Shown: positions 1 to 44,693 of the stretch, piece by piece
Layout of the letters: every line of letters begins with the position of its first letter
How positions within the stretch are numbered: position 1 is the first letter of the stretch
DNA from: a virus
Virus record (IMG/VR): IMGVR_UViG_3300046694_000261
Location: 1-44,693 of that record
DNA: 44,693 nucleotides
Strand: one strand, 5' to 3'
Program-made: the position numbers and the translations under genes
Notes under the pieces: model-generated
Told to the model about the DNA's origin: nothing
The model's input: only the letters and a program-made list of their open reading frames with translations
Databases searched by the model: none

Positions 1-169
1 GGTGGCGGATGCTGCGCCCTGAGTGCCGGTGGCGGATGCTGCGCCCCGAGTGCCGGTGGCGGATGCTGCGCCCCGAGTGCCGGTGGCGGATGCTGCGCCC
101 TGAGTGCCGGTGGCGGATGCTGCGCCCCGAGTGCCGGTGGCGGATGCTGCGCCCTGAGTGCCGGTGGCG
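1..169. repeat. 27-bp tandem repeat tract, left end
   Basis: Six full copies of a 27-base unit beginning GGTGGCGGATGCTGCGCC occupy 1-162, followed by a partial copy. Units differ almost only by one C/T change, in the order T, C, C, T, C, T. On the minus strand each unit encodes GT(Q/R)GAASAT and the C/T position switches Gln to Arg. There are no spacers, so this is a coding minisatellite and not a CRISPR array. Confidence 0.95.
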
Positions 170-555
170 TGACCACCCTCAGCGACCGTCGCCCTATCGG
201 TGACCCATTTCACGGCTTCCTTGACAAGATCACTCATACCGATCTGCGCGCCAACCTTGAGGATTTCCGCAGCAGCCTTTTCGTCATCATCAGTATGCAT
301 TGAGCCGGAAAGCTCGACGCGATGATAAACAGACAGGCCAGGAGCGTAATATTTGAAGACCGCAAGGGGATGCCCAGTGATGGCATGGAAGCCGCTCTCG
401 CAAGCCTCAACTTTTCCTTCGTGCTTTTCGGTGCGACCAACTTCGAACTGGTAACCACGGCACTTCAGACCGGAGTCAAACCCCTTGATTGCCAGGATGA
501 CTGGCTGTTCGACGGAAACGGCTTCAGCAATCTGCTCTTTTGGCTTCTTGGCCAT
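1..555 (-). CDS. N-terminal part of a DUF7666-like nonapeptide-repeat protein (split by window ends)
   Basis: Read leftward from the ATG at 555, which has AAGGGG seven bases upstream; an in-frame ATG at 561 lies too close to that site. The first ~125 residues form a compact domain (motifs KGFDSGLKCRGYQFEVG, AVFKYYAPG, VELSG), followed by copies of the nonapeptide GT(Q/R)GAASAT. The frame runs open to base 1 and resumes at the right edge (44693-44263), where the C-terminal domain is found. I recognise the layout from predicted phage proteins of the DUF7666 type; function unknown. It lies in the leftward early operon, between a small XRE regulator and the recombination genes. Joined across the 68-base end overlap, the protein would be 305 residues. 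Confidence 0.8.
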   Translation of the reverse strand, partial: MAKKPKEQIAEAVSVEQPVILAIKGFDSGLKCRGYQFEVGRTEKHEGKVEACESGFHAITGHPLAVFKYYAPGLSVYHRVELSGSMHTDDDEKAAAEILKVGAQIGMSDLVKEAVKWVTDRATVAEGGHATGTQGAASATGTRGAASATGTQGAASATGTRGAASATGTRGAASATGTQGAASAT

Positions 556-596
556 GTTCATGCCCCTTGTGGTGGATTGTGCGGGTGGGGATCAGC

Positions 597-920
597 TCAA
601 GCGCTGATCTGCTGGATATCGGAGAGCTTGGCGCGGAGCGTCTTCACCTCGACCAGAAGCGCCGAAGTGTCAGGGCCGTCTTCATCCCCGAAATACGAAC
701 CGAGAAAATCCATGGGTGTGACGTTCAGGACCATGCAGATCCCGACCATGGTAGAAGCCGAGACACGGTTCGCGCCGTTCTCGTATTTCTGGATCTGCTG
801 GAAGGTGATTTCGAGCGGTTCGGCAAGTGCGGACTGCGAAAGACCCCTCGCCTTCCGAAGCGATCGCATCCGCTTGCCGATCTCGATGTCGATATCCGTG
901 ATGCATTTTGCCATTTTCAT
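597..920 (-). CDS. XRE-family helix-turn-helix regulator
   Basis: A 107-residue protein. Residues ~12-70 form a typical Cro/CI-type helix-turn-helix: IGKRMRSLRKARGLSQSALA, then ITFQQIQKYENGANRVSAS and a third helix region MVGICMVLNVTPMDFL. The C-terminal ~30 residues look like a short helical tail. This form (IGxRxRxLRxxxGxSQxxLA...QxQKYExGxNRxSAS) is very common in Rhizobiales chromosomes and prophages. GAGGAGAACC lies just before the ATG. It is part of the leftward early operon, between a small acidic protein and the nonapeptide-repeat gene. It is a second regulator besides the CI-like repressor; its target is not known. Confidence 0.85.
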   Translation of the reverse strand: MKMAKCITDIDIEIGKRMRSLRKARGLSQSALAEPLEITFQQIQKYENGANRVSASTMVGICMVLNVTPMDFLGSYFGDEDGPDTSALLVEVKTLRAKLSDIQQISA

Positions 921-974
921 GCGGGTTCTCCTCGCCTTGCGGTGAAGGCGTTCTGGCGTTGAGTAGGGAAAGGT

Positions 975-1328
975 TCAGGCGTGCGCGAAATAGGCCGCGT
1001 CATCCCGCCGGCGGTCGCGCTCATAGTCGGGATCTGGCTCTTGGGATTCTTCGAGCTTCCCGGCGAAGAACTCGGCGGCATGCTCATCTTCTTCGATCAC
1101 GCGAGCTATGCGGGAGAACAGCTCTTTCGAGAATTCATCGGCAAAAGCGCTGTTGCTGCGCCGGTACAGCGCCGCGCCGCCATCGTCGAACTTAATGCGC
1201 TCGACGTAGAATTCGCCGGGGTTGCTGTCCTCGACGAGGCGGGCGTGGCCGTAGAACATGCCAGTCTTGACGCCAGCAATGATGATCTTCAGCTCATCGA
1301 AGGGATAATCGACAACGAACTTGGTCAT
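975..1328 (-). CDS. Hypothetical acidic protein (117 aa)
   Basis: Starts MTKFVVDYPFDELK at the ATG at 1328. A longer upstream extension in the same frame is unlikely because another small gene occupies that DNA in a different frame and its stop codon TAA overlaps this ATG (TAATG). The first half looks like a small beta-rich domain (FYGHARLVEDSNPGEFYVERI), the second half is helical and highly charged (KELFSRIARVIEEDEHAAEFF, then EPDPDYERDRRRDD). I do not recognise a family. Translational coupling to the upstream membrane peptide puts it among the first products of the leftward promoter. Confidence 0.7.
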   Translation of the reverse strand: MTKFVVDYPFDELKIIIAGVKTGMFYGHARLVEDSNPGEFYVERIKFDDGGAALYRRSNSAFADEFSKELFSRIARVIEEDEHAAEFFAGKLEESQEPDPDYERDRRRDDAAYFAHA

Positions 1329-1504
1329 TACACCCTCGCCGCAACGACATAGGCGTTCTCGACGCGTTGCAGGCCGACAGTCGCGCACATGGCGATCAGG
1401 CCGAGCATGAGGATGCTTGCAATCAGGATGACAGGTGCGGTGCGATCGGCGATCGCCGTCAGAAGCGCCGGGTTGACCGGCTTGCGCTGCGTAGAATGAG
1501 ACAT
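1328..1504 (-). CDS. Small single-pass membrane protein (58 aa)
   Basis: First gene of the leftward early operon. It begins MSHSTQRKPVNPALL at the ATG at 1504 with AAGGAGAG well placed upstream, has one strongly hydrophobic segment (APVILIASILMLGLIAMCA, residues ~23-42) and ends VENAYVVAARV. The positively charged N-terminus suggests N-in, C-out insertion. It sits directly behind the operator-controlled promoter at 1528-1572, the place where many temperate phages keep small host-takeover or exclusion genes. No homologue is recognised, so function is unknown. Confidence 0.65.
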   Translation of the reverse strand: MSHSTQRKPVNPALLTAIADRTAPVILIASILMLGLIAMCATVGLQRVENAYVVAARV

Positions 1505-1527
1505 GACGCTCTCCTTTGATGACGGAG

Positions 1528-1572
1528 AGTTTCCCCATATTGGGCAAGTTTGTCAACCCCAAATTGGGGAAA
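1528..1572 (-). promoter_or_regulatory. Putative leftward early promoter (PL-like) with two repressor operators
   Basis: Two similar dyads lie at 1530-1547 (TTTCCCCATATTGGGCAA) and 1555-1572 (AACCCCAAATTGGGGAAA). On the minus strand a TTGACA is at 1556-1551, and a weak -10 (GAAACT, 1533-1528) follows after 17 bases, so one operator covers the spacer and the other the -35 side. The same dyad type occurs in pairs at the CI/Cro promoter region. The inference is that one repressor closes both early operons. Confidence 0.6.
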
Positions 1573-1622
1573 GTTTTAAATCCACAGTTTAGTAGCATCG
1601 GCGGCCAACCCGGAGGGATGCT

Positions 1623-2006
1623 ATGATCGAGGTAATTTTCTTATCGGTGCTTTCGATAATATCGGATCAAGACAAGGCCAATGCGCTGAGAATTGGCGAG
1701 GAACAAACCATTCAATCCACGGCAGAAAGATGCGTCGGGAGGAACGCCGTTCGCTTTGCTCAATACACGAATGAAAACGCTAAAGATGTCGCTCAATATG
1801 CCGCGCTAACTTGCACGAAAGAAATCACCGCTATGTCGAAAACCGCAAGTGCCTTCAATCTCAATTTCGATGGCCTGGTGAGACAGTTCGAGCTTAAGGT
1901 TATTGAGTGGCGAGCAGATGCTGCGGAAAAAGGTACGGACGCATACAAGCAAGCTGCCATCCCGTACGGCCCAGTTATCCAGCCTAGCGCGGAGTCATCG
2001 CAGTGA
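1623..2006 (+). CDS. Hypothetical protein in the immunity region, possible secreted or membrane-anchored
   Basis: A 127-residue protein starting MIEVIFLSVLSIISDQDK, with GGAGGGATGCT before the ATG. The first ~15 residues are hydrophobic and could be a short signal or anchor, although they lack a basic N-region. Two cysteines (ERC, LTC) lie about 25 residues apart. The gene stands alone on the plus strand between the leftward promoter and the repressor gene, and its 3' end overlaps the 3' end of the repressor by 23 bases. A single gene at this spot in a prophage is often expressed in the lysogen, so a conversion or superinfection role is possible. No family recognised. Confidence 0.6.
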   Translation: MIEVIFLSVLSIISDQDKANALRIGEEQTIQSTAERCVGRNAVRFAQYTNENAKDVAQYAALTCTKEITAMSKTASAFNLNFDGLVRQFELKVIEWRADAAEKGTDAYKQAAIPYGPVIQPSAESSQ

Positions 2007-2562
2007 CCTTGGCGGCCCAAACTAATTCGACGTTCTCTATCGGGCTTTCCGTCTGAGAAAGAAGATGAAAGCGGTTAGGCTGATTGCCGAGCATGATCTT
2101 TTTGACCAGCACGCGTCCGTCAATGGTTTCAACGATGCAAAGATGGCTGATGAGATCCGGGGTGACCGGATTTCGAATATCGTCATAAAAGACGAGCCAT
2201 TGATTGAAAAACGGCCCTATCGAGTCGCCGTTCACCTCTAAACCCACCGTCTTTTCCGTGCCGCCTTGTGGCATCGGAACCTCTTCATAATCATCATGAG
2301 CCATAGCGTAGAAGTGAGCTTCTGCCCCTGCTCCTACTCGCCCTACGATATGCGTAGTTCGTTTATCAGCTATTACCTCTGACGGTTCTATTCCAAATCC
2401 TTTTGCAGCCAGGTCGATGTATCGCTGTGTCATCTGGCGCTCGCCGCGCTCCAATTTAATGAACTGGCCCCGCGATACACCCATTGCTGCTGCCGCCTCA
2501 TCGTGCGTCCAGCCGCGCTGAATTCTCAGTGATTTCAAGTTGTTTCCCATAGTGTCCAACAT
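1984..2562 (-). CDS. CI-like repressor: XRE HTH plus S24 (LexA-like) peptidase
   Basis: 192 residues. Residues ~8-60 are an XRE helix-turn-helix (LKSLRIQRGWTHDEAAAAMG, then VSRGQFIKLERGER). The C-terminal part is an S24 domain: Ala78-Gly79 in RVGAGAE fits the self-cleavage site, Ser114 in NGDSIG is the nucleophile and the Lys154/155 pair in VLVKK supplies the general base. It should hold the lysogenic state and be inactivated through RecA-stimulated cleavage. Divergent from the Cro-like gene across two operators. The start is uncertain: ATG 2562 and ATG 2550 (MGNNLK) both lack a strong ribosome binding site, as is common for repressor genes read from maintenance promoters. Confidence 0.9.
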   Translation of the reverse strand: MLDTMGNNLKSLRIQRGWTHDEAAAAMGVSRGQFIKLERGERQMTQRYIDLAAKGFGIEPSEVIADKRTTHIVGRVGAGAEAHFYAMAHDDYEEVPMPQGGTEKTVGLEVNGDSIGPFFNQWLVFYDDIRNPVTPDLISHLCIVETIDGRVLVKKIMLGNQPNRFHLLSQTESPIENVELVWAAKVTAMTPR

Positions 2563-2586
2563 TTACCTGTTGGGCTGCAAATGTCT

Positions 2587-2640
2587 TTTCCCGAATTGGG
2601 TAATGAGATTCTTGACAATCTTTCCCATTTTGGGGAATAT
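2587..2640 (+). promoter_or_regulatory. Putative rightward early promoter (PR-like) with two repressor operators
   Basis: Dyads at 2587-2604 (TTTCCCGAATTGGGTAAT) and 2621-2638 (TTTCCCATTTTGGGGAAT) match the pair at 1530-1572. A consensus -35 TTGACA is at 2612-2617 and GAATAT at 2635-2640 follows after exactly 17 bases. The second operator fills the spacer and -10. Transcription would start near 2647, only about four bases before the ATG of the Cro-like gene. A GATTC (GANTC) site at 2607-2611 touches the -35. Confidence 0.65.
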
Positions 2641-2650
2641 TGCAGCCATC

Positions 2651-2854
2651 ATGAAGCTTCACGAATATCTCAACCAAGCAGACACACAGGACGAAGCAGA
2701 GTTCGCCATCGAATGCGAGGTGAGCATTTCTTGCGTCCGCAAATGGCGCTACGGGGATCGGTTCCCGCGGTCGCGCCAGCTTGAAAAGATTAAGGCCGCT
2801 ACCAGTGGCCTGGTCACAGCAAATGATTTCGCCGTCTCCGTCGAGGTGGCTTGA
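2651..2854 (+). CDS. Cro-like / YdaS-like regulator (67 aa)
   Basis: Begins MKLHEYLNQADTQDE at 2651. The segment EAEFAIECEVSISCVRKWRYGDRFPRS resembles the helix-turn-helix of small Cro/YdaS-type antirepressors, including the closing RxWRxGxRxPR-like turn. It is the first gene of the rightward early operon and diverges from the CI-like gene, which is the diagnostic place for Cro. There is no clear ribosome binding site, and the promoter -10 ends only ten bases before the ATG, so the mRNA probably has almost no leader. Its stop overlaps the next ATG (TGATG). Confidence 0.7.
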   Translation: MKLHEYLNQADTQDEAEFAIECEVSISCVRKWRYGDRFPRSRQLEKIKAATSGLVTANDFAVSVEVA

Positions 2855-3228
2855 TGTCCACACAATCGTCTTTCTTTGCCGCGTCTGGATTCAGCAAGAA
2901 CCGGAATAGGATTCGGTGTGTTGACGCCGTGTGCGACATGGCTCGCCGTCTCTGGCCCTCCAAAACCGCCATCAATCTTTCCAGCCGTGCCGAAATCTCT
3001 AAGCGCGCTGCTGAACTCTGGCTTGAAGGCCGGACTGAACCGGGCGCCGACGCGCTGGTCAACCTGCTGCGTTCCGACGCCGGGTTCGAACTGCTGCAAT
3101 CCATCATGGAAGGCTCTGGCACCCGCTGGTGGAAGGAATTCGAACGCGGCGTTCAGATCGCGGAGCTTGAGGCAAAGCTAGATTGGCACCGCGATCAGCT
3201 CGAAAAGCTCAAAGGGAGGATGAAGTAA
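2854..3228 (+). CDS. Hypothetical HTH-like protein downstream of cro (124 aa)
   Basis: Starts MSTQSSFFAASG at 2854, overlapping the Cro-like stop by one base. The core SSRAEISKRAAELWLEGRTE, then PGADALVNLLRSDAG, looks like a helix-turn-helix in which a recognition helix is followed by a linker. A conserved-looking WW pair (TRWWKEFER) and a C-terminal charged coiled-coil (IAELEAKLDWHRDQLEKLKG) follow. Similar proteins of unknown role occur early in the right operon of rhizobial prophages. By position it could be the CII analogue, but no sequence evidence supports that role. TAATG overlap with the next gene. Confidence 0.65.
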   Translation: MSTQSSFFAASGFSKNRNRIRCVDAVCDMARRLWPSKTAINLSSRAEISKRAAELWLEGRTEPGADALVNLLRSDAGFELLQSIMEGSGTRWWKEFERGVQIAELEAKLDWHRDQLEKLKGRMK

Positions 3229-3410
3229 TGCGGGATTTTGTTGCTGACCGCCTGCTGCAGTTGTCGAGCTGGTTCTACCGTCTTTCGGTCGTCTGCAAAG
3301 ATGCCGGTATCCGCGTCTTGATCCACCGCCGCAAGAAGGCTGGCCCGCTGCGCGGCAACGACGGCGCTCCGATCACCCACAGGCACACCGACATCATGGG
3401 TGATCGCTGA
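3228..3410 (+). CDS. Small basic hypothetical protein (60 aa)
   Basis: Starts MRDFVADRLLQLSSWFYR at 3228 with GGGAGGATGAAGTA upstream and with its ATG overlapping the previous stop. The sequence is an amphipathic N-terminal helix followed by a basic stretch (VLIHRRKKAGPLRG). The stop TGA overlaps the next ATG. The precise overlaps on both sides argue that it is translated. No function recognised. Confidence 0.55.
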   Translation: MRDFVADRLLQLSSWFYRLSVVCKDAGIRVLIHRRKKAGPLRGNDGAPITHRHTDIMGDR

Positions 3411-3517
3411 TGGTGATCATCTCCGCAATTCTCGCCGCCATGATCGTGAGCGCCGTCTCAGCGCTGTCCGTCATCAGTCTCGTGCGCGAGATGCGTCCGC
3501 GTCGTCGGATCTTCTGA
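3410..3517 (+). CDS. Tiny membrane peptide (35 aa)
   Basis: ATG at 3410 overlaps the preceding TGA. The product MVIISAILAAMIVSAVSALS continues into one hydrophobic helix and ends with a basic tail (REMRPRRRIF), so it would insert with the C-terminus in the cytoplasm. It is supported by the one-base overlap and by the membrane-like composition only. About 77 bases without a gene follow before the next start. Confidence 0.45.
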   Translation: MVIISAILAAMIVSAVSALSVISLVREMRPRRRIF

Positions 3518-3594
3518 CCAAAACCTGCCGGCTGTGACGCTCTTCGCGCGTCCGCAGGTCATCACCCTTCGAAGAGCTTTAGGAGCGATGGATA

Positions 3595-4125
3595 ATGACT
3601 GAAAAAAGCACCGAAGATTTGGCGGCTGAAACGCTATCTGGCGATCTCCGCGATGTGATGCTGACCCATATTCGCAGCATGCAAACGCCCTGGTCGAAGA
3701 TGAGCGAGCAGGCTCAGGCCGACAAGATCTATGCGATCACGAATGCGACTGAGACCATTGTTCGCCGGGCGGTCGCGATCATCGCCTCACACGGCAGCGA
3801 GCCTGTTTTCGGTCGCATCGCGAAATTCACCGTCAAGGATGAGATCAAGGCCGAGCTGGTCGCCTCGTCGTCAGTCGCCAATATCGAGAAGATTGCCGAG
3901 AGCATCGGACAGCCGGCAATCATCATCTTTGCCAATCCCGATCAGTTCATCGGCCAGAAGGCGGAGGCCAAGCCCGACAAGGATCAGCCTGAAATCCCGT
4001 TCGACGACGAGGAAGAAGAACCGGCGGACGAAGATGGCGAAGCGGTCAATGAAGATACCTCGGCAGATCATGCCGTCGACAATCTGCCTGATACTGACAC
4101 GGCCGACGCACCGGGAGCCGAATAG
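3595..4125 (+). CDS. Conserved hypothetical phage protein with acidic tail (176 aa)
   Basis: Starts MTEKSTEDLAAETLSG with AGGAG nine bases before the ATG. The N-terminal ~120 residues form an alpha/beta domain (motifs IRSMQTPWSKMSEQ, RRAVAIIASHGS, VFGRIAKFTVKDEIKAEL, GQPAIIIFANPDQF). The C-terminal ~50 residues are very acidic (FDDEEEEPADEDGEA). I have seen this pattern as an uncharacterised protein placed just before rusA in rhizobial prophages. The acidic tail resembles that of single-strand-binding or protein-recruiting proteins, which would fit a role in recombination or replication, but that is inference. Confidence 0.7.
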   Translation: MTEKSTEDLAAETLSGDLRDVMLTHIRSMQTPWSKMSEQAQADKIYAITNATETIVRRAVAIIASHGSEPVFGRIAKFTVKDEIKAELVASSSVANIEKIAESIGQPAIIIFANPDQFIGQKAEAKPDKDQPEIPFDDEEEEPADEDGEAVNEDTSADHAVDNLPDTDTADAPGAE

Positions 4126-4127
4126 CT

Positions 4128-4574
4128 ATGACGGTGGCGGCGCGGATCAAGTTCATCATTCCCGGCGATGTCGTTCCCTGGGCTCGTGCTGGCGGCGGTA
4201 AGACCGTCGTCAAGTTCACGCCCAAGCGCCAGCGCGATTACATGGGCATGATCCGCGCCGAAGCTCATCGGCAAATGGCGGCGTTCCCCGGCCCTTTGGT
4301 CGGGCCGCTACAGCTCAAGATAGCTGCCGTTTACCTCTGGCCGAAATCGACCACGAAAGCGCGTCTCAACGCCATCGACGGCGGGTGGAAGATCACCAAA
4401 CCAGACGCTGACAACATCACCAAAATCGTCAAGGACGCTCTGAACCAGATTGCCTACGCCGATGACGCGCAGGTGTCGTTCTCGTCCTGCTGGAAAATTC
4501 TTGGGGCTAAAGCCGGTCTCGTCGTCGAGGTGATCAGCCTCGAAGGCGTGCCGGCGCCCGTCATAGCGTTGTGA
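4128..4574 (+). CDS. rusA: RusA-type Holliday junction resolvase
   Basis: 148 residues, the usual RusA length. The signature KPDADNITKIVKDALNQIAYADDAQV (positions ~88-113, split here as KPDADN and DALN and DDAQV) contains the conserved aspartates that bind catalytic magnesium, and PGDVVPWARAG at the N-terminus is the usual first strand. The enzyme cuts four-way DNA junctions formed by recombination during replication. It lies in the right early operon, three bases after the acidic protein, and its stop overlaps the Shine-Dalgarno region of the GcrA-like gene. Confidence 0.92.
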   Translation: MTVAARIKFIIPGDVVPWARAGGGKTVVKFTPKRQRDYMGMIRAEAHRQMAAFPGPLVGPLQLKIAAVYLWPKSTTKARLNAIDGGWKITKPDADNITKIVKDALNQIAYADDAQVSFSSCWKILGAKAGLVVEVISLEGVPAPVIAL

Positions 4575-4582
4575 GGGATCAG

Positions 4583-5074
4583 ATGAATTTCGCATGGACA
4601 GATGAATCCATTTCAAGGCTCAAGCGGCTTGTTGCCGACGGTCACAGCGCCTCGCAGATCGCCTCGCAGTTCGGCGGCATCAGCCGCAACGCTGTCATTG
4701 GTAAGGTCACGCGCCTGGGCCTGAAGCTGGGCAGCGGTAAGCTGATGCCAAAGGCTGAACCGGTGGTTCGTGCGGCCCGCGTCCGCAAGGCAAAGCCTGA
4801 TCCGGTCAAGATAGCCGAGTTGCAGGATTTCATGGATCGCGCGCCGCCGCCGGTCGTCGAGTCCATTCCGAAGCCGAAATCCCTCGACCTGACATTGATG
4901 GAGCTCGAGCGCGATAGCTGCCGTTGGCCGGAAGGTGAACGCGCCGCAATCACGTTCTGCGGCCACATCTCCGAGCAGGGCAAATCCTATTGCGCCTATC
5001 ACGCTCGCCTGTCTCGCGGTTCTGGCACCCTGAGCGAGCGTCGGGCTGTTCGCGAGCTTGAGAGGGCGGCGTGA
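4583..5074 (+). CDS. gcrA-like: GcrA-family transcription regulator
   Basis: 163 residues. The N-terminal domain FAWTDESISRLKRLVADGHS, ASQIASQFGG and ISRNAVIGKVTRLGLKL is the GcrA DNA-binding helix-turn-helix almost word for word. The C-terminal segment SCRWPEGER, ITFCGH, and GKSYCAYHARL is the conserved Cys/His-rich domain that in Caulobacter GcrA binds sigma-70. GcrA acts at promoters with CcrM-methylated GANTC sites. ATG 4583 is preferred over the GTG at 4571 because GAGGGATCAG precedes it and the family begins MNFAWTDE. An adenine-methyltransferase-like gene follows after one base. A phage copy may redirect host sigma-70 or read DNA methylation state. Confidence 0.9.
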   Translation: MNFAWTDESISRLKRLVADGHSASQIASQFGGISRNAVIGKVTRLGLKLGSGKLMPKAEPVVRAARVRKAKPDPVKIAELQDFMDRAPPPVVESIPKPKSLDLTLMELERDSCRWPEGERAAITFCGHISEQGKSYCAYHARLSRGSGTLSERRAVRELERAA

Positions 5075-5075
5075 C

Positions 5076-5597
5076 ATGGGCAAACGTTCAACCTTCGAGC
5101 GCAAAGAGCGCGATGCCTATCAGACCATCGATCCGCGTGCGGTGGCGCTCCTTCTCCCTCATCTTCGCGGCGTCCGTACGTTTGCGGAACCATGTGCTGG
5201 TGAAGGATATCTAGTTGGTCAGCTACAGGCTGCCGGGCTTGTGTGCGCCTACGAGGGTGACATTACGACCGGCCTTGATGCCTTGGTCCATCCCTTCGAC
5301 GAAGATGCTGTATTCGATGTGATCATCTCGAACACACCTTGGAAGCGCCCGATCCTTCATCCGATGATCCTGCGTTTTCAGGAGATGGCTCCAACGTGGC
5401 TGCTTCTTGACGCCGATTGGGCGCACACGAAGCAATCTGGCCCGTTCATGGACCAATGTAGCCATATCGTCAGCGTCGGTCGTCTCTGCTGGGAGCCGGG
5501 CACGAAGCAGACCGGCAAAGATAACTGTGCCTGGTATCGCTTCCACGCCCAGCACGTCGGCGGCCCGCGGTTCATCGGGCGGGAGGTTGCCATATGA
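5076..5597 (+). CDS. SAM-dependent DNA methyltransferase-like protein (N6-adenine type signature)
   Basis: 173 residues starting MGKRSTFERKERDAY. Motif I (SAM binding) is FAEPCAGEGYLVGQL and the catalytic-type motif IV is DVIISNTPWKRP, a variant of the (D/N)PP(Y/W) motif with Thr in place of the first Pro. The protein is shorter than a full adenine methyltransferase and shows no clear target-recognition domain, so it may methylate with a small recognition surface, work with a partner, or be inactive. It follows the GcrA-like gene directly, an association of interest because GcrA reads adenine methylation. Its TGA overlaps the next ATG. Confidence 0.7.
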   Translation: MGKRSTFERKERDAYQTIDPRAVALLLPHLRGVRTFAEPCAGEGYLVGQLQAAGLVCAYEGDITTGLDALVHPFDEDAVFDVIISNTPWKRPILHPMILRFQEMAPTWLLLDADWAHTKQSGPFMDQCSHIVSVGRLCWEPGTKQTGKDNCAWYRFHAQHVGGPRFIGREVAI

Positions 5598-5917
5598 ACA
5601 CCTGGGCGGCTCCCGGCGTGCAGTGCGTCTGCATCAGCGATCATTTTGAAGGTGGAGCGTCATGCGATGGATATTCAGTTCCAACTCGCATTCCGATGCT
5701 CAATGAAGTGCTCACGATTTCGGTTATGAAAATCCGAAACGGAGAGTTGTTTTTGGGATTCGAGGAAATCCCGCTTGATCAGTCTGATGGGCCTCTGACT
5801 GGTCACTGTATCCTCTTCAATGTCGCGTGCTTCCGCCCTCTCGAAAAGCGCAAGACGGATATCTCGATCTTCACGAAGCTTCTCATGCCAGCCGGGAGGA
5901 TTCCCGTTGATGCTTGA
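5594..5917 (+). CDS. Hypothetical phage protein, SH3-like short beta protein (107 aa)
   Basis: Starts MNTWAAPGVQCVCISDHFEG, overlapping the methyltransferase stop. The order of motifs (CVCISD near the start, IPMLNEVLTISVMKI, LFLGFEEIP, then FRPLEKRK at the end) is that of a common small phage protein in which a beta-barrel-like fold starts with a basic or Cys-containing strand and closes with FRP. Function is unknown. The next gene begins inside its last codons. Confidence 0.6.
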   Translation: MNTWAAPGVQCVCISDHFEGGASCDGYSVPTRIPMLNEVLTISVMKIRNGELFLGFEEIPLDQSDGPLTGHCILFNVACFRPLEKRKTDISIFTKLLMPAGRIPVDA

Positions 5918-6335
5918 TCGCGTCACTTTTCACGCAATCTTCCGCTATCTCGAACGCGTGCTTGGCCTGCCGGTGGATGAATGGTTGGCTGGCACTGAAC
6001 TGCTGGCAGACCGTGAGCGCGTCGCCATTGCTTGCGAGCGTGCGCGCCTGCCGGTGGATGCCGTTCGTGAACTGATCCTCTCCCGCCCTGTGCTGGCTGT
6101 CGTTGCTGCCGGGTTCAAAGATTGCGTGGTGCGGCTTGATGGCTTCTCCTACGTCATCCGCAACGGCAGGGTTGCCACGGTCATGACGAACTGGATGCGT
6201 GACAGCCAGGTCGGGCAGATCGGGCGCATGAAAGAGCAAACCCGCAGCCAGCTCAAGAAGGATTTCCAGAAAGCGAACCGTCGGTTCCGCGGCAAGCGCA
6301 AGAGCATCCAGCGCCAGATGCAAGAGGTGGACTGA
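5910..6335 (+). CDS. Hypothetical protein with basic C-terminus (141 aa)
   Basis: Starts MLDRVTFHAIFRYLERVLGL at 5910, with GGGAGGA ten bases upstream, overlapping the previous gene in another frame. A helical N-terminus (EWLAGTELLADRERVAIACE) precedes a beta-hairpin-like stretch (FSYVIRNGRVATVMTNWM). The C-terminal ~40 residues are strongly basic (QLKKDFQKANRRFRGKRKS), which suggests nucleic-acid contact. I do not recognise a family. TGATG overlap couples it to the C5-methyltransferase gene. Confidence 0.55.
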   Translation: MLDRVTFHAIFRYLERVLGLPVDEWLAGTELLADRERVAIACERARLPVDAVRELILSRPVLAVVAAGFKDCVVRLDGFSYVIRNGRVATVMTNWMRDSQVGQIGRMKEQTRSQLKKDFQKANRRFRGKRKSIQRQMQEVD

Positions 6336-7090
6336 TGGTCGCCTATTACAACGAAAACAGAAAGTCAGCGGCCAGGATATTGAAACGCCTCGTCGAGGAA
6401 AAGCTAATCCCGGCCGGTGAGGTCGACGACAGGAGCATTACCGATGTCGCAGCGTCCGATCTCATCGGCTTTGACCAGTGCCACTTCTTTGCAGGAATCG
6501 GAGGCTGGCCGCTTGCTCTTCGAATCGCTGGCTGGCCCGATAGTCGACCTGTTTGGACAGGAAGTTGCCCTTGCCAGCCCTTCAGCTCAACAGCCTTTAA
6601 GTCTACCGCCCAACAAGATGAGCGCCACTTATGGCCGGATTTTGACCGGCTCATCAGCGAGTGCGAGCCTGACGAGATCTTTGGCGAACAGGTTGATGAA
6701 GCAGTTGCCGCTGGATGGGTCGATGACGCCTTTCATGACTTGGAGGAAAAAGGTTACGCCTGCGCGACGATCGTACTTCCAGCTCTCAGTGTCGGCGCAA
6801 GCTTTGAAGGCCAGCGGCTTTATTTTGTTGCCTCGACCGCTGGCGACAGACAACCGGGACCGCGGCAATCTCAACAATCCATCGATAATGCGGCGCGTTT
6901 CTTTAGGGAAGCAGATCCACTTATCCATGCATTTCAAGGGAACGCCTTGCCCTATGTGTGTTCTCAGCATGATGGGATACCCACGAAGTTGGCTAGAGAA
7001 TACTTGCACGGAGCCGGCAATGCCATCGTTCCGTTGATGGCTGCAGAATTCATAGGCGCATACCTAGACGAGATGGAGGCGCGGTCTTGA
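6335..7090 (+). CDS. dcm-like: C5-cytosine DNA methyltransferase
   Basis: 251 residues, compact for the family. Motif I is CHFFAGIGGWPLAL, motif IV is TGSCPCQPFSS with the catalytic Cys in PCQ, the motif VI region reads IFGEQV, motif VIII-like QRLYFVAS and motif X GAGNAIVP are present. The enzyme should transfer a methyl group to C5 of cytosine in a short target and so protect phage DNA or alter expression. The opening MVAYYNENRKSAARIL is typical of the phage type that begins YYNE. Third-position GC is low: 19 of 40 codons from 6479 end in G or C. A second plausible reading frame lies inside (6444-7037). Confidence 0.88.
   Translation: MVAYYNENRKSAARILKRLVEEKLIPAGEVDDRSITDVAASDLIGFDQCHFFAGIGGWPLALRIAGWPDSRPVWTGSCPCQPFSSTAFKSTAQQDERHLWPDFDRLISECEPDEIFGEQVDEAVAAGWVDDAFHDLEEKGYACATIVLPALSVGASFEGQRLYFVASTAGDRQPGPRQSQQSIDNAARFFREADPLIHAFQGNALPYVCSQHDGIPTKLAREYLHGAGNAIVPLMAAEFIGAYLDEMEARS
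6444..7037 (+). CDS. Candidate overprinted gene inside the C5-methyltransferase (+1 frame)
   Basis: ATG 6444 has AGGAG at 6431-6435, an eight-base spacer, all inside the methyltransferase gene. The 197-residue product carries recognisable pieces: DLFGQEVALASPSAQQP, MSATYGRILTGSSASASL, SLANRLM, LDGSMTPFMTWRKK, LPRPLATDN and MGYPRSWL. I have seen this order in predicted phage proteins found next to or across C5-methyltransferases. That memory may partly reflect the same overlap repeated in many genomes, not independent genes. The ideal Shine-Dalgarno site, formed by the rare arginine codon AGG, and the reduced third-position GC of the host frame support real coding. Function unknown. Confidence 0.4.
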   Translation: MSQRPISSALTSATSLQESEAGRLLFESLAGPIVDLFGQEVALASPSAQQPLSLPPNKMSATYGRILTGSSASASLTRSLANRLMKQLPLDGSMTPFMTWRKKVTPARRSYFQLSVSAQALKASGFILLPRPLATDNRDRGNLNNPSIMRRVSLGKQIHLSMHFKGTPCPMCVLSMMGYPRSWLENTCTEPAMPSFR

Positions 7091-7938
7091 GCGAACGGCC
7101 TTTCATGCAGCTCTACGTGTCCGACTTCATCGGAGACACTCTGCAGCTCTCCACAGAACAGATCGGCGCCTACATGTTGCTCCTCATGGCGATGTGGAAT
7201 GCTGGCGGCAAGTTGCCTTCTGACGAGTCCAAGCTCGCTCGCGTGGCCCGTATGTCAGTAAAAAAATGGAAGACGATTGCGCCCGATATGATGGCGTTTT
7301 TTGAGGTCGACGGTGAGGAGGTCAGACACCATCGCCTGACAAAAGAGCTCCAAAAAAGCGAGAGTAAATCTCAATTGAGAGCTTCCGCCGGGGCGGCTGG
7401 TGGAAGCGCTAAGGCATTGAAAGATAAGGAGGCGCGCGTAGCAAATGCTATGCCTGCGCCACAGCATCTTCCAGATACCATAACCAGAATAGATTCTTCT
7501 TCACTTCGTTCAGAAGAAAACACGCGCGCTCCAAAGCCGAAATTCGGCGTCGAGTTCGATCGCGAGATCTGGCCGATCTATCCCCACAAGGTCGGCAAGC
7601 CGGTGGCGCTGGCATCGTTCATCAAGGCTCGCCAGCGTGCCAGCCTCGAAACCATTCTGGCCGGGCTGCGGGTCTACGTCGGCAAAACCGATGATAGGCC
7701 TTGGTGCAACCTCTCGACCTGGCTCAATCAGGACCGGTGGAACGATCAGCCGGCGCAAGTTGCTCGGGGTCAGCCGCCGCCTCGACTGCCTGACCTAGCC
7801 GATTTCTTCCTCGAAAAAGCACGAAGCGAACAGGGATACGACGATGGACGGACGATTGAGGGAAGCTACGAGCGTGGAGATTTCGACGGCCCTCGGAAAG
7901 CTATTCCGCGCCTTGCAGCCGAAGAAGGGCAGCGTTGA
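7087..7938 (+). CDS. DUF1376-type replication protein
   Basis: 283 residues from a TTG at 7087 that follows GGAGGCGCGG at good distance. The N-terminal domain (MQLYVSDFIGDTLQLSTEQIG, split as PFMQLYVSDF and GAYMLLLMAMWNAGG) is DUF1376, found in YdaU-like proteins and in phage replication initiators. After a variable linker the C-terminal domain FDREIWPIYPHKVGK, KARQRASLETIL and WCNLSTWLNQDRWND resembles the O/DnaT-like domain of rhizobial prophage replication proteins. It probably recruits host replication enzymes, because no helicase or polymerase is encoded in the window. The start overlaps the methyltransferase stop (TTGA). Confidence 0.75.
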   Translation: MSERPFMQLYVSDFIGDTLQLSTEQIGAYMLLLMAMWNAGGKLPSDESKLARVARMSVKKWKTIAPDMMAFFEVDGEEVRHHRLTKELQKSESKSQLRASAGAAGGSAKALKDKEARVANAMPAPQHLPDTITRIDSSSLRSEENTRAPKPKFGVEFDREIWPIYPHKVGKPVALASFIKARQRASLETILAGLRVYVGKTDDRPWCNLSTWLNQDRWNDQPAQVARGQPPPRLPDLADFFLEKARSEQGYDDGRTIEGSYERGDFDGPRKAIPRLAAEEGQR

Positions 7939-8470
7939 GGATCTGTCGGAAGCCTACTTGATCGCCTGCCACAAGTGCACAAAACACGCGCTGGAAACCG
8001 TTGTGGTGAAGCTGATCCGGGGCGAGATAGACGGCGTTTCCAAGAGCTTCGCACCCAGCTCGGCAGAACTCTCCGCCGCGATCCGATCTGAGATGCAGTT
8101 CGTCCAAAAGCAGGTAGCGATTGCCGAACAGCGCATGCAGATCGAGGATAATCGCCCTGTGGCTCGTAAGCCGGTGCTGATCGAGGAGCGTATTCAGCTC
8201 GCCCGGCAGAAGATGGCTGACGAGGAACGCAAGCTCTTGCTTGAGGTCGACAGCTACACGGCCTCGATAGGTCCTGGCCGCAAGATGCCGCCGGGCAGCG
8301 TCTACAGCGGCATTCTCTGCGCCTGGTACGGGCCGGTTGGCTCGCTGCGGCAGGTCGTTACGCAGGAAGTCCTCAGAGCCGACATGTTCGAGCCTGAAAC
8401 TCAGGTCGATGAGACTTCCGATATGCCTCCTTCGCCACCGGTCGAGGCGTATGCGGACGTTGAATTTTAA
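7844..8470 (+). CDS. Conserved hypothetical, replication-associated (208 aa)
   Basis: Starts MDGRLREATSVEISTALGKL at 7844, with AGGGA eight bases upstream, overlapping the DUF1376 gene by 95 bases in another frame. The segment VEDLSEAYLIACHKCTKHAL, VVVKLIRGEIDGVSKSFAPS and SAELSAAIRSEM belongs to a helical family I know from phages, always next to the replication initiator, with the hallmark (G)xSKxFAPSxAE. A long charged helix (QIEDNRPVARKP, EERIQLARQKMADEERK) follows. By analogy with lambda P it may load the host helicase, but this is only inferred from position. Confidence 0.65.
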   Translation: MDGRLREATSVEISTALGKLFRALQPKKGSVEDLSEAYLIACHKCTKHALETVVVKLIRGEIDGVSKSFAPSSAELSAAIRSEMQFVQKQVAIAEQRMQIEDNRPVARKPVLIEERIQLARQKMADEERKLLLEVDSYTASIGPGRKMPPGSVYSGILCAWYGPVGSLRQVVTQEVLRADMFEPETQVDETSDMPPSPPVEAYADVEF

Positions 8471-8503
8471 CGCTGTTTGTCGCGAAATGTCTGGATTTGT
8501 CTA

Positions 8504-9016
8504 ATGAGCACTCGACAGAAAAATGAAAAATATCTCTCGATCGGCGATGTTGCTGTTCGCTATGGCGTCACGCGCCGCACAGTTGACCGCTGGACCAAGA
8601 AGGATCGGGATTTTCCGCGCTCGGTTCTAATCAGCAACCGCAAATACTTCAGCGAGTATGACCTTGAGAAATGGGAATCCAACCGCGGCGGCCGTGATCC
8701 GGACCTTGAAGGCCGTTTCGTTGGTCTCAAAGCTACTTCAGGGGTCATCACAGACTACCGGGCATTCGTAGATGCCATGATCACACGCCGCAATGCGCTT
8801 AAAATCACATCAATAGAACTCGACGCGCTCTCTGGCATGCAGGAGGGGTATGCCAGCAAGCTCGAAAATTGGGGCAGGATGCAGGGGCGGGGTATTGGTC
8901 CAGAGATATTCCCATTGTGGCTCGGGGCTTTGCGCGTTGGCATCGTCCTTGTTGATCTGCCGCGGCGCCCACGTAAAACGAAGGAGAATGGCAGTGTCAA
9001 AAAAATTGCTAACTGA
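8504..9016 (+). CDS. Fusion of a MerR/AlpA-like HTH and a C-terminal XRE-like domain
   Basis: 170 residues from ATG 8504. Residues ~9-55 (YLSIGDVAVRYGVTRRTVDR, DRDFPRSVLISNRKYFSEYD, LEKWESNRG) are a winged helix of the MerR/AlpA/excisionase kind. Residues ~85-155 (YRAFVDAMITRRNALKITSI, ELDALSGMQEGYASKLENWG, then IGPEIFPLWLGALRVGIVLV) match the layout of small rhizobial XRE-like proteins, where the pattern is ...R+xELxIS...LDxLAGLxxGYxSKLL...LGxxSL..LLxALGL.L.... Two DNA-binding domains in one small protein are unusual. It could bridge sites or act as a switch protein. It overlaps the next gene by 23 bases. Confidence 0.7.
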   Translation: MSTRQKNEKYLSIGDVAVRYGVTRRTVDRWTKKDRDFPRSVLISNRKYFSEYDLEKWESNRGGRDPDLEGRFVGLKATSGVITDYRAFVDAMITRRNALKITSIELDALSGMQEGYASKLENWGRMQGRGIGPEIFPLWLGALRVGIVLVDLPRRPRKTKENGSVKKIAN

Positions 9017-9437
9017 AGCCTTGATAGGCTCTTTGCAGCGAGCCCAATCAGGCCAGCGATATGTAGTATATGATGCGATAGTGCCGGGATTCGGGGTTCG
9101 AGTTTCAGACGTTGGAGGCAAGAGTTATGTGCTTGTCGGCCGTTTGGCTGGAGGTAGGAACCCTACACGCCGTAAGATTGGTGTGTTTGGAGCCATTTCC
9201 CTGGATGCGGCGCGACAAATTGCCCGCGATATATACGCTGAAATCAGCAGAAAAAAGAATAAGCGTGTCGGAATATCTGATCGAGGGGCGTCCTACAATA
9301 GCGCCGCAGCCAAGGCCTGGGAGCGGCATGCCCAGCAACAATTTATCGTTCGTCTCGAAAATGAAACGAAGCGTCATTGCCGAATCGGAGCCGTCAAACT
9401 GAAAGAGGCGATCTTTGAAAAAGCCTCGGCTCAGTAA
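8994..9437 (+). CDS. Stand-alone integrase arm-binding domain (DUF4102-like), no catalytic domain
   Basis: 147 residues from GTG 8994, which lies seven bases after AAGGAG; an ATG at 8988 is too close to that site. Residues ~1-85 (LLTEALIGSLQRAQSGQRYV, VYDAIVPGFGVRVSDVGGKS, YVLVGRLAGGRNPTRRKIGV and ISLDAARQIARDIYAEI) are the N-terminal domain of a P4-type tyrosine integrase. The core and catalytic domains are absent in all frames after it; instead ~60 unrelated residues follow. The phage has its own full integrase at 37446-38705 of another type. Either this is a relic or a domain reused as a DNA-binding or excision-control protein. Intact coupling to its neighbours favours function. Confidence 0.75.
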   Translation: MSKKLLTEALIGSLQRAQSGQRYVVYDAIVPGFGVRVSDVGGKSYVLVGRLAGGRNPTRRKIGVFGAISLDAARQIARDIYAEISRKKNKRVGISDRGASYNSAAAKAWERHAQQQFIVRLENETKRHCRIGAVKLKEAIFEKASAQ

Positions 9438-9609
9438 GGCAGAATTACGCTTTCAATTGGCTGCGGCGCTTCGGCGGTCCGCTGACATCCGCATGACGTT
9501 TCAGTGCGAATGCGGACATCGCGGGCGCGTAGTGATCGACGCCAAGAACATCAGCAATCAGTTTTCGTGTTCAAAATGTGGAAAACAAAGGAAAAAGCAT
9601 AATGAGTGA
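9415..9609 (+). CDS. Small zinc-ribbon protein (64 aa)
   Basis: TTG start at 9415 with AGAGGCG just upstream, overlapping the previous gene by 23 bases. After a basic helix (MKKPRLSKAELRFQLAAALR) comes FQCECGHRGRVVIDAKNISN followed by FSCSKCGKQRKK, that is CxC and CxxC pairs about 23 residues apart, which fit a zinc ribbon. An ATG at 9493 would give only the ribbon. It likely binds nucleic acid or protein; no specific family recognised. It overlaps the next gene by eight bases. Confidence 0.6.
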   Translation: MKKPRLSKAELRFQLAAALRRSADIRMTFQCECGHRGRVVIDAKNISNQFSCSKCGKQRKKHNE

Positions 9610-10093
9610 CAAACTGTCCGAGATCAAAAGCGCAATCTTGAGATTAAGCTATTCTGAAATGATGGATCTATCGGAAGATATAGACATAATATCGACAGTC
9701 TCAAACGATGAGGCGCACGAGATACTGAATTCAGTATTCCATGTTCAGCCTATCATTGCCAAAAACCTTTTCAAATGGGCGCGTGGCGAATTTGATCTGC
9801 CATCGGTCGATACGTCGAGGAGCAATGTTATTGTCGGCTCTTATATTCCACGTGATCGTGAGGGCATTTCGAGTTCTCCCAGCGGGAGCAACTATTTTAA
9901 GGGCAAAGAAATCCTTCTGTATACTCAGATAAAGCCAGTGACCGGGGTTCCTTTCAGCATGCAGAAACTCAGGCAGATGGGGAATGATGGTCAATTCCCT
10001 AAGCCTATAGCAATCGACAACAGGCGTGTGGCATGGATCAAGAGTGAGATCGAGGACTGGTTAACCTCGAAAGCTGCGGAAAGGAAAAAGTGA
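9602..10093 (+). CDS. AlpA/MerR-like DNA-binding protein (163 aa)
   Basis: Starts MSDKLSEIKSAILRLSYSEM at 9602 after AAAGGAAAAAG. The N-terminal ~55 residues are helical (EMMDLSEDIDIISTVSNDEA), the middle is probably flexible, and the C-terminal ~45 residues (SMQKLRQMGNDGQFPKPIAI, then DNRRVAWIKSEIEDWLTSKA) are an AlpA-type winged helix with the usual GxFPxPxxIxxxRxxWxxxEIxxWL pattern. AlpA proteins act as excisionases or as activators of phage genes. This is a candidate for the regulator of the divergent promoters near 13.1 kb. TGATG overlap with the next gene. Confidence 0.75.
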   Translation: MSDKLSEIKSAILRLSYSEMMDLSEDIDIISTVSNDEAHEILNSVFHVQPIIAKNLFKWARGEFDLPSVDTSRSNVIVGSYIPRDREGISSSPSGSNYFKGKEILLYTQIKPVTGVPFSMQKLRQMGNDGQFPKPIAIDNRRVAWIKSEIEDWLTSKAAERKK

Positions 10094-10419
10094 TGGACAT
10101 GCCCGTCAGAATATCCTTTGGTGCCAACCCATTGACCTTAGCGATGGAGATGGCGATGGAATGGAATCCTTGGTTCAATGGACCACGTATACAACATGAC
10201 CGCATGATATTTGCGCTGCGAGCCGACTACTCTGGAGTCGATCTGCTGATAAATCGATACAAGGATGAGGGGAAAATAGTCGATATCGTTCTTTGCTACG
10301 CAACAGGTGAGGAATTGCCTCCAACTGCTCGCTATTGTGCTTGGATGCCGGCGCCAGCGGAGACGCCGAAGTATCCGGGAGTGGAGCAGAAAATCACTGC
10401 CTCAAGAAGAAAAGCATAG
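10093..10419 (+). CDS. Hypothetical protein, last gene of the right early operon (108 aa)
   Basis: Starts MDMPVRISFGANPLTLAMEM at 10093 overlapping the AlpA-like stop, with AAGGAAAAAG upstream. Noticeable features are a Trp/Met-rich N-terminal part (EMAMEWNPWFNGPRIQHDRM) and a beta-strand-like middle (MIFALRADYSGVDLLIN, KIVDIVLCYATGEELPP). No family recognised. Its 3' end overlaps the convergent minus-strand gene by 26 bases. Confidence 0.55.
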   Translation: MDMPVRISFGANPLTLAMEMAMEWNPWFNGPRIQHDRMIFALRADYSGVDLLINRYKDEGKIVDIVLCYATGEELPPTARYCAWMPAPAETPKYPGVEQKITASRRKA

Positions 10420-10651
10420 CCTCAAGGTCGTAGTGCAGCTTGCACCTGTCGGAATAGAGATTATCGACCCTCTCGCACCCTTCTGCTCGGGAAATGACCG
10501 CAAGCAGGCTCGGCATTGGCAGATCTTCAATCTTCTCAAGCATTGCATTCACATCATACTGGCGTCTCATCCCGCACGTCGGACAGGTCACGACGACCTT
10601 GCCGCCTGCATGATCCGATAGATAGGGCGATGTGAACTCTCGCTTAGCCAT
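10394..10651 (-). CDS. Conserved small zinc-binding protein (85 aa)
   Basis: Reads MAKREFTSPYLSDHAGGKVV, then VTCPTCGMRRQYDVNAMLEK, LPMPSLLAVISRAEGCERVD and LYSDRCKLHYDLEAM. The CPTCGMRRxYD motif with two later cysteines (EGCERV, DRC) makes a likely zinc-binding site. Proteins with this pattern are widespread in Rhizobiales phages and genomes without a known role. It is the last gene of the minus-strand DpdA operon and ends against the right early operon. Confidence 0.7.
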   Translation of the reverse strand: MAKREFTSPYLSDHAGGKVVVTCPTCGMRRQYDVNAMLEKIEDLPMPSLLAVISRAEGCERVDNLYSDRCKLHYDLEAMLFFLRQ

Positions 10652-10675
10652 GCCGCTGATATGGGCGCGGCTCGA

Positions 10676-10870
10676 TCAGTCGGCAAGCGGCACATGCTCA
10701 AGCAGCGACGTGTCCAGGGTGAGTTGCCGCGCGTTCATGTTCGCGTCGAACCATAGCAGCTCGGCGAATTCGAGATCTTCGTTATGCAGGTGCAACTTTG
10801 TGACCAGCATCGAGGGCGAGCGGATACCGACGGTTTGGACGATGGCGCCGACGTAGATACGATCGCTCAT
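10676..10870 (-). CDS. Hypothetical protein (64 aa)
   Basis: Starts MSDRIYVGAIVQTVGIRSPS at 10870, with its ATG overlapping the stop of the XRE-like gene (ATGA). Contains one cluster of hydrophobic residues (HNEDLEFAELLWFDANMN). No family recognised. Support rests on the coupled overlap and on position in a tight operon. Confidence 0.55.
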   Translation of the reverse strand: MSDRIYVGAIVQTVGIRSPSMLVTKLHLHNEDLEFAELLWFDANMNARQLTLDTSLLEHVPLAD

Positions 10871-11211
10871 TCGCCACCCATCATCTTGATCTCGACCGGC
10901 CGCGAAATCCGCAGTGTCGTTTCCATCCAATCGAATTCGATCCCGATCACCGCCGCCGCACACGCCAGCCTGTACCGCTTGCGGGCCATGGGATCGATAT
11001 CCTTACCGGGGTGCTCGAAGTCGCGGACTGCGGACACGCTGAAGCCCGTCATCATCGCCAAATCCTCCCGCGACAGCTTCACGAACTGTTCCCGCCACCA
11101 TCTGCATTTGATGGCCTCGGGCGCGTCGGCGGATGGTCTTTCCATTAGCGGTTCCTGCATGCTGGCAATCTCGGCAACATGCAGATTTTCGGGTTGGCTG
11201 TCCATGGTCAT
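10867..11211 (-). CDS. XRE-like helix-turn-helix protein (114 aa)
   Basis: Starts MTMDSQPENLHVAEIASMQE at 11211, its ATG overlapping the dpdA-like stop. Residues ~38-85 (CRWWREQFVKLSREDLAMMT, GFSVSAVRDFEHPGKDI, MARKRYRLACAAAVIGIEFD) have the layout of an XRE helix-turn-helix in which the third helix precedes an Arg/Tyr-rich helix. The leading ~35 residues are variable. It may autoregulate the DpdA operon or act at the divergent control region near 13.1 kb. Confidence 0.7.
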   Translation of the reverse strand: MTMDSQPENLHVAEIASMQEPLMERPSADAPEAIKCRWWREQFVKLSREDLAMMTGFSVSAVRDFEHPGKDIDPMARKRYRLACAAAVIGIEFDWMETTLRISRPVEIKMMGGE

Positions 11212-11963
11212 GCGAAAAGCTCCATCTGCCAGGGTGACCGTGCCTGTGTTGTGGTGGCTTCGATTGTTGTTGCAAAGGCTTTCGCCTCTCGCCAGTCGTT
11301 TGCGTTGCGGCCCTGCTTGCGAGCTGCAAATGACCACGCCATGCTGTCCGCTGTATCGAGGAGATCTCGTACCCCTGGATGCATCAGGGCTGTCTTTTTG
11401 ACGCCGAAGCCGTGCAAGCGTAGGTCAGGCCGCACCGATCGGATAGCCTGCAGGACGGCAATAATCGCGCGTGGGTCGCCCTGACGCTTGCAGACAGATC
11501 CCACGCCCACCCACATTCCATGAGTGAGCCTCTCGCCGTACTGCTCTGCATGCCGCGCGTAGTCGGCCGGATGATATCCTTGCAGAACCGGTAAAACGGG
11601 AACGGGGAGATTGCAGGTATCAAGTGCGTCATAGCGCTCGATCGTCAAGCGCTGATGTTCTTCAACACTCAGTCCTGTCTTGGATACCATAAACGGCTCG
11701 CACATGTAGTCCTGAGCGACGGCCGCAGCGATGTCGGCAATGCCTTCCTCATGCAGCCTGCGCACCTGAGCAGCGTATTCCTCTACCCCGTGGCGGTAAT
11801 GCCCATGGCGCTCAAGCTCGGTGAATGCGCCGCTGTCCAACAGGATGCGGCCGGCGCTTAGCGGCTTCTTTCGATCTCGCAGCCGGTTGATGCTGATGCA
11901 CGAAAGCTCGAAATGCTGTGCATCGCCCGGCTGATGGAGTCCAACATAGAACTCAATCGCCAT
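11208..11963 (-). CDS. dpdA-like: DpdA-like 7-deazaguanine DNA transferase (TGT-related)
   Basis: 251 residues with the layout of phage DpdA proteins, relatives of tRNA-guanine transglycosylase that exchange guanine in DNA for a 7-deazaguanine base. Seen motifs: FYVGLHQPG at the start, ILLDSGAFTEL with the candidate catalytic Asp43, VAQDYMCEP with Asp85, LSVEEHQRLTIERY, LPVLQGYHPADY, GVGSVCKRQG, LHGFGVKK and ADSMAWSFAARKQ. No zinc-binding cysteines are seen near the C-terminus, as in several DpdA subtypes. No queuosine-pathway enzyme is encoded here, so the base precursor (preQ0 or preQ1) would come from the host. The purpose is most likely protection from restriction. Confidence 0.85.
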   Translation of the reverse strand: MAIEFYVGLHQPGDAQHFELSCISINRLRDRKKPLSAGRILLDSGAFTELERHGHYRHGVEEYAAQVRRLHEEGIADIAAAVAQDYMCEPFMVSKTGLSVEEHQRLTIERYDALDTCNLPVPVLPVLQGYHPADYARHAEQYGERLTHGMWVGVGSVCKRQGDPRAIIAVLQAIRSVRPDLRLHGFGVKKTALMHPGVRDLLDTADSMAWSFAARKQGRNANDWREAKAFATTIEATTTQARSPWQMELFA

Positions 11964-11992
11964 TGCTCAAACCCTCGGTGCAGTGGTAAAAG

Positions 11993-12021
11993 CGGGCATC
12001 CTTTCTGTGAGGATAGCCCGC
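11993..12021 (-). promoter_or_regulatory. Hairpin in the leader of the dpdA-like gene
   Basis: GCGGGC-ATCC and GGAT-A-GCCCGC can pair into about ten base pairs with one bulged base around the loop TTTCTGTGA. In the minus-strand RNA the distal arm contains AAAGGATG. A ten-codon ORF (MPAFTTAPRV) begins at that ATG (12000) and ends four bases before the dpdA-like start. It could control translation of dpdA, but nothing identifies a ligand. Confidence 0.35.
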
Positions 12022-12029
12022 AAGGGTGT

Positions 12030-12064
12030 GGCCCGGGTGCTGGCAAAACTCCCGGGCCTTTTCT
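12030..12064 (+). terminator. Rho-independent terminator reading rightward
   Basis: GGCCCGGG (12030-12037) and CCCGGGCC (12051-12058) form a perfect 8-bp GC stem with a 13-base loop, followed by TTTTCTGTTT on the plus strand. On the minus strand no T-run follows. It is directed against transcripts entering from the right early operon and would protect the antisense DpdA operon leader from read-through. Confidence 0.6.
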
Positions 12065-12067
12065 GTT

Positions 12068-12274
12068 TCAGCCGAAGTCCTGCCAGTGCAGGATATTGAT
12101 ATCGCCCTCGGCTATGCCGAGAACGTGCACTTCATCGCGCTCGCATCCCCAATCATCAGCACATGCGGCTTTCGCAGTCTCCTGCGCTTCCTCGACGCTC
12201 GATGCTCTAACGCAGCAAATCCATGTGGTGCCACGTCCATCGGTGTGCAGACAGAATGCGGTATAGATCTGCAT
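12068..12274 (-). CDS. Small hypothetical protein (68 aa)
   Basis: Starts MQIYTAFCLHTDGRGTTWIC at 12274 behind GAGGGCGAAGTG. The pattern is strand-strand-helix (GTTWICCVRASSVEEAQETA, then KAACADDWGCERDEVHVLGI), with five cysteines in 68 residues. The ATG overlaps the stop of the upstream secreted-protein gene. Unknown function. Confidence 0.6.
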   Translation of the reverse strand: MQIYTAFCLHTDGRGTTWICCVRASSVEEAQETAKAACADDWGCERDEVHVLGIAEGDINILHWQDFG

Positions 12275-12498
12275 CACTTCGCCCTCACGCAATTGATTTC
12301 GCGCCATTCGGCCGGGAACTGCGCGCCCTCAAAGGCCGCTGCGCAATCGTCGCCAGATCCGGCCACGTATAGGTTGCCGGCATAGTCCGTCACCTGCAGC
12401 TCATAGCGCGTCTGGTTCATCGGCCACGCCATCACGGTCGCGGCAACCGTCACGCCTGCGGCAAATGCCGTCGCGGCGATCAAAGCAATCTTTCTCAT
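12274..12498 (-). CDS. Small exported protein (74 aa)
   Basis: Starts MRKIALIAATAFAAGVTVAA at 12498; AGAAGG lies nine bases before this ATG, whereas the in-frame ATG at 12507 touches it. The first ~24 residues form a classic signal peptide (basic start, hydrophobic core, small residues before WPMNQ). The mature part (ELQVTDYAGNLYVAGSGDDC, AAAFEGAQFPAEWREINC) has two cysteines that may form a disulfide in the periplasm. A secreted small protein inside a phage operon suggests a cell-surface or exclusion role, but no family is recognised. Confidence 0.6.
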   Translation of the reverse strand: MRKIALIAATAFAAGVTVAATVMAWPMNQTRYELQVTDYAGNLYVAGSGDDCAAAFEGAQFPAEWREINCVRAK

Positions 12499-12569
12499 GG
12501 TGTTCATCCTTCTGTGAGGTTGTCGGGCTGGCACCCGCATAACGGCCACGGATGGCCGTTGCGCTGATG

Positions 12570-12749
12570 TCAGGCTGCAAGGATTTCATTGATCCTCTTC
12601 ATGCCCGCCTCAGCGTCGGTGCGGGTGTCATAATGCCGCTCGTAAAGGCTCCACACCGTCTTGTCGGCAATGAGGGCCGAGAACAGAACGTTGCTGTTCG
12701 TCAAACGATCAATGCACCACGAACCGTCCATGAATTGAAAAACGTACAT
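12570..12749 (-). CDS. Small hypothetical protein (59 aa)
   Basis: Starts MYVFQFMDGSWCIDRLTNSN at 12749 with GGGAGGCGACG before the ATG. It looks like strand-strand-helix (VLFSALIADKTVWSLYERHY, then DTRTDAEAGMKRINEIL), comparable in plan to its two neighbours. The final helix with spaced Ala/Lys is typical of tiny early phage proteins. No function known. Confidence 0.55.
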   Translation of the reverse strand: MYVFQFMDGSWCIDRLTNSNVLFSALIADKTVWSLYERHYDTRTDAEAGMKRINEILAA

Positions 12750-12760
12750 CGTCGCCTCCC

Positions 12761-12958
12761 TCACGCTGCAACGTGCCAGACAGAGCGGGCGAACGCATAA
12801 GCCTGCTCCTGGGTGTGCGAGCCGTTCTCGACGCTCTGCAGGTCAACCGTGCGCTTGCCATAATGCTTGACGAGATAGGCAACGCCTTCCGAAGCATACG
12901 AACCATTCGGCTTGCGGGTGAAGATGATGGTCGAGCCATCAGCAGGGATATTGGTCAT
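12761..12958 (-). CDS. Small hypothetical protein, first gene of the minus-strand DpdA operon (65 aa)
   Basis: Starts MTNIPADGSTIIFTRKPNGS at 12958, eight bases after AGGA. Again a strand-strand-helix pattern (YASEGVAYLVKHYGKRTVDL, then HTQEQAYAFARSVWHVAA). A promoter with TTGACG and TTGTAT at 17-base spacing lies about 80 bases upstream. Function unknown. Confidence 0.6.
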   Translation of the reverse strand: MTNIPADGSTIIFTRKPNGSYASEGVAYLVKHYGKRTVDLQSVENGSHTQEQAYAFARSVWHVAA

Positions 12959-13012
12959 GGGGATCATCCTATTTCTGTGAGTGGATAGAGCCGGCTGGCA
13001 ACCGGTAGCCAC

Positions 13013-13238
13013 ATACAAGCACATCCTCCCATCACCGTCAATCCGTAATCGGCGGTTACTGTAAGCAAATTGGCGATTTAGTGACATTAACCGCCACGAA
13101 TCAATCGCGCACATCCGGCAAACCGTGCTGATATTAGGATACGCTGATGTGTCTCTCTGGCGGTTAATGTAAGTAAACAGCCGTTTTAGTGACAGTTACC
13201 ATCAGTGCTTTGACAGCCATTTCCCCGACCTGTTACCG
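13013..13238. promoter_or_regulatory. Divergent control region: two promoters and two pseudo-palindromic sites
   Basis: This gene-free stretch (12959-13310) holds a symmetric arrangement. A leftward promoter (TTGACG 13041-13036, 17 bases, TTGTAT 13018-13013) serves the DpdA operon. A rightward TTGACA at 13210-13215 with a weak -10 near 13231-13238 serves the terminase operon. Nine bases upstream of each -35 begins a related site: 13051-13095 (GGCGGTTACTGT ... GACATTAACCGCC) and 13159-13200 (GGCGGTTAATGT ... GACAGTTACC). Each is an imperfect inverted repeat with arms near GGTTAMTGT, and the two are direct repeats of each other. Upstream placement suggests an activator. An origin with iterons is an alternative. 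Confidence 0.55.
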
Positions 13239-13310
13239 CTTCGCGCGCACACTCTTTCTTCAATTCATCTCCGCCGTAACGAGAGATCGCATCGAGGCAC
13301 AGGACAAGCG

Positions 13311-13850
13311 ATGGTCATGCCTTCCAAGCAGTCAGTCACCGCATATGGCGCTGAAGCACAAAAAGCCGCTGCTCTCATCAAGAAAGAAAAAAAAGCGATC
13401 CGCGCCACGCCCAGACAGCGCACTGCGATCAACGCAATGGTGTTCGAGGGCTTAAAACGAGCCGACGCCGCGAAACAAGCCGGAATAACGGACAACGCAC
13501 TTCGCATCGCTCTCTCCAAGCCACACGTTCTCGCTTACTTGAACCAGCAGCAAGAGATGTTGCGAACGAGCCTTCGCCCCCGTGCCTTGCACAAGATGGG
13601 TGAATTGCTCGATGCACAGGCCGAGCGCATCCAGTTCGAAGCGGCTAAGTATCTGGATGGTATGGACAGACCGAGCCATGCTGTCGGTGCGACGGTGAAT
13701 GTGCAGGTCAACAGCAGCGTGACCGTGACGCCTGGCTATGTGATCCGCATCGATCGGAGCAAGGACAGACGCGGCCCACAGATAGAGCATCTGGACGTCG
13801 ATGACGCTATCCCATTGAGTGCATTGGATGATGTTCCCGATGACGATTGA
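13311..13850 (+). CDS. Small terminase subunit-like protein
   Basis: 179 residues from ATG 13311, AGGA seven bases upstream. Residues ~40-80 (AINAMVFEGLKRADAAKQAG, then ITDNALRIALSKPHVLAYLN) carry the helix-turn-helix found in small terminase subunits, with a helical oligomerisation region (LHKMGELLDAQAERIQFEAA) and a C-terminal tail ending in acidic residues (LSALDDVPDDD). It should recognise the packaging site and feed DNA to the large subunit, whose gene follows after two small genes. First gene of the late operon. Confidence 0.75.
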   Translation: MVMPSKQSVTAYGAEAQKAAALIKKEKKAIRATPRQRTAINAMVFEGLKRADAAKQAGITDNALRIALSKPHVLAYLNQQQEMLRTSLRPRALHKMGELLDAQAERIQFEAAKYLDGMDRPSHAVGATVNVQVNSSVTVTPGYVIRIDRSKDRRGPQIEHLDVDDAIPLSALDDVPDDD

Positions 13851-14008
13851 GGAACGCGGCCCCGTACCCCCTTTGTTCACTGGAAATCGCCCGCAGGAGG
13901 GGTGGGGGGGGAAATTCGGGCGCGGAGTTTCCAGTCCACCCTCACCCACACGATTTCCCATTCCAGAAGTTGAGCTCTGGAATTTTTTCATCTTCAGGAG
14001 ATTGAGCG

Positions 14009-14116
14009 ATGGAGCCATGGATCGGTTGGAAGTTCTGGCGGTGCCGCATCGGTCGGATTGTTTTGAAGCCAGGGGTAAAGCTCGTTTGCGAGCATGAATG
14101 TGGGAACTTCTTCTGA
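14009..14116 (+). CDS. Possible small gene before terL (35 aa)
   Basis: ATG 14009 follows CAGGAGATTGAGCG and the frame ends in a TGA that overlaps the ATG of the next gene. The product is Trp/Cys-rich (MEPWIGWKFWRCRIGRIVLK, then LVCEHECGNFF) with three cysteines and one histidine that could bind zinc. Supported only by the good ribosome binding site and coupled overlap. The ~158 bases before it (13851-14008) hold inverted repeats such as CTGGAAA/TTTCCAG but no gene that I can support. Confidence 0.4.
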   Translation: MEPWIGWKFWRCRIGRIVLKPGVKLVCEHECGNFF

Positions 14117-14349
14117 TGACGATCATCGACCTCGCCTCCGAACGAGAGAAGCGCGATGGCCCTGATCCGTCGTTTGTGACGACGGATGAGCATGGCCAGA
14201 AGATGTTTGCGTTTCGGGCTGAATACAGGATCGACGGCTCGACCTTCGGCATTCACTTCTTCGCGTACGATTTCGGCGATGCGGAGCGGCGGATTTCGGC
14301 GATGCGGAGCGGGTTGGTGCTTCGTGGTCAGGTCTATTGCGAGGTATGA
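14116..14349 (+). CDS. Small conserved hypothetical next to terL (77 aa)
   Basis: Starts MTIIDLASEREKRDGPDPSF at 14116. The body FAFRAEYRIDGSTFGIHFFA and DFGDAERRISAMRSGLVLRG is the pattern of a small alpha/beta phage protein in which FEYxxDGSxxxxxxxAYDFxDAExRxxAMR is conserved. I know it from rhizobial prophages in front of terL. Function unknown; coupled to both neighbours. Confidence 0.6.
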   Translation: MTIIDLASEREKRDGPDPSFVTTDEHGQKMFAFRAEYRIDGSTFGIHFFAYDFGDAERRISAMRSGLVLRGQVYCEV

Positions 14350-14351
14350 CC

Positions 14352-15953
14352 ATGCTTGAGGTAATCGAACCGGATCGGCCGCCGGTACTGCCCACGATCG
14401 AGCTCGATGCGTCCGGCCGCAAGATCTATGATCCCGACGGCGCTGTGCTCATGGATTTCCTTGAGTGCAGGAAGCACGTTTCGATTATCCGCGGCTCGAT
14501 TGGGTCCGGCACGTCGACGGCCTGCATCATGAAGATGTGGTCGATCTCGTGTGAGCAGCGGCCGAACGGCGATGGCGTCAGGAAGACGCGCTGGGCGGTC
14601 TGCCGCAACACGTTCCCCGATCTGAAGAACACGACGGTCAAGACCTGGCTCGACTGGTTTCCGGAGGACATCTATGGTCGGTTCTATTGGGATCGGCCTT
14701 TTCGTCATGTGATCCGCCTCGGCGATATCGAGATGGAAATCATCTTTCTCGCGCTCGACAGCGAAGACGATATCCGCAAGCTGCGATCGTTCGAGTTCAC
14801 CGGGATCTGGTTCAACGAGCTGGAATTCATCGACAAGGCGATCTTGGACGAGGCCGAGTCGAGAACGGGCCGTTATCCGGCGGTGAAGGATGGCGGGGCG
14901 TCATGGGATGGCGTCATAGCTGACATGAACGCGCCGCGCGAGGATCACTTCATCCCGCTGATGATGGGCGAGGTTCCACTTCCGGAAGACTGGACAGAAG
15001 AGGAAAGACTTTCGTTCCAGAAGCCCGACACATGGGCTTACCATGTGCAGCCGCCGGCGATGTTGGAGATCAAGGACGCCGCCGGCATGCTGACCGGCTA
15101 TCGGATGAACCCGCTTGCCGAAAACACCAAATGGCTGAAGCCCGGCTATTACGCGGAAAAGATCAAGGGCAAGACGAAGCAGTGGATCGATAGCCGCGTC
15201 TTGAACAAGATCACGGTGTTCGTCGATGGCAAGCCGGTGTGGGGGCAGTTCAACGCCGACAGCCACGTTTCGAAGCTGGCGCTCGAGCCCATACCGGGCT
15301 GGCCGGTTTATGTCGGGCTCGACTTCGGGCGAAATCCGGCGTGCGTCGTCGGGCAGCTCGTGAACAATCGCTGGCGGATCTTCGCCGAGATCGCGGGCCG
15401 CGGCGTTGGCGCATCGATCTTTGCGCCATTGGTCAAGCAGCTCCTCGATCGGCGTCTCGGTGATTGGCATCTCGGCGGCCGTGGCGATCGCGGCGACGGA
15501 TACAGCGTCGAGTTCTTCGGCGATCCGAAGGGTGACGACGGAACGCAGGCGGACGAGACGACGGCATACGACATTTTCGCGTCGTTCGGCATGACGGTCC
15601 GCGCGGCACCGGTGAAGAACAATCACATTCAGACGCGCATCGAGGCCGTCGAATACGCCATGATCACGATGGTCAACGGCGCGCCGCGGTTCTTGGTGTG
15701 CGGCGTCAACTGCCGAACGCTGAAGGTGGCGTGCGAGGGCGGCTATCACTTCAGGCGCATCAAGGGTACGTCGCGGCATGAGGAAACGCCCTTCAAGGAT
15801 AGGTATTCCGATATCGCTGACGCCACGCAATACATGGTGCTCGGCGCTGGCGAAGGCCGGGCGGCTATAGGCCGATCGCGCGGCTCTTCCGGTAGCGGCC
15901 AGCCGGTGAACATCAACTTCAGACCAAAATCGAGGCGGCGCGGTGGATTCTAG
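14352..15953 (+). CDS. terL: Terminase large subunit
   Basis: 533 residues from ATG 14352 (GAGG seven bases before it; an ATG at 14346 is too close). The ATPase domain shows a Walker A variant RGSIGSGTST at residues ~50-60, motif LALDSEDDIRKLRS, and a Walker B-type FTGIWFNELEF. The C-terminal nuclease domain begins VYVGLDFGRNPACVVGQLVN with the first metal-binding Asp and ends with DRYSDIADATQYMVLG, the usual last acidic cluster. It pumps DNA into the procapsid and cuts it. The C-terminus is basic (FRPKSRRRGGF). Confidence 0.92.
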   Translation: MLEVIEPDRPPVLPTIELDASGRKIYDPDGAVLMDFLECRKHVSIIRGSIGSGTSTACIMKMWSISCEQRPNGDGVRKTRWAVCRNTFPDLKNTTVKTWLDWFPEDIYGRFYWDRPFRHVIRLGDIEMEIIFLALDSEDDIRKLRSFEFTGIWFNELEFIDKAILDEAESRTGRYPAVKDGGASWDGVIADMNAPREDHFIPLMMGEVPLPEDWTEEERLSFQKPDTWAYHVQPPAMLEIKDAAGMLTGYRMNPLAENTKWLKPGYYAEKIKGKTKQWIDSRVLNKITVFVDGKPVWGQFNADSHVSKLALEPIPGWPVYVGLDFGRNPACVVGQLVNNRWRIFAEIAGRGVGASIFAPLVKQLLDRRLGDWHLGGRGDRGDGYSVEFFGDPKGDDGTQADETTAYDIFASFGMTVRAAPVKNNHIQTRIEAVEYAMITMVNGAPRFLVCGVNCRTLKVACEGGYHFRRIKGTSRHEETPFKDRYSDIADATQYMVLGAGEGRAAIGRSRGSSGSGQPVNINFRPKSRRRGGF

Positions 15954-16452
15954 CGAGATCGGAAATTATGGCTCCGAGTGGGATTACGATCTGGCAACGT
16001 GCGAGCCGGCAGAATGGTTTGTCGTTTTCCATCGAGACAGCGATCGATGGTGGGTCCGGCGGCTCGTGCCAGGGCGATACAAGCATGTCTCAGCGTTTGG
16101 GATGGCGCCCAACACGAGGACATGGACTTTCTTCAGCTTTCTGACTGGCCGACAGCGCATCATCACTGTGAGCGATCAGCAGGCCGATCGCCTTCTTGCT
16201 TTCTATAGCAATGCGGGGTGCGTGGTCAGAATGCCGGCGCCTGATCCCCACGATACCAAATTCCGGCCTAAAGCAGTCTTCAACTGCGTTTCGGCGGTGG
16301 CACATCTCCTCGGCCTCGGCGGCTGTGCTTTGCGGCCGGATGCCTTTCTTCGGCAATGTCTGCGCAACGGTGGATCGATCGTGGTGGATGACAAGCATGA
16401 AAGCCCAAGAGAGCGACGAGATGAAGCGCCAGGAGCGCCAGTCCGAACTTGA
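15943..16452 (+). CDS. Packaging-cluster protein, possible circularly permuted NlpC/P60-like hydrolase
   Basis: 169 residues from GTG 15943 with GAGG upstream, overlapping terL by 11 bases. Pattern: EWFVVFHRDSDRWWVRRLVP, GRYKHVSAFGMAPNTRTWTF and, later, FNCVSAVAHLLGLGGCALRP. A His in a HVSAF strand before a Cys at a NCVxxV helix start is the order of catalytic residues in permuted papain-like proteins (LRAT/YiiX type). This family regularly sits between terL and the portal in podoviruses. Whether it is an active enzyme is not known; both candidate residues are present. Confidence 0.55.
   Translation: MDSSEIGNYGSEWDYDLATCEPAEWFVVFHRDSDRWWVRRLVPGRYKHVSAFGMAPNTRTWTFFSFLTGRQRIITVSDQQADRLLAFYSNAGCVVRMPAPDPHDTKFRPKAVFNCVSAVAHLLGLGGCALRPDAFLRQCLRNGGSIVVDDKHESPRERRDEAPGAPVRT
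16324..16358 (+). promoter_or_regulatory. Copy of the late-promoter motif inside a gene (weak)
   Basis: TGTGCTTTGC at 16324-16333 equals the upstream element of the three intergenic late promoters, and it is followed at the same spacing by GCAATG, a poor -10. It lies within coding sequence (codons for CAL). It may serve the portal gene or be chance. Confidence 0.2.
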
Positions 16453-16549
16453 GAACATCAATACGATTCGTGACCAGATCGCCGACAAGACAAATCAGTC
16501 TGTCCGAATCTACGGCGCCCGGCAGTCACTTGCCGGCGCGACCTCGTGA
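16394..16549 (+). CDS. Small helical protein before the portal gene (51 aa)
   Basis: The frame from ATG 16394 (or 16418) gives MKAQESDEMKRQERQSELEN and IRDQIADKTNQSVRIYGARQ, a strongly charged helix. It overlaps the end of the previous gene and ends just before the portal start, a compact spacing that suggests translation. Small helical proteins are common here but I cannot name it. Confidence 0.45.
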   Translation, partial: SMKAQESDEMKRQERQSELENINTIRDQIADKTNQSVRIYGARQSLAGATS

Positions 16550-16560
16550 GGGGTTGGATA

Positions 16561-18162
16561 TTGGCAGATACCAGCAAGACTTCTGAGGCGAAAATCCAGG
16601 ATTATTCGGAAGACGCATGTCAGCGCCTCGCCGACGCTCGGACGCAAAAATCCGTTGTGCTACCAGATTTGCAGGAAGCCTACTTCTTCACCCGCCCACG
16701 TCTTTCGAGGCAAATGTCTTCGAGTAGCAAGCCGTCAGCGATATTGACTCGCGATGTCGATGAGCTCGCCACCGGCCTCGGCTCGGAAGTTTCGGAAGAC
16801 TTCGCCACGGAAGTGATAGCGGCCTTTTTCCCGCTCGGTCAGCGTTGGGTCGTGTCGTCTGCTGAGGCATCTCGCGTCGACGGCGCCGATGACGACGACA
16901 TCGATGGGCTGCAAGACGACATCGAAAATTATGACAAGACCGTCTTCGCCGCTATCAACGGTTCCAACTTCACATCCGAGATTTCCGGGGCTCTTGATCC
17001 AGATGCAGCGATCGGCACAATAGGGCTGTGGACCGCAGCGCCAGGCGCCGGCCGGCCATACAAGGTCGAGCATGTCCCTCTTCAGGAGCTGGAAATCAAC
17101 GTCGATCCCGACGGCAATGTCGGAGATCGTTTCCGCGTCCGGTTTGTGAAATATCGAAATCTTCGCTCGTTGATTGGCCGGGAAGTCGAATTGCCGAATA
17201 CCATCGAGCGCAAGATCAAAGACCGGCCGAATGGCATGGCTGAGGTTTGTTGGTGCTTTTGGCGTGATTGGACCGTCCCTGAAGATGATGTGTATGTGCA
17301 TGTCCTTCTCGTCGACAAGAAGCAGGTTTATTTCAGCCACCTGGTCGGCGAAGGATGCTTGCCTTTGCTCGTCTTCCGGTTCTCGCCCGATAAACTGCAT
17401 GCTTGGGGAAATGGGCCTGCGATCAAGTCTCTGCAGGAATTTCGCGTTCTGGATACAATAACGGCCACAACACAAGACGCCTGCGAAGTCGCGCTGAACC
17501 CGCCAATCTGGTACCCGGATGACGGTGTCGTTAACTTCGATAGCGGCCTTGAGCCCGGCCGCGCCTACGCAAAGAGGCCGGGAGGCAATAGCGGCGACTT
17601 CGGTTCGCTTGCCTTCATGGGCAGCCCGGACATCGGATTCTATACCGCGACCGATCTTGAGCGCCGGGTGAAGCGCAAGTTCTTCGCCGACTATCCGGAG
17701 CAGAAAGGCGACACTCCTCCGACCGCGACACAGTGGACGGACGAGATGGTACGGGCGCAGCGCCGTATCGGAACGCCGGGCGCTAAGTTCTGGCGTGAAG
17801 GCCCATACGAGATTTATCGCCGTTTCGAATATCTGCTGGATAAAGACAGCAAGATCGAAAAGGTGAAGTTCAACGGCAAGGCGCTGACCTTGACGCCGAA
17901 CAACCCAGCGACACAGGCGCAGGATAACCAGAAACTGCAAGTGGCATCGCAGCTTCTCGGCCTGTTCAAGAGCTTCTTCCCGCAGACATCGCAAGCCTCG
18001 ATCGACGAGATGAAGACGATGGACAACATCAAGAAGCTGGTGAAGGACCAAGTCATCGTGCTTCGTTCCGAGGCCGAGGCGAAGACGCTTGTACAGCAGG
18101 TGCTCGGCGCCGTGCAGCAATCATCAGGAGGCGATAGTGCGCAAACACCCCCGGCTCAATGA
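16561..18162 (+). CDS. Portal protein, T7 gp8-like head-tail connector
   Basis: 533 residues from TTG 16561, which has GAGGGG seven bases upstream; the GTG at 16546 lacks a site. The order of conserved stretches is that of the podoviral head-to-tail connector family (PF12236): LQEAYFFTRP near the start, WTAAPGAGRPYKVEHVPLQE, FRFSPDKLHAWGNGPAIKSL, EFRVLDTITATTQDACEVAL, PPIWYPDDG, then the crown region rich in Gln. It forms the dodecameric gate for DNA and the dock for terminase and tail adaptor. It overlaps the next gene by 26 bases. Confidence 0.88.
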   Translation: MADTSKTSEAKIQDYSEDACQRLADARTQKSVVLPDLQEAYFFTRPRLSRQMSSSSKPSAILTRDVDELATGLGSEVSEDFATEVIAAFFPLGQRWVVSSAEASRVDGADDDDIDGLQDDIENYDKTVFAAINGSNFTSEISGALDPDAAIGTIGLWTAAPGAGRPYKVEHVPLQELEINVDPDGNVGDRFRVRFVKYRNLRSLIGREVELPNTIERKIKDRPNGMAEVCWCFWRDWTVPEDDVYVHVLLVDKKQVYFSHLVGEGCLPLLVFRFSPDKLHAWGNGPAIKSLQEFRVLDTITATTQDACEVALNPPIWYPDDGVVNFDSGLEPGRAYAKRPGGNSGDFGSLAFMGSPDIGFYTATDLERRVKRKFFADYPEQKGDTPPTATQWTDEMVRAQRRIGTPGAKFWREGPYEIYRRFEYLLDKDSKIEKVKFNGKALTLTPNNPATQAQDNQKLQVASQLLGLFKSFFPQTSQASIDEMKTMDNIKKLVKDQVIVLRSEAEAKTLVQQVLGAVQQSSGGDSAQTPPAQ

Positions 18163-18439
18163 TGATGTCGTTCGTCAGTCAGTTCGATGGATTCTGCGGC
18201 AGCGAGAGGCCGCATCTTTCCTCGCCGCTCTCCAAGGAATCCTAGAGGAAATCGGGCCATCCGATACCTGTGCTTTGCACGCTCATAACGAGCGCCGCAA
18301 ATTCGCATCAGATTTGATTTCGATGCGAGAAGAGGATGCGGATAGCGATGGATCCGGCAAAGTCGATGATGGCAGAAAAACTGCACAACCAGCAGACAAG
18401 CTCCGCAAAAGCCGCCGACACGGTCCGGCTAGCTGGTAG
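18137..18439 (+). CDS. Bbp19-like small head protein (100 aa)
   Basis: GTG start at 18137 after AGGAGG. The body VVRQSVRWILRQREAASFLA, ALQGILEEIGPSDTC and HNERRKFASDLISMREED fits the Bbp19-like family (a helix ending in a LL-rich stretch, then an xxExRRxxAxxLxxMxxE helix), present between portal and scaffold in BPP-1-like podoviruses. The basic C-terminal tail overlaps the scaffold gene by 92 bases in another frame. Role in head assembly is likely but undefined. Confidence 0.6.
   Translation: MRKHPRLNDDVVRQSVRWILRQREAASFLAALQGILEEIGPSDTCALHAHNERRKFASDLISMREEDADSDGSGKVDDGRKTAQPADKLRKSRRHGPASW
18269..18303 (+). promoter_or_regulatory. Possible late promoter ahead of scaffold and capsid genes
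   Basis: CCTGTGCTTTGC at 18267-18278 repeats the element of the intergenic late promoters, including the CC shared with two of them. CAAATT at 18298-18303 lies at the -10 spacing and resembles CACATT of the 21.2-kb promoter. It is inside the Bbp19-like gene, upstream of the scaffold start. Confidence 0.3.
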
Positions 18440-19274
18440 TGTTGCGTGGGTCGCGTCGGGTCGAGGCCCGCGGATCTGCTTTGCTCCCGAAGGTCTGGCG
18501 AGCGTTACCGCTCCCGCCCCAGCAGCGCCTGATATTCCTCCCGCACCGCCGCCTGTACCTGGCGGTAACCCTCCTCCGCCAGCTCCTGGCGAAAATCCGC
18601 CGCCACCGGTAAGTGCTGATCCACCGCCTGCAAAGCTGGAGCGTCCTGACTGGTTGCCGGAATCCCTTTGGGATGGCGATAAGGGCTTCAAGAAGCAGGA
18701 CTTCGACGATCTCGTCGCCTTCAAGGCTGAACGGATTTCCGCTGATGCTTCCCGGCCGGAAAGCGCTGATGCGTATGAGGTGAAACTGCCGGAGACCTTC
18801 AAGCTGCCGGATCATATCCAGCTTGAGGATGGTCAGCAGATCGTCAATCCCGATGACCCCCGCATCGTCGAACTTCGGAAGATCGCCCACGGCAAGGGCT
18901 GGTCGCAGCAGGACTTCCAAGATGTCCTCGCCCTCGGCGTGAGCATGGACATCGCCGCCGACGAACAGCGCGTGACTTCGTTGAAGGTAGAAGCGGACAA
19001 ACTCGGTAGTCGCTCGAAAGAGCGCATCGAGGCTGTCACGTCCTGGGTTGATGCCAAGCTTGGCAAGGAACTGGGGACAGAGCTCAAGGGCATGCTGTTC
19101 ACTGCGAAGCAGGTTCAAGCTTTCGAGCGGCTGATGTCGCTCTACAGGGGAGATGTGCCGGGTACGCCCGGCGCGGGTCGCGAGCAAGCTGACTCTTCAA
19201 AAATCGAAGGGTTTGAAAACATGAGCTTTCGGCAGCGGATGGCTGCGATCGAAGCTCGCAACGCCAGGACTTAA
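18348..19274 (+). CDS. Scaffolding / capsid assembly protein
   Basis: 308 residues from ATG 18348 (ATG 18336 is also possible). Residues ~55-95 are a proline-rich linker (PAPAAPDIPPAPPPVPGGNP), followed by WLPESLWDGDKGFKKQDFDD and a long helical region (QRVTSLKVEADKLGSRSKER, LKGMLFTAKQVQAFERLMSL). The C-terminal MSFRQRMAAIEARNART is a short basic helix of the sort that scaffolds use to bind capsid protein. Position directly before the major capsid gene and acidic, low-complexity composition support the call. It should be lost from the mature head. Confidence 0.75.
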   Translation: MDPAKSMMAEKLHNQQTSSAKAADTVRLAGSVAWVASGRGPRICFAPEGLASVTAPAPAAPDIPPAPPPVPGGNPPPPAPGENPPPPVSADPPPAKLERPDWLPESLWDGDKGFKKQDFDDLVAFKAERISADASRPESADAYEVKLPETFKLPDHIQLEDGQQIVNPDDPRIVELRKIAHGKGWSQQDFQDVLALGVSMDIAADEQRVTSLKVEADKLGSRSKERIEAVTSWVDAKLGKELGTELKGMLFTAKQVQAFERLMSLYRGDVPGTPGAGREQADSSKIEGFENMSFRQRMAAIEARNART

Positions 19275-19286
19275 GGAGAACAGTAA

Positions 19287-20267
19287 ATGCCCATCACGGC
19301 GATACCGTCCGCGATCAGCGCGCCGATCACCATGGCAGAGTACGCAAAGACGCTTCCCGAAACGTCTCGCGAACGCGTTTTCGTCGAAAACATGGCAAAG
19401 ACTTCGGACCTGCTGGCCGCTTTCCCAATGATGCCGGCTCAGAACGGCAAGAAGGAATTCATGGACATCGGCCGCCTCCCGGCTGTCGGCTTCCGTAACT
19501 TCAACGCTCAGGGCAACAAGGACACCGGTTCCTTCAACCTGCGCGAAGAGGACACCTTCCCGATCGACGAATTCGTCGAAGTCGACCGTGCCCTCGTCGA
19601 CCGCCTTGGCCCGGAGCACCGGATCAAGCAGCTTGAGCTGAAGAACATCGCTCTATCGCAGTTCGCCAGTCAGGTGATCGTGAAGGGCGACAATTCCGCT
19701 ACCGGCGCCAAGCAGCCGAACGGTATTCAGGTTCGTTGCAACACCCTGAGCACCAACCTCTTCAACAACTCCGCAGCTTCGGGCGGCGCAGCGCTTTCGC
19801 TCGCAAACCTCGACATCCTGTATTGGTCGGTCAACCGCCCGACACACTGGTTGTTCCCGCGCACGCTTATGCCATATCTCGATGCCGCCGCACGCAATAC
19901 CACGCTGACCGGCCAGTCGTTGGCATATGACAATGCTCCGGACGAGTTCGGTCGCCGTATCATGCGCTACAAGGGCCTGCCGATCCTGTTCGGTTATGAG
20001 CCGGACGATACACCGGATCTGCTCCCGATGACCGAAGTTGCTGCCGGCGGCGGTGCCGCCGTAACGGGCTCGATCTACTGCATCTCGCTCGGCGACGGCA
20101 AGTTCTACGGCATTGAGCAAACTCCGCTCGATGTCGGCGACTGGCAGCGCCAGATCGGCACGCCATTCGACGTTGCCGAAATCAAGTGGGACTGGGGTAT
20201 TGTTCGCGAGCATCCGCGCGCGTTCAGCCGCCTGACCTCCATCACCGCAGCGACGATCGTGACCTAA
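19287..20267 (+). CDS. Major capsid protein (HK97-fold)
   Basis: 326 residues, strong AAGGAGAACAG before ATG 19287. Motifs: ITMAEYAKTLPETSRERVFV, LRNFN-type strand VGFRNFNAQGNKDTGSFNLR, IDEFVEVDRALVDRLGPEHR (spine helix region), LDILYWSVNRPTHWLFPRTL, YKGLPILFGYEPDD and YCISLGDGKFYGIEQTPLDV (P-domain loop). Size and gene order agree with capsid proteins of BPP-1-like podoviruses. It follows the scaffold and precedes the Bbp16-like cement protein. Confidence 0.9.
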   Translation: MPITAIPSAISAPITMAEYAKTLPETSRERVFVENMAKTSDLLAAFPMMPAQNGKKEFMDIGRLPAVGFRNFNAQGNKDTGSFNLREEDTFPIDEFVEVDRALVDRLGPEHRIKQLELKNIALSQFASQVIVKGDNSATGAKQPNGIQVRCNTLSTNLFNNSAASGGAALSLANLDILYWSVNRPTHWLFPRTLMPYLDAAARNTTLTGQSLAYDNAPDEFGRRIMRYKGLPILFGYEPDDTPDLLPMTEVAAGGGAAVTGSIYCISLGDGKFYGIEQTPLDVGDWQRQIGTPFDVAEIKWDWGIVREHPRAFSRLTSITAATIVT

Positions 20268-20310
20268 GGGTCACGATCACCCGCTTGGCTGTCAACTAGG
20301 AACTGGACCA

Positions 20311-20808
20311 ATGCCTCTTACAAAGTCCGCACTTCCGTCGAACACTCCCGATTGGGCTTTGCCGTTCGATGTCGCCACCGCCTTCGCAAATGGTCAGACG
20401 ATCACTGCTACGGGCTATGTCAACGCAATTCAGACACAGGTCGATATCGGCGTAGGCCGATGGATCGGTAAGCTGGCACTCGATATCTCGGCGATGGATC
20501 TTTCCTCTGCCGATGAAAGCTATCGCCTGATGCTGCTCGGTTCGAACGATGTGGCTTTCGGCAACGGCAACGTTGACCTGCTCGCTGTCTCTGACTTCGC
20601 TGCCGCTACTGCCGGCCGGCTACTGCCGACGGTAACCCCGGCGTCGAATGCCGTGCCGTCGACCGGAAAGTCTTCGAGCCGGTTTATTCTGCCTGTCACC
20701 AATCAGCGGGGCGATTACGTGTTTCGCTATCTGCAGCTTTATGCCGTCCTCGGTGGCACCACACCGTCGATCACGCTTGCTGCGTGGCTCTCGGGCGCAT
20801 GCGCTTAA
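20311..20808 (+). CDS. Bbp16-like capsid cement protein
   Basis: 165 residues. Opening PDWALPFDVATAFANGQTIT, then QTQVDIGVGRWIGKLALDIS, DLSSADESYRLMLLGSNDVA and FILPVTNQRGDYVFRYLQLY, with little helix and much Thr/Ser/Gly, as expected of a jelly-roll cement protein. In BPP-1 the Bbp16 protein forms a jelly-roll dimer that stabilises the capsid surface and its gene is beside the capsid gene, as here. Assignment rests on pattern and position. Confidence 0.7.
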   Translation: MPLTKSALPSNTPDWALPFDVATAFANGQTITATGYVNAIQTQVDIGVGRWIGKLALDISAMDLSSADESYRLMLLGSNDVAFGNGNVDLLAVSDFAAATAGRLLPTVTPASNAVPSTGKSSSRFILPVTNQRGDYVFRYLQLYAVLGGTTPSITLAAWLSGACA

Positions 20809-20846
20809 TAGCGCGTGCAGTCCGTCTTTCACTGGAGTCTTAGGAA

Positions 20847-21098
20847 ATGCTGAAGACTGTTTATCACATCGATGCCGGCGAAACCGAGTTGTACGAGATT
20901 GATGCTCGTGCGGCGGTCCAGAACTTCCCGAAGGAATGGTCGGACAAGCCCTGGTCGGAAAAGAAGGCAACGAAAGCAGCAGAGGCAGACGCCGACGCTG
21001 CGGCCAAAGCAAAAGCTGACGCAGATGCAAAGGCGAAGGCCGACACGGATGCAGCCGCAAAGGCCAAGGCAGACGCCGACGCGAAGGCGCAGAGCTGA
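20847..21098 (+). CDS. Small head-associated protein with an Ala/Lys/Asp repeat tail (83 aa)
   Basis: Starts MLKTVYHIDAGETELYEIDA at 20847 after TCTTAGGAA. The first ~40 residues look folded (AVQNFPKEWSDKPWSEK). The rest is a tandem duplication of 18 residues built from ADADAAAKAKADADAKAK, expected to be one long helix. Last gene of the head segment, ahead of a strong terminator. Function unknown; comparable tails occur in small capsid-decorating proteins. Confidence 0.65.
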   Translation: MLKTVYHIDAGETELYEIDARAAVQNFPKEWSDKPWSEKKATKAAEADADAAAKAKADADAKAKADTDAAAKAKADADAKAQS

Positions 21099-21134
21099 CG
21101 TAGTCCCTCACCATCGCGGCCGGGCTACTGATGG

Positions 21135-21167
21135 AAACCCCGAGGACCCCAATGCCTCGGGGTTTTT
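21135..21167 (+). terminator. Rho-independent terminator after the capsid genes
   Basis: AAACCCCGAGG (21135-21145) and CCTCGGGGTTT (21155-21165) form an 11-bp stem with a 9-base loop, followed by TTTTTCTTT. It separates the capsid segment from the tail segment, which has its own promoter just downstream. Confidence 0.85.
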
Positions 21168-21174
21168 CTTTGCC

Positions 21175-21209
21175 TGTGCTTTGCCGGGGTTCATCGCTTC
21201 CGACACATT
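21175..21209 (+). promoter_or_regulatory. Late promoter A (tail genes)
   Basis: CCTGTGCTTTGC ends at 21184; TTGCCG at 21181-21186 is the -35-like part and CACATT at 21204-21209 stands 17 bases further. The ATG of the tail adaptor begins at 21216, where transcription should start, and no ribosome binding site precedes it, so the mRNA may be leaderless. Confidence 0.5.
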
Positions 21210-21215
21210 CGGCGT

Positions 21216-21806
21216 ATGGATAAGCTGACCGTCATCAATAATGCGCTGATCAACACCGGCAACGCCCGCGTGAATATTCTGCATGATCCGTCGGCAGAGT
21301 ATCAGGTCGCGGATGCGGCCTTTGACCGGGCGATCAAATTCCTGATCTCGATGCACGCATGGCCGTTCTCTGTAACGGTTGAAAATCTTGTCCGTGTGCC
21401 GGATGCGGAGAACCTTTCCCGCCGGTTTCCGCAGAATGGCTTTCGCATCCCGGCGCCGCCACAAGTGCTGCACGTCAAGGAAATCTACTACAACAATTGC
21501 CCGCTCACGGAATACGAGATCATCGGCTTTGTTCTGAGTTCTCGTCACTCCGATGGCATTTCAGCAAAGGTCGTTCGCGAGATTGACCAAGCGACATGGC
21601 ATCCAATGGCTGAGGAGGTCCTCACGCTGATGGTGGAGTCAGGATGCCTTCGCGGCCTCAACGAGGACATGACGGAAGCACGCGTCAGGGATCAGGCAGC
21701 AAAGGATCTGATCATCGAGACGCGCGCACATCTCGATCAGCAAAACCCAGCCCGCAACATCTACAAATCTAAGGTCGCCATGGCGCGGCGCACGAGGCGA
21801 GGATGA
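21216..21806 (+). CDS. Tail adaptor, T7 gp11-like (tail tubular protein A)
   Basis: 196 residues starting MDKLTVINNALINTGNARVN. The pattern of an LTxxNxAL first helix, an ALxxxWPF-like stretch (KFLISMHAWPFSVTVENLVR) and a late helical part (PMAEEVLTLMVESGCLRGLN, then EDMTEARVRDQAAKDLI) is that of gp11-like adaptors, which join the portal to the nozzle. The gene lies between a terminator/promoter pair and the gp12-like gene, the usual order. No Shine-Dalgarno site is visible. TGA/ATG overlap with the next gene. Confidence 0.8.
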   Translation: MDKLTVINNALINTGNARVNILHDPSAEYQVADAAFDRAIKFLISMHAWPFSVTVENLVRVPDAENLSRRFPQNGFRIPAPPQVLHVKEIYYNNCPLTEYEIIGFVLSSRHSDGISAKVVREIDQATWHPMAEEVLTLMVESGCLRGLNEDMTEARVRDQAAKDLIIETRAHLDQQNPARNIYKSKVAMARRTRRG

Positions 21807-23926
21807 GTTTCAACACGATGGTTATACGCCAGCGTGATTTTTCGGCTGGCGAGATTGATCCGGATTCCGTCCGCCGCGACGATCTGGACATCTTCAAATT
21901 TGGCGTCCGTTATGCAAGAAATCTGCAGACGATGCCGTCCGGAGCGCTGGAACGGCGTTTCGGCCGATCGATGCGATTTGTCGAGACAGGCAGAACAGAT
22001 CAATTCCAGCCCTTCCATGATGGTCTGAAATATTCGCTTAGTTTTGGCGGTGGCTATTTGAGCATTCGAGATCAGAACGATACCGTTCTGCAAACGCTTG
22101 CTGCACCTTGGTCCGCTGATATCGTCCCGAAATTGGTTTGGGATTTCTACGAGAACCGGACCTTTATCTGTGGTCCTGGAATGCGGACGCAGGTGGTTTC
22201 TGTCGATGAAAATTCCAGGCTTTGGTCGATTGCGGATTTTCAATTTGACCGGAAACTCTCAGGTACATATCTCGCGCCGTTCTATCGCTTCGGAAACAAG
22301 GGCGTCACGATGCAGGTCAGCGCCATTAGCGATTCTGGCATCACGGTAACATTCTCCGCAAATGTCCTAAATCCCGCGCATGTCGGTACGATCTTCCGAT
22401 ATGCGGGCCGTCAGCTTCGGATTGATTCTGTTTCCTCCGGAACTGTCGCATCGGCTACAGCGCTGGAGCGCCTGGCACCGACTGTCCAATATGTGTTCGC
22501 GGATTCGACTGAGCTTTATGGTTTTACCGTTGGTGAGACCGCGGAAACCAGCGTCTCAGGGGTCCAGATCGAGATTATTGCCATCGATATCGTCGGCAAG
22601 ACGGTCACTGGTGTCATCCTCAATCAGTATCGCCAGCGCGACCCGTCCGATCGCCTTGTCGGGCCGAACGCTGATGCGAATACAGAGGATATGTCGGTTG
22701 TAACGCCAGGCGCAACGACCCAGTGGACTGAAATTTTCATGTCCGATTATCGCGGTTGGCCGCAGTCGGTTTCTGTCGATGATAACCGGATCATCTTTTG
22801 CGATTTCCCGCAGTTCAAGGCGGCGATTATCTGGTCTGCTGTCGATGATCCGATGAATTATCTCATCGAGGCATCGAGCGATACGAGCGCAATTTTCGAA
22901 TATTTGCAGGCCGATTGCCGGGTCTTCCATGTGGTCGGTGGATACGATGAGTTTGCGATTACGGATCGCGGCGTTTTCTATATTCCAGTCTCGGGCGACA
23001 ATCCTCTCAAGCCTGGATCTGTCGAATTCAACATGCTCTATTCTGGGCGTGTCTCCTCGGTTCGTCCCGTTCAGGTGACGGAAGGCGCGCTTTTTGTTGA
23101 TGATACCGGAACCGGAATCTATGCGATCAGCGCCACGGGTGCGCAATCACGTCCTTATCAGGTCACAGAACTGACGGAAGGGCATCGTCACCTTTTCAAT
23201 GGCATTGTCGCAATCGGTTCAAACGCTGGAACATCGCAGAACGCGAGCCGGCAGATCTATGTGGTGAACGGCGATGGCAGTGTCGTGCTCGGGCAATATA
23301 ATGTCTCGCGGCAATATGTCGGCTGGTTGAAGCATAACGGTCAGGGCATCGTGAAAGATGTCTGCACCCGTTTCGATGAAGCAAAGTTTCTGACTGTCTA
23401 TCCCGTCGGCGCCGGCACAATTTCGGTGGTCGAGGAGAACGATTCCGCGATGAAGTCTGATTGCGCACTTGCCGCCGTTGGCGGTGTGATCAGCAGCGCG
23501 TTCACCGGCGCCACCATGCAGGTGTGGGCTGATGGCTTCTATCTCGGTGATGTCACGATCGGTGCCGGTGGCGCGGTGCCTGGGATCAGCGGGTTCACGA
23601 ACGTCATTGTCGGCTATCTCTTTGTCTGGACCTTGTCGCCGCTCTTCCAGCAGACGGAAGGCGGCAACGACTACAAGCAGAACCTGCGCCGGCGCCGGAT
23701 CGTCAGTGCAGCAGCGCGCGTTGAAGACACTCAGGAATTCCAGATGGGCAGTAGGTTGGTCGCTGGATATGTCGGCGGCGATGATTTTGCGGCGCCGATG
23801 CCATTGCGATCCGACACATACAAGATCCGTGTGCTCGGCAGAGACTTCGACCCGCAGCTTCCATTGCAGCAGACCTTTCCGGGTGAGTTCAAGCTCCTCG
23901 AATTGACAACGGAGATCACAATCTAA
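21803..23926 (+). CDS. Tail nozzle protein, T7 gp12-like (tail tubular protein B)
   Basis: 707 residues. The start MVIRQRDFSAGEIDPDSVRR, followed by ARNLQTMPSGALERRFGRSM, is diagnostic for nozzle proteins of podoviruses (FxxGExxP... xCxNxxxxxxGxxxRRPG). Later WPQSVSVDDNRIIFCDFPQF, NQFAVSD-like YDEFAITDRGVFYIPVSGDN, and LKPGSVEF are also typical. It forms the hexameric tail tube extension that contacts the cell surface and the fibres. Its last codon overlaps the next start. Confidence 0.85.
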   Translation: MSFNTMVIRQRDFSAGEIDPDSVRRDDLDIFKFGVRYARNLQTMPSGALERRFGRSMRFVETGRTDQFQPFHDGLKYSLSFGGGYLSIRDQNDTVLQTLAAPWSADIVPKLVWDFYENRTFICGPGMRTQVVSVDENSRLWSIADFQFDRKLSGTYLAPFYRFGNKGVTMQVSAISDSGITVTFSANVLNPAHVGTIFRYAGRQLRIDSVSSGTVASATALERLAPTVQYVFADSTELYGFTVGETAETSVSGVQIEIIAIDIVGKTVTGVILNQYRQRDPSDRLVGPNADANTEDMSVVTPGATTQWTEIFMSDYRGWPQSVSVDDNRIIFCDFPQFKAAIIWSAVDDPMNYLIEASSDTSAIFEYLQADCRVFHVVGGYDEFAITDRGVFYIPVSGDNPLKPGSVEFNMLYSGRVSSVRPVQVTEGALFVDDTGTGIYAISATGAQSRPYQVTELTEGHRHLFNGIVAIGSNAGTSQNASRQIYVVNGDGSVVLGQYNVSRQYVGWLKHNGQGIVKDVCTRFDEAKFLTVYPVGAGTISVVEENDSAMKSDCALAAVGGVISSAFTGATMQVWADGFYLGDVTIGAGGAVPGISGFTNVIVGYLFVWTLSPLFQQTEGGNDYKQNLRRRRIVSAAARVEDTQEFQMGSRLVAGYVGGDDFAAPMPLRSDTYKIRVLGRDFDPQLPLQQTFPGEFKLLELTTEITI

Positions 23927-24333
23927 TGGACGGCGGAGCAAGCGCAGCACTCATCGCAGGTTCCGGCATTTTGTCCGGCGTCGGCGGCATGGTCGGAAAC
24001 AATCAATCTGCGCAGAATGCGAAGGATCAGGCCGGGCTTGCGCGCGTCCAGGCGAACCAGACCGACACCGCATATCGCGAGGATCTGATGTCGACGATAT
24101 CGAATATCCGCGCGATCCGGGCATCGTCCGGTGTCGGTGCCAATAGCCCGACCGGTCAGGCGATCGAGGAGAGGCAGGCGCAGCTCAGTGATCGAAATCG
24201 CGTCACGGCAGTTACCGGCAAAAGGTTTGAGGCGTCATCGCAAGATCGGGCCGCCGGGGCTTATCAGACCGCCGGGTTGTTCTCACTGGCCGGCGGCGCC
24301 GTCAAGGGTCTCAGCAGTTTGAAGTGGTCGTAA
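23926..24333 (+). CDS. Small ejection protein (T7 gp14-like)
   Basis: 135 residues. N-terminal Gly/Ala-rich hydrophobic segment (ASAALIAGSGILSGVGGMVG) and a helical Gln/Ala-rich middle (QNAKDQAGLARVQANQTDTA), then a second Gly/Ala segment near the end (AGLFSLAGGAVKGLSSL). Such proteins leave the virion first and make a pore in the outer membrane. Position between nozzle and the large ejection proteins agrees with T7 gene 14. Confidence 0.7.
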   Translation: MDGGASAALIAGSGILSGVGGMVGNNQSAQNAKDQAGLARVQANQTDTAYREDLMSTISNIRAIRASSGVGANSPTGQAIEERQAQLSDRNRVTAVTGKRFEASSQDRAAGAYQTAGLFSLAGGAVKGLSSLKWS

Positions 24334-24336
24334 GCG

Positions 24337-27300
24337 ATGGCACGTCTTCCCTCAGTCAATCAGAACCGTGGCATCCTGCAAGCCGATCTTCGCGGTGTCC
24401 CGGCGGACGTAGCAGCAAATCCGTATATGCAGATTGCCAGCGCCCTCGGTGATGTCGGTCAGCGTATCCATAACAGCGAACTCGACACTGCTCAGAAGGA
24501 AGGGTCGAACGCCGTTTATCGAGATGCTGACGGCAATCTTCAGGTCACGCTGAAGGACAACACGACAGACACGGCGCGCACCTATAACCATGCGGCACAG
24601 CTTGGAATGATGGCACGCCTGCAGGGTGATATCCGAACGCAGGGGCAGCAGCAGGCAGACGCCGCGAAGGGCGATCCGGCCGTCTTCAATGCAGGTTGGA
24701 ACACATATCAGAAGGGAATATTGAAGAATACGCCCGATGAGCTAAAGGGCGCCGTGCAGACCCAGCTTGATCAGTATGGCTCGCAATTCAGCTTGGGCGT
24801 CTCCGAGGTGAAGCGAAAGCGTGACATCGGTGTCTTCGAGGCCGACACCAAAGCGGAAGCCCAAAACCTCATGGATGAGATGGCGACCATCGCCAGAGGC
24901 GGCGGCACGAATACGCCAGACTATCAGGCAAAGCGCGGCCAGCTCACATCGCTCTATCAGAACATGGTTTCCAATCCCGATTTCACCATGTCGCAGAAGC
25001 AGGCCGATATCGACCTTAAGCACACAGAATCGCGCAATATGGCGGAAGCCCTGGTCGGAACGGTCAATAAGACCTTGACGGCCGACGGCGTTGTCGCCGC
25101 GCGCAAGCAGGCCGATGGCATTCTGACCGATACCAGTCTGAATCTCTCGCCGGCGGAGCGCCGCCAATACAATGGCATCATGGATGAGACGATCAACGGC
25201 TTCGTCGCGCAGCAGAAGGTTGCCGTGAAGCCATATCAGGATCAGTCCACTCAGGTTCAGAAGCTCCTTGATCAACAAGTTGGGATCGACAACCCAGCAA
25301 TTGACGATCTGATCGGCAATCTTGCACGCGGCGGCGATCCGCAGGGTGCTTTGGCTCTCAGCCAGGCGCGCAACACGGCTCGCGTTATTCGGGACTTCAA
25401 GACGGCCACCCCGGAACAGCGGGTTCAGATTGCTACGTCCGGGTTCTCGGCTGCGAATGGGAATGTACTTAGCGCCATGCGCAATGTCGAAAGCGGCGGC
25501 GATGGAACACAGGTGTCGCGGGCTGGCGCTCTTGGCTCGATGCAGGTCATGCCAGGAACGGGCGAGGAAGTTGCACGGTCCCTCGGTGACAAGAACTTTC
25601 CGTTCAATGGTACCGATGCAGAGAAGAAAGCCTATCTGCAGAAGGATGATGTCAGCGAGCGATATGGCGAGGCCTACTATAACCAGATGCTGCAACGGTA
25701 CGGCGGAGATCAGCAGGCCGCTCTCGTCGCCTATAACGGCGGTCCCGCCCGCGCCGATGCATGGATTGCCAATGGCCGAGACGATACCGTCATCCCAAAG
25801 GAAACCGCAGACTATTACAAGAAGGTGCTGGGGCAAGCGGGTGCGCCAACAGGCCGCACGATGGGACAGGCTGGGCCTTCCGCTTCTCGCGCTTTTCTCC
25901 TGAGCGTGACAGACAAAGGTGAGGCGGCCATTGACGGTTTGCAGGAAGGTTTCGGCAATAAGGTTGCTGCACTCCTACAGGCGGCGCCTCCCGGTATCCG
26001 TGAAAAGCTTGGTGTCTATTCCGCGTACCGAGATGAGAATCACCAGAACGAGCTTTGGCAGGCGGCGCTCAAGAAATATGGTTCAGCCGAAGAGGCACGC
26101 AAATGGGTCGCACCGCCTGGAAACTCAGAACACAATAAGGGTGATGCCGCCGATCTTGGGTACGACGGCAAGAGCCTGAAGGATGCGCCGCCCGAAGTTG
26201 TGAACTGGCTTCACCAGAATGCCGCAGCTTTCGGCCTCAAGTTCCCACTTGGGAATGAGAACTGGCATATCGAGGATTCCTCTACGCGCCAAGGCCGTTC
26301 TATGGTCGGTGGTGCGCCACCTGCCAGCAATGGCCTCGGCGTTCCTCCGGATGCGATCAAGGCATATCGCGAAGGTGTCACTTCCGACGCCAAAGCCTAT
26401 TGGTCCGATATTCAGGATGGCATCAAGAAGGGCTATGCCCCGAATGCGCAGGAGTTTTCGCTCTTTGCTCGCCAGCTTGCGCTTGTCGACGATCCGGGTT
26501 TCAAATCCGAAGTCGGCCGCTTCATGCAGAGCGAGGCAGCTGGCCAGGCCATCGCACAGCTCCCGCCAGAGCAGCGAGCCGCCGTTATCTCGTCGATGCA
26601 GTCGAACGCCACTGATGGCGCCACGCTGGCCCAGCAGGATATTCTCAGCGCTGCAGAGCGATATAACCAGCAGAGCGCGGAAGCCCTGAAGAACGATCCG
26701 ATCGGATATGCGGCACAGCGCGGGTTTGCGAAGGCAGTCCCACCGATCGATGTTTCCGCAGGAACCGATGCTGTATCGGCGGCGCTGGCGGCCCGGCAGA
26801 ACACCGTGAACCTGTTACGCGCCCGCGGCGAAGTCGGCGACATCTCCGCACTTAGCCCGGTCGACAAGACGACGCTGTCTAACTTCGTCCAAACCGCAAC
26901 GCCAGCGGCGCAAGCGGCGATGCTTGGCGCAATGTCGAGCTCTCTCAGCCCCGACACTTTCAAATCGACGATGGCCGATCTTGCTGCGAAACCTGACACC
27001 CGCGCTCTGGCAACCGCCGGGGCGATCTATGCCGAAAATCCGGAAGTGGCTCAGTCCATCATCCGGGGCCGGTCTCTTCTCACGGCAAATCCAAACTTTG
27101 CGCCGAAGAAGACGGACGCGAACACGGCTGACATTGATCAGATCCTTCCGCCGACGGCTTTCGGCGCCGGGCTTGAGGGTGGCCGCCAGCAGCTTCTTGA
27201 AGCGTCCACGGCTCGATATGCTGATCTCTCAAACATGGCTGGCGATACCTCGGCGGAATTCAACAGCACCCGTATGACGCAGGCCATCAACGACGTGACC

Positions 27301-27618
27301 GGCGGAGCTCTGACGATGAACGGTGATACCGTGATCGCGCCGCGCTACGGCATGACTCAGGATCAGTTTGACGGTCTCATGAAGGGCCTGACGCCGGAAC
27401 AGGTTTCCGGCGCTCAGACGGCGGATGGAACGCCGATCACGGCACGAGACATCTATCGGCAGGGCCGGCTCAAAGCAGTGGGTGACGGACAGTACCTCAT
27501 CGAGTTCGGCATTCTCGGCATGACGCCATCCTATGCGCAGAGCGCAGCGGTGCAAGGCGACTCCCGCCTTAGCCGCGTTGCCGGTGGCCCGTTCATCCTC
27601 GATCTCAGGGCGAAATAA
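24337..27618 (+). CDS. Ejection protein with lytic transglycosylase and M15 peptidase domains
   Basis: 1093 residues. Residues ~375-490 are an SLT domain: NVESGG with catalytic Glu385, GALGSMQVMPGTG, and the closing QQAALVAYNGGPARADAW. Residues ~515-650 are a D-Ala-D-Ala carboxypeptidase (M15/VanY) domain: GVYSAYRDENHQNELW, the metal site SEHNKGDAADL (His599, Asp606) and NWHIE (His644). Thus one virion protein carries a glycan-cutting and a peptide-cutting enzyme. The flanking parts are helical and Gln/Ala-rich, as in proteins that unfold to pass through the tail. It should open the wall for DNA entry, like T7 gp16, with an added activity. Confidence 0.88.
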   Translation: MARLPSVNQNRGILQADLRGVPADVAANPYMQIASALGDVGQRIHNSELDTAQKEGSNAVYRDADGNLQVTLKDNTTDTARTYNHAAQLGMMARLQGDIRTQGQQQADAAKGDPAVFNAGWNTYQKGILKNTPDELKGAVQTQLDQYGSQFSLGVSEVKRKRDIGVFEADTKAEAQNLMDEMATIARGGGTNTPDYQAKRGQLTSLYQNMVSNPDFTMSQKQADIDLKHTESRNMAEALVGTVNKTLTADGVVAARKQADGILTDTSLNLSPAERRQYNGIMDETINGFVAQQKVAVKPYQDQSTQVQKLLDQQVGIDNPAIDDLIGNLARGGDPQGALALSQARNTARVIRDFKTATPEQRVQIATSGFSAANGNVLSAMRNVESGGDGTQVSRAGALGSMQVMPGTGEEVARSLGDKNFPFNGTDAEKKAYLQKDDVSERYGEAYYNQMLQRYGGDQQAALVAYNGGPARADAWIANGRDDTVIPKETADYYKKVLGQAGAPTGRTMGQAGPSASRAFLLSVTDKGEAAIDGLQEGFGNKVAALLQAAPPGIREKLGVYSAYRDENHQNELWQAALKKYGSAEEARKWVAPPGNSEHNKGDAADLGYDGKSLKDAPPEVVNWLHQNAAAFGLKFPLGNENWHIEDSSTRQGRSMVGGAPPASNGLGVPPDAIKAYREGVTSDAKAYWSDIQDGIKKGYAPNAQEFSLFARQLALVDDPGFKSEVGRFMQSEAAGQAIAQLPPEQRAAVISSMQSNATDGATLAQQDILSAAERYNQQSAEALKNDPIGYAAQRGFAKAVPPIDVSAGTDAVSAALAARQNTVNLLRARGEVGDISALSPVDKTTLSNFVQTATPAAQAAMLGAMSSSLSPDTFKSTMADLAAKPDTRALATAGAIYAENPEVAQSIIRGRSLLTANPNFAPKKTDANTADIDQILPPTAFGAGLEGGRQQLLEASTARYADLSNMAGDTSAEFNSTRMTQAINDVTGGALTMNGDTVIAPRYGMTQDQFDGLMKGLTPEQVSGAQTADGTPITARDIYRQGRLKAVGDGQYLIEFGILGMTPSYAQSAAVQGDSRLSRVAGGPFILDLRAK

Positions 27619-29996
27619 TGGCTCTCCTCGTCGATCCGACACAGCGCGCGGCCGCAGTTGAATTCGCCGGACAGAACCCCGTTCAGGGGCTCGATCCTGG
27701 ATTTGTCGGTCGGTTTCAAGCTGACTACGGCGCGATGCTTGGCGCCAGCAACGCCAATGCTCGCGAGCTGCAACGTGCCAATATCCAGAGCGAATTCATT
27801 GACAGCTTCTACAAGGAAAGCGGCGTCCGCGTTCGGAACTGGCTCGGCGGTCCCGGCGTCAACCCGATCGCAGACCGCGAGGCTGCGGCGCGCGGTCAGT
27901 TCGACGCTTGGAAGAAGAGCAATCCGGACAGCGAGCTTTTCTTTCCTGAGAACAGCTACATCACCAGTGAAGCACTGAAGCGTTCGCAAAGCGTTTCTGG
28001 CTCTTCGCAGCAGCTTCAACAGAACTCTACTTCCTGGGCATCCTCTCTTGGTGGCTTCGCCGGGACCGCCGTCGGCGCGATGCGTGATCCGCTCAATGCG
28101 ATGACGATGGCTTTCGGCGCTGGTCCGGCCGCCGGAATTTTGCGCACGGCGGCCACTGAGGGTGCTCTCGGCGCCGGTGCGCAGGCACTTGGCACTGGCG
28201 TCTCCTACAATTATCGCCAGCAGGTAGACCCGAATTTCAATCTGAAAACGGCAGCATACGAGGTTGCCGCCGCTGGCGTCGGCGGCGCGGTCCTGGGCGG
28301 CGGACTGAAGGGGCTGGCCGGTCTTTGGGATCGGATCAGAACCGGCGATTGGCCCAGCCACGTCGTCGACGCCGCCAATGTTGTTCAGCGTGAGGCCGCC
28401 GTGCCGTCCTATCGGCAGGATGTGACACCACAGGGAAAAGCCGTCTATCGCGCCACCGTCGATAAGGCGTCCGACGATCTCTTCGCCGGGCGGCCGGTCG
28501 AGCTGCCGCCGGAAGCATTCTTGCAGGCGCAGGCGCGGCCCGGTCGCGTCTATGATGCTGATGGCCGGTCGGTCGGTGTCAGCTATGAGGTCGTTGACGC
28601 GGACTCGCTCACCACATCCCATGCGAACGACATGAGCGTGAACCCGGCCTTTCCGCAGGAGTTGCAGCCGCGCGACCGGACGCGGGCGATCTCTCAGGAT
28701 CAGGTGCAGTCCATTGCCGGCAACTTGCAGCCGGAACGACTCGGGCCGTCGTCTGACGCTGCGAACGGTGCGCCGATCATCGGGCCTGACAATCTGGTGG
28801 AGTCCGGCAATGGTCGCGTGATGGCGATCCGCCGCGCCTATGATACGGGCGGCCCAAGCGCAGACAGTTACCGGAACTATCTCCAATCTCAGGGCTATGA
28901 GATCGGTGACATGGCAAAGCCGGTTCTGATCGCGCGCCGGGTGACTGACCTCTCCGACGAGGACAGGCTTAATTTCGTGACAGCGGCGAACCGCTCCACA
29001 GCGATGCGTCTCGCGCCGGCGGAACAGGCGCTATCCGATGGCCGCATGATCGACGAACCGTTGCTCGACAAGCTACAGGGCGCCGATGTCGATGCGACCA
29101 CAAACCGGGAATTCGTGCGTGGCTTCATGCAGAAGCTGCCACGCGCCGAACAGAGCGAGCTTGTCGATCGGAATGGTGTCTTGTCCCAGCAGGGCGAGCG
29201 CCGCGTCATGGCCGCCCTGATGGGCCGTGCCTACGGCGATCCTTCTCTCCTCGGCCGTGCGCTTGAAGACGCGGACAGCAACATCAAGTCGATTGCCGGC
29301 GCGTTGGGTGACGCGGCCGCACCTTGGGCGAAGATGCGCGATGCCGTCTCTCGCGGGCAGATCCCGCGCGGCATGGACATCACCGATGATCTGCTCGATG
29401 CCATCCGCACCGTCATGAAGGCGCGCGACGAAGGCCATCAGGTCCGCGATCTCGTCAATCAGGGTGAGATGTTCGGCGGTCCCGGCGAGACGGCCAAGAT
29501 CCTTGCGCGTGCCATATATGGCGATGCGAACATGACGAGGGCTGTCAGCCGGAAGCGTCTCGGTGCCTTCCTCAACGATTTCGCCACGGAAGCTATGAAG
29601 AACGATGCCGGGCCTCGGCTATTCGGTGAAGCCCTACAGACCGGCGATGTCCTGCGCACCTCGCTTGCCAAGGCTGGCCGCGAGGATTTGGAAGCCGTGG
29701 CCGCCGAACGTCTGGCGCCCGAAGCAATCGAGAAGATCGCGGCATCTCCGGAGACGGAAGACGCTGTGATCCAGAGCGCCCGCAAGCTGATTGCTGACAA
29801 TGAAGAGCGGCAGCTTGGCCCGATCGGCTCGGCAGCGGAAGGCCCTCGGCGTGAAGCAGAGCCAATCATGATCGATCTCAACGACGGCCGGGGCGAACGC
29901 TCTCTTGATGAGATCATGGAAGAAGCCGACAATGAAATTGCTGCCGCCAAGGAAATTGAGTCTTGCGCAGTCGGTAAGCCGGTAGGGGAAAATTGA
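27618..29996 (+). CDS. Large ejection protein with a DdrB-like ParB domain
   Basis: 792 residues. The N-terminal ~250 are helical with Gly/Ala-rich segments (GGFAGTAVGAMRDPLNAMTM, VGGAVLGGGLKGLAGLW), as in ejectosome proteins. Residues ~318-475 match the DdrB-like ParB domain: VSYEVVDADSLTTSHAND, NPAFPQELQPRDRTRAISQD, LQPERLG, IIGPDNLVESGNGRVMAIRR, KPVLIARRVTDLSDEDRLNF and VTAANRSTAMRLAPAEQAL. That domain occurs in P1 DdrB and in polyvalent proteins that enter the cell with DNA and counter host defence. The C-terminal third is helical. Position fits T7 gp15/gp16-type internal proteins, so co-injection is plausible. Confidence 0.8.
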   Translation: MALLVDPTQRAAAVEFAGQNPVQGLDPGFVGRFQADYGAMLGASNANARELQRANIQSEFIDSFYKESGVRVRNWLGGPGVNPIADREAAARGQFDAWKKSNPDSELFFPENSYITSEALKRSQSVSGSSQQLQQNSTSWASSLGGFAGTAVGAMRDPLNAMTMAFGAGPAAGILRTAATEGALGAGAQALGTGVSYNYRQQVDPNFNLKTAAYEVAAAGVGGAVLGGGLKGLAGLWDRIRTGDWPSHVVDAANVVQREAAVPSYRQDVTPQGKAVYRATVDKASDDLFAGRPVELPPEAFLQAQARPGRVYDADGRSVGVSYEVVDADSLTTSHANDMSVNPAFPQELQPRDRTRAISQDQVQSIAGNLQPERLGPSSDAANGAPIIGPDNLVESGNGRVMAIRRAYDTGGPSADSYRNYLQSQGYEIGDMAKPVLIARRVTDLSDEDRLNFVTAANRSTAMRLAPAEQALSDGRMIDEPLLDKLQGADVDATTNREFVRGFMQKLPRAEQSELVDRNGVLSQQGERRVMAALMGRAYGDPSLLGRALEDADSNIKSIAGALGDAAAPWAKMRDAVSRGQIPRGMDITDDLLDAIRTVMKARDEGHQVRDLVNQGEMFGGPGETAKILARAIYGDANMTRAVSRKRLGAFLNDFATEAMKNDAGPRLFGEALQTGDVLRTSLAKAGREDLEAVAAERLAPEAIEKIAASPETEDAVIQSARKLIADNEERQLGPIGSAAEGPRREAEPIMIDLNDGRGERSLDEIMEEADNEIAAAKEIESCAVGKPVGEN

Positions 29997-32455
29997 TGGC
30001 ATCTCTGATAGCTAACTGCCTTGGCCGGCTAGTATCCGCGCAGCGCATCAGCCAAAAGCAGGCTGATGACGCTCTGGCCCTGCATGAGGGCATTCAGGAC
30101 CGTCTCTATCCCGCTATGCCGCCGGCCGCCGCTGACGCTGCTGGCGCGCTTGAGGCCGCCCGTGTGATGGCACAGGCTGCCCGCGATCGCCAGCTTATGG
30201 CAGCGCATCAGGCGATTACCTATCGGGAAGCGCTCGACCGCATGGATCTTCACCCTGACGGGAAGACGGTCGGCCTGCACAGCATTCTTGTCCGTGACAA
30301 TTACGAGGGCGGCGCGGCGACAGGCAATGCGCTCAATGTCGACGCCCATTCAGAATCCGTGACAAAGCGTCTGCTCGGCTTCATGAACGGGGCGATGGAG
30401 CCCTACGCATCGAAGATGGCCGGTCTCAGCCAGGATACGGAATCCATCTGGAACGTGGTTCGCGAACTCTTCGGCTCCGACAGCGGCGATGATGCCGCGA
30501 AGGCGGCGGCGAACGGCTGGACGGCGGCAACGAAATACGCGGTTGACCGCGTGAAGCAGAGCGGGAAGCGTCTATCCGTGCTGGAAGACTGGCGGTTGCC
30601 GCAGCATTGGGATTCCGGCCGGCTAAAAAAGTTCACGCAGCAGGAGTTCGTCAATGACCTGATGACGGAAGTCGAGGCCGGCAACATGCGCGTCATGGAC
30701 AAGGGCGGCTATGGTGAGGCTCCGAAAGGCGCGGTGCCAGGGATCATCGCCAACGCCTACGACGATATCCGTCTCGCACGCGGAGCTGGCAATGGCAGCG
30801 GCGCGATGTCCAACCAGCTCCGCACCTTCCGTTTCGACGATCCCGAATCCTATATCCGCATGATGCAGAAATACGGCATGGGCAACGGCGGCTTGTACAA
30901 TACGATGATGGGTCACCTCGGCGCGATGTCGCGCGAAATCTCTCTCGTCGAACTGCTCGGCCCGCAATACGAGTCCAATTTCAAAGGCCTGATGAAGGTT
31001 GCGGCCGAAGACGACAAGCTGCGGAACAACACGATCGGCAAGAAGCTGAAGCGTTCCCTCTCGATGAACAGCCCGGCCGCTGTCCAGAATACCTATGACT
31101 CCGTGACTGGAAAGCTTGGCATTCCGCAAAGCGAACTGATCGCTGGTGTCGCCGGCGGCCTGCGCAACATCAAGACGGCGGCTAGCCTCGGATCGGCCGT
31201 GGTCTCCGCGCTGCCTGGCGACAGCATGACGGCTGCGATCGCTGCGAACTACAATGGCATCCCGGCGACGGCTGTTCTCACTCGCTTGGTCCGAGACCTC
31301 ACGACGAACCGCGAAGGTGCGGAACAGCTCGCCCGGCAGATCAACCTTACCGCCCATTCCGTTATCGATCATGCGCTCGGCTCCAAGCGCTTTGCTGATC
31401 AGGTTGTCGGCGACGGGCTGACCGCACGCATCGCAGATACGACCATGCGCGTGACAGGCATCAACGTTTGGACGGAAGGGCTGAAGCGCGCCTGGGCGAT
31501 GGAGTTCAATGGTCTCGTTGCCCGATCCGCTGGCGATGCATTCGACAAACTCGATCCCGCCTTCCGCAGCTTCCTCGATCGATATGGTTTTAGCGCCGGT
31601 GATTGGGACAAGCTGCGGGTGACGCCGCCGATCGAGGCCGATGGCGCCCGTTTCTTCAATGTGAATGCGGTCGAGGATCAGAAGCTTGCTGACCGGCTTA
31701 TGTCGGCCATCATCGACGAGCGGCACTTCGCCGTCATCGAGCCGGATGCTCGTATCCGCGGCGCGATGACGCTCGGCACGAAACGCGGTACGATCCTCGG
31801 CGAAGCAGTGCGCTCGGCCTCACAGTTCAAATCTTTCCCGATGACGTTCATGATGACGCACATCACGCGCGCCGCTATCCAAGACGGCTCGTGGGGCAAG
31901 GTGTCGGCCGGCGTGAAGCTGCTGGCCCTGACGACAGTTGCCGGTGCGGTGACGGCACAGATGCAATCGCTGATCTCCGGTCAAGATCCACTCGATATGA
32001 GCAATCCGCGCTTCTGGCTGACATCGTTCCTGCGCGGCGGCGGTGCTGGTATGGCGGGCGATCTCGCCTATTCCGCCACGACGCGCGGCGGCGACGGCCT
32101 GCTGCAATATGCCGCCGGTCCCGTCATGGGTGAAATCGCCTCGGCGACGGGCGACCTTGCGCAGACGCTCGCGAACAAGGATGTCTATTCCGGCGACAAG
32201 CCTCTGAATGGCAAGATGCTGGCGCAGCACATTAAGGCATGGGTGCCCGGCTCTTCGCTTTGGTACACCAAGATCGCGACTGACCGTCTGGTCTTCGACT
32301 TCATTCAGACGATGGTAGATCCGCACTATCGCGAGTCCTTCCGGCGCTACCAGCGGCGCATGCAGCAGGACTATGGGCAGAAATTCTGGTGGGAGCCGGG
32401 CAAGGTAGCCCCTGATCGAGCACCCAATTTCAACGCTGCGATCGGAAACAAATAG
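29996..32455 (+). CDS. Large internal/ejection protein (819 aa)
   Basis: Starts MASLIANCLGRLVSAQRISQ at 29996 with AGGGGA upstream. Mostly helical, Ala-rich in the N-terminal part (AAADAAGALEAARVMAQAAR), with long amphipathic stretches (LGSAVVSALPGDSMTAAIAA) and hydrophobic ones near the end (VKLLALTTVAGAVTAQMQSL, GGGAGMAGDLAYSATTRGGD). The C-terminus is basic-aromatic (YRESFRRYQRRMQQDYGQKF). No enzymatic motif is visible. By size, order and composition it is the third ejectosome component. A 44-base gap with a late promoter separates it from the fibre gene. Confidence 0.72.
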   Translation: MASLIANCLGRLVSAQRISQKQADDALALHEGIQDRLYPAMPPAAADAAGALEAARVMAQAARDRQLMAAHQAITYREALDRMDLHPDGKTVGLHSILVRDNYEGGAATGNALNVDAHSESVTKRLLGFMNGAMEPYASKMAGLSQDTESIWNVVRELFGSDSGDDAAKAAANGWTAATKYAVDRVKQSGKRLSVLEDWRLPQHWDSGRLKKFTQQEFVNDLMTEVEAGNMRVMDKGGYGEAPKGAVPGIIANAYDDIRLARGAGNGSGAMSNQLRTFRFDDPESYIRMMQKYGMGNGGLYNTMMGHLGAMSREISLVELLGPQYESNFKGLMKVAAEDDKLRNNTIGKKLKRSLSMNSPAAVQNTYDSVTGKLGIPQSELIAGVAGGLRNIKTAASLGSAVVSALPGDSMTAAIAANYNGIPATAVLTRLVRDLTTNREGAEQLARQINLTAHSVIDHALGSKRFADQVVGDGLTARIADTTMRVTGINVWTEGLKRAWAMEFNGLVARSAGDAFDKLDPAFRSFLDRYGFSAGDWDKLRVTPPIEADGARFFNVNAVEDQKLADRLMSAIIDERHFAVIEPDARIRGAMTLGTKRGTILGEAVRSASQFKSFPMTFMMTHITRAAIQDGSWGKVSAGVKLLALTTVAGAVTAQMQSLISGQDPLDMSNPRFWLTSFLRGGGAGMAGDLAYSATTRGGDGLLQYAAGPVMGEIASATGDLAQTLANKDVYSGDKPLNGKMLAQHIKAWVPGSSLWYTKIATDRLVFDFIQTMVDPHYRESFRRYQRRMQQDYGQKFWWEPGKVAPDRAPNFNAAIGNK

Positions 32456-32457
32456 CC

Positions 32458-32492
32458 TGTGCTTTGCGGGGCTTCTGACGGTCGGGGATTAT
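32458..32492 (+). promoter_or_regulatory. Late promoter B (tail fibre genes)
   Basis: CCTGTGCTTTGC ends at 32467; TTGCGG (32464-32469), 17 bases, then GATTAT (32487-32492). The fibre ATG at 32500 starts eight bases after the -10, again suggesting a leaderless transcript; a GGGGA eleven bases upstream is the only weak ribosome-site candidate. Confidence 0.55.
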
Positions 32493-32499
32493 CCCGGCC

Positions 32500-33114
32500 A
32501 TGGTTACGATCGATCCATCACTTCGGAAGACAACCTATAATCCTGTGACGCCAACGACGGCGTTTCAGGTCAATTTCCCATTGTTCGACAACGATGATCT
32601 GAAGGTTGTCATCAATGACGAGGTGCGGACGGACTTCACTGTTTCCGCCACTTATGTCGATGGTGTAACGACAAATGCCCTCGTGAACATGAGTTCCGGC
32701 GTTACCGGTTCAGTGATCATCTATGGAGACCGAACCCCGGCCAGAACAGACCAGTTCGCGACTGGCGGCCCTCTCCCGATCAGTAACTTCAATTATGCGC
32801 TGAACCGTCTTGAGGTCGAGAATCAGGAAGCGCGCCGCGACATTGATCAGAGCGCATCAGATATCGCGCAAGAGATCATCGATCGCGAGACGGCTGAAGA
32901 CGCCCTGATCGCCCGGCTTGATAGCCTCATCGGCACAGTCGAAGCCTATGCGGATGCGGCTGCTGAGTCCGCAGATGAATCCGAATCTTCAGCAAACGAT
33001 TCTCAGGCGTCGGCCACAGAGGCCGCGATGTACGCTGCAATGCTCAATACCGCTGTCTACGATTTCAATTTCGATAGCGACCCTGCTCTCCCCGGTTATG
33101 ATTGGAACACCTGA
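32500..33114 (+). CDS. Tail fibre N-terminal protein (T7 gp17-like anchor)
   Basis: 204 residues. The sequence YNPVTPTTAFQVNFPLFDND, DLKVVINDEVRTDFTVSATY, SGSVIIY-like VTGSVIIYGDRTPARTDQFA and PLPISNFNYALNRLEVENQE is the T7-type fibre anchor domain that binds the nozzle/adaptor. A coiled coil with many Ala/Ser/Glu (DALIARLDSLIGTVEAYADA) follows. The distal part is encoded by the next gene, whose ATG overlaps this stop, so the fibre is split into two polypeptides. Confidence 0.85.
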   Translation: MVTIDPSLRKTTYNPVTPTTAFQVNFPLFDNDDLKVVINDEVRTDFTVSATYVDGVTTNALVNMSSGVTGSVIIYGDRTPARTDQFATGGPLPISNFNYALNRLEVENQEARRDIDQSASDIAQEIIDRETAEDALIARLDSLIGTVEAYADAAAESADESESSANDSQASATEAAMYAAMLNTAVYDFNFDSDPALPGYDWNT

Positions 33115-34262
33115 TGACGCGTGTGCCCCGCAGATTTGCCGGCATTGGTGCCGCCGACCTTCTCGATGCAGCCGCGTTTGACGCATATGTCGGCCCATCG
33201 CGTGAAGTCGTCGTAGATCATGTTCGCGGCATTATCGCGCTTCAGGATGGCGTGACGGCTGGCGGAAAACGTCCGATTATGTCCAGTCAGTTCGGGGCTA
33301 ATAATGGCGTCGCTACCTTGGATGCTGGCGGCGATGTCCCTGCCGCGCAACTAGGCAACGCCATGGGCAAGACTGGTGATACGGTAACTGGGCGATATCT
33401 CTTCCAGACGGCGGGCGGCACAGGTGCGGCACCACAGCCGATGATGGATATTGAGATATCTGAAGCCTATACGGCCGGATCGGGATTTTTCATTCTCTCA
33501 GCGATTCTTGCCACAAGAACAGGCGGCACTGGTCATCGCGAGGCGCTTCACGTTGAACAGAAATCATCTGCAGCAGCGACGGGTGAATTTATCGTCGGCA
33601 TTCAGGGGCAAGGTCGGATCACGGCGGGAAGCGGCAGCGCATTCGGCCTGAACGGGTATGTGTGGGTCGATGTCGGCTCTAATGCCGCCGCAGAAGCCGG
33701 CGCGGCGGAGTTCAATACGGATATTCGCGCTCAAATTACGCGCAAAGTTGGCGTGCAAATCGTGGACGTGTCGACATCCACTCAAGGCGGCACAGCTATC
33801 GACGCCGGCATGTGGATGGGAAAGCAGTCCGGTGCAAAGGGTTACTCTGCCGGTATCTATTTTGGCGACGCATCCAGATTCCCGGTATTTGCAGGCGGCA
33901 CACTTATCTATGCAAATGGCACGGGCGCGGTTGCCTTGCGTGCCGGTGTTGATTTTACCGGCATGCCAGCGTTCACAGAAGGCGCGTTTATAGCTCCCGC
34001 AAATAGTAAAGGCTATTTATTCGGGGCGGCAGGCGCTGGCGGTCTGATTTCTAGTGTTGTCGCTACTAACGGTGGCCGTATCGCTTTTGGAACAAATTCT
34101 ATCTTGTTACGAACTGCTGCTGATGCTGAAATCGGTAGATTTGAGGCAACACAAACGTACCTTATGTTTACGGATGGTACCAGTTCTTACTTGCGTCGCG
34201 TCATCGTGAATGCTGCCGATAGCGGTGGTAGCGGCTATCGTTCAATCAAAGTGGAAAACTAA
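33114..34262 (+). CDS. Distal tail fibre / spike protein
   Basis: 382 residues starting MTRVPRRFAGIGAADLLDAA. A short adhesin-attachment region with QFGANNGVATLDAGGDVPAA, typical of phage fibre shafts, is followed by Gly/Thr/Ala-rich beta sequence (TGDTVTGRYLFQTAGGTGAA, SGFFILSAILATRTGGTGHR). The last ~100 codons are clearly more AT-rich than the genes before, a common sign of exchange in receptor-binding regions. It should determine host range. No intramolecular chaperone domain is recognised. Confidence 0.72.
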   Translation: MTRVPRRFAGIGAADLLDAAAFDAYVGPSREVVVDHVRGIIALQDGVTAGGKRPIMSSQFGANNGVATLDAGGDVPAAQLGNAMGKTGDTVTGRYLFQTAGGTGAAPQPMMDIEISEAYTAGSGFFILSAILATRTGGTGHREALHVEQKSSAAATGEFIVGIQGQGRITAGSGSAFGLNGYVWVDVGSNAAAEAGAAEFNTDIRAQITRKVGVQIVDVSTSTQGGTAIDAGMWMGKQSGAKGYSAGIYFGDASRFPVFAGGTLIYANGTGAVALRAGVDFTGMPAFTEGAFIAPANSKGYLFGAAGAGGLISSVVATNGGRIAFGTNSILLRTAADAEIGRFEATQTYLMFTDGTSSYLRRVIVNAADSGGSGYRSIKVEN

Positions 34263-34264
34263 AC

Positions 34265-34453
34265 ATGAATGAACAACAGTATACTATACCGCATAGCGTA
34301 ATGGCTAAGATTGCTGAGGAACTTGGAACCGCGATTATCAATAAGATTTCGGCTTTAGCGCAACTTGAGCAAATAATCGCGTCAAGGAACGACGAAAAAT
34401 CAAACAACCCTTCAGAAGTTGAGACTTCTAGAAAAAAGGCATCGAATACCTAA
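34265..34453 (+). CDS. Small helical protein after the fibre (62 aa), possible fibre accessory
   Basis: ATG 34265 is two bases after the fibre stop. The product MNEQQYTIPHSVMAKIAEEL then TAIINKISALAQLEQIIASR is helical with a charged tail, and the DNA is AT-rich like the end of the fibre gene, so both may have been exchanged together. It could be a fibre-assembly helper or lysis-related; no family recognised. Ends inside the convergent methyltransferase gene. Confidence 0.5.
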   Translation: MNEQQYTIPHSVMAKIAEELGTAIINKISALAQLEQIIASRNDEKSNNPSEVETSRKKASNT

Positions 34454-35444
34454 TTCGCGCTCTTTTAGCACGTAGTGCTATTCTTTCCAGTATACCTACC
34501 GGCGCTCGTTTAGGAATCGGCTCTGATCTAATTGCCTTTTCTTGCCGAGAAATAAAAGGTGTTTCCTCGCCGATTGATCCTTTGCGCAAAACTGCCGTGA
34601 ATTCAAACATGTCGCGCGGCGTGTGGTAAACCCGCTCAGCCACAAGGTCGATAAGACCCTGTCTATTCAAGGTCGATATGATTTCAAAGAATGCTGCGGG
34701 CGTGAATTGCCATGCGTGGCTGTCGATATAATCAGCGCTATCGATGCGGCTACGCAGCTCATCAAGCCGCGGACTTTCCGTCTTCTGGTAGGATGGCGTG
34801 CCGTGATCGCCCTTCCAGTGTCGGGCCGGATCATTGTGAGTCGTTTCGATCGCGTGAGCAACCAGTGTACGCGGCTGATGCAGGCCCAAATTCGTAACAT
34901 AGGCCGTCATGACATCGGTGATTGACGAGGTGCTGCGGAAATGGTCGAAGCAAAAACGCTTGTCTGGCGAGACGATATAGTAGCGGCCGCCGGTCTCCAA
35001 TACTGATGAAACATTCTGCAGATGCCGCACAAGATCCGGTTGGTGCTCGATGCTATGGCTTCCGAAAACGGCGGTGAATTTGCGATCGATCATATCGAAA
35101 GAACCGTCGGGCGAAACATAATCGATATGCGGTACGCGCGAGATGTCAAGGTTATGCCAGGCGCATCTCCGGATTAGTTCTTCCTTGTCGAAAGCGTCAA
35201 TGTATTTTACGTGCTCGCCTGCAATGGCGGGTGCGGCGAAAGGCCCGACTTCTAGGACGGATGCTTCCTGTTGGGCAAGTTCCACCAAAACACCGCGCCA
35301 TGCCGCTGGCGAACTAACTCGTCCCTCTTCTATACCGAACGTCAGATAGTGCTGAAACAGTGCTTCATCAGAAATACTTGCAATATCTGGATACTGATAA
35401 CGCAGATATTCATGCACGAACACTGCAGGGAGAGCGACAGGCAT
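34428..35444 (-). CDS. Class I SAM-dependent methyltransferase, probable conversion gene
   Basis: 338 residues from ATG 35444, nine bases after GGAG. Motif I is SVLEVGPFAAPAIAGEHVKY, then IDYVSPDGSFDMID, VFGSHSIEHQPDLVRHLQNV and YYIVSPDKRFCFDHFRSTSS. This set (EVGPF..P, SHxIEHQPDL, PDKRxCFDHF) marks a family usually linked with glycosyltransferases of surface-polysaccharide loci. The gene opposes all late genes around it, and its upstream DNA (35460-35560) is AT-rich with a likely promoter. It looks like a moron expressed in the lysogen that alters the cell surface. Its 3' end overlaps the last tail gene by 26 bases. Confidence 0.8.
   Translation of the reverse strand: MPVALPAVFVHEYLRYQYPDIASISDEALFQHYLTFGIEEGRVSSPAAWRGVLVELAQQEASVLEVGPFAAPAIAGEHVKYIDAFDKEELIRRCAWHNLDISRVPHIDYVSPDGSFDMIDRKFTAVFGSHSIEHQPDLVRHLQNVSSVLETGGRYYIVSPDKRFCFDHFRSTSSITDVMTAYVTNLGLHQPRTLVAHAIETTHNDPARHWKGDHGTPSYQKTESPRLDELRSRIDSADYIDSHAWQFTPAAFFEIISTLNRQGLIDLVAERVYHTPRDMFEFTAVLRKGSIGEETPFISRQEKAIRSEPIPKRAPVGILERIALRAKRARIRYSMPFF
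34466..34488 (+). terminator. Possible terminator of the late tail operon
   Basis: TAGCAC-gta-GTGCTA (34466-34480) followed by TTCTTTCC on the plus strand, 13 bases after the last tail gene. It lies within the 3' end of the convergent methyltransferase gene. Confidence 0.4.
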
Positions 35445-35595
35445 TTTAGAAAACTCCAAGCGGACTAGTCAGCAGTCTTCGCGTCGATCTGCCTAATAAT
35501 TAATACCTAGCAATATTGGGCAACAATCTGCAATTAAAATATGAATGAGGATAGCCACAGATATAATGACGCGTGCGTTTTGCGCTGTAGGAGCG

Positions 35596-35630
35596 TGTGC
35601 TTTGCGCCGTTTTGTCCTACCCTCGATTAT
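35596..35630 (+). promoter_or_regulatory. Late promoter C (lysis genes)
   Basis: TGTGCTTTGC at 35596-35605; TTGCGC (35602-35607), 17 bases, then GATTAT (35625-35630) and CCCGCC. This is identical in spacing to promoter B and shares GATTATCCCG with it. Here a 20-odd-base leader with GGAG precedes the endolysin ATG. Confidence 0.55.
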
Positions 35631-35658
35631 CCCGCCATCTTCCTATGGAGCGATGGCA

Positions 35659-36420
35659 ATGAACCGCACAACCTTTTTCGCATTCGTCCGCAAGGCGCCC
35701 TGTGGCGGTAACCTCTGGCAATCTCAGGTCGACGGACTGACCAAGATCCTTGACGAATGGGATCGGCGTGCGCTCAACGACATTCGTTTCCTCGCCTATA
35801 TGCTGGCGACGGTCTTTCATGAGACCGGTGGCAAGATACAGCCAATCCGCGAGGGTGGCGGCGAAAAGTACCTGAAAAGCAAGCCATATTATCCTTGGGT
35901 GGGCGAAGGTCTCGTGCAGGTCACTTGGGAAAAGAACGCTCGCAAGTTCGGCGCCACGGCGCCCGGTCAGCTCATGACCTGGCCTATCGCCCTTCGCGCG
36001 CTGTTTGATGGCATGCTACGGGGCATGTTCACCGGAAAGAAGCTGTCCGATTATTTCGGCGTGACGATCGATGACCCAGTCGGCGCGCGCAAGATCATCA
36101 ACGGCACGGACAAAGCGCAACTCATCGCCGGCTATTACAAGAACTTCCTCGACGCGATCAACGCATCTCAGGATACGGCGAAGATTGCCGAAGTCGACAT
36201 CGAGGATGCGAAGCCCGACGACAAGCCGGCCACTCAGTCGGCGATGGCCCTTCTCTCTACCGCTGCGCCAGCGGCGGCTGGTATCGCCCTGCCGGCGCTG
36301 ACTGGCATCAACAATCTCTACTCGCTGGTGTTCATGCTCGTGCTGCTCATCGCTGCCTGCGGCATTGGCTATATGTTCCTGTCTGGCCGCTTCTCGGTCA
36401 CCAAGGGCAAAGCGCTGTGA
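35659..36420 (+). CDS. Endolysin, GH19/lysozyme-like with C-terminal membrane segment
   Basis: 253 residues from ATG 35659 with GGAG eight bases upstream; ATG 35653 is too close. The catalytic domain has YMLATVFHETGGKIQPIREG (Glu55) and GEGLVQVTWEKNARKFG (Glu83), the paired glutamates of GH19-type phage lysozymes. After an acidic linker (EVDIEDAKPDDKPATQ) come an Ala-rich stretch and a clear transmembrane helix (LYSLVFMLVLLIAACGIGYM). A membrane anchor at the C-terminus is atypical for soluble endolysins and points to another route or timing of release. GTGA overlap with the i-spanin gene. Confidence 0.82.
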   Translation: MNRTTFFAFVRKAPCGGNLWQSQVDGLTKILDEWDRRALNDIRFLAYMLATVFHETGGKIQPIREGGGEKYLKSKPYYPWVGEGLVQVTWEKNARKFGATAPGQLMTWPIALRALFDGMLRGMFTGKKLSDYFGVTIDDPVGARKIINGTDKAQLIAGYYKNFLDAINASQDTAKIAEVDIEDAKPDDKPATQSAMALLSTAAPAAAGIALPALTGINNLYSLVFMLVLLIAACGIGYMFLSGRFSVTKGKAL

Positions 36421-36674
36421 CCGCGCTGGTCTGGCTCTTCCTCAAGAACAACTGGCTGTCGCTGGTGATCGTTGCCGTCGTGATCGCCATCGTCGGCGTG
36501 GTCTACATCAAGGGCCACTCCGACGGCACGGCGGCCGGTGCAGCGGCACAGACGAAGGCCATCTTCAATCAGCTCAAGGAAAGGAACATCACCGATGAAA
36601 AGGTTCAGAGCATGTCTGACCCTGAGCTGTGTCGGGCTATTGGCGGGGTGTGGAGTGACAACCGGTGCCAGTGA
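36417..36674 (+). CDS. i-spanin (Rz-like)
   Basis: 85 residues from GTG 36417. One N-terminal transmembrane segment (WLSLVIVAVVIAIVGVVYIK) and a periplasmic helix (GAAAQTKAIFNQLKERNITD) with a Cys-containing end (ELCRAIGGVWSDNRCQ). Together with the lipoprotein encoded in the overlapping +1 frame it forms the two-component spanin that disrupts the outer membrane. Shorter than lambda Rz. Confidence 0.7.
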   Translation: MTALVWLFLKNNWLSLVIVAVVIAIVGVVYIKGHSDGTAAGAAAQTKAIFNQLKERNITDEKVQSMSDPELCRAIGGVWSDNRCQ

Positions 36675-36807
36675 CGGCGCCGGTTATGCCGCTTTGCATC
36701 CGAACGCCGTGACCCGCTCATTCATCTTCGCCAATGATCGCCCGTTCGTGAATGAGGTCGCCGCGCACAATGTCCAGTGCGGCAAAGACCCGATGTGCAG
36801 GAAGTGA
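36595..36807 (+). CDS. o-spanin lipoprotein (Rz1-like)
   Basis: 70 residues from ATG 36595, starting MKRFRACLTLSCVGLLAGCG with a lipobox LLAGC at residues ~14-18, so the mature protein is anchored to the outer membrane by its Cys. It overlaps the i-spanin gene in a different frame by 80 bases, the usual Rz/Rz1 embedding. The mature part (ASDGAGYAALHPNAVTRSFI) is short. A CGKDPMCRK end with two cysteines may crosslink dimers. Confidence 0.72.
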   Translation: MKRFRACLTLSCVGLLAGCGVTTGASDGAGYAALHPNAVTRSFIFANDRPFVNEVAAHNVQCGKDPMCRK

Positions 36808-36811
36808 ACTC

Positions 36812-37231
36812 TTGGCGACGAATGCGGAACTTATGCACGAGATCATGCGCTCCCTCGGCCGGCTCGAAGAGGGTGTAGAGCGTATCAGAGATGACTTTCA
36901 GGAAGAGAAAGAGAGCGCTCACGAAAGCCGGGCCGTCATTCACAAGCGTCTCGATGAGCACGCGAAGCAGATGGCTAAGACGGATGAGACGATAGCCATT
37001 TCCGGTCTCGTTGACGCTCAGCTCCGCGATCAGATCAAAGCTCTGGAAGAGACTGTCAAGAGGAACCATGACGAGGTGGTGCCGTCCCTGTCCGAATGGC
37101 GACGGATCAAAATCCTTGGCGCCGGCTTCGGTGGCATCCTCTTGCTTCTCGGGATATCGGTCGGCGCTATCGTGACCTGGGCGAGCGACACAGCTTCGTC
37201 GATCGTGCGCCAATGGCTGAAGCTTCCATGA
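36812..37231 (+). CDS. DUF1515-like membrane protein, holin candidate
   Basis: 139 residues from TTG 36812 seven to eight bases after AGGAAG (ATG 36833 is an alternative). A long coiled coil (LMHEIMRSLGRLEEGVERIR, HKRLDEHAKQMAKTDETIA, KALEETVKRNHDEVVPSLSE) precedes one transmembrane helix (IKILGAGFGGILLLLGISVG) and a short amphipathic end (IVRQWLKLP). This is the layout of DUF1515 proteins of rhizobial phages. No other holin is visible, so it may serve that purpose with the endolysin anchor; not proven. Ends at the attP region. Confidence 0.65.
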   Translation: MATNAELMHEIMRSLGRLEEGVERIRDDFQEEKESAHESRAVIHKRLDEHAKQMAKTDETIAISGLVDAQLRDQIKALEETVKRNHDEVVPSLSEWRRIKILGAGFGGILLLLGISVGAIVTWASDTASSIVRQWLKLP

Positions 37232-37440
37232 TGTTCCGCGTTCCCACATAGATCTGCGGGAACGAGGCTGATCAGGAACGAATCTAAGCAAAATCAAATA
37301 GCAGGAACAAATTCCTAATCTGGGGGTCACGCGTTCGAATCGCGTCGAGATCACCACTAATCCCCCAATTAAAACAATCTGTTAGTCTATCGATCTGCTG
37401 CATGCGTGTTCCTACGCGTTCCACAAGAATGTTCCTACGC
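37232..37440. other. attP: attP region with tRNA-Arg(CCU) core and GGAAC arm repeats
   Basis: Bases 37312-37356 fold into the 3' part of a tRNA: anticodon loop TTCCTAA, 3' anticodon stem TCTGG, variable GGGTC, T-stem ACGCG, T-loop TTCGAAT, CGCGT, acceptor CGAGATC, A, CCA. No 5' half is present, so it is the attP core and not a gene; the host attB should be the tRNA-Arg(CCU) gene. Eight GGAAC/GTTCC pentamers flank it (GTTCC at 37233, 37240; GGAAC at 37259, 37275, 37304; GTTCC at 37408, 37418, 37431), several within longer repeats (CAGGAACRAAT twice, TGTTCCTACGC twice), likely integrase arm sites. Confidence 0.8.
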
Positions 37441-37445
37441 TTCGT

Positions 37446-38705
37446 TCATGTCGCGTTCTTGTCGCCTCGGTGGGCAACTCGAAGCTTCGCAACCGTCGAA
37501 GTTTTTTCGAGCGTCGTGCGATTGTATTTCGCAGTGGTCGCGATATTTTTGTGGTTCGCGTGGTGTCTCAGGTGCTCAAGATTGGCGCCAGCATCGGAGC
37601 CTTCCGTCACCCCGCCGGCACGGCTATCGCGGTTCCACACATGGGCCGGCACGCCAGCTTCCGTTGCGATCGAGCGCCACACTGATGAGAAGTACCGATA
37701 GCGATACGGCATGCCGGTTGCCTCGGATTTGATCATCGGCCCGAACCGCTTCTCCATCGGAATGTGCTCGATCATCTCGCGAAGGAACGGATACTGCATG
37801 GTGTCGTGCTCGGCGCTGATGCCTTCGACCTTGCTCGTTTCCTTCAGCAGGACACCAGAGCTGTCGAGATGCGACCATAGCAGGCCGTCCCGCCAGCGCT
37901 GGCCCCGGTCGACAATGCCGCCATCGAGCGGATTGTCTGTCTTCTCCCAGCGGCCGATGACATCGATCTGCCGGAGCGTCAATTCAAACTGCAGCGCCTG
38001 GGCGAGTGCTATTGAATAGAGCCCCTTCTTGACTGCAAGATCGCAGATCGCCTTTGCCTGGGCGAAGGTGATGGCTTCGGATCTACCGCGCGGAGAATGA
38101 AACTCCATCTCTTCCAAAACCATCTTGAGCCGGAAGCACTCTTTGATGTTCGAGACGACGCCGAACCCAACGATGATGCGCAGAAGCTGCATCGCCTTGT
38201 AAGCGCGGCGGATACGTTCCGGATTTGATGGTAGCAGGTTGCCTTCCTTCGCGGCCTCGGCGCGGCGCTCTGCCTGCTTTGGCGTATCCTCGGCCGGCTC
38301 CTTAAAGTTCGCATACCAGCGCTTGAAATCGAGACCGGTCAGTTTCTCAAGCCGACGGTCACCCACCTTCTTCTCAAGCAGCGATAGGCTTTCGTCATAC
38401 ATCGCCCGCGTGTTGCTCTTGACCTCGTGATAAGGGCTTTCAGGCGTTTGCTGATACAGCTTGATCAGGGATCGTAGAGAGCCGTCGAACTGAGGTTTGT
38501 TGCCGTGTCCACGGCCTGACAGCCATTCTTTCAGCTCGGAAGTGAGGACGCGGCAACGTGCGGCGATCTCGTCATCAGTGCCGTGAACTCGCACGGTCTT
38601 GAGGGGATAATCCCCTGCATGTCGGGAAACCGCAGTCGAGACCCAATAGTGAGCCGTGTTGCCATTCCCCCTAAGCCTCGTCTTGAGGCCAGGTGCACTT
38701 ACCAT
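37446..38705 (-). CDS. int: Tyrosine-recombinase integrase
   Basis: 419 residues. After an N-terminal arm-binding-type region (MVSAPGLKTRLRGNGNTAHY) and a core-binding helical domain (KSNTRAMYDESLSLLEKKVG, LEKLTGLDFKRWYANF) the catalytic domain shows the first Arg in FELTLRQIDVIGRWE, a WNRDSRAGGVTEGSD box (second Arg; the usual His is replaced), and HHANHKNIATTAKYNR with the nucleophile Tyr. The gene ends beside attP and starts next to a putative excisionase, as usual. Last gene of the leftward early operon. Confidence 0.9.
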   Translation of the reverse strand: MVSAPGLKTRLRGNGNTAHYWVSTAVSRHAGDYPLKTVRVHGTDDEIAARCRVLTSELKEWLSGRGHGNKPQFDGSLRSLIKLYQQTPESPYHEVKSNTRAMYDESLSLLEKKVGDRRLEKLTGLDFKRWYANFKEPAEDTPKQAERRAEAAKEGNLLPSNPERIRRAYKAMQLLRIIVGFGVVSNIKECFRLKMVLEEMEFHSPRGRSEAITFAQAKAICDLAVKKGLYSIALAQALQFELTLRQIDVIGRWEKTDNPLDGGIVDRGQRWRDGLLWSHLDSSGVLLKETSKVEGISAEHDTMQYPFLREMIEHIPMEKRFGPMIKSEATGMPYRYRYFSSVWRSIATEAGVPAHVWNRDSRAGGVTEGSDAGANLEHLRHHANHKNIATTAKYNRTTLEKTSTVAKLRVAHRGDKNAT

Positions 38706-38941
38706 TTTTCTTCTCCGTCAAGGGCATAATTGCCCTGCCCCAATGCTGCGGCGAGTCCATATCGCCGGTCAAGGAATGCTTCGCACGCCGGCCAGTACCG
38801 ACGGTTTGCGAACAAGGGATCTGGAGTGGGGAATCCAGCCTGCATCAGCGCCGGGAGCGCTGTCTTGAGGACATCAGTGGTAATGCCCATGCGATCGGCA
38901 AGCTGAGCCTCAGTCAGGAATAGCGCCGTTGCCTTGGTCAT
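38699..38941 (-). CDS. Putative excisionase / small winged-helix protein
   Basis: 80 residues: LTEAQLADRMGITTDVLKTA, LPALMQAGFPTPDPLFANRR, YWPACEAFLDRRYGLA. The helix-turn-helix followed by GFPxPDPLxxxRRxWP and a final helix is the pattern of small proteins placed directly upstream of integrase in rhizobial prophages. It probably directs excision. It overlaps int by seven bases and its ATG overlaps the upstream stop. Confidence 0.75.
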   Translation of the reverse strand: MTKATALFLTEAQLADRMGITTDVLKTALPALMQAGFPTPDPLFANRRYWPACEAFLDRRYGLAAALGQGNYALDGEEKW

Positions 38942-39264
38942 GGACTGGCCTCCTGCAATTTGCGGTAGGCGTCGATGGAAAGGCGAGCGATGCGCTGAAG
39001 GTCACGGCATGCTTCCCGCCACGTCCCATCGCTCATGGTCGTCCAGCGTGATCCAGTTGGACATGCGTCGCGGATTTCCTCCAACGCCTTCGCCATCTCG
39101 TCGCACATGGCCTTGGCTGCGTCGAGTTCGGCTTCGAGATCGGACAGGGCAACGAGAGGGATGTCACACTCTGTCCGGTTCTTCGGCGCAGCGCTGTCGA
39201 ACTGAGCGGCGCTCCAAAGAGCATTTGGCCTTGTGCTACAGGCATATGCCACGATCTTGCTCAT
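38938..39264 (-). CDS. Hypothetical early protein (108 aa)
   Basis: Starts MSKIVAYACSTRPNALWSAA at 39264; the ATG overlaps the preceding stop (ATGA) and its own stop overlaps the next ATG. A helical charged region (LSDLEAELDAAKAMCDEMAK, ALEEIRDACPTG) and a C-terminal helix (CRDLQRIARLSIDAYRKLQE). No family recognised. Coupled overlaps are the main support. Confidence 0.6.
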   Translation of the reverse strand: MSKIVAYACSTRPNALWSAAQFDSAAPKNRTECDIPLVALSDLEAELDAAKAMCDEMAKALEEIRDACPTGSRWTTMSDGTWREACRDLQRIARLSIDAYRKLQEASP

Positions 39265-39458
39265 ATCCCATCCAATCCAAGAGTTGTCGCAAAGCAATCG
39301 TGCGGAGTGAACGGACTGTCTTTCATGTAGTATTTCAGAGCCCAGCAAACCGTCACGCAACACACGCGCTCGATCGGCTCAAGAAGCTCGATGGTGTGCC
39401 GTTTCATGGGCTGATGCAGTGGGATGATGAACATCGTTTCGTACTGAAGAGGGGTCAT
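39261..39458 (-). CDS. Small Cys-containing hypothetical protein (65 aa)
   Basis: Starts MTPLQYETMFIIPLHQPMKR at 39458 behind AGGGCGGAAACC. Reads on as ERVCCVTVCWALKYYMKDSP and FTPHDCFATTLGLDGI. Four cysteines. Similar short proteins occur in leftward operons of rhizobial prophages, without known role. Overlaps both neighbours by four bases. Confidence 0.55.
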   Translation of the reverse strand: MTPLQYETMFIIPLHQPMKRHTIELLEPIERVCCVTVCWALKYYMKDSPFTPHDCFATTLGLDGI

Positions 39459-39790
39459 GGTTTCCGCCCTTCCTTATCATCTGAGCGCACCTCGACGGCA
39501 ACAAAGCCGGGGCACGGCTTGTTCGGCTTATCTTCGTTCTTGACGAAACCGCACATCATGCAGCATTTGATCTGCATCGATGAGAAGACTCGCTCGTTCC
39601 ATAGATGGCCGTTATCTTCCTTCGGGGGATTGCAACAGGCGACGATATGGAGCTTGCCGCTGCCACGGTGGCAATCGCAAGTGCAGTTGTCGTAGGTTGG
39701 TGGCACGAACCGGCGACCGACGCCTATCTCAAGATCACCTTCCTGCGCCGCTCGTTTCTCGAACCATTTCTTGTCGATCGTCATTTTCAT
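39455..39790 (-). CDS. Cys-rich, probably zinc-binding protein (111 aa)
   Basis: Starts MKMTIDKKWFEKRAAQEGDL at 39790 after GAGAGGCCAGCC. Two cysteine clusters (NCTCDCHRGSGKLHIVACC and KCCMMCG) could bind one or two zinc ions; a final cysteine lies in KPCPGF. No family recognised. Its stop overlaps the next ATG. Confidence 0.6.
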   Translation of the reverse strand: MKMTIDKKWFEKRAAQEGDLEIGVGRRFVPPTYDNCTCDCHRGSGKLHIVACCNPPKEDNGHLWNERVFSSMQIKCCMMCGFVKNEDKPNKPCPGFVAVEVRSDDKEGRKP

Positions 39791-40059
39791 GGCTGGCCTC
39801 TCGTATCTGGAACTTCACCTGAGTTGATGAGATCGTCGGAAAGAATGCGGATCTCTATGCGGGAGATGCCGGCTGCTTTCGCGGCCTGTCCCTCGCTCAA
39901 TGTGCCTTCGACGTGAAGACGGGCGATGAAGCTGCGCATGCGAACGCAGTCGGGGCATTGCACGCGCTGGCGCCCATATGATCCGTTATGGCCGTGAGCG
40001 CCGTATTTATTCCGGCGCGTCTGCCATGCTCGCTTGCGGGTTTCGCTGATGGTCTCCAT
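39787..40059 (-). CDS. Small HTH-like protein (90 aa)
   Basis: Starts METISETRKRAWQTRRNKYG at 40059 after GGAAG. The N-terminus is basic and Tyr/Gly-rich with a QCPDCVRMRSFIARLH stretch; the C-terminal half (GTLSEGQAAKAAGISRIEIR, ILSDDLINSG) resembles a helix-turn-helix. A single CxxC is present. It could be a small DNA-binding protein. Overlaps the Cys-rich gene by four bases. Confidence 0.6.
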   Translation of the reverse strand: METISETRKRAWQTRRNKYGAHGHNGSYGRQRVQCPDCVRMRSFIARLHVEGTLSEGQAAKAAGISRIEIRILSDDLINSGEVPDTRGQP

Positions 40060-40335
40060 CTACTTCCGCCCCTCCAGTTCCTTTGTGGTGCGGAGGGCAG
40101 CGCGCAATTCCGCATTGGATTTGCCAAGATGAAGGTTCCACAGTAACGCGATGCGCTCTGCGGCCTCCGTTAGCTCTCCATAGCCAAGCGCGTAGGAATA
40201 CGCTGTTGTAGCTAGGCCGACATCGTCCCAAGCCAGTCTGACGGAGCGATGTCCATCCCAATATGCCTCTTGTTGGCACAGCGGGTTGTTATGACCGTAT
40301 CGGGGCTTTTCGCGTGGATCCTCGATCTCGTTCAT
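40060..40335 (-). CDS. Hypothetical early protein (91 aa)
   Basis: Starts MNEIEDPREKPRYGHNNPLC at 40335; the ATG overlaps the preceding stop (TAATG). Helical: WDDVGLATTAYSYALGYGEL, TEAAERIALLWNLHLGKSNA, ELRAALRTTKELEGRK. I see no known domain. The regular overlaps on both sides show it is part of the same operon. Confidence 0.55.
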   Translation of the reverse strand: MNEIEDPREKPRYGHNNPLCQQEAYWDGHRSVRLAWDDVGLATTAYSYALGYGELTEAAERIALLWNLHLGKSNAELRAALRTTKELEGRK

Positions 40336-41132
40336 TACTCCGCCTCCTCTTGCTCAGGGGCGACGGCGGCGCGCAGGGTGGCATCAAACGCGTTCAGCTC
40401 GGATACTGTGCTGGAATATGCCTGACCGTTTAGAAGATGCGTCACATGCCGAACCTGATTGGCGAATGACTGACCGAGTTTCCGCAACCGTTCGTTCTCC
40501 GCCCTAAGCGCGGCTATCTCTCTAACATAAGAGTTCAGAGCTTGCTCATTGGTAGCGGCTTTTCCCTTTAGGAGGCCATTTTCTTCTACAAGTTCAAGAA
40601 GCTTATCAGTGCGCTCGTCAAAGGCTTTTTGAAGCGCGGCTATCTCGGGTGCGGGCGTGGGGTCGCTTTGGGAGGTGGAGAGAGCGGAGCGCCTGTAGAG
40701 GCCGTTGTATTCAAAGCCAGAGTTGATCGCCGCTTGTTCCGATCTCGTCAGATAAACACCGTTTTCATGGTCCAGCACCTCGAAAGCCGAGGGCTTTACT
40801 TCCAATTTCACGGTCGCTGTCTCTTGCACCGCTGCGGGTGGGGGTGGGGCGGAAAGGGCGCGTATGACTTCAATGGCGCATTGGATATCCTGCCCAATCT
40901 CGGTCGTAGCGCCGCGCTCATCAATATGGCGCTGCAAATCATTAATCAGCGCGATATCCGGTATCGCCCTCTCATGCCGTTCAGCATCGGAGGGGGAGGC
41001 GTAGACCGGGAACGGGTCAGAACCATCAACGGACTTGTCGCCGGGGCGAGCAACCTCGTAGTAGTCCTCAACATCGTCGGGAGCGCGTCGGCCCTGAAGC
41101 CAAACAAGGTGAGCGATCGGTTCATTCGGCAT
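40335..41132 (-). CDS. Ea22-like early protein with coiled coil (265 aa)
   Basis: Starts MPNEPIAHLVWLQGRRAPDD at 41132 after GGAGAAGAACA. The opening EPxAxxxWxxGR, the stretch FPVYASPSDAERHERAIPDI and the later coiled coil (LLELVEENGLLKGKAATNEQ, YVREIAALRAENERLRKLGQ) resemble the Ea22-like early proteins of lambdoid phages, which begin with an EPVAW-like strand, a PLYASP-like motif and a helical tail. Function unknown. It follows a similar protein (41122-41850), suggesting an old duplication. Confidence 0.6.
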   Translation of the reverse strand: MPNEPIAHLVWLQGRRAPDDVEDYYEVARPGDKSVDGSDPFPVYASPSDAERHERAIPDIALINDLQRHIDERGATTEIGQDIQCAIEVIRALSAPPPPAAVQETATVKLEVKPSAFEVLDHENGVYLTRSEQAAINSGFEYNGLYRRSALSTSQSDPTPAPEIAALQKAFDERTDKLLELVEENGLLKGKAATNEQALNSYVREIAALRAENERLRKLGQSFANQVRHVTHLLNGQAYSSTVSELNAFDATLRAAVAPEQEEAE

Positions 41133-41850
41133 TGTTCTTCTCCTGTTGGCCGCTCCGCATTTGCGCGGTTCCTTCTGCAAGCGTATCCAGCCCGATACGG
41201 AGAATGTTGCGCGCAGCGTTAACGTCTCGGTCATTGACTGATCCGCAGTCGTCACACGTCCATTCTCTGACGCTGTAAGCAGTGGACAGCCGCGACCGCA
41301 GATCATCCCGCTCCGTTTCCGCCTTCCGCGCCCGCTCTTCCTCATCCGCCGCAATCGTGACCTGTAGATCACGGCTTGCCTTGATGTTCGCTATTTGCTG
41401 CTCAAGCTCTGCTATGCGGGAGTCGGCGGTGGATTGGAATCCTGCATCAGCCAGAGCTGAGAGGTGGGGAGCGGAGGAGGCACGGAGATTTGCACGAATG
41501 CGGGGTTCGTGGTCAGCCTGAGCTGCTGATTTAGCCTCCTCAAGTGAGGAATACTCGCCACATGCGATACCACGGCGGGTGAGGGTAACAATGCCGTCAT
41601 GCGCCCGCTCAAAGATCATGTAGACCTTCTCGCCATCGGTATCTAACGTGTTATGGAAATTTCCGATGGCGAGAGGTCGGTGCGCATGCCATTCCAGCGG
41701 ATTAATCTCCCATTGCTTCGGCTCACCCGGTAGCAGCGCAAGGGCTGCGGAATAGACTGGCTGGGAATAATATTCATTCTTCTGGAAAGCGACGGTGAAG
41801 CAGCCTTTGCCGTGCATCTCATCGGGGTTGGCGTAACCTATCGGATTCAT
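41122..41850 (-). CDS. Ea22-like early protein fused to the C-terminal zinc ribbon of a TnpB protein
   Basis: 242 residues, GGGAGAGTAAG before ATG 41850. The N-terminal domain (MNPIGYANPDEMHGKGCFTV, SQPVYSAALALLPGEP) resembles Ea22-like proteins, with a coiled coil in the middle (SRIAELEQQIANIKASRDLQ). The last ~45 residues, VREWTCDDCGSVNDRDVNAA then RNILRIGLDTLAEGT, are the end of an IS200/IS605 TnpB: second half of the zinc ribbon and the RuvC-III DRDVNAARNIL motif. The first CxxC and the nuclease core are absent. It appears that an insertion left its 3' end fused in frame. Confidence 0.75.
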   Translation of the reverse strand: MNPIGYANPDEMHGKGCFTVAFQKNEYYSQPVYSAALALLPGEPKQWEINPLEWHAHRPLAIGNFHNTLDTDGEKVYMIFERAHDGIVTLTRRGIACGEYSSLEEAKSAAQADHEPRIRANLRASSAPHLSALADAGFQSTADSRIAELEQQIANIKASRDLQVTIAADEEERARKAETERDDLRSRLSTAYSVREWTCDDCGSVNDRDVNAARNILRIGLDTLAEGTAQMRSGQQEKNNAE

Positions 41851-41851
41851 C

Positions 41852-42934
41852 TTACTCTCCCTCGATCAGGCCGGTGACATAGACGGCGGTCGACTCCGCA
41901 TCTGCCAAGCCTTTCAGGCGGTCGGCATGGGCGCGAAGGATCTTCTTTGCGGTCGCCATGTCGTCGGCCCCAAGCCGCGGCTTGAAGTCATTGTGTGCGG
42001 CCTGCATCTCGTCCGTCTCGATCTCAGCGGCAAGCTTGCCGTGATATTCAGTCAGCAGTTCGCGATTGTGTGCGGGAGCCGGCGCTTGGGAGGAATTGCC
42101 GGCCCCCTGCTCTTCCTGCCGAGGGGTGGCGGCTGGACGAGATTGTGTTGTGTTGGTTTCCCCGCGTGCCCATGCCCGCAGCAGACGACCGCTTTCGGCC
42201 GTGACGCGCTTGCCTGGGGGGAACATGTGCAAATGCTGGCTCTGGATCTTGCCGTAAACGGCCTGACCGTCCTCGATCAGCGGCACGCCGGGATTGTCGG
42301 GCGTGACAGTAAAGCTCATCGTCATCTCGAACATGAAGCGCTTCTCGCAGATCGGCACCCACCCGGCGCTCTGGATCGCGGTTTTCTCCTTGCCCGATCG
42401 ATCATCGATCACCTTGACGAACTTGATCTTCTCTTCGGCGCGCAGGCAGAAGATGATGTAAGCGCGCACCTGGCGCAGCGGCGACATGAAGCGCGTCTTG
42501 TGGCGTGTCTTCGGCACTTTCCACGCCGGGGCGTTGAACTTGTCGATCTCCCAGCCTTCGAGCTTGTCGTACGGCTTGCGGGCAAGTCTCGAGACTTCCT
42601 CGTCGTGCATCTCCTGCAGACCGCCAACGCCTTCGTATTCGTCGGACGTGCTGTCGATGATGATGACCTTGGCGCCGGCCCGTTCCGCCTTCTGGATCGC
42701 CTCGATGTAGGCTTCCGGCGTGAAGGGCGGCCGCATGTCCAGATGCTTGAACTTGAACTGATCGGCATAGTGCAGCATGCGCTTTGCCTCGCTGTCGATG
42801 GCGTAGATCGGCTCGCCCTGGGCAAGGCCGGTCGCCATCGTCAGCGCGGTAAAGGTCTTGCCGCTGCCAGATGCGCCAGCAATGGCAATCAAAAGGCTGG
42901 TGTCGTCTCGGTAGGCATCGGTGAATTCGTTCAT
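41852..42934 (-). CDS. RecA-like ATPase, Sak4-type single-strand annealing candidate
   Basis: 360 residues from ATG 42934, overlapping the previous stop. Walker A: LLIAIAGASGSGKTFTALTM; an AIDSEAKRMLHY stretch; Walker B: GAKVIIIDSTSDEYEG; then a motif RAYIIFCLRAEEKIKF. This is the AAA_24/Sak4-like group found in phage recombination modules next to exonucleases. The C-terminal part has a Gln/Pro linker and a helical end (DDMATAKKILRAHADRLKGL). With the PD-(D/E)XK nuclease two genes upstream it forms the phage homologous-recombination pair. Confidence 0.75.
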   Translation of the reverse strand: MNEFTDAYRDDTSLLIAIAGASGSGKTFTALTMATGLAQGEPIYAIDSEAKRMLHYADQFKFKHLDMRPPFTPEAYIEAIQKAERAGAKVIIIDSTSDEYEGVGGLQEMHDEEVSRLARKPYDKLEGWEIDKFNAPAWKVPKTRHKTRFMSPLRQVRAYIIFCLRAEEKIKFVKVIDDRSGKEKTAIQSAGWVPICEKRFMFEMTMSFTVTPDNPGVPLIEDGQAVYGKIQSQHLHMFPPGKRVTAESGRLLRAWARGETNTTQSRPAATPRQEEQGAGNSSQAPAPAHNRELLTEYHGKLAAEIETDEMQAAHNDFKPRLGADDMATAKKILRAHADRLKGLADAESTAVYVTGLIEGE

Positions 42935-43164
42935 GCTAAAATGCCTTCTGTGATCGGTGTGACGCGGTCGAGCAAATAGCAGCCGGAAATATCTACCAGC
43001 CAAACGACAGCCGAGTGACCGGACAGGACTTCAGCCTTGGAACGCGTGACGGTGATTGAGCCCGCGCCATCATCCTTGCGGACTGAGACCTTTTGGCCGA
43101 CGGGATAGCGCGCATTGAAGGCGTCGCATTGTGCCTGCAGCTTTGCGGGGTTCGGGCGTTTCAT
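42931..43164 (-). CDS. Small beta-barrel-like hypothetical in the recombination module (77 aa)
   Basis: Starts MKRPNPAKLQAQCDAFNARY at 43164. The rest, VGQKVSVRKDDGAGSITVTR and SKAEVLSGHSAVVWLVDISG, ends CYLLDRVTPI, which is the pattern of a small SH3-like protein common between nuclease and ATPase genes of rhizobial prophages. Unknown role, perhaps an accessory to the nuclease. TGATG and ATGA overlaps on either side. Confidence 0.65.
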   Translation of the reverse strand: MKRPNPAKLQAQCDAFNARYPVGQKVSVRKDDGAGSITVTRSKAEVLSGHSAVVWLVDISGCYLLDRVTPITEGILA

Positions 43165-44186
43165 CAGTTCGGCTCCATGATCTGCGGTGATCGATAGGGA
43201 TTGGTTTCGTAGAAGGGCAGCGGATCGAACCCGAGGCCCTGCAGGTATGGGTGCTCGATCTCGCGGGATGACCAGCGTGTATCGACATATGCGGGGCATT
43301 CGGCGTCAACGATCTCGCCGGGGTAGCCGGGCCATTCGTTCTCGGCCTGGCACTTGCGCCACAGCATGAAGGCGGCGCTTGCCATCTTCTCACCGATCAG
43401 CCGGCCGGCATTGTCGACGCGGGCGACGGTGATCTCGAACGGCGGCTTCTGCTCCTGAGTGATGAACAGGAAATCCAGCCGCATTTCGTGCCTGTCGATC
43501 TCGGGGAAGAGATGACGGATGCCGCGCCGATAAAAGCCGTCTTGGAAATGGTACTCGTTATTGTAGATCGCGCGGGCGACCGCGTTCGGCTCAACGCTGA
43601 GTTCCGTTGTCTTATAGTCGATGATGGTGATCCTCGGCCCATCGATGCTCAGGCGGTCCATCCGCGCCCGTGCCCAGGTATCGCCGCACCGGTCGCGCCA
43701 GATCGCCGTGACTTCATTGTAGACGGTGCTGACAACCGGATCGGCAATGTCACGAATGGCGAGATGCGAGCTGGTGGAAAGCACGTTGCGCGCCTTCTCG
43801 ACCATCGTCAGCACCGCCTTGTGGTCCTTCACCAGCAGCGGGATAGCGCCGCGCTCCTGCGCCGCTGCACGCTCTTCCTGGGCGGCCTTCTTCTTGAAGT
43901 CCTTGTAATCGAGGACAACTATTTCCGTCGGCTGCCGCAGCAACATGACATGTGCGGCCGATCCGATATCGCGGGTGCGGCTGTTCTTGTCCTCTTCCTC
44001 GTCATCTTCAGGCTTCGTCAGCCGCGGGTGGGCGACGAACGCATGGCGAGGGGATTCGAGGATCAGCTTTTGACCGATAGACCGGCTAAGGCTCGGCAAC
44101 AGGCACGGATCTTGGTGATAGGCCTGCTCGCTCATGCGATACAGCCCGGGCACGGTCGGGATTTCGGAGTGGATGAGGTCGGTCAT
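43164..44186 (-). CDS. PD-(D/E)XK exonuclease, RecE-like
   Basis: 340 residues from ATG 44186 with GGAG eight bases upstream. N-terminal YHQDPCLLPSLSRSIGQKLI and TRDIGSAAHVMLL are typical of RecE/PDDEXK_12 nucleases, where the second is the GxxxHxxLL-type helix. The active site is visible as ARARMDRLSID with Asp, then ITIIDYKTTELS with Asp and Lys; YHFQDGFYRRGI is the conserved late helix with Gln. It should degrade one DNA strand to prepare annealing, probably by the Sak4-like partner. Confidence 0.85.
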   Translation of the reverse strand: MTDLIHSEIPTVPGLYRMSEQAYHQDPCLLPSLSRSIGQKLILESPRHAFVAHPRLTKPEDDEEEDKNSRTRDIGSAAHVMLLRQPTEIVVLDYKDFKKKAAQEERAAAQERGAIPLLVKDHKAVLTMVEKARNVLSTSSHLAIRDIADPVVSTVYNEVTAIWRDRCGDTWARARMDRLSIDGPRITIIDYKTTELSVEPNAVARAIYNNEYHFQDGFYRRGIRHLFPEIDRHEMRLDFLFITQEQKPPFEITVARVDNAGRLIGEKMASAAFMLWRKCQAENEWPGYPGEIVDAECPAYVDTRWSSREIEHPYLQGLGFDPLPFYETNPYRSPQIMEPN

Positions 44187-44266
44187 GACCGGCTCCAATA
44201 CAGATAGGACAGGCTGCCCAGACCGGAGATAATGCCGATCGCCATTTCAGCGACGATGTACGTCAT
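44183..44266 (-). CDS. Tiny membrane peptide (27 aa)
   Basis: ATG 44266 overlaps the repeat-protein stop, GAGG lies ahead of it, and the TGA overlaps the nuclease ATG. The product MTYIVAEMAIGIISGLGSLS ends YLYWSRS and is one transmembrane helix. Support comes from double overlap and ribosome binding site only. Confidence 0.4.
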   Translation of the reverse strand: MTYIVAEMAIGIISGLGSLSYLYWSRS

Positions 44267-44693
44267 GACGCCACCTCGACCGGTTTGCCGTCGCGAAGCG
44301 TGTAGAAGGTATTCGGCTTGATTCCGTCCTTGCCGGCGATCCCGGCCCACACAGCTACGACAGGACCGTTCCATTCGGTGCGCTCGACGAGGAAGAGAGC
44401 ATTGCCCTCGACACCGCTCACCTTGCCTTCGAAACCGGAAGACATTGCTGCGCCCTGAGTGCCGGTGGCGGATGCTGCGCCCTGAATGCCGGTGGCGGAT
44501 GCTGCGCCCTGAGTGCCGGTGGCGGATGCTGCGCCCTGAGTGCCGGTGGCGGATGCTGCGCCCCGAGTGCCGGTGGCGGATGCTGCGCCCCGAGTGCCGG
44601 TGGCGGATGCTGCGCCCTGAGTGCCGGTGGCGGATGCTGCGCCCTGAGTGCCGGTGGCGGATGCTGCGCCCCGAGTGCCGGTGGCGGATGCTG
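44263..44693 (-). CDS. C-terminal part of the same nonapeptide-repeat protein
   Basis: This is the downstream half of the gene that enters from position 555. Eight complete nonapeptide units plus partial ones (one variant reads GIQ instead of GTQ) pass into a short domain with the motifs NALFLVERTEWNG, VWAGIAGKDGIKP and FYTLRDGKPVEVAS, typical of the C-terminal domain in this protein type. An internal ATG at 44445 could be mistaken for a start, but the repeat frame is open upstream and no ribosome binding site precedes it. The stop TGA overlaps the ATG of the next small membrane gene by the ATGA arrangement, so translation of the two is probably coupled. Confidence 0.8.
   Translation of the reverse strand, partial: ASATGTRGAASATGTQGAASATGTQGAASATGTRGAASATGTRGAASATGTQGAASATGTQGAASATGIQGAASATGTQGAAMSSGFEGKVSGVEGNALFLVERTEWNGPVVAVWAGIAGKDGIKPNTFYTLRDGKPVEVAS
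44446..44693. repeat. 27-bp tandem repeat tract, right end
   Basis: The same 27-base unit continues here: a partial copy at 44446-44463, eight full copies to 44679 and a 14-base partial copy at the edge. One unit (44464-44490) has a G-to-A change that makes GIQ on the minus strand. Bases 44626-44693 are identical to bases 1-68, so the two tracts are one tract cut by linearisation. The true copy number cannot be known from this assembly. Confidence 0.95.

What the first reader, a model, noticed from the sequence alone, without database searches (positions are those of the whole stretch)
27618..29996. DdrB-like ParB domain inside a virion ejection protein
The gene lies among the T7-like ejection proteins, but residues ~318-475 match the DdrB-like ParB domain seen in P1 and in polyvalent proteins of phages and conjugative elements. 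A virion protein carrying such a domain would reach the host cytoplasm with the DNA, as P1 does with its Dar/Ddr proteins, ready to act before any transcription. Here it seems to be built into the ejectosome itself.
Basis: partly seen in the sequence, partly recalled or inferred. Interest (0 to 1): 0.65.

Follow-up and report, generated by a model that had tools for sequence, protein, structure and literature searches.

The report
Swappable effector slot in ejection protein
A phage protein expected to be injected into the host with the DNA carries a module related to phage P1's DdrB, sitting in a slot where relatives carry other predicted enzymes, and its only cysteine, strictly conserved at its tail end, is matched by a single conserved cysteine at the start of the next ejection protein, which suggests how the cargo is attached.

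Summary
ORF 27618-29996 (792 aa) carries a DdrB-like ParB domain (Pfam PF18763, E 1.4e-36, residues 315-441). Homology to P1 DdrB runs over residues 307-636, and the AlphaFold model matches ParB/Noc/KorB domains. The gene is not T7-type: it is the middle gene of an epsilon15-type gp15-gp16-gp17 ejection module, found in Rhizobiales and Brucella prophages.

What is built in is a cargo slot. gp16 homologues keep an N-terminal region and a short C-terminal tail; between them they carry DdrB-ParB, transglycosylase, zeta kinase, ADP-ribosyltransferase, PBECR nucleases or nothing. Two relatives 93% identical over the first 729 residues differ by a 136-aa PBECR1 nuclease inserted just before the tail.

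Unexpectedly, the ejection proteins are almost cysteine-free. Yet all 192 distinct gp16/gp17 pairs examined, including very divergent pelagiphage-like ones, have one cysteine at the gp16 C-terminus and one at the gp17 N-terminus. I propose a gp16-gp17 thiol (probably disulfide) junction that tethers the cargo; this is inferred, not shown. The domain's activity remains predicted (NTP-dependent DNA binding or nicking); an anti-restriction role is untested. The DdrB domain in virions is known; the defined slot and the two-cysteine rule appear new.

The parts
27618..29996 (+). gp16-class ejection protein (792 aa), cargo carrier with DdrB module
27618..28532 (+). constant N-terminal region, residues 1-305; helical, with hydrophobic stretch at 209-237
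28539..29009 (+). DdrB-like ParB domain, residues 308-464 (Pfam match 315-441; R400, Y418 invariant)
29043..29693 (+). helical part of the DdrB module, residues 476-692, shared with P1 DdrB to about residue 636
29820..29873 (+). slot (residues 735-752) where close relatives have PBECR1, ART or further domains inserted
29874..29993 (+). constant C-terminal tail, residues 753-792
29964..29966 (+). codon of C783, the only cysteine of gp16, invariant in the family
29996..32455 (+). gp17-class ejection protein (PHROG 684); start ATG overlaps the gp16 stop
30017..30019 (+). codon of gp17 C8, its only cysteine, counterpart of gp16 C783
24337..27618 (+). gp15-class ejection protein with SLT and VanY domains, no cysteine
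23926..24333 (+). gp14-class internal virion protein (PHROG 418, weak)
   Evidence: synteny

Best explanation
The gene encodes the gp16-class ejection protein of an epsilon15-type short-tailed phage. It is a carrier with a constant N-terminal region (probably membrane-interacting) and a constant C-terminal tail, and between them sits interchangeable effector cargo; here the cargo is the DdrB-ParB module shared with phage P1. The protein is packaged in the head, leaves ahead of or with the DNA together with gp15 and gp17, and places the DdrB module in or at the host cytoplasm before phage gene expression. There it most likely acts as an NTP-dependent DNA-binding or nicking protein. The tail probably docks gp16 onto gp17 through a bond between the single gp16 C-terminal cysteine and the single gp17 N-terminal cysteine, formed in oxidising surroundings (virion or periplasm) and possibly opened again in the reducing cytoplasm. 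Shown by computation: domain, fold, synteny, slot, cargo exchange, two-cysteine rule. Inferred: virion presence, ejection, cytoplasmic delivery, thiol bond, activity.
For: Domain and fold. Synteny with epsilon15/phiV10 gp15-gp16-gp17. gp16-position proteins carry ddrB-ParB (12 of 50), SLT (5), zeta kinase (4), ART, PBECR3, LPD23. Cargo precedes the tail in near neighbours: L018 and L193 are 679/729 identical, then differ by a 136-aa PBECR1 region, then the tail matches 34/42; PBECR1, ART or LPD23 at or near the same place in L187, L191, L193, L192, L196. On the gp17 tree the DdrB label changes at least 6 times, 4 forced by well-supported branches. Tail cysteine: 43 of 43 DdrB-ParB proteins next to gp17, against 3 of 26 others, and those three have the same tail. 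Two-cysteine rule: 86/86 pairs, then 34/34 and 72/72 in newly fetched sets. Virion precedents: HPy1R, P1 DdrB. Purifying selection.
Against: No proteomics, structure or infection data exist for this phage. The N-terminal homology between the window protein and cargo-free gp16 is weak. Profile comparison of DdrB-ParB with host ParB gave no significant sequence match, so nucleotide binding rests on fold only. No gp16-gp17 complex could be modelled, so the thiol bond is inferred from conservation alone. epsilon15 and phiV10 gp15 also have two cysteines.
Confidence: 0.72

Rival explanations
1. The DdrB-ParB module is structural: it helps pack or thread DNA inside the head or ejection channel (sequence-independent DNA binding, as for the T7 gp16 C-terminal part) and has no enzymatic role in the host.
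For: T7 gp16-C binds DNA and is placed at the cytoplasmic end of the channel (PMC8954989). P1 Dar proteins also act in head assembly (PMC12810830). ParB-fold domains bind DNA (established knowledge).
Against: The module is gained or lost repeatedly among phages with related gp17 and sits beside or in place of clear enzymes, which fits cargo better than a structural need. The same module occurs in giant polyvalent proteins with no gp17 neighbour.
Confidence: 0.2
2. The module is an anti-restriction or anti-defence factor acting as in the P1 Dar system.
For: Homology to P1 DdrB, a component of the P1 Dar group that is co-ejected with DNA.
Against: The cited roles of DdrB in protection are indirect, and P1 DdrB also has a C-terminal metallopeptidase-like region that is absent here (Pfam finds only ddrB-ParB). 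No defence-linked test was possible.
Confidence: 0.25
3. The two conserved cysteines are not bonded to each other: each has a separate role (own homo-oligomer disulfide, metal site, or thiol modification), and the low cysteine content is a general adaptation of proteins that unfold and pass an oxidising compartment.
For: T7 gp15/gp16 and P22 gp7/gp20/gp16 have no cysteine, so depletion is general. gp14-like proteins of T7, epsilon15, phiV10, Piluca, TPWB-05 and YeP5 keep a single cysteine at position 2.
Against: Depletion explains the missing cysteines, not why exactly one is kept in each of two neighbouring proteins at facing termini in all 192 pairs.
Confidence: 0.4
4. The cysteine codons are kept by an RNA or translation constraint at the gp16/gp17 gene junction rather than by protein function.
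For: The two codons are only 53 nt apart in the window and the genes overlap.
Against: Both cysteines persist when the genes are 64-525 nt apart (24 loci), and both TGC (47) and TGT (33) are used.
Confidence: 0.02

Closest known systems
DdrB-like ParB domain of polyvalent proteins (Iyer et al. 2017, PMC5512222; Pfam PF18763), prototype phage P1 DdrB
   Same: Same domain family; the homologous stretch continues into a helical region; encoded among late virion genes. Iyer et al. already noted a lysozyme-DdrB-ParB fusion in Acinetobacter prophages.
   Different: Here it is inside a defined ejection protein with constant ends; no metallopeptidase region. That paper does not mention epsilon15 or ejection proteins.
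epsilon15/phiV10 gp16 (Uetakevirus) and Alcaligenes phage Piluca gp16-like protein
   Same: Same position between gp15 and gp17; C-terminal tail with a single cysteine. Piluca and Acinetobacter phage TPWB-05 gp16 also carry ddrB-ParB, plus a transglycosylase.
   Different: epsilon15 and phiV10 gp16 lack the DdrB module; in the window the transglycosylase is on gp15 instead.
Helicobacter phage HPy1R gp12, DdrB-ParB protein
   Same: DdrB-ParB protein of a short-tailed phage, found in virions by mass spectrometry (PMC9319048 Table 2).
   Different: Much larger (199.6 kDa). Relation to the gp16 class not established; the likely homologue in KHP30 (ORF11, 1633 aa) has no cysteine and no such tail.
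T7 gp16
   Same: Analogous role assigned to ejection proteins that reach the host cytoplasm (PMC8954989); cysteine-free.
   Different: No sequence match found, and in T7 the transglycosylase is on gp16.

Membership tests
DdrB-like ParB domain (PF18763) | Profile score above the curated cut-off | tested here: met
   125.7 bits against 27.6, E 1.4e-36
DdrB-like ParB domain (PF18763) | ParB/sulfiredoxin fold | tested here: met
   AF2 pLDDT 90; nine best chains all ParB/Noc/KorB, Z 6.8-8.7 over 91-99 residues; Foldseek top four ParB/Noc but E 0.05-0.1. Middling Z, so supportive rather than decisive alone
DdrB-like ParB domain (PF18763) | Conserved pocket arginine, and a tyrosine in an extra helix before the last strand (Iyer et al. 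2017) | tested here: met
   R400 and Y418 invariant in 32 sequences and in 64; Y418 lies in helix 413-424 before strand 435-441. Assignment of these residues to the paper's is mine
DdrB-like ParB domain (PF18763) | NTP-regulated DNase or nucleotide-binding activity (predicted in the literature) | not testable with these tools
   No biochemical data; no significant profile match to host ParB
epsilon15-type gp16 ejection protein | Gene position between gp15 and gp17 homologues | tested here: met
   gp17 = PHROG 684, E 2e-142, tblastn to epsilon15 gp17 7e-26; order as in epsilon15
epsilon15-type gp16 ejection protein | Constant N-terminal region | tested here: inconclusive
   Strong within the family, but window to members without ddrB-ParB only E 8e-7 to 0.002
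epsilon15-type gp16 ejection protein | C-terminal tail with single cysteine | tested here: met
   C783, the only cysteine
epsilon15-type gp16 ejection protein | Present in virions and ejected | not testable with these tools
   No proteomics for this phage
T7 gp16 family | N-terminal transglycosylase on gp16 | tested here: not met
   Pfam finds only ddrB-ParB in this protein; SLT is on the upstream gp15
P1 Dar anti-restriction system | DarA/Hdf head proteins that bring in DdrB | not tested
   Neighbouring genes scanned show none, but the whole window was not searched for DarA/Hdf

The most novel reading that the evidence does not exclude
Epsilon15-class ejectosomes use a redox latch: the lone C-terminal cysteine of the cargo carrier gp16 bonds to the lone N-terminal cysteine of gp17 in the virion or periplasm, and reduction in the cytoplasm frees gp16 with its effector. 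The carrier is otherwise kept free of cysteine, so that a slot in front of the tail can accept many different effectors, of which DdrB-ParB is one.
Probability: 0.4. Interest if true: 0.82.

Novelty: new variant of a known kind. Interest (0 to 1): 0.62.

Why it matters
It turns scattered predictions of injected phage effectors into a defined, recognisable delivery slot: any protein encoded just before gp17 whose end carries this tail is a candidate injected effector. The two-cysteine rule is a simple, strict signature across very divergent phages, including pelagiphage-like ones, and points to a junction that can be tested with a non-reducing gel. If the tail is the loading signal, it could help find new anti-defence or host-takeover proteins.

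Tried and rejected
Nucleotide search of phage records: no match. Profile-profile comparison of DdrB-ParB with host ParB: no significant match (the ParB set held wrong-strand frames, cleaned). Pfam at E up to 10 shows no PF02195. Sequence search of solved structures with the window protein, the DdrB-module, gp17 and gp16 profiles: no meaningful match. Fold search with the full-length model against PDB: only one weak ParB hit; the N-terminal region found no known fold in this search, which is not evidence of a new fold. A scan with phiV10 gp16 returned only near copies. A very divergent gp17 alignment could not be used for a scan. RNA-junction cause of the cysteines rejected. Three gp16 picks in the first gp17 scan lacked the tail cysteine (L029, L076, L094); I judged them wrong ORF picks (gap 1013 nt; 258 aa; gap 390 nt) and left them out without proving it. 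Papers on epsilon15 ejection proteins (PubMed 24286036, PMC3164490) are not held.

Full report
CHECK. The ORF 27618-29996 is open and codes for 792 aa. Pfam finds one domain, ddrB-ParB, E 1.4e-36 at residues 315-441. In annotated phage records the best relatives are Acinetobacter and Alcaligenes phage proteins (38-41% identity) and P1-type DdrB (34%, E 7e-42, residues 307-636). The relation to P1 DdrB therefore covers the ParB domain and a helical region behind it (alignments). The domain evolves under strong purifying selection, dN/dS 0.06-0.10 against two close relatives.

FOLD. With 64 sequences in the alignment the region 300-701 folds at mean pLDDT 90. Foldseek's four best PDB hits are Noc and ParB, at weak E-values. 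After re-alignment the nine best chains are all ParB, Noc or KorB N-domains (Z 6.8-8.7, rmsd 2.3-3.4, 91-99 residues), ahead of unrelated helical chains. By sequence alone the link to host ParB is not detectable. The invariant residues include Q350-P351-R352, G397-N398, R400 and Y418. Iyer et al. 2017 describe a pocket arginine and a tyrosine in an extra helix as marks of this family; R400 and Y418 fit, by my assignment.

WHERE IT SITS. The genes around it are gp14-, gp15-, gp16- and gp17-class ejection proteins in the order of epsilon15 and phiV10. gp17 is PHROG 684 (E 2e-142) and matches epsilon15 gp17. Prophage copies lie in Brucella tritici and a Rhizobiales genome. The module is thus epsilon15-type rather than T7-type; epsilon15 ejects internal proteins on infection according to a review (PMC8954989).

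A CARGO SLOT. gp16 of phiV10, YeP5, HB2107, Piluca, TPWB-05 and APEC share an N-terminal region and a C-terminal tail, while the middle differs. Among 50 proteins at the gp16 position (a few of them possible ORF mis-picks), 12 carry ddrB-ParB, 5 SLT, 4 zeta kinase, and single ones ART, PBECR3 or LPD23. In the window's own lineage PBECR1, ART or LPD23 regions are added between the DdrB module and the tail. The cleanest case is L018 against L193: gp17 94.8% identical, gp16 679/729 identical, then 136 extra residues holding a PBECR1 nuclease domain in one of them, then 34/42 identical in the tail. Which state is ancestral is unknown. On a gp17 tree of 86 phages the DdrB label needs 6 changes, at least 4 forced by supported branches. 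Some long branches there are uncertain.

THE TAIL AND THE TWO CYSTEINES. All 43 DdrB-ParB proteins directly before gp17 have a cysteine in the last 20 residues, against 3 of 26 others. Those three carry the same tail: two run close to the contig end and one had its gp17 start misplaced. Counting cysteines gave the surprise. In 86 distinct gp16/gp17 pairs, gp16 always has the tail cysteine and in 80 it is the only one. gp17 always has a cysteine near its N-terminus, and in 81 it is the only one. gp15 has none in 71 of 75. I then tested the rule on newly fetched sets: 34 of 34 BcepC6B-like pairs and 72 of 72 pelagiphage-like pairs, the latter with exactly one cysteine in each protein. The phages Greip, Skadi-3, HTVC100P, BUCT708, BcepC6B and epsilon15 agree. 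Pairs are not independent of each other, but the sets differ widely in sequence. An RNA-level cause is unlikely: the rule holds with gene gaps up to 525 nt and with both cysteine codons. T7 gp15 and gp16 and P22 gp7, gp20 and gp16 have none, and DdrB-ParB proteins without a gp17 neighbour have 2 in 85,953 residues. So depletion looks general, and the retained pair is special to this class.

MECHANISM. Most likely gp16 is packaged, ejected with gp15 and gp17, and carries the DdrB module to the host cytoplasm. Precedents: P1 DdrB is co-ejected with DNA (PMC12810830), and the DdrB-ParB protein of Helicobacter phage HPy1R is well covered in virion mass spectra (PMC9319048 Table 2). The tail probably docks on gp17; a disulfide between the two lone cysteines, open again in the reducing cytoplasm, is the simplest reading but is inferred. 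The module's activity is unknown; NTP-dependent DNA binding or nicking is the literature prediction, and anti-restriction is possible.

NOVELTY. The domain, its presence near virion genes and the idea of injected polyvalent proteins are known. I found no account of the constant-ends slot in the epsilon15 gp16 class or of the two-cysteine rule, within a limited open-access library; subscription papers were not searched.

Noticed in passing
window 24337-27618: gp15-class ejection protein combines a transglycosylase SLT domain with a VanY-type peptidase domain; in Piluca and TPWB-05 the transglycosylase is on gp16 instead.
   Followed up: partly
L277 (T7), L179 (epsilon15), L012 (phiV10), L009, L010, L014: gp14-class proteins often begin Met-Cys and have no other cysteine (T7, epsilon15, phiV10, TPWB-05, Piluca, YeP5); window, Greip, K300 and HB2107 homologues have none.
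   Followed up: partly
L180-L259 without gp17 neighbour: Giant DdrB-ParB polyvalent proteins have almost no cysteine (2 in 85,953 residues); low cysteine content may mark injected phage proteins in general.
   Followed up: partly
L011:2946-5558: Escherichia phage vB_EcoM_APEC gp16 has a degraded ddrB-ParB domain (QPR and GNGR motifs changed), suggesting loss of function there.
   Followed up: no
window 41852-43003 and 43164-44198, minus strand: RecA-like AAA ATPase (weak Pfam hits) next to a PD-(D/E)XK nuclease, probably a recombination or replication pair.
   Followed up: no
window 41122-41850, minus strand: 242-aa ORF with a C-terminal match to the Cas12f1-like TNB domain (E 1.6e-7, short stretch).
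   Followed up: no
window 6335-7090: C-5 cytosine-specific DNA methylase domain (E 1.6e-11).
   Followed up: no
PMC8954989 Table 1 against L179: The review lists epsilon15 ejection proteins as gp11, gp12 and gp13 with sizes that do not fit NC_004775, where gp13 is 154 aa and the ejection module is gp14-gp17.
   Followed up: no
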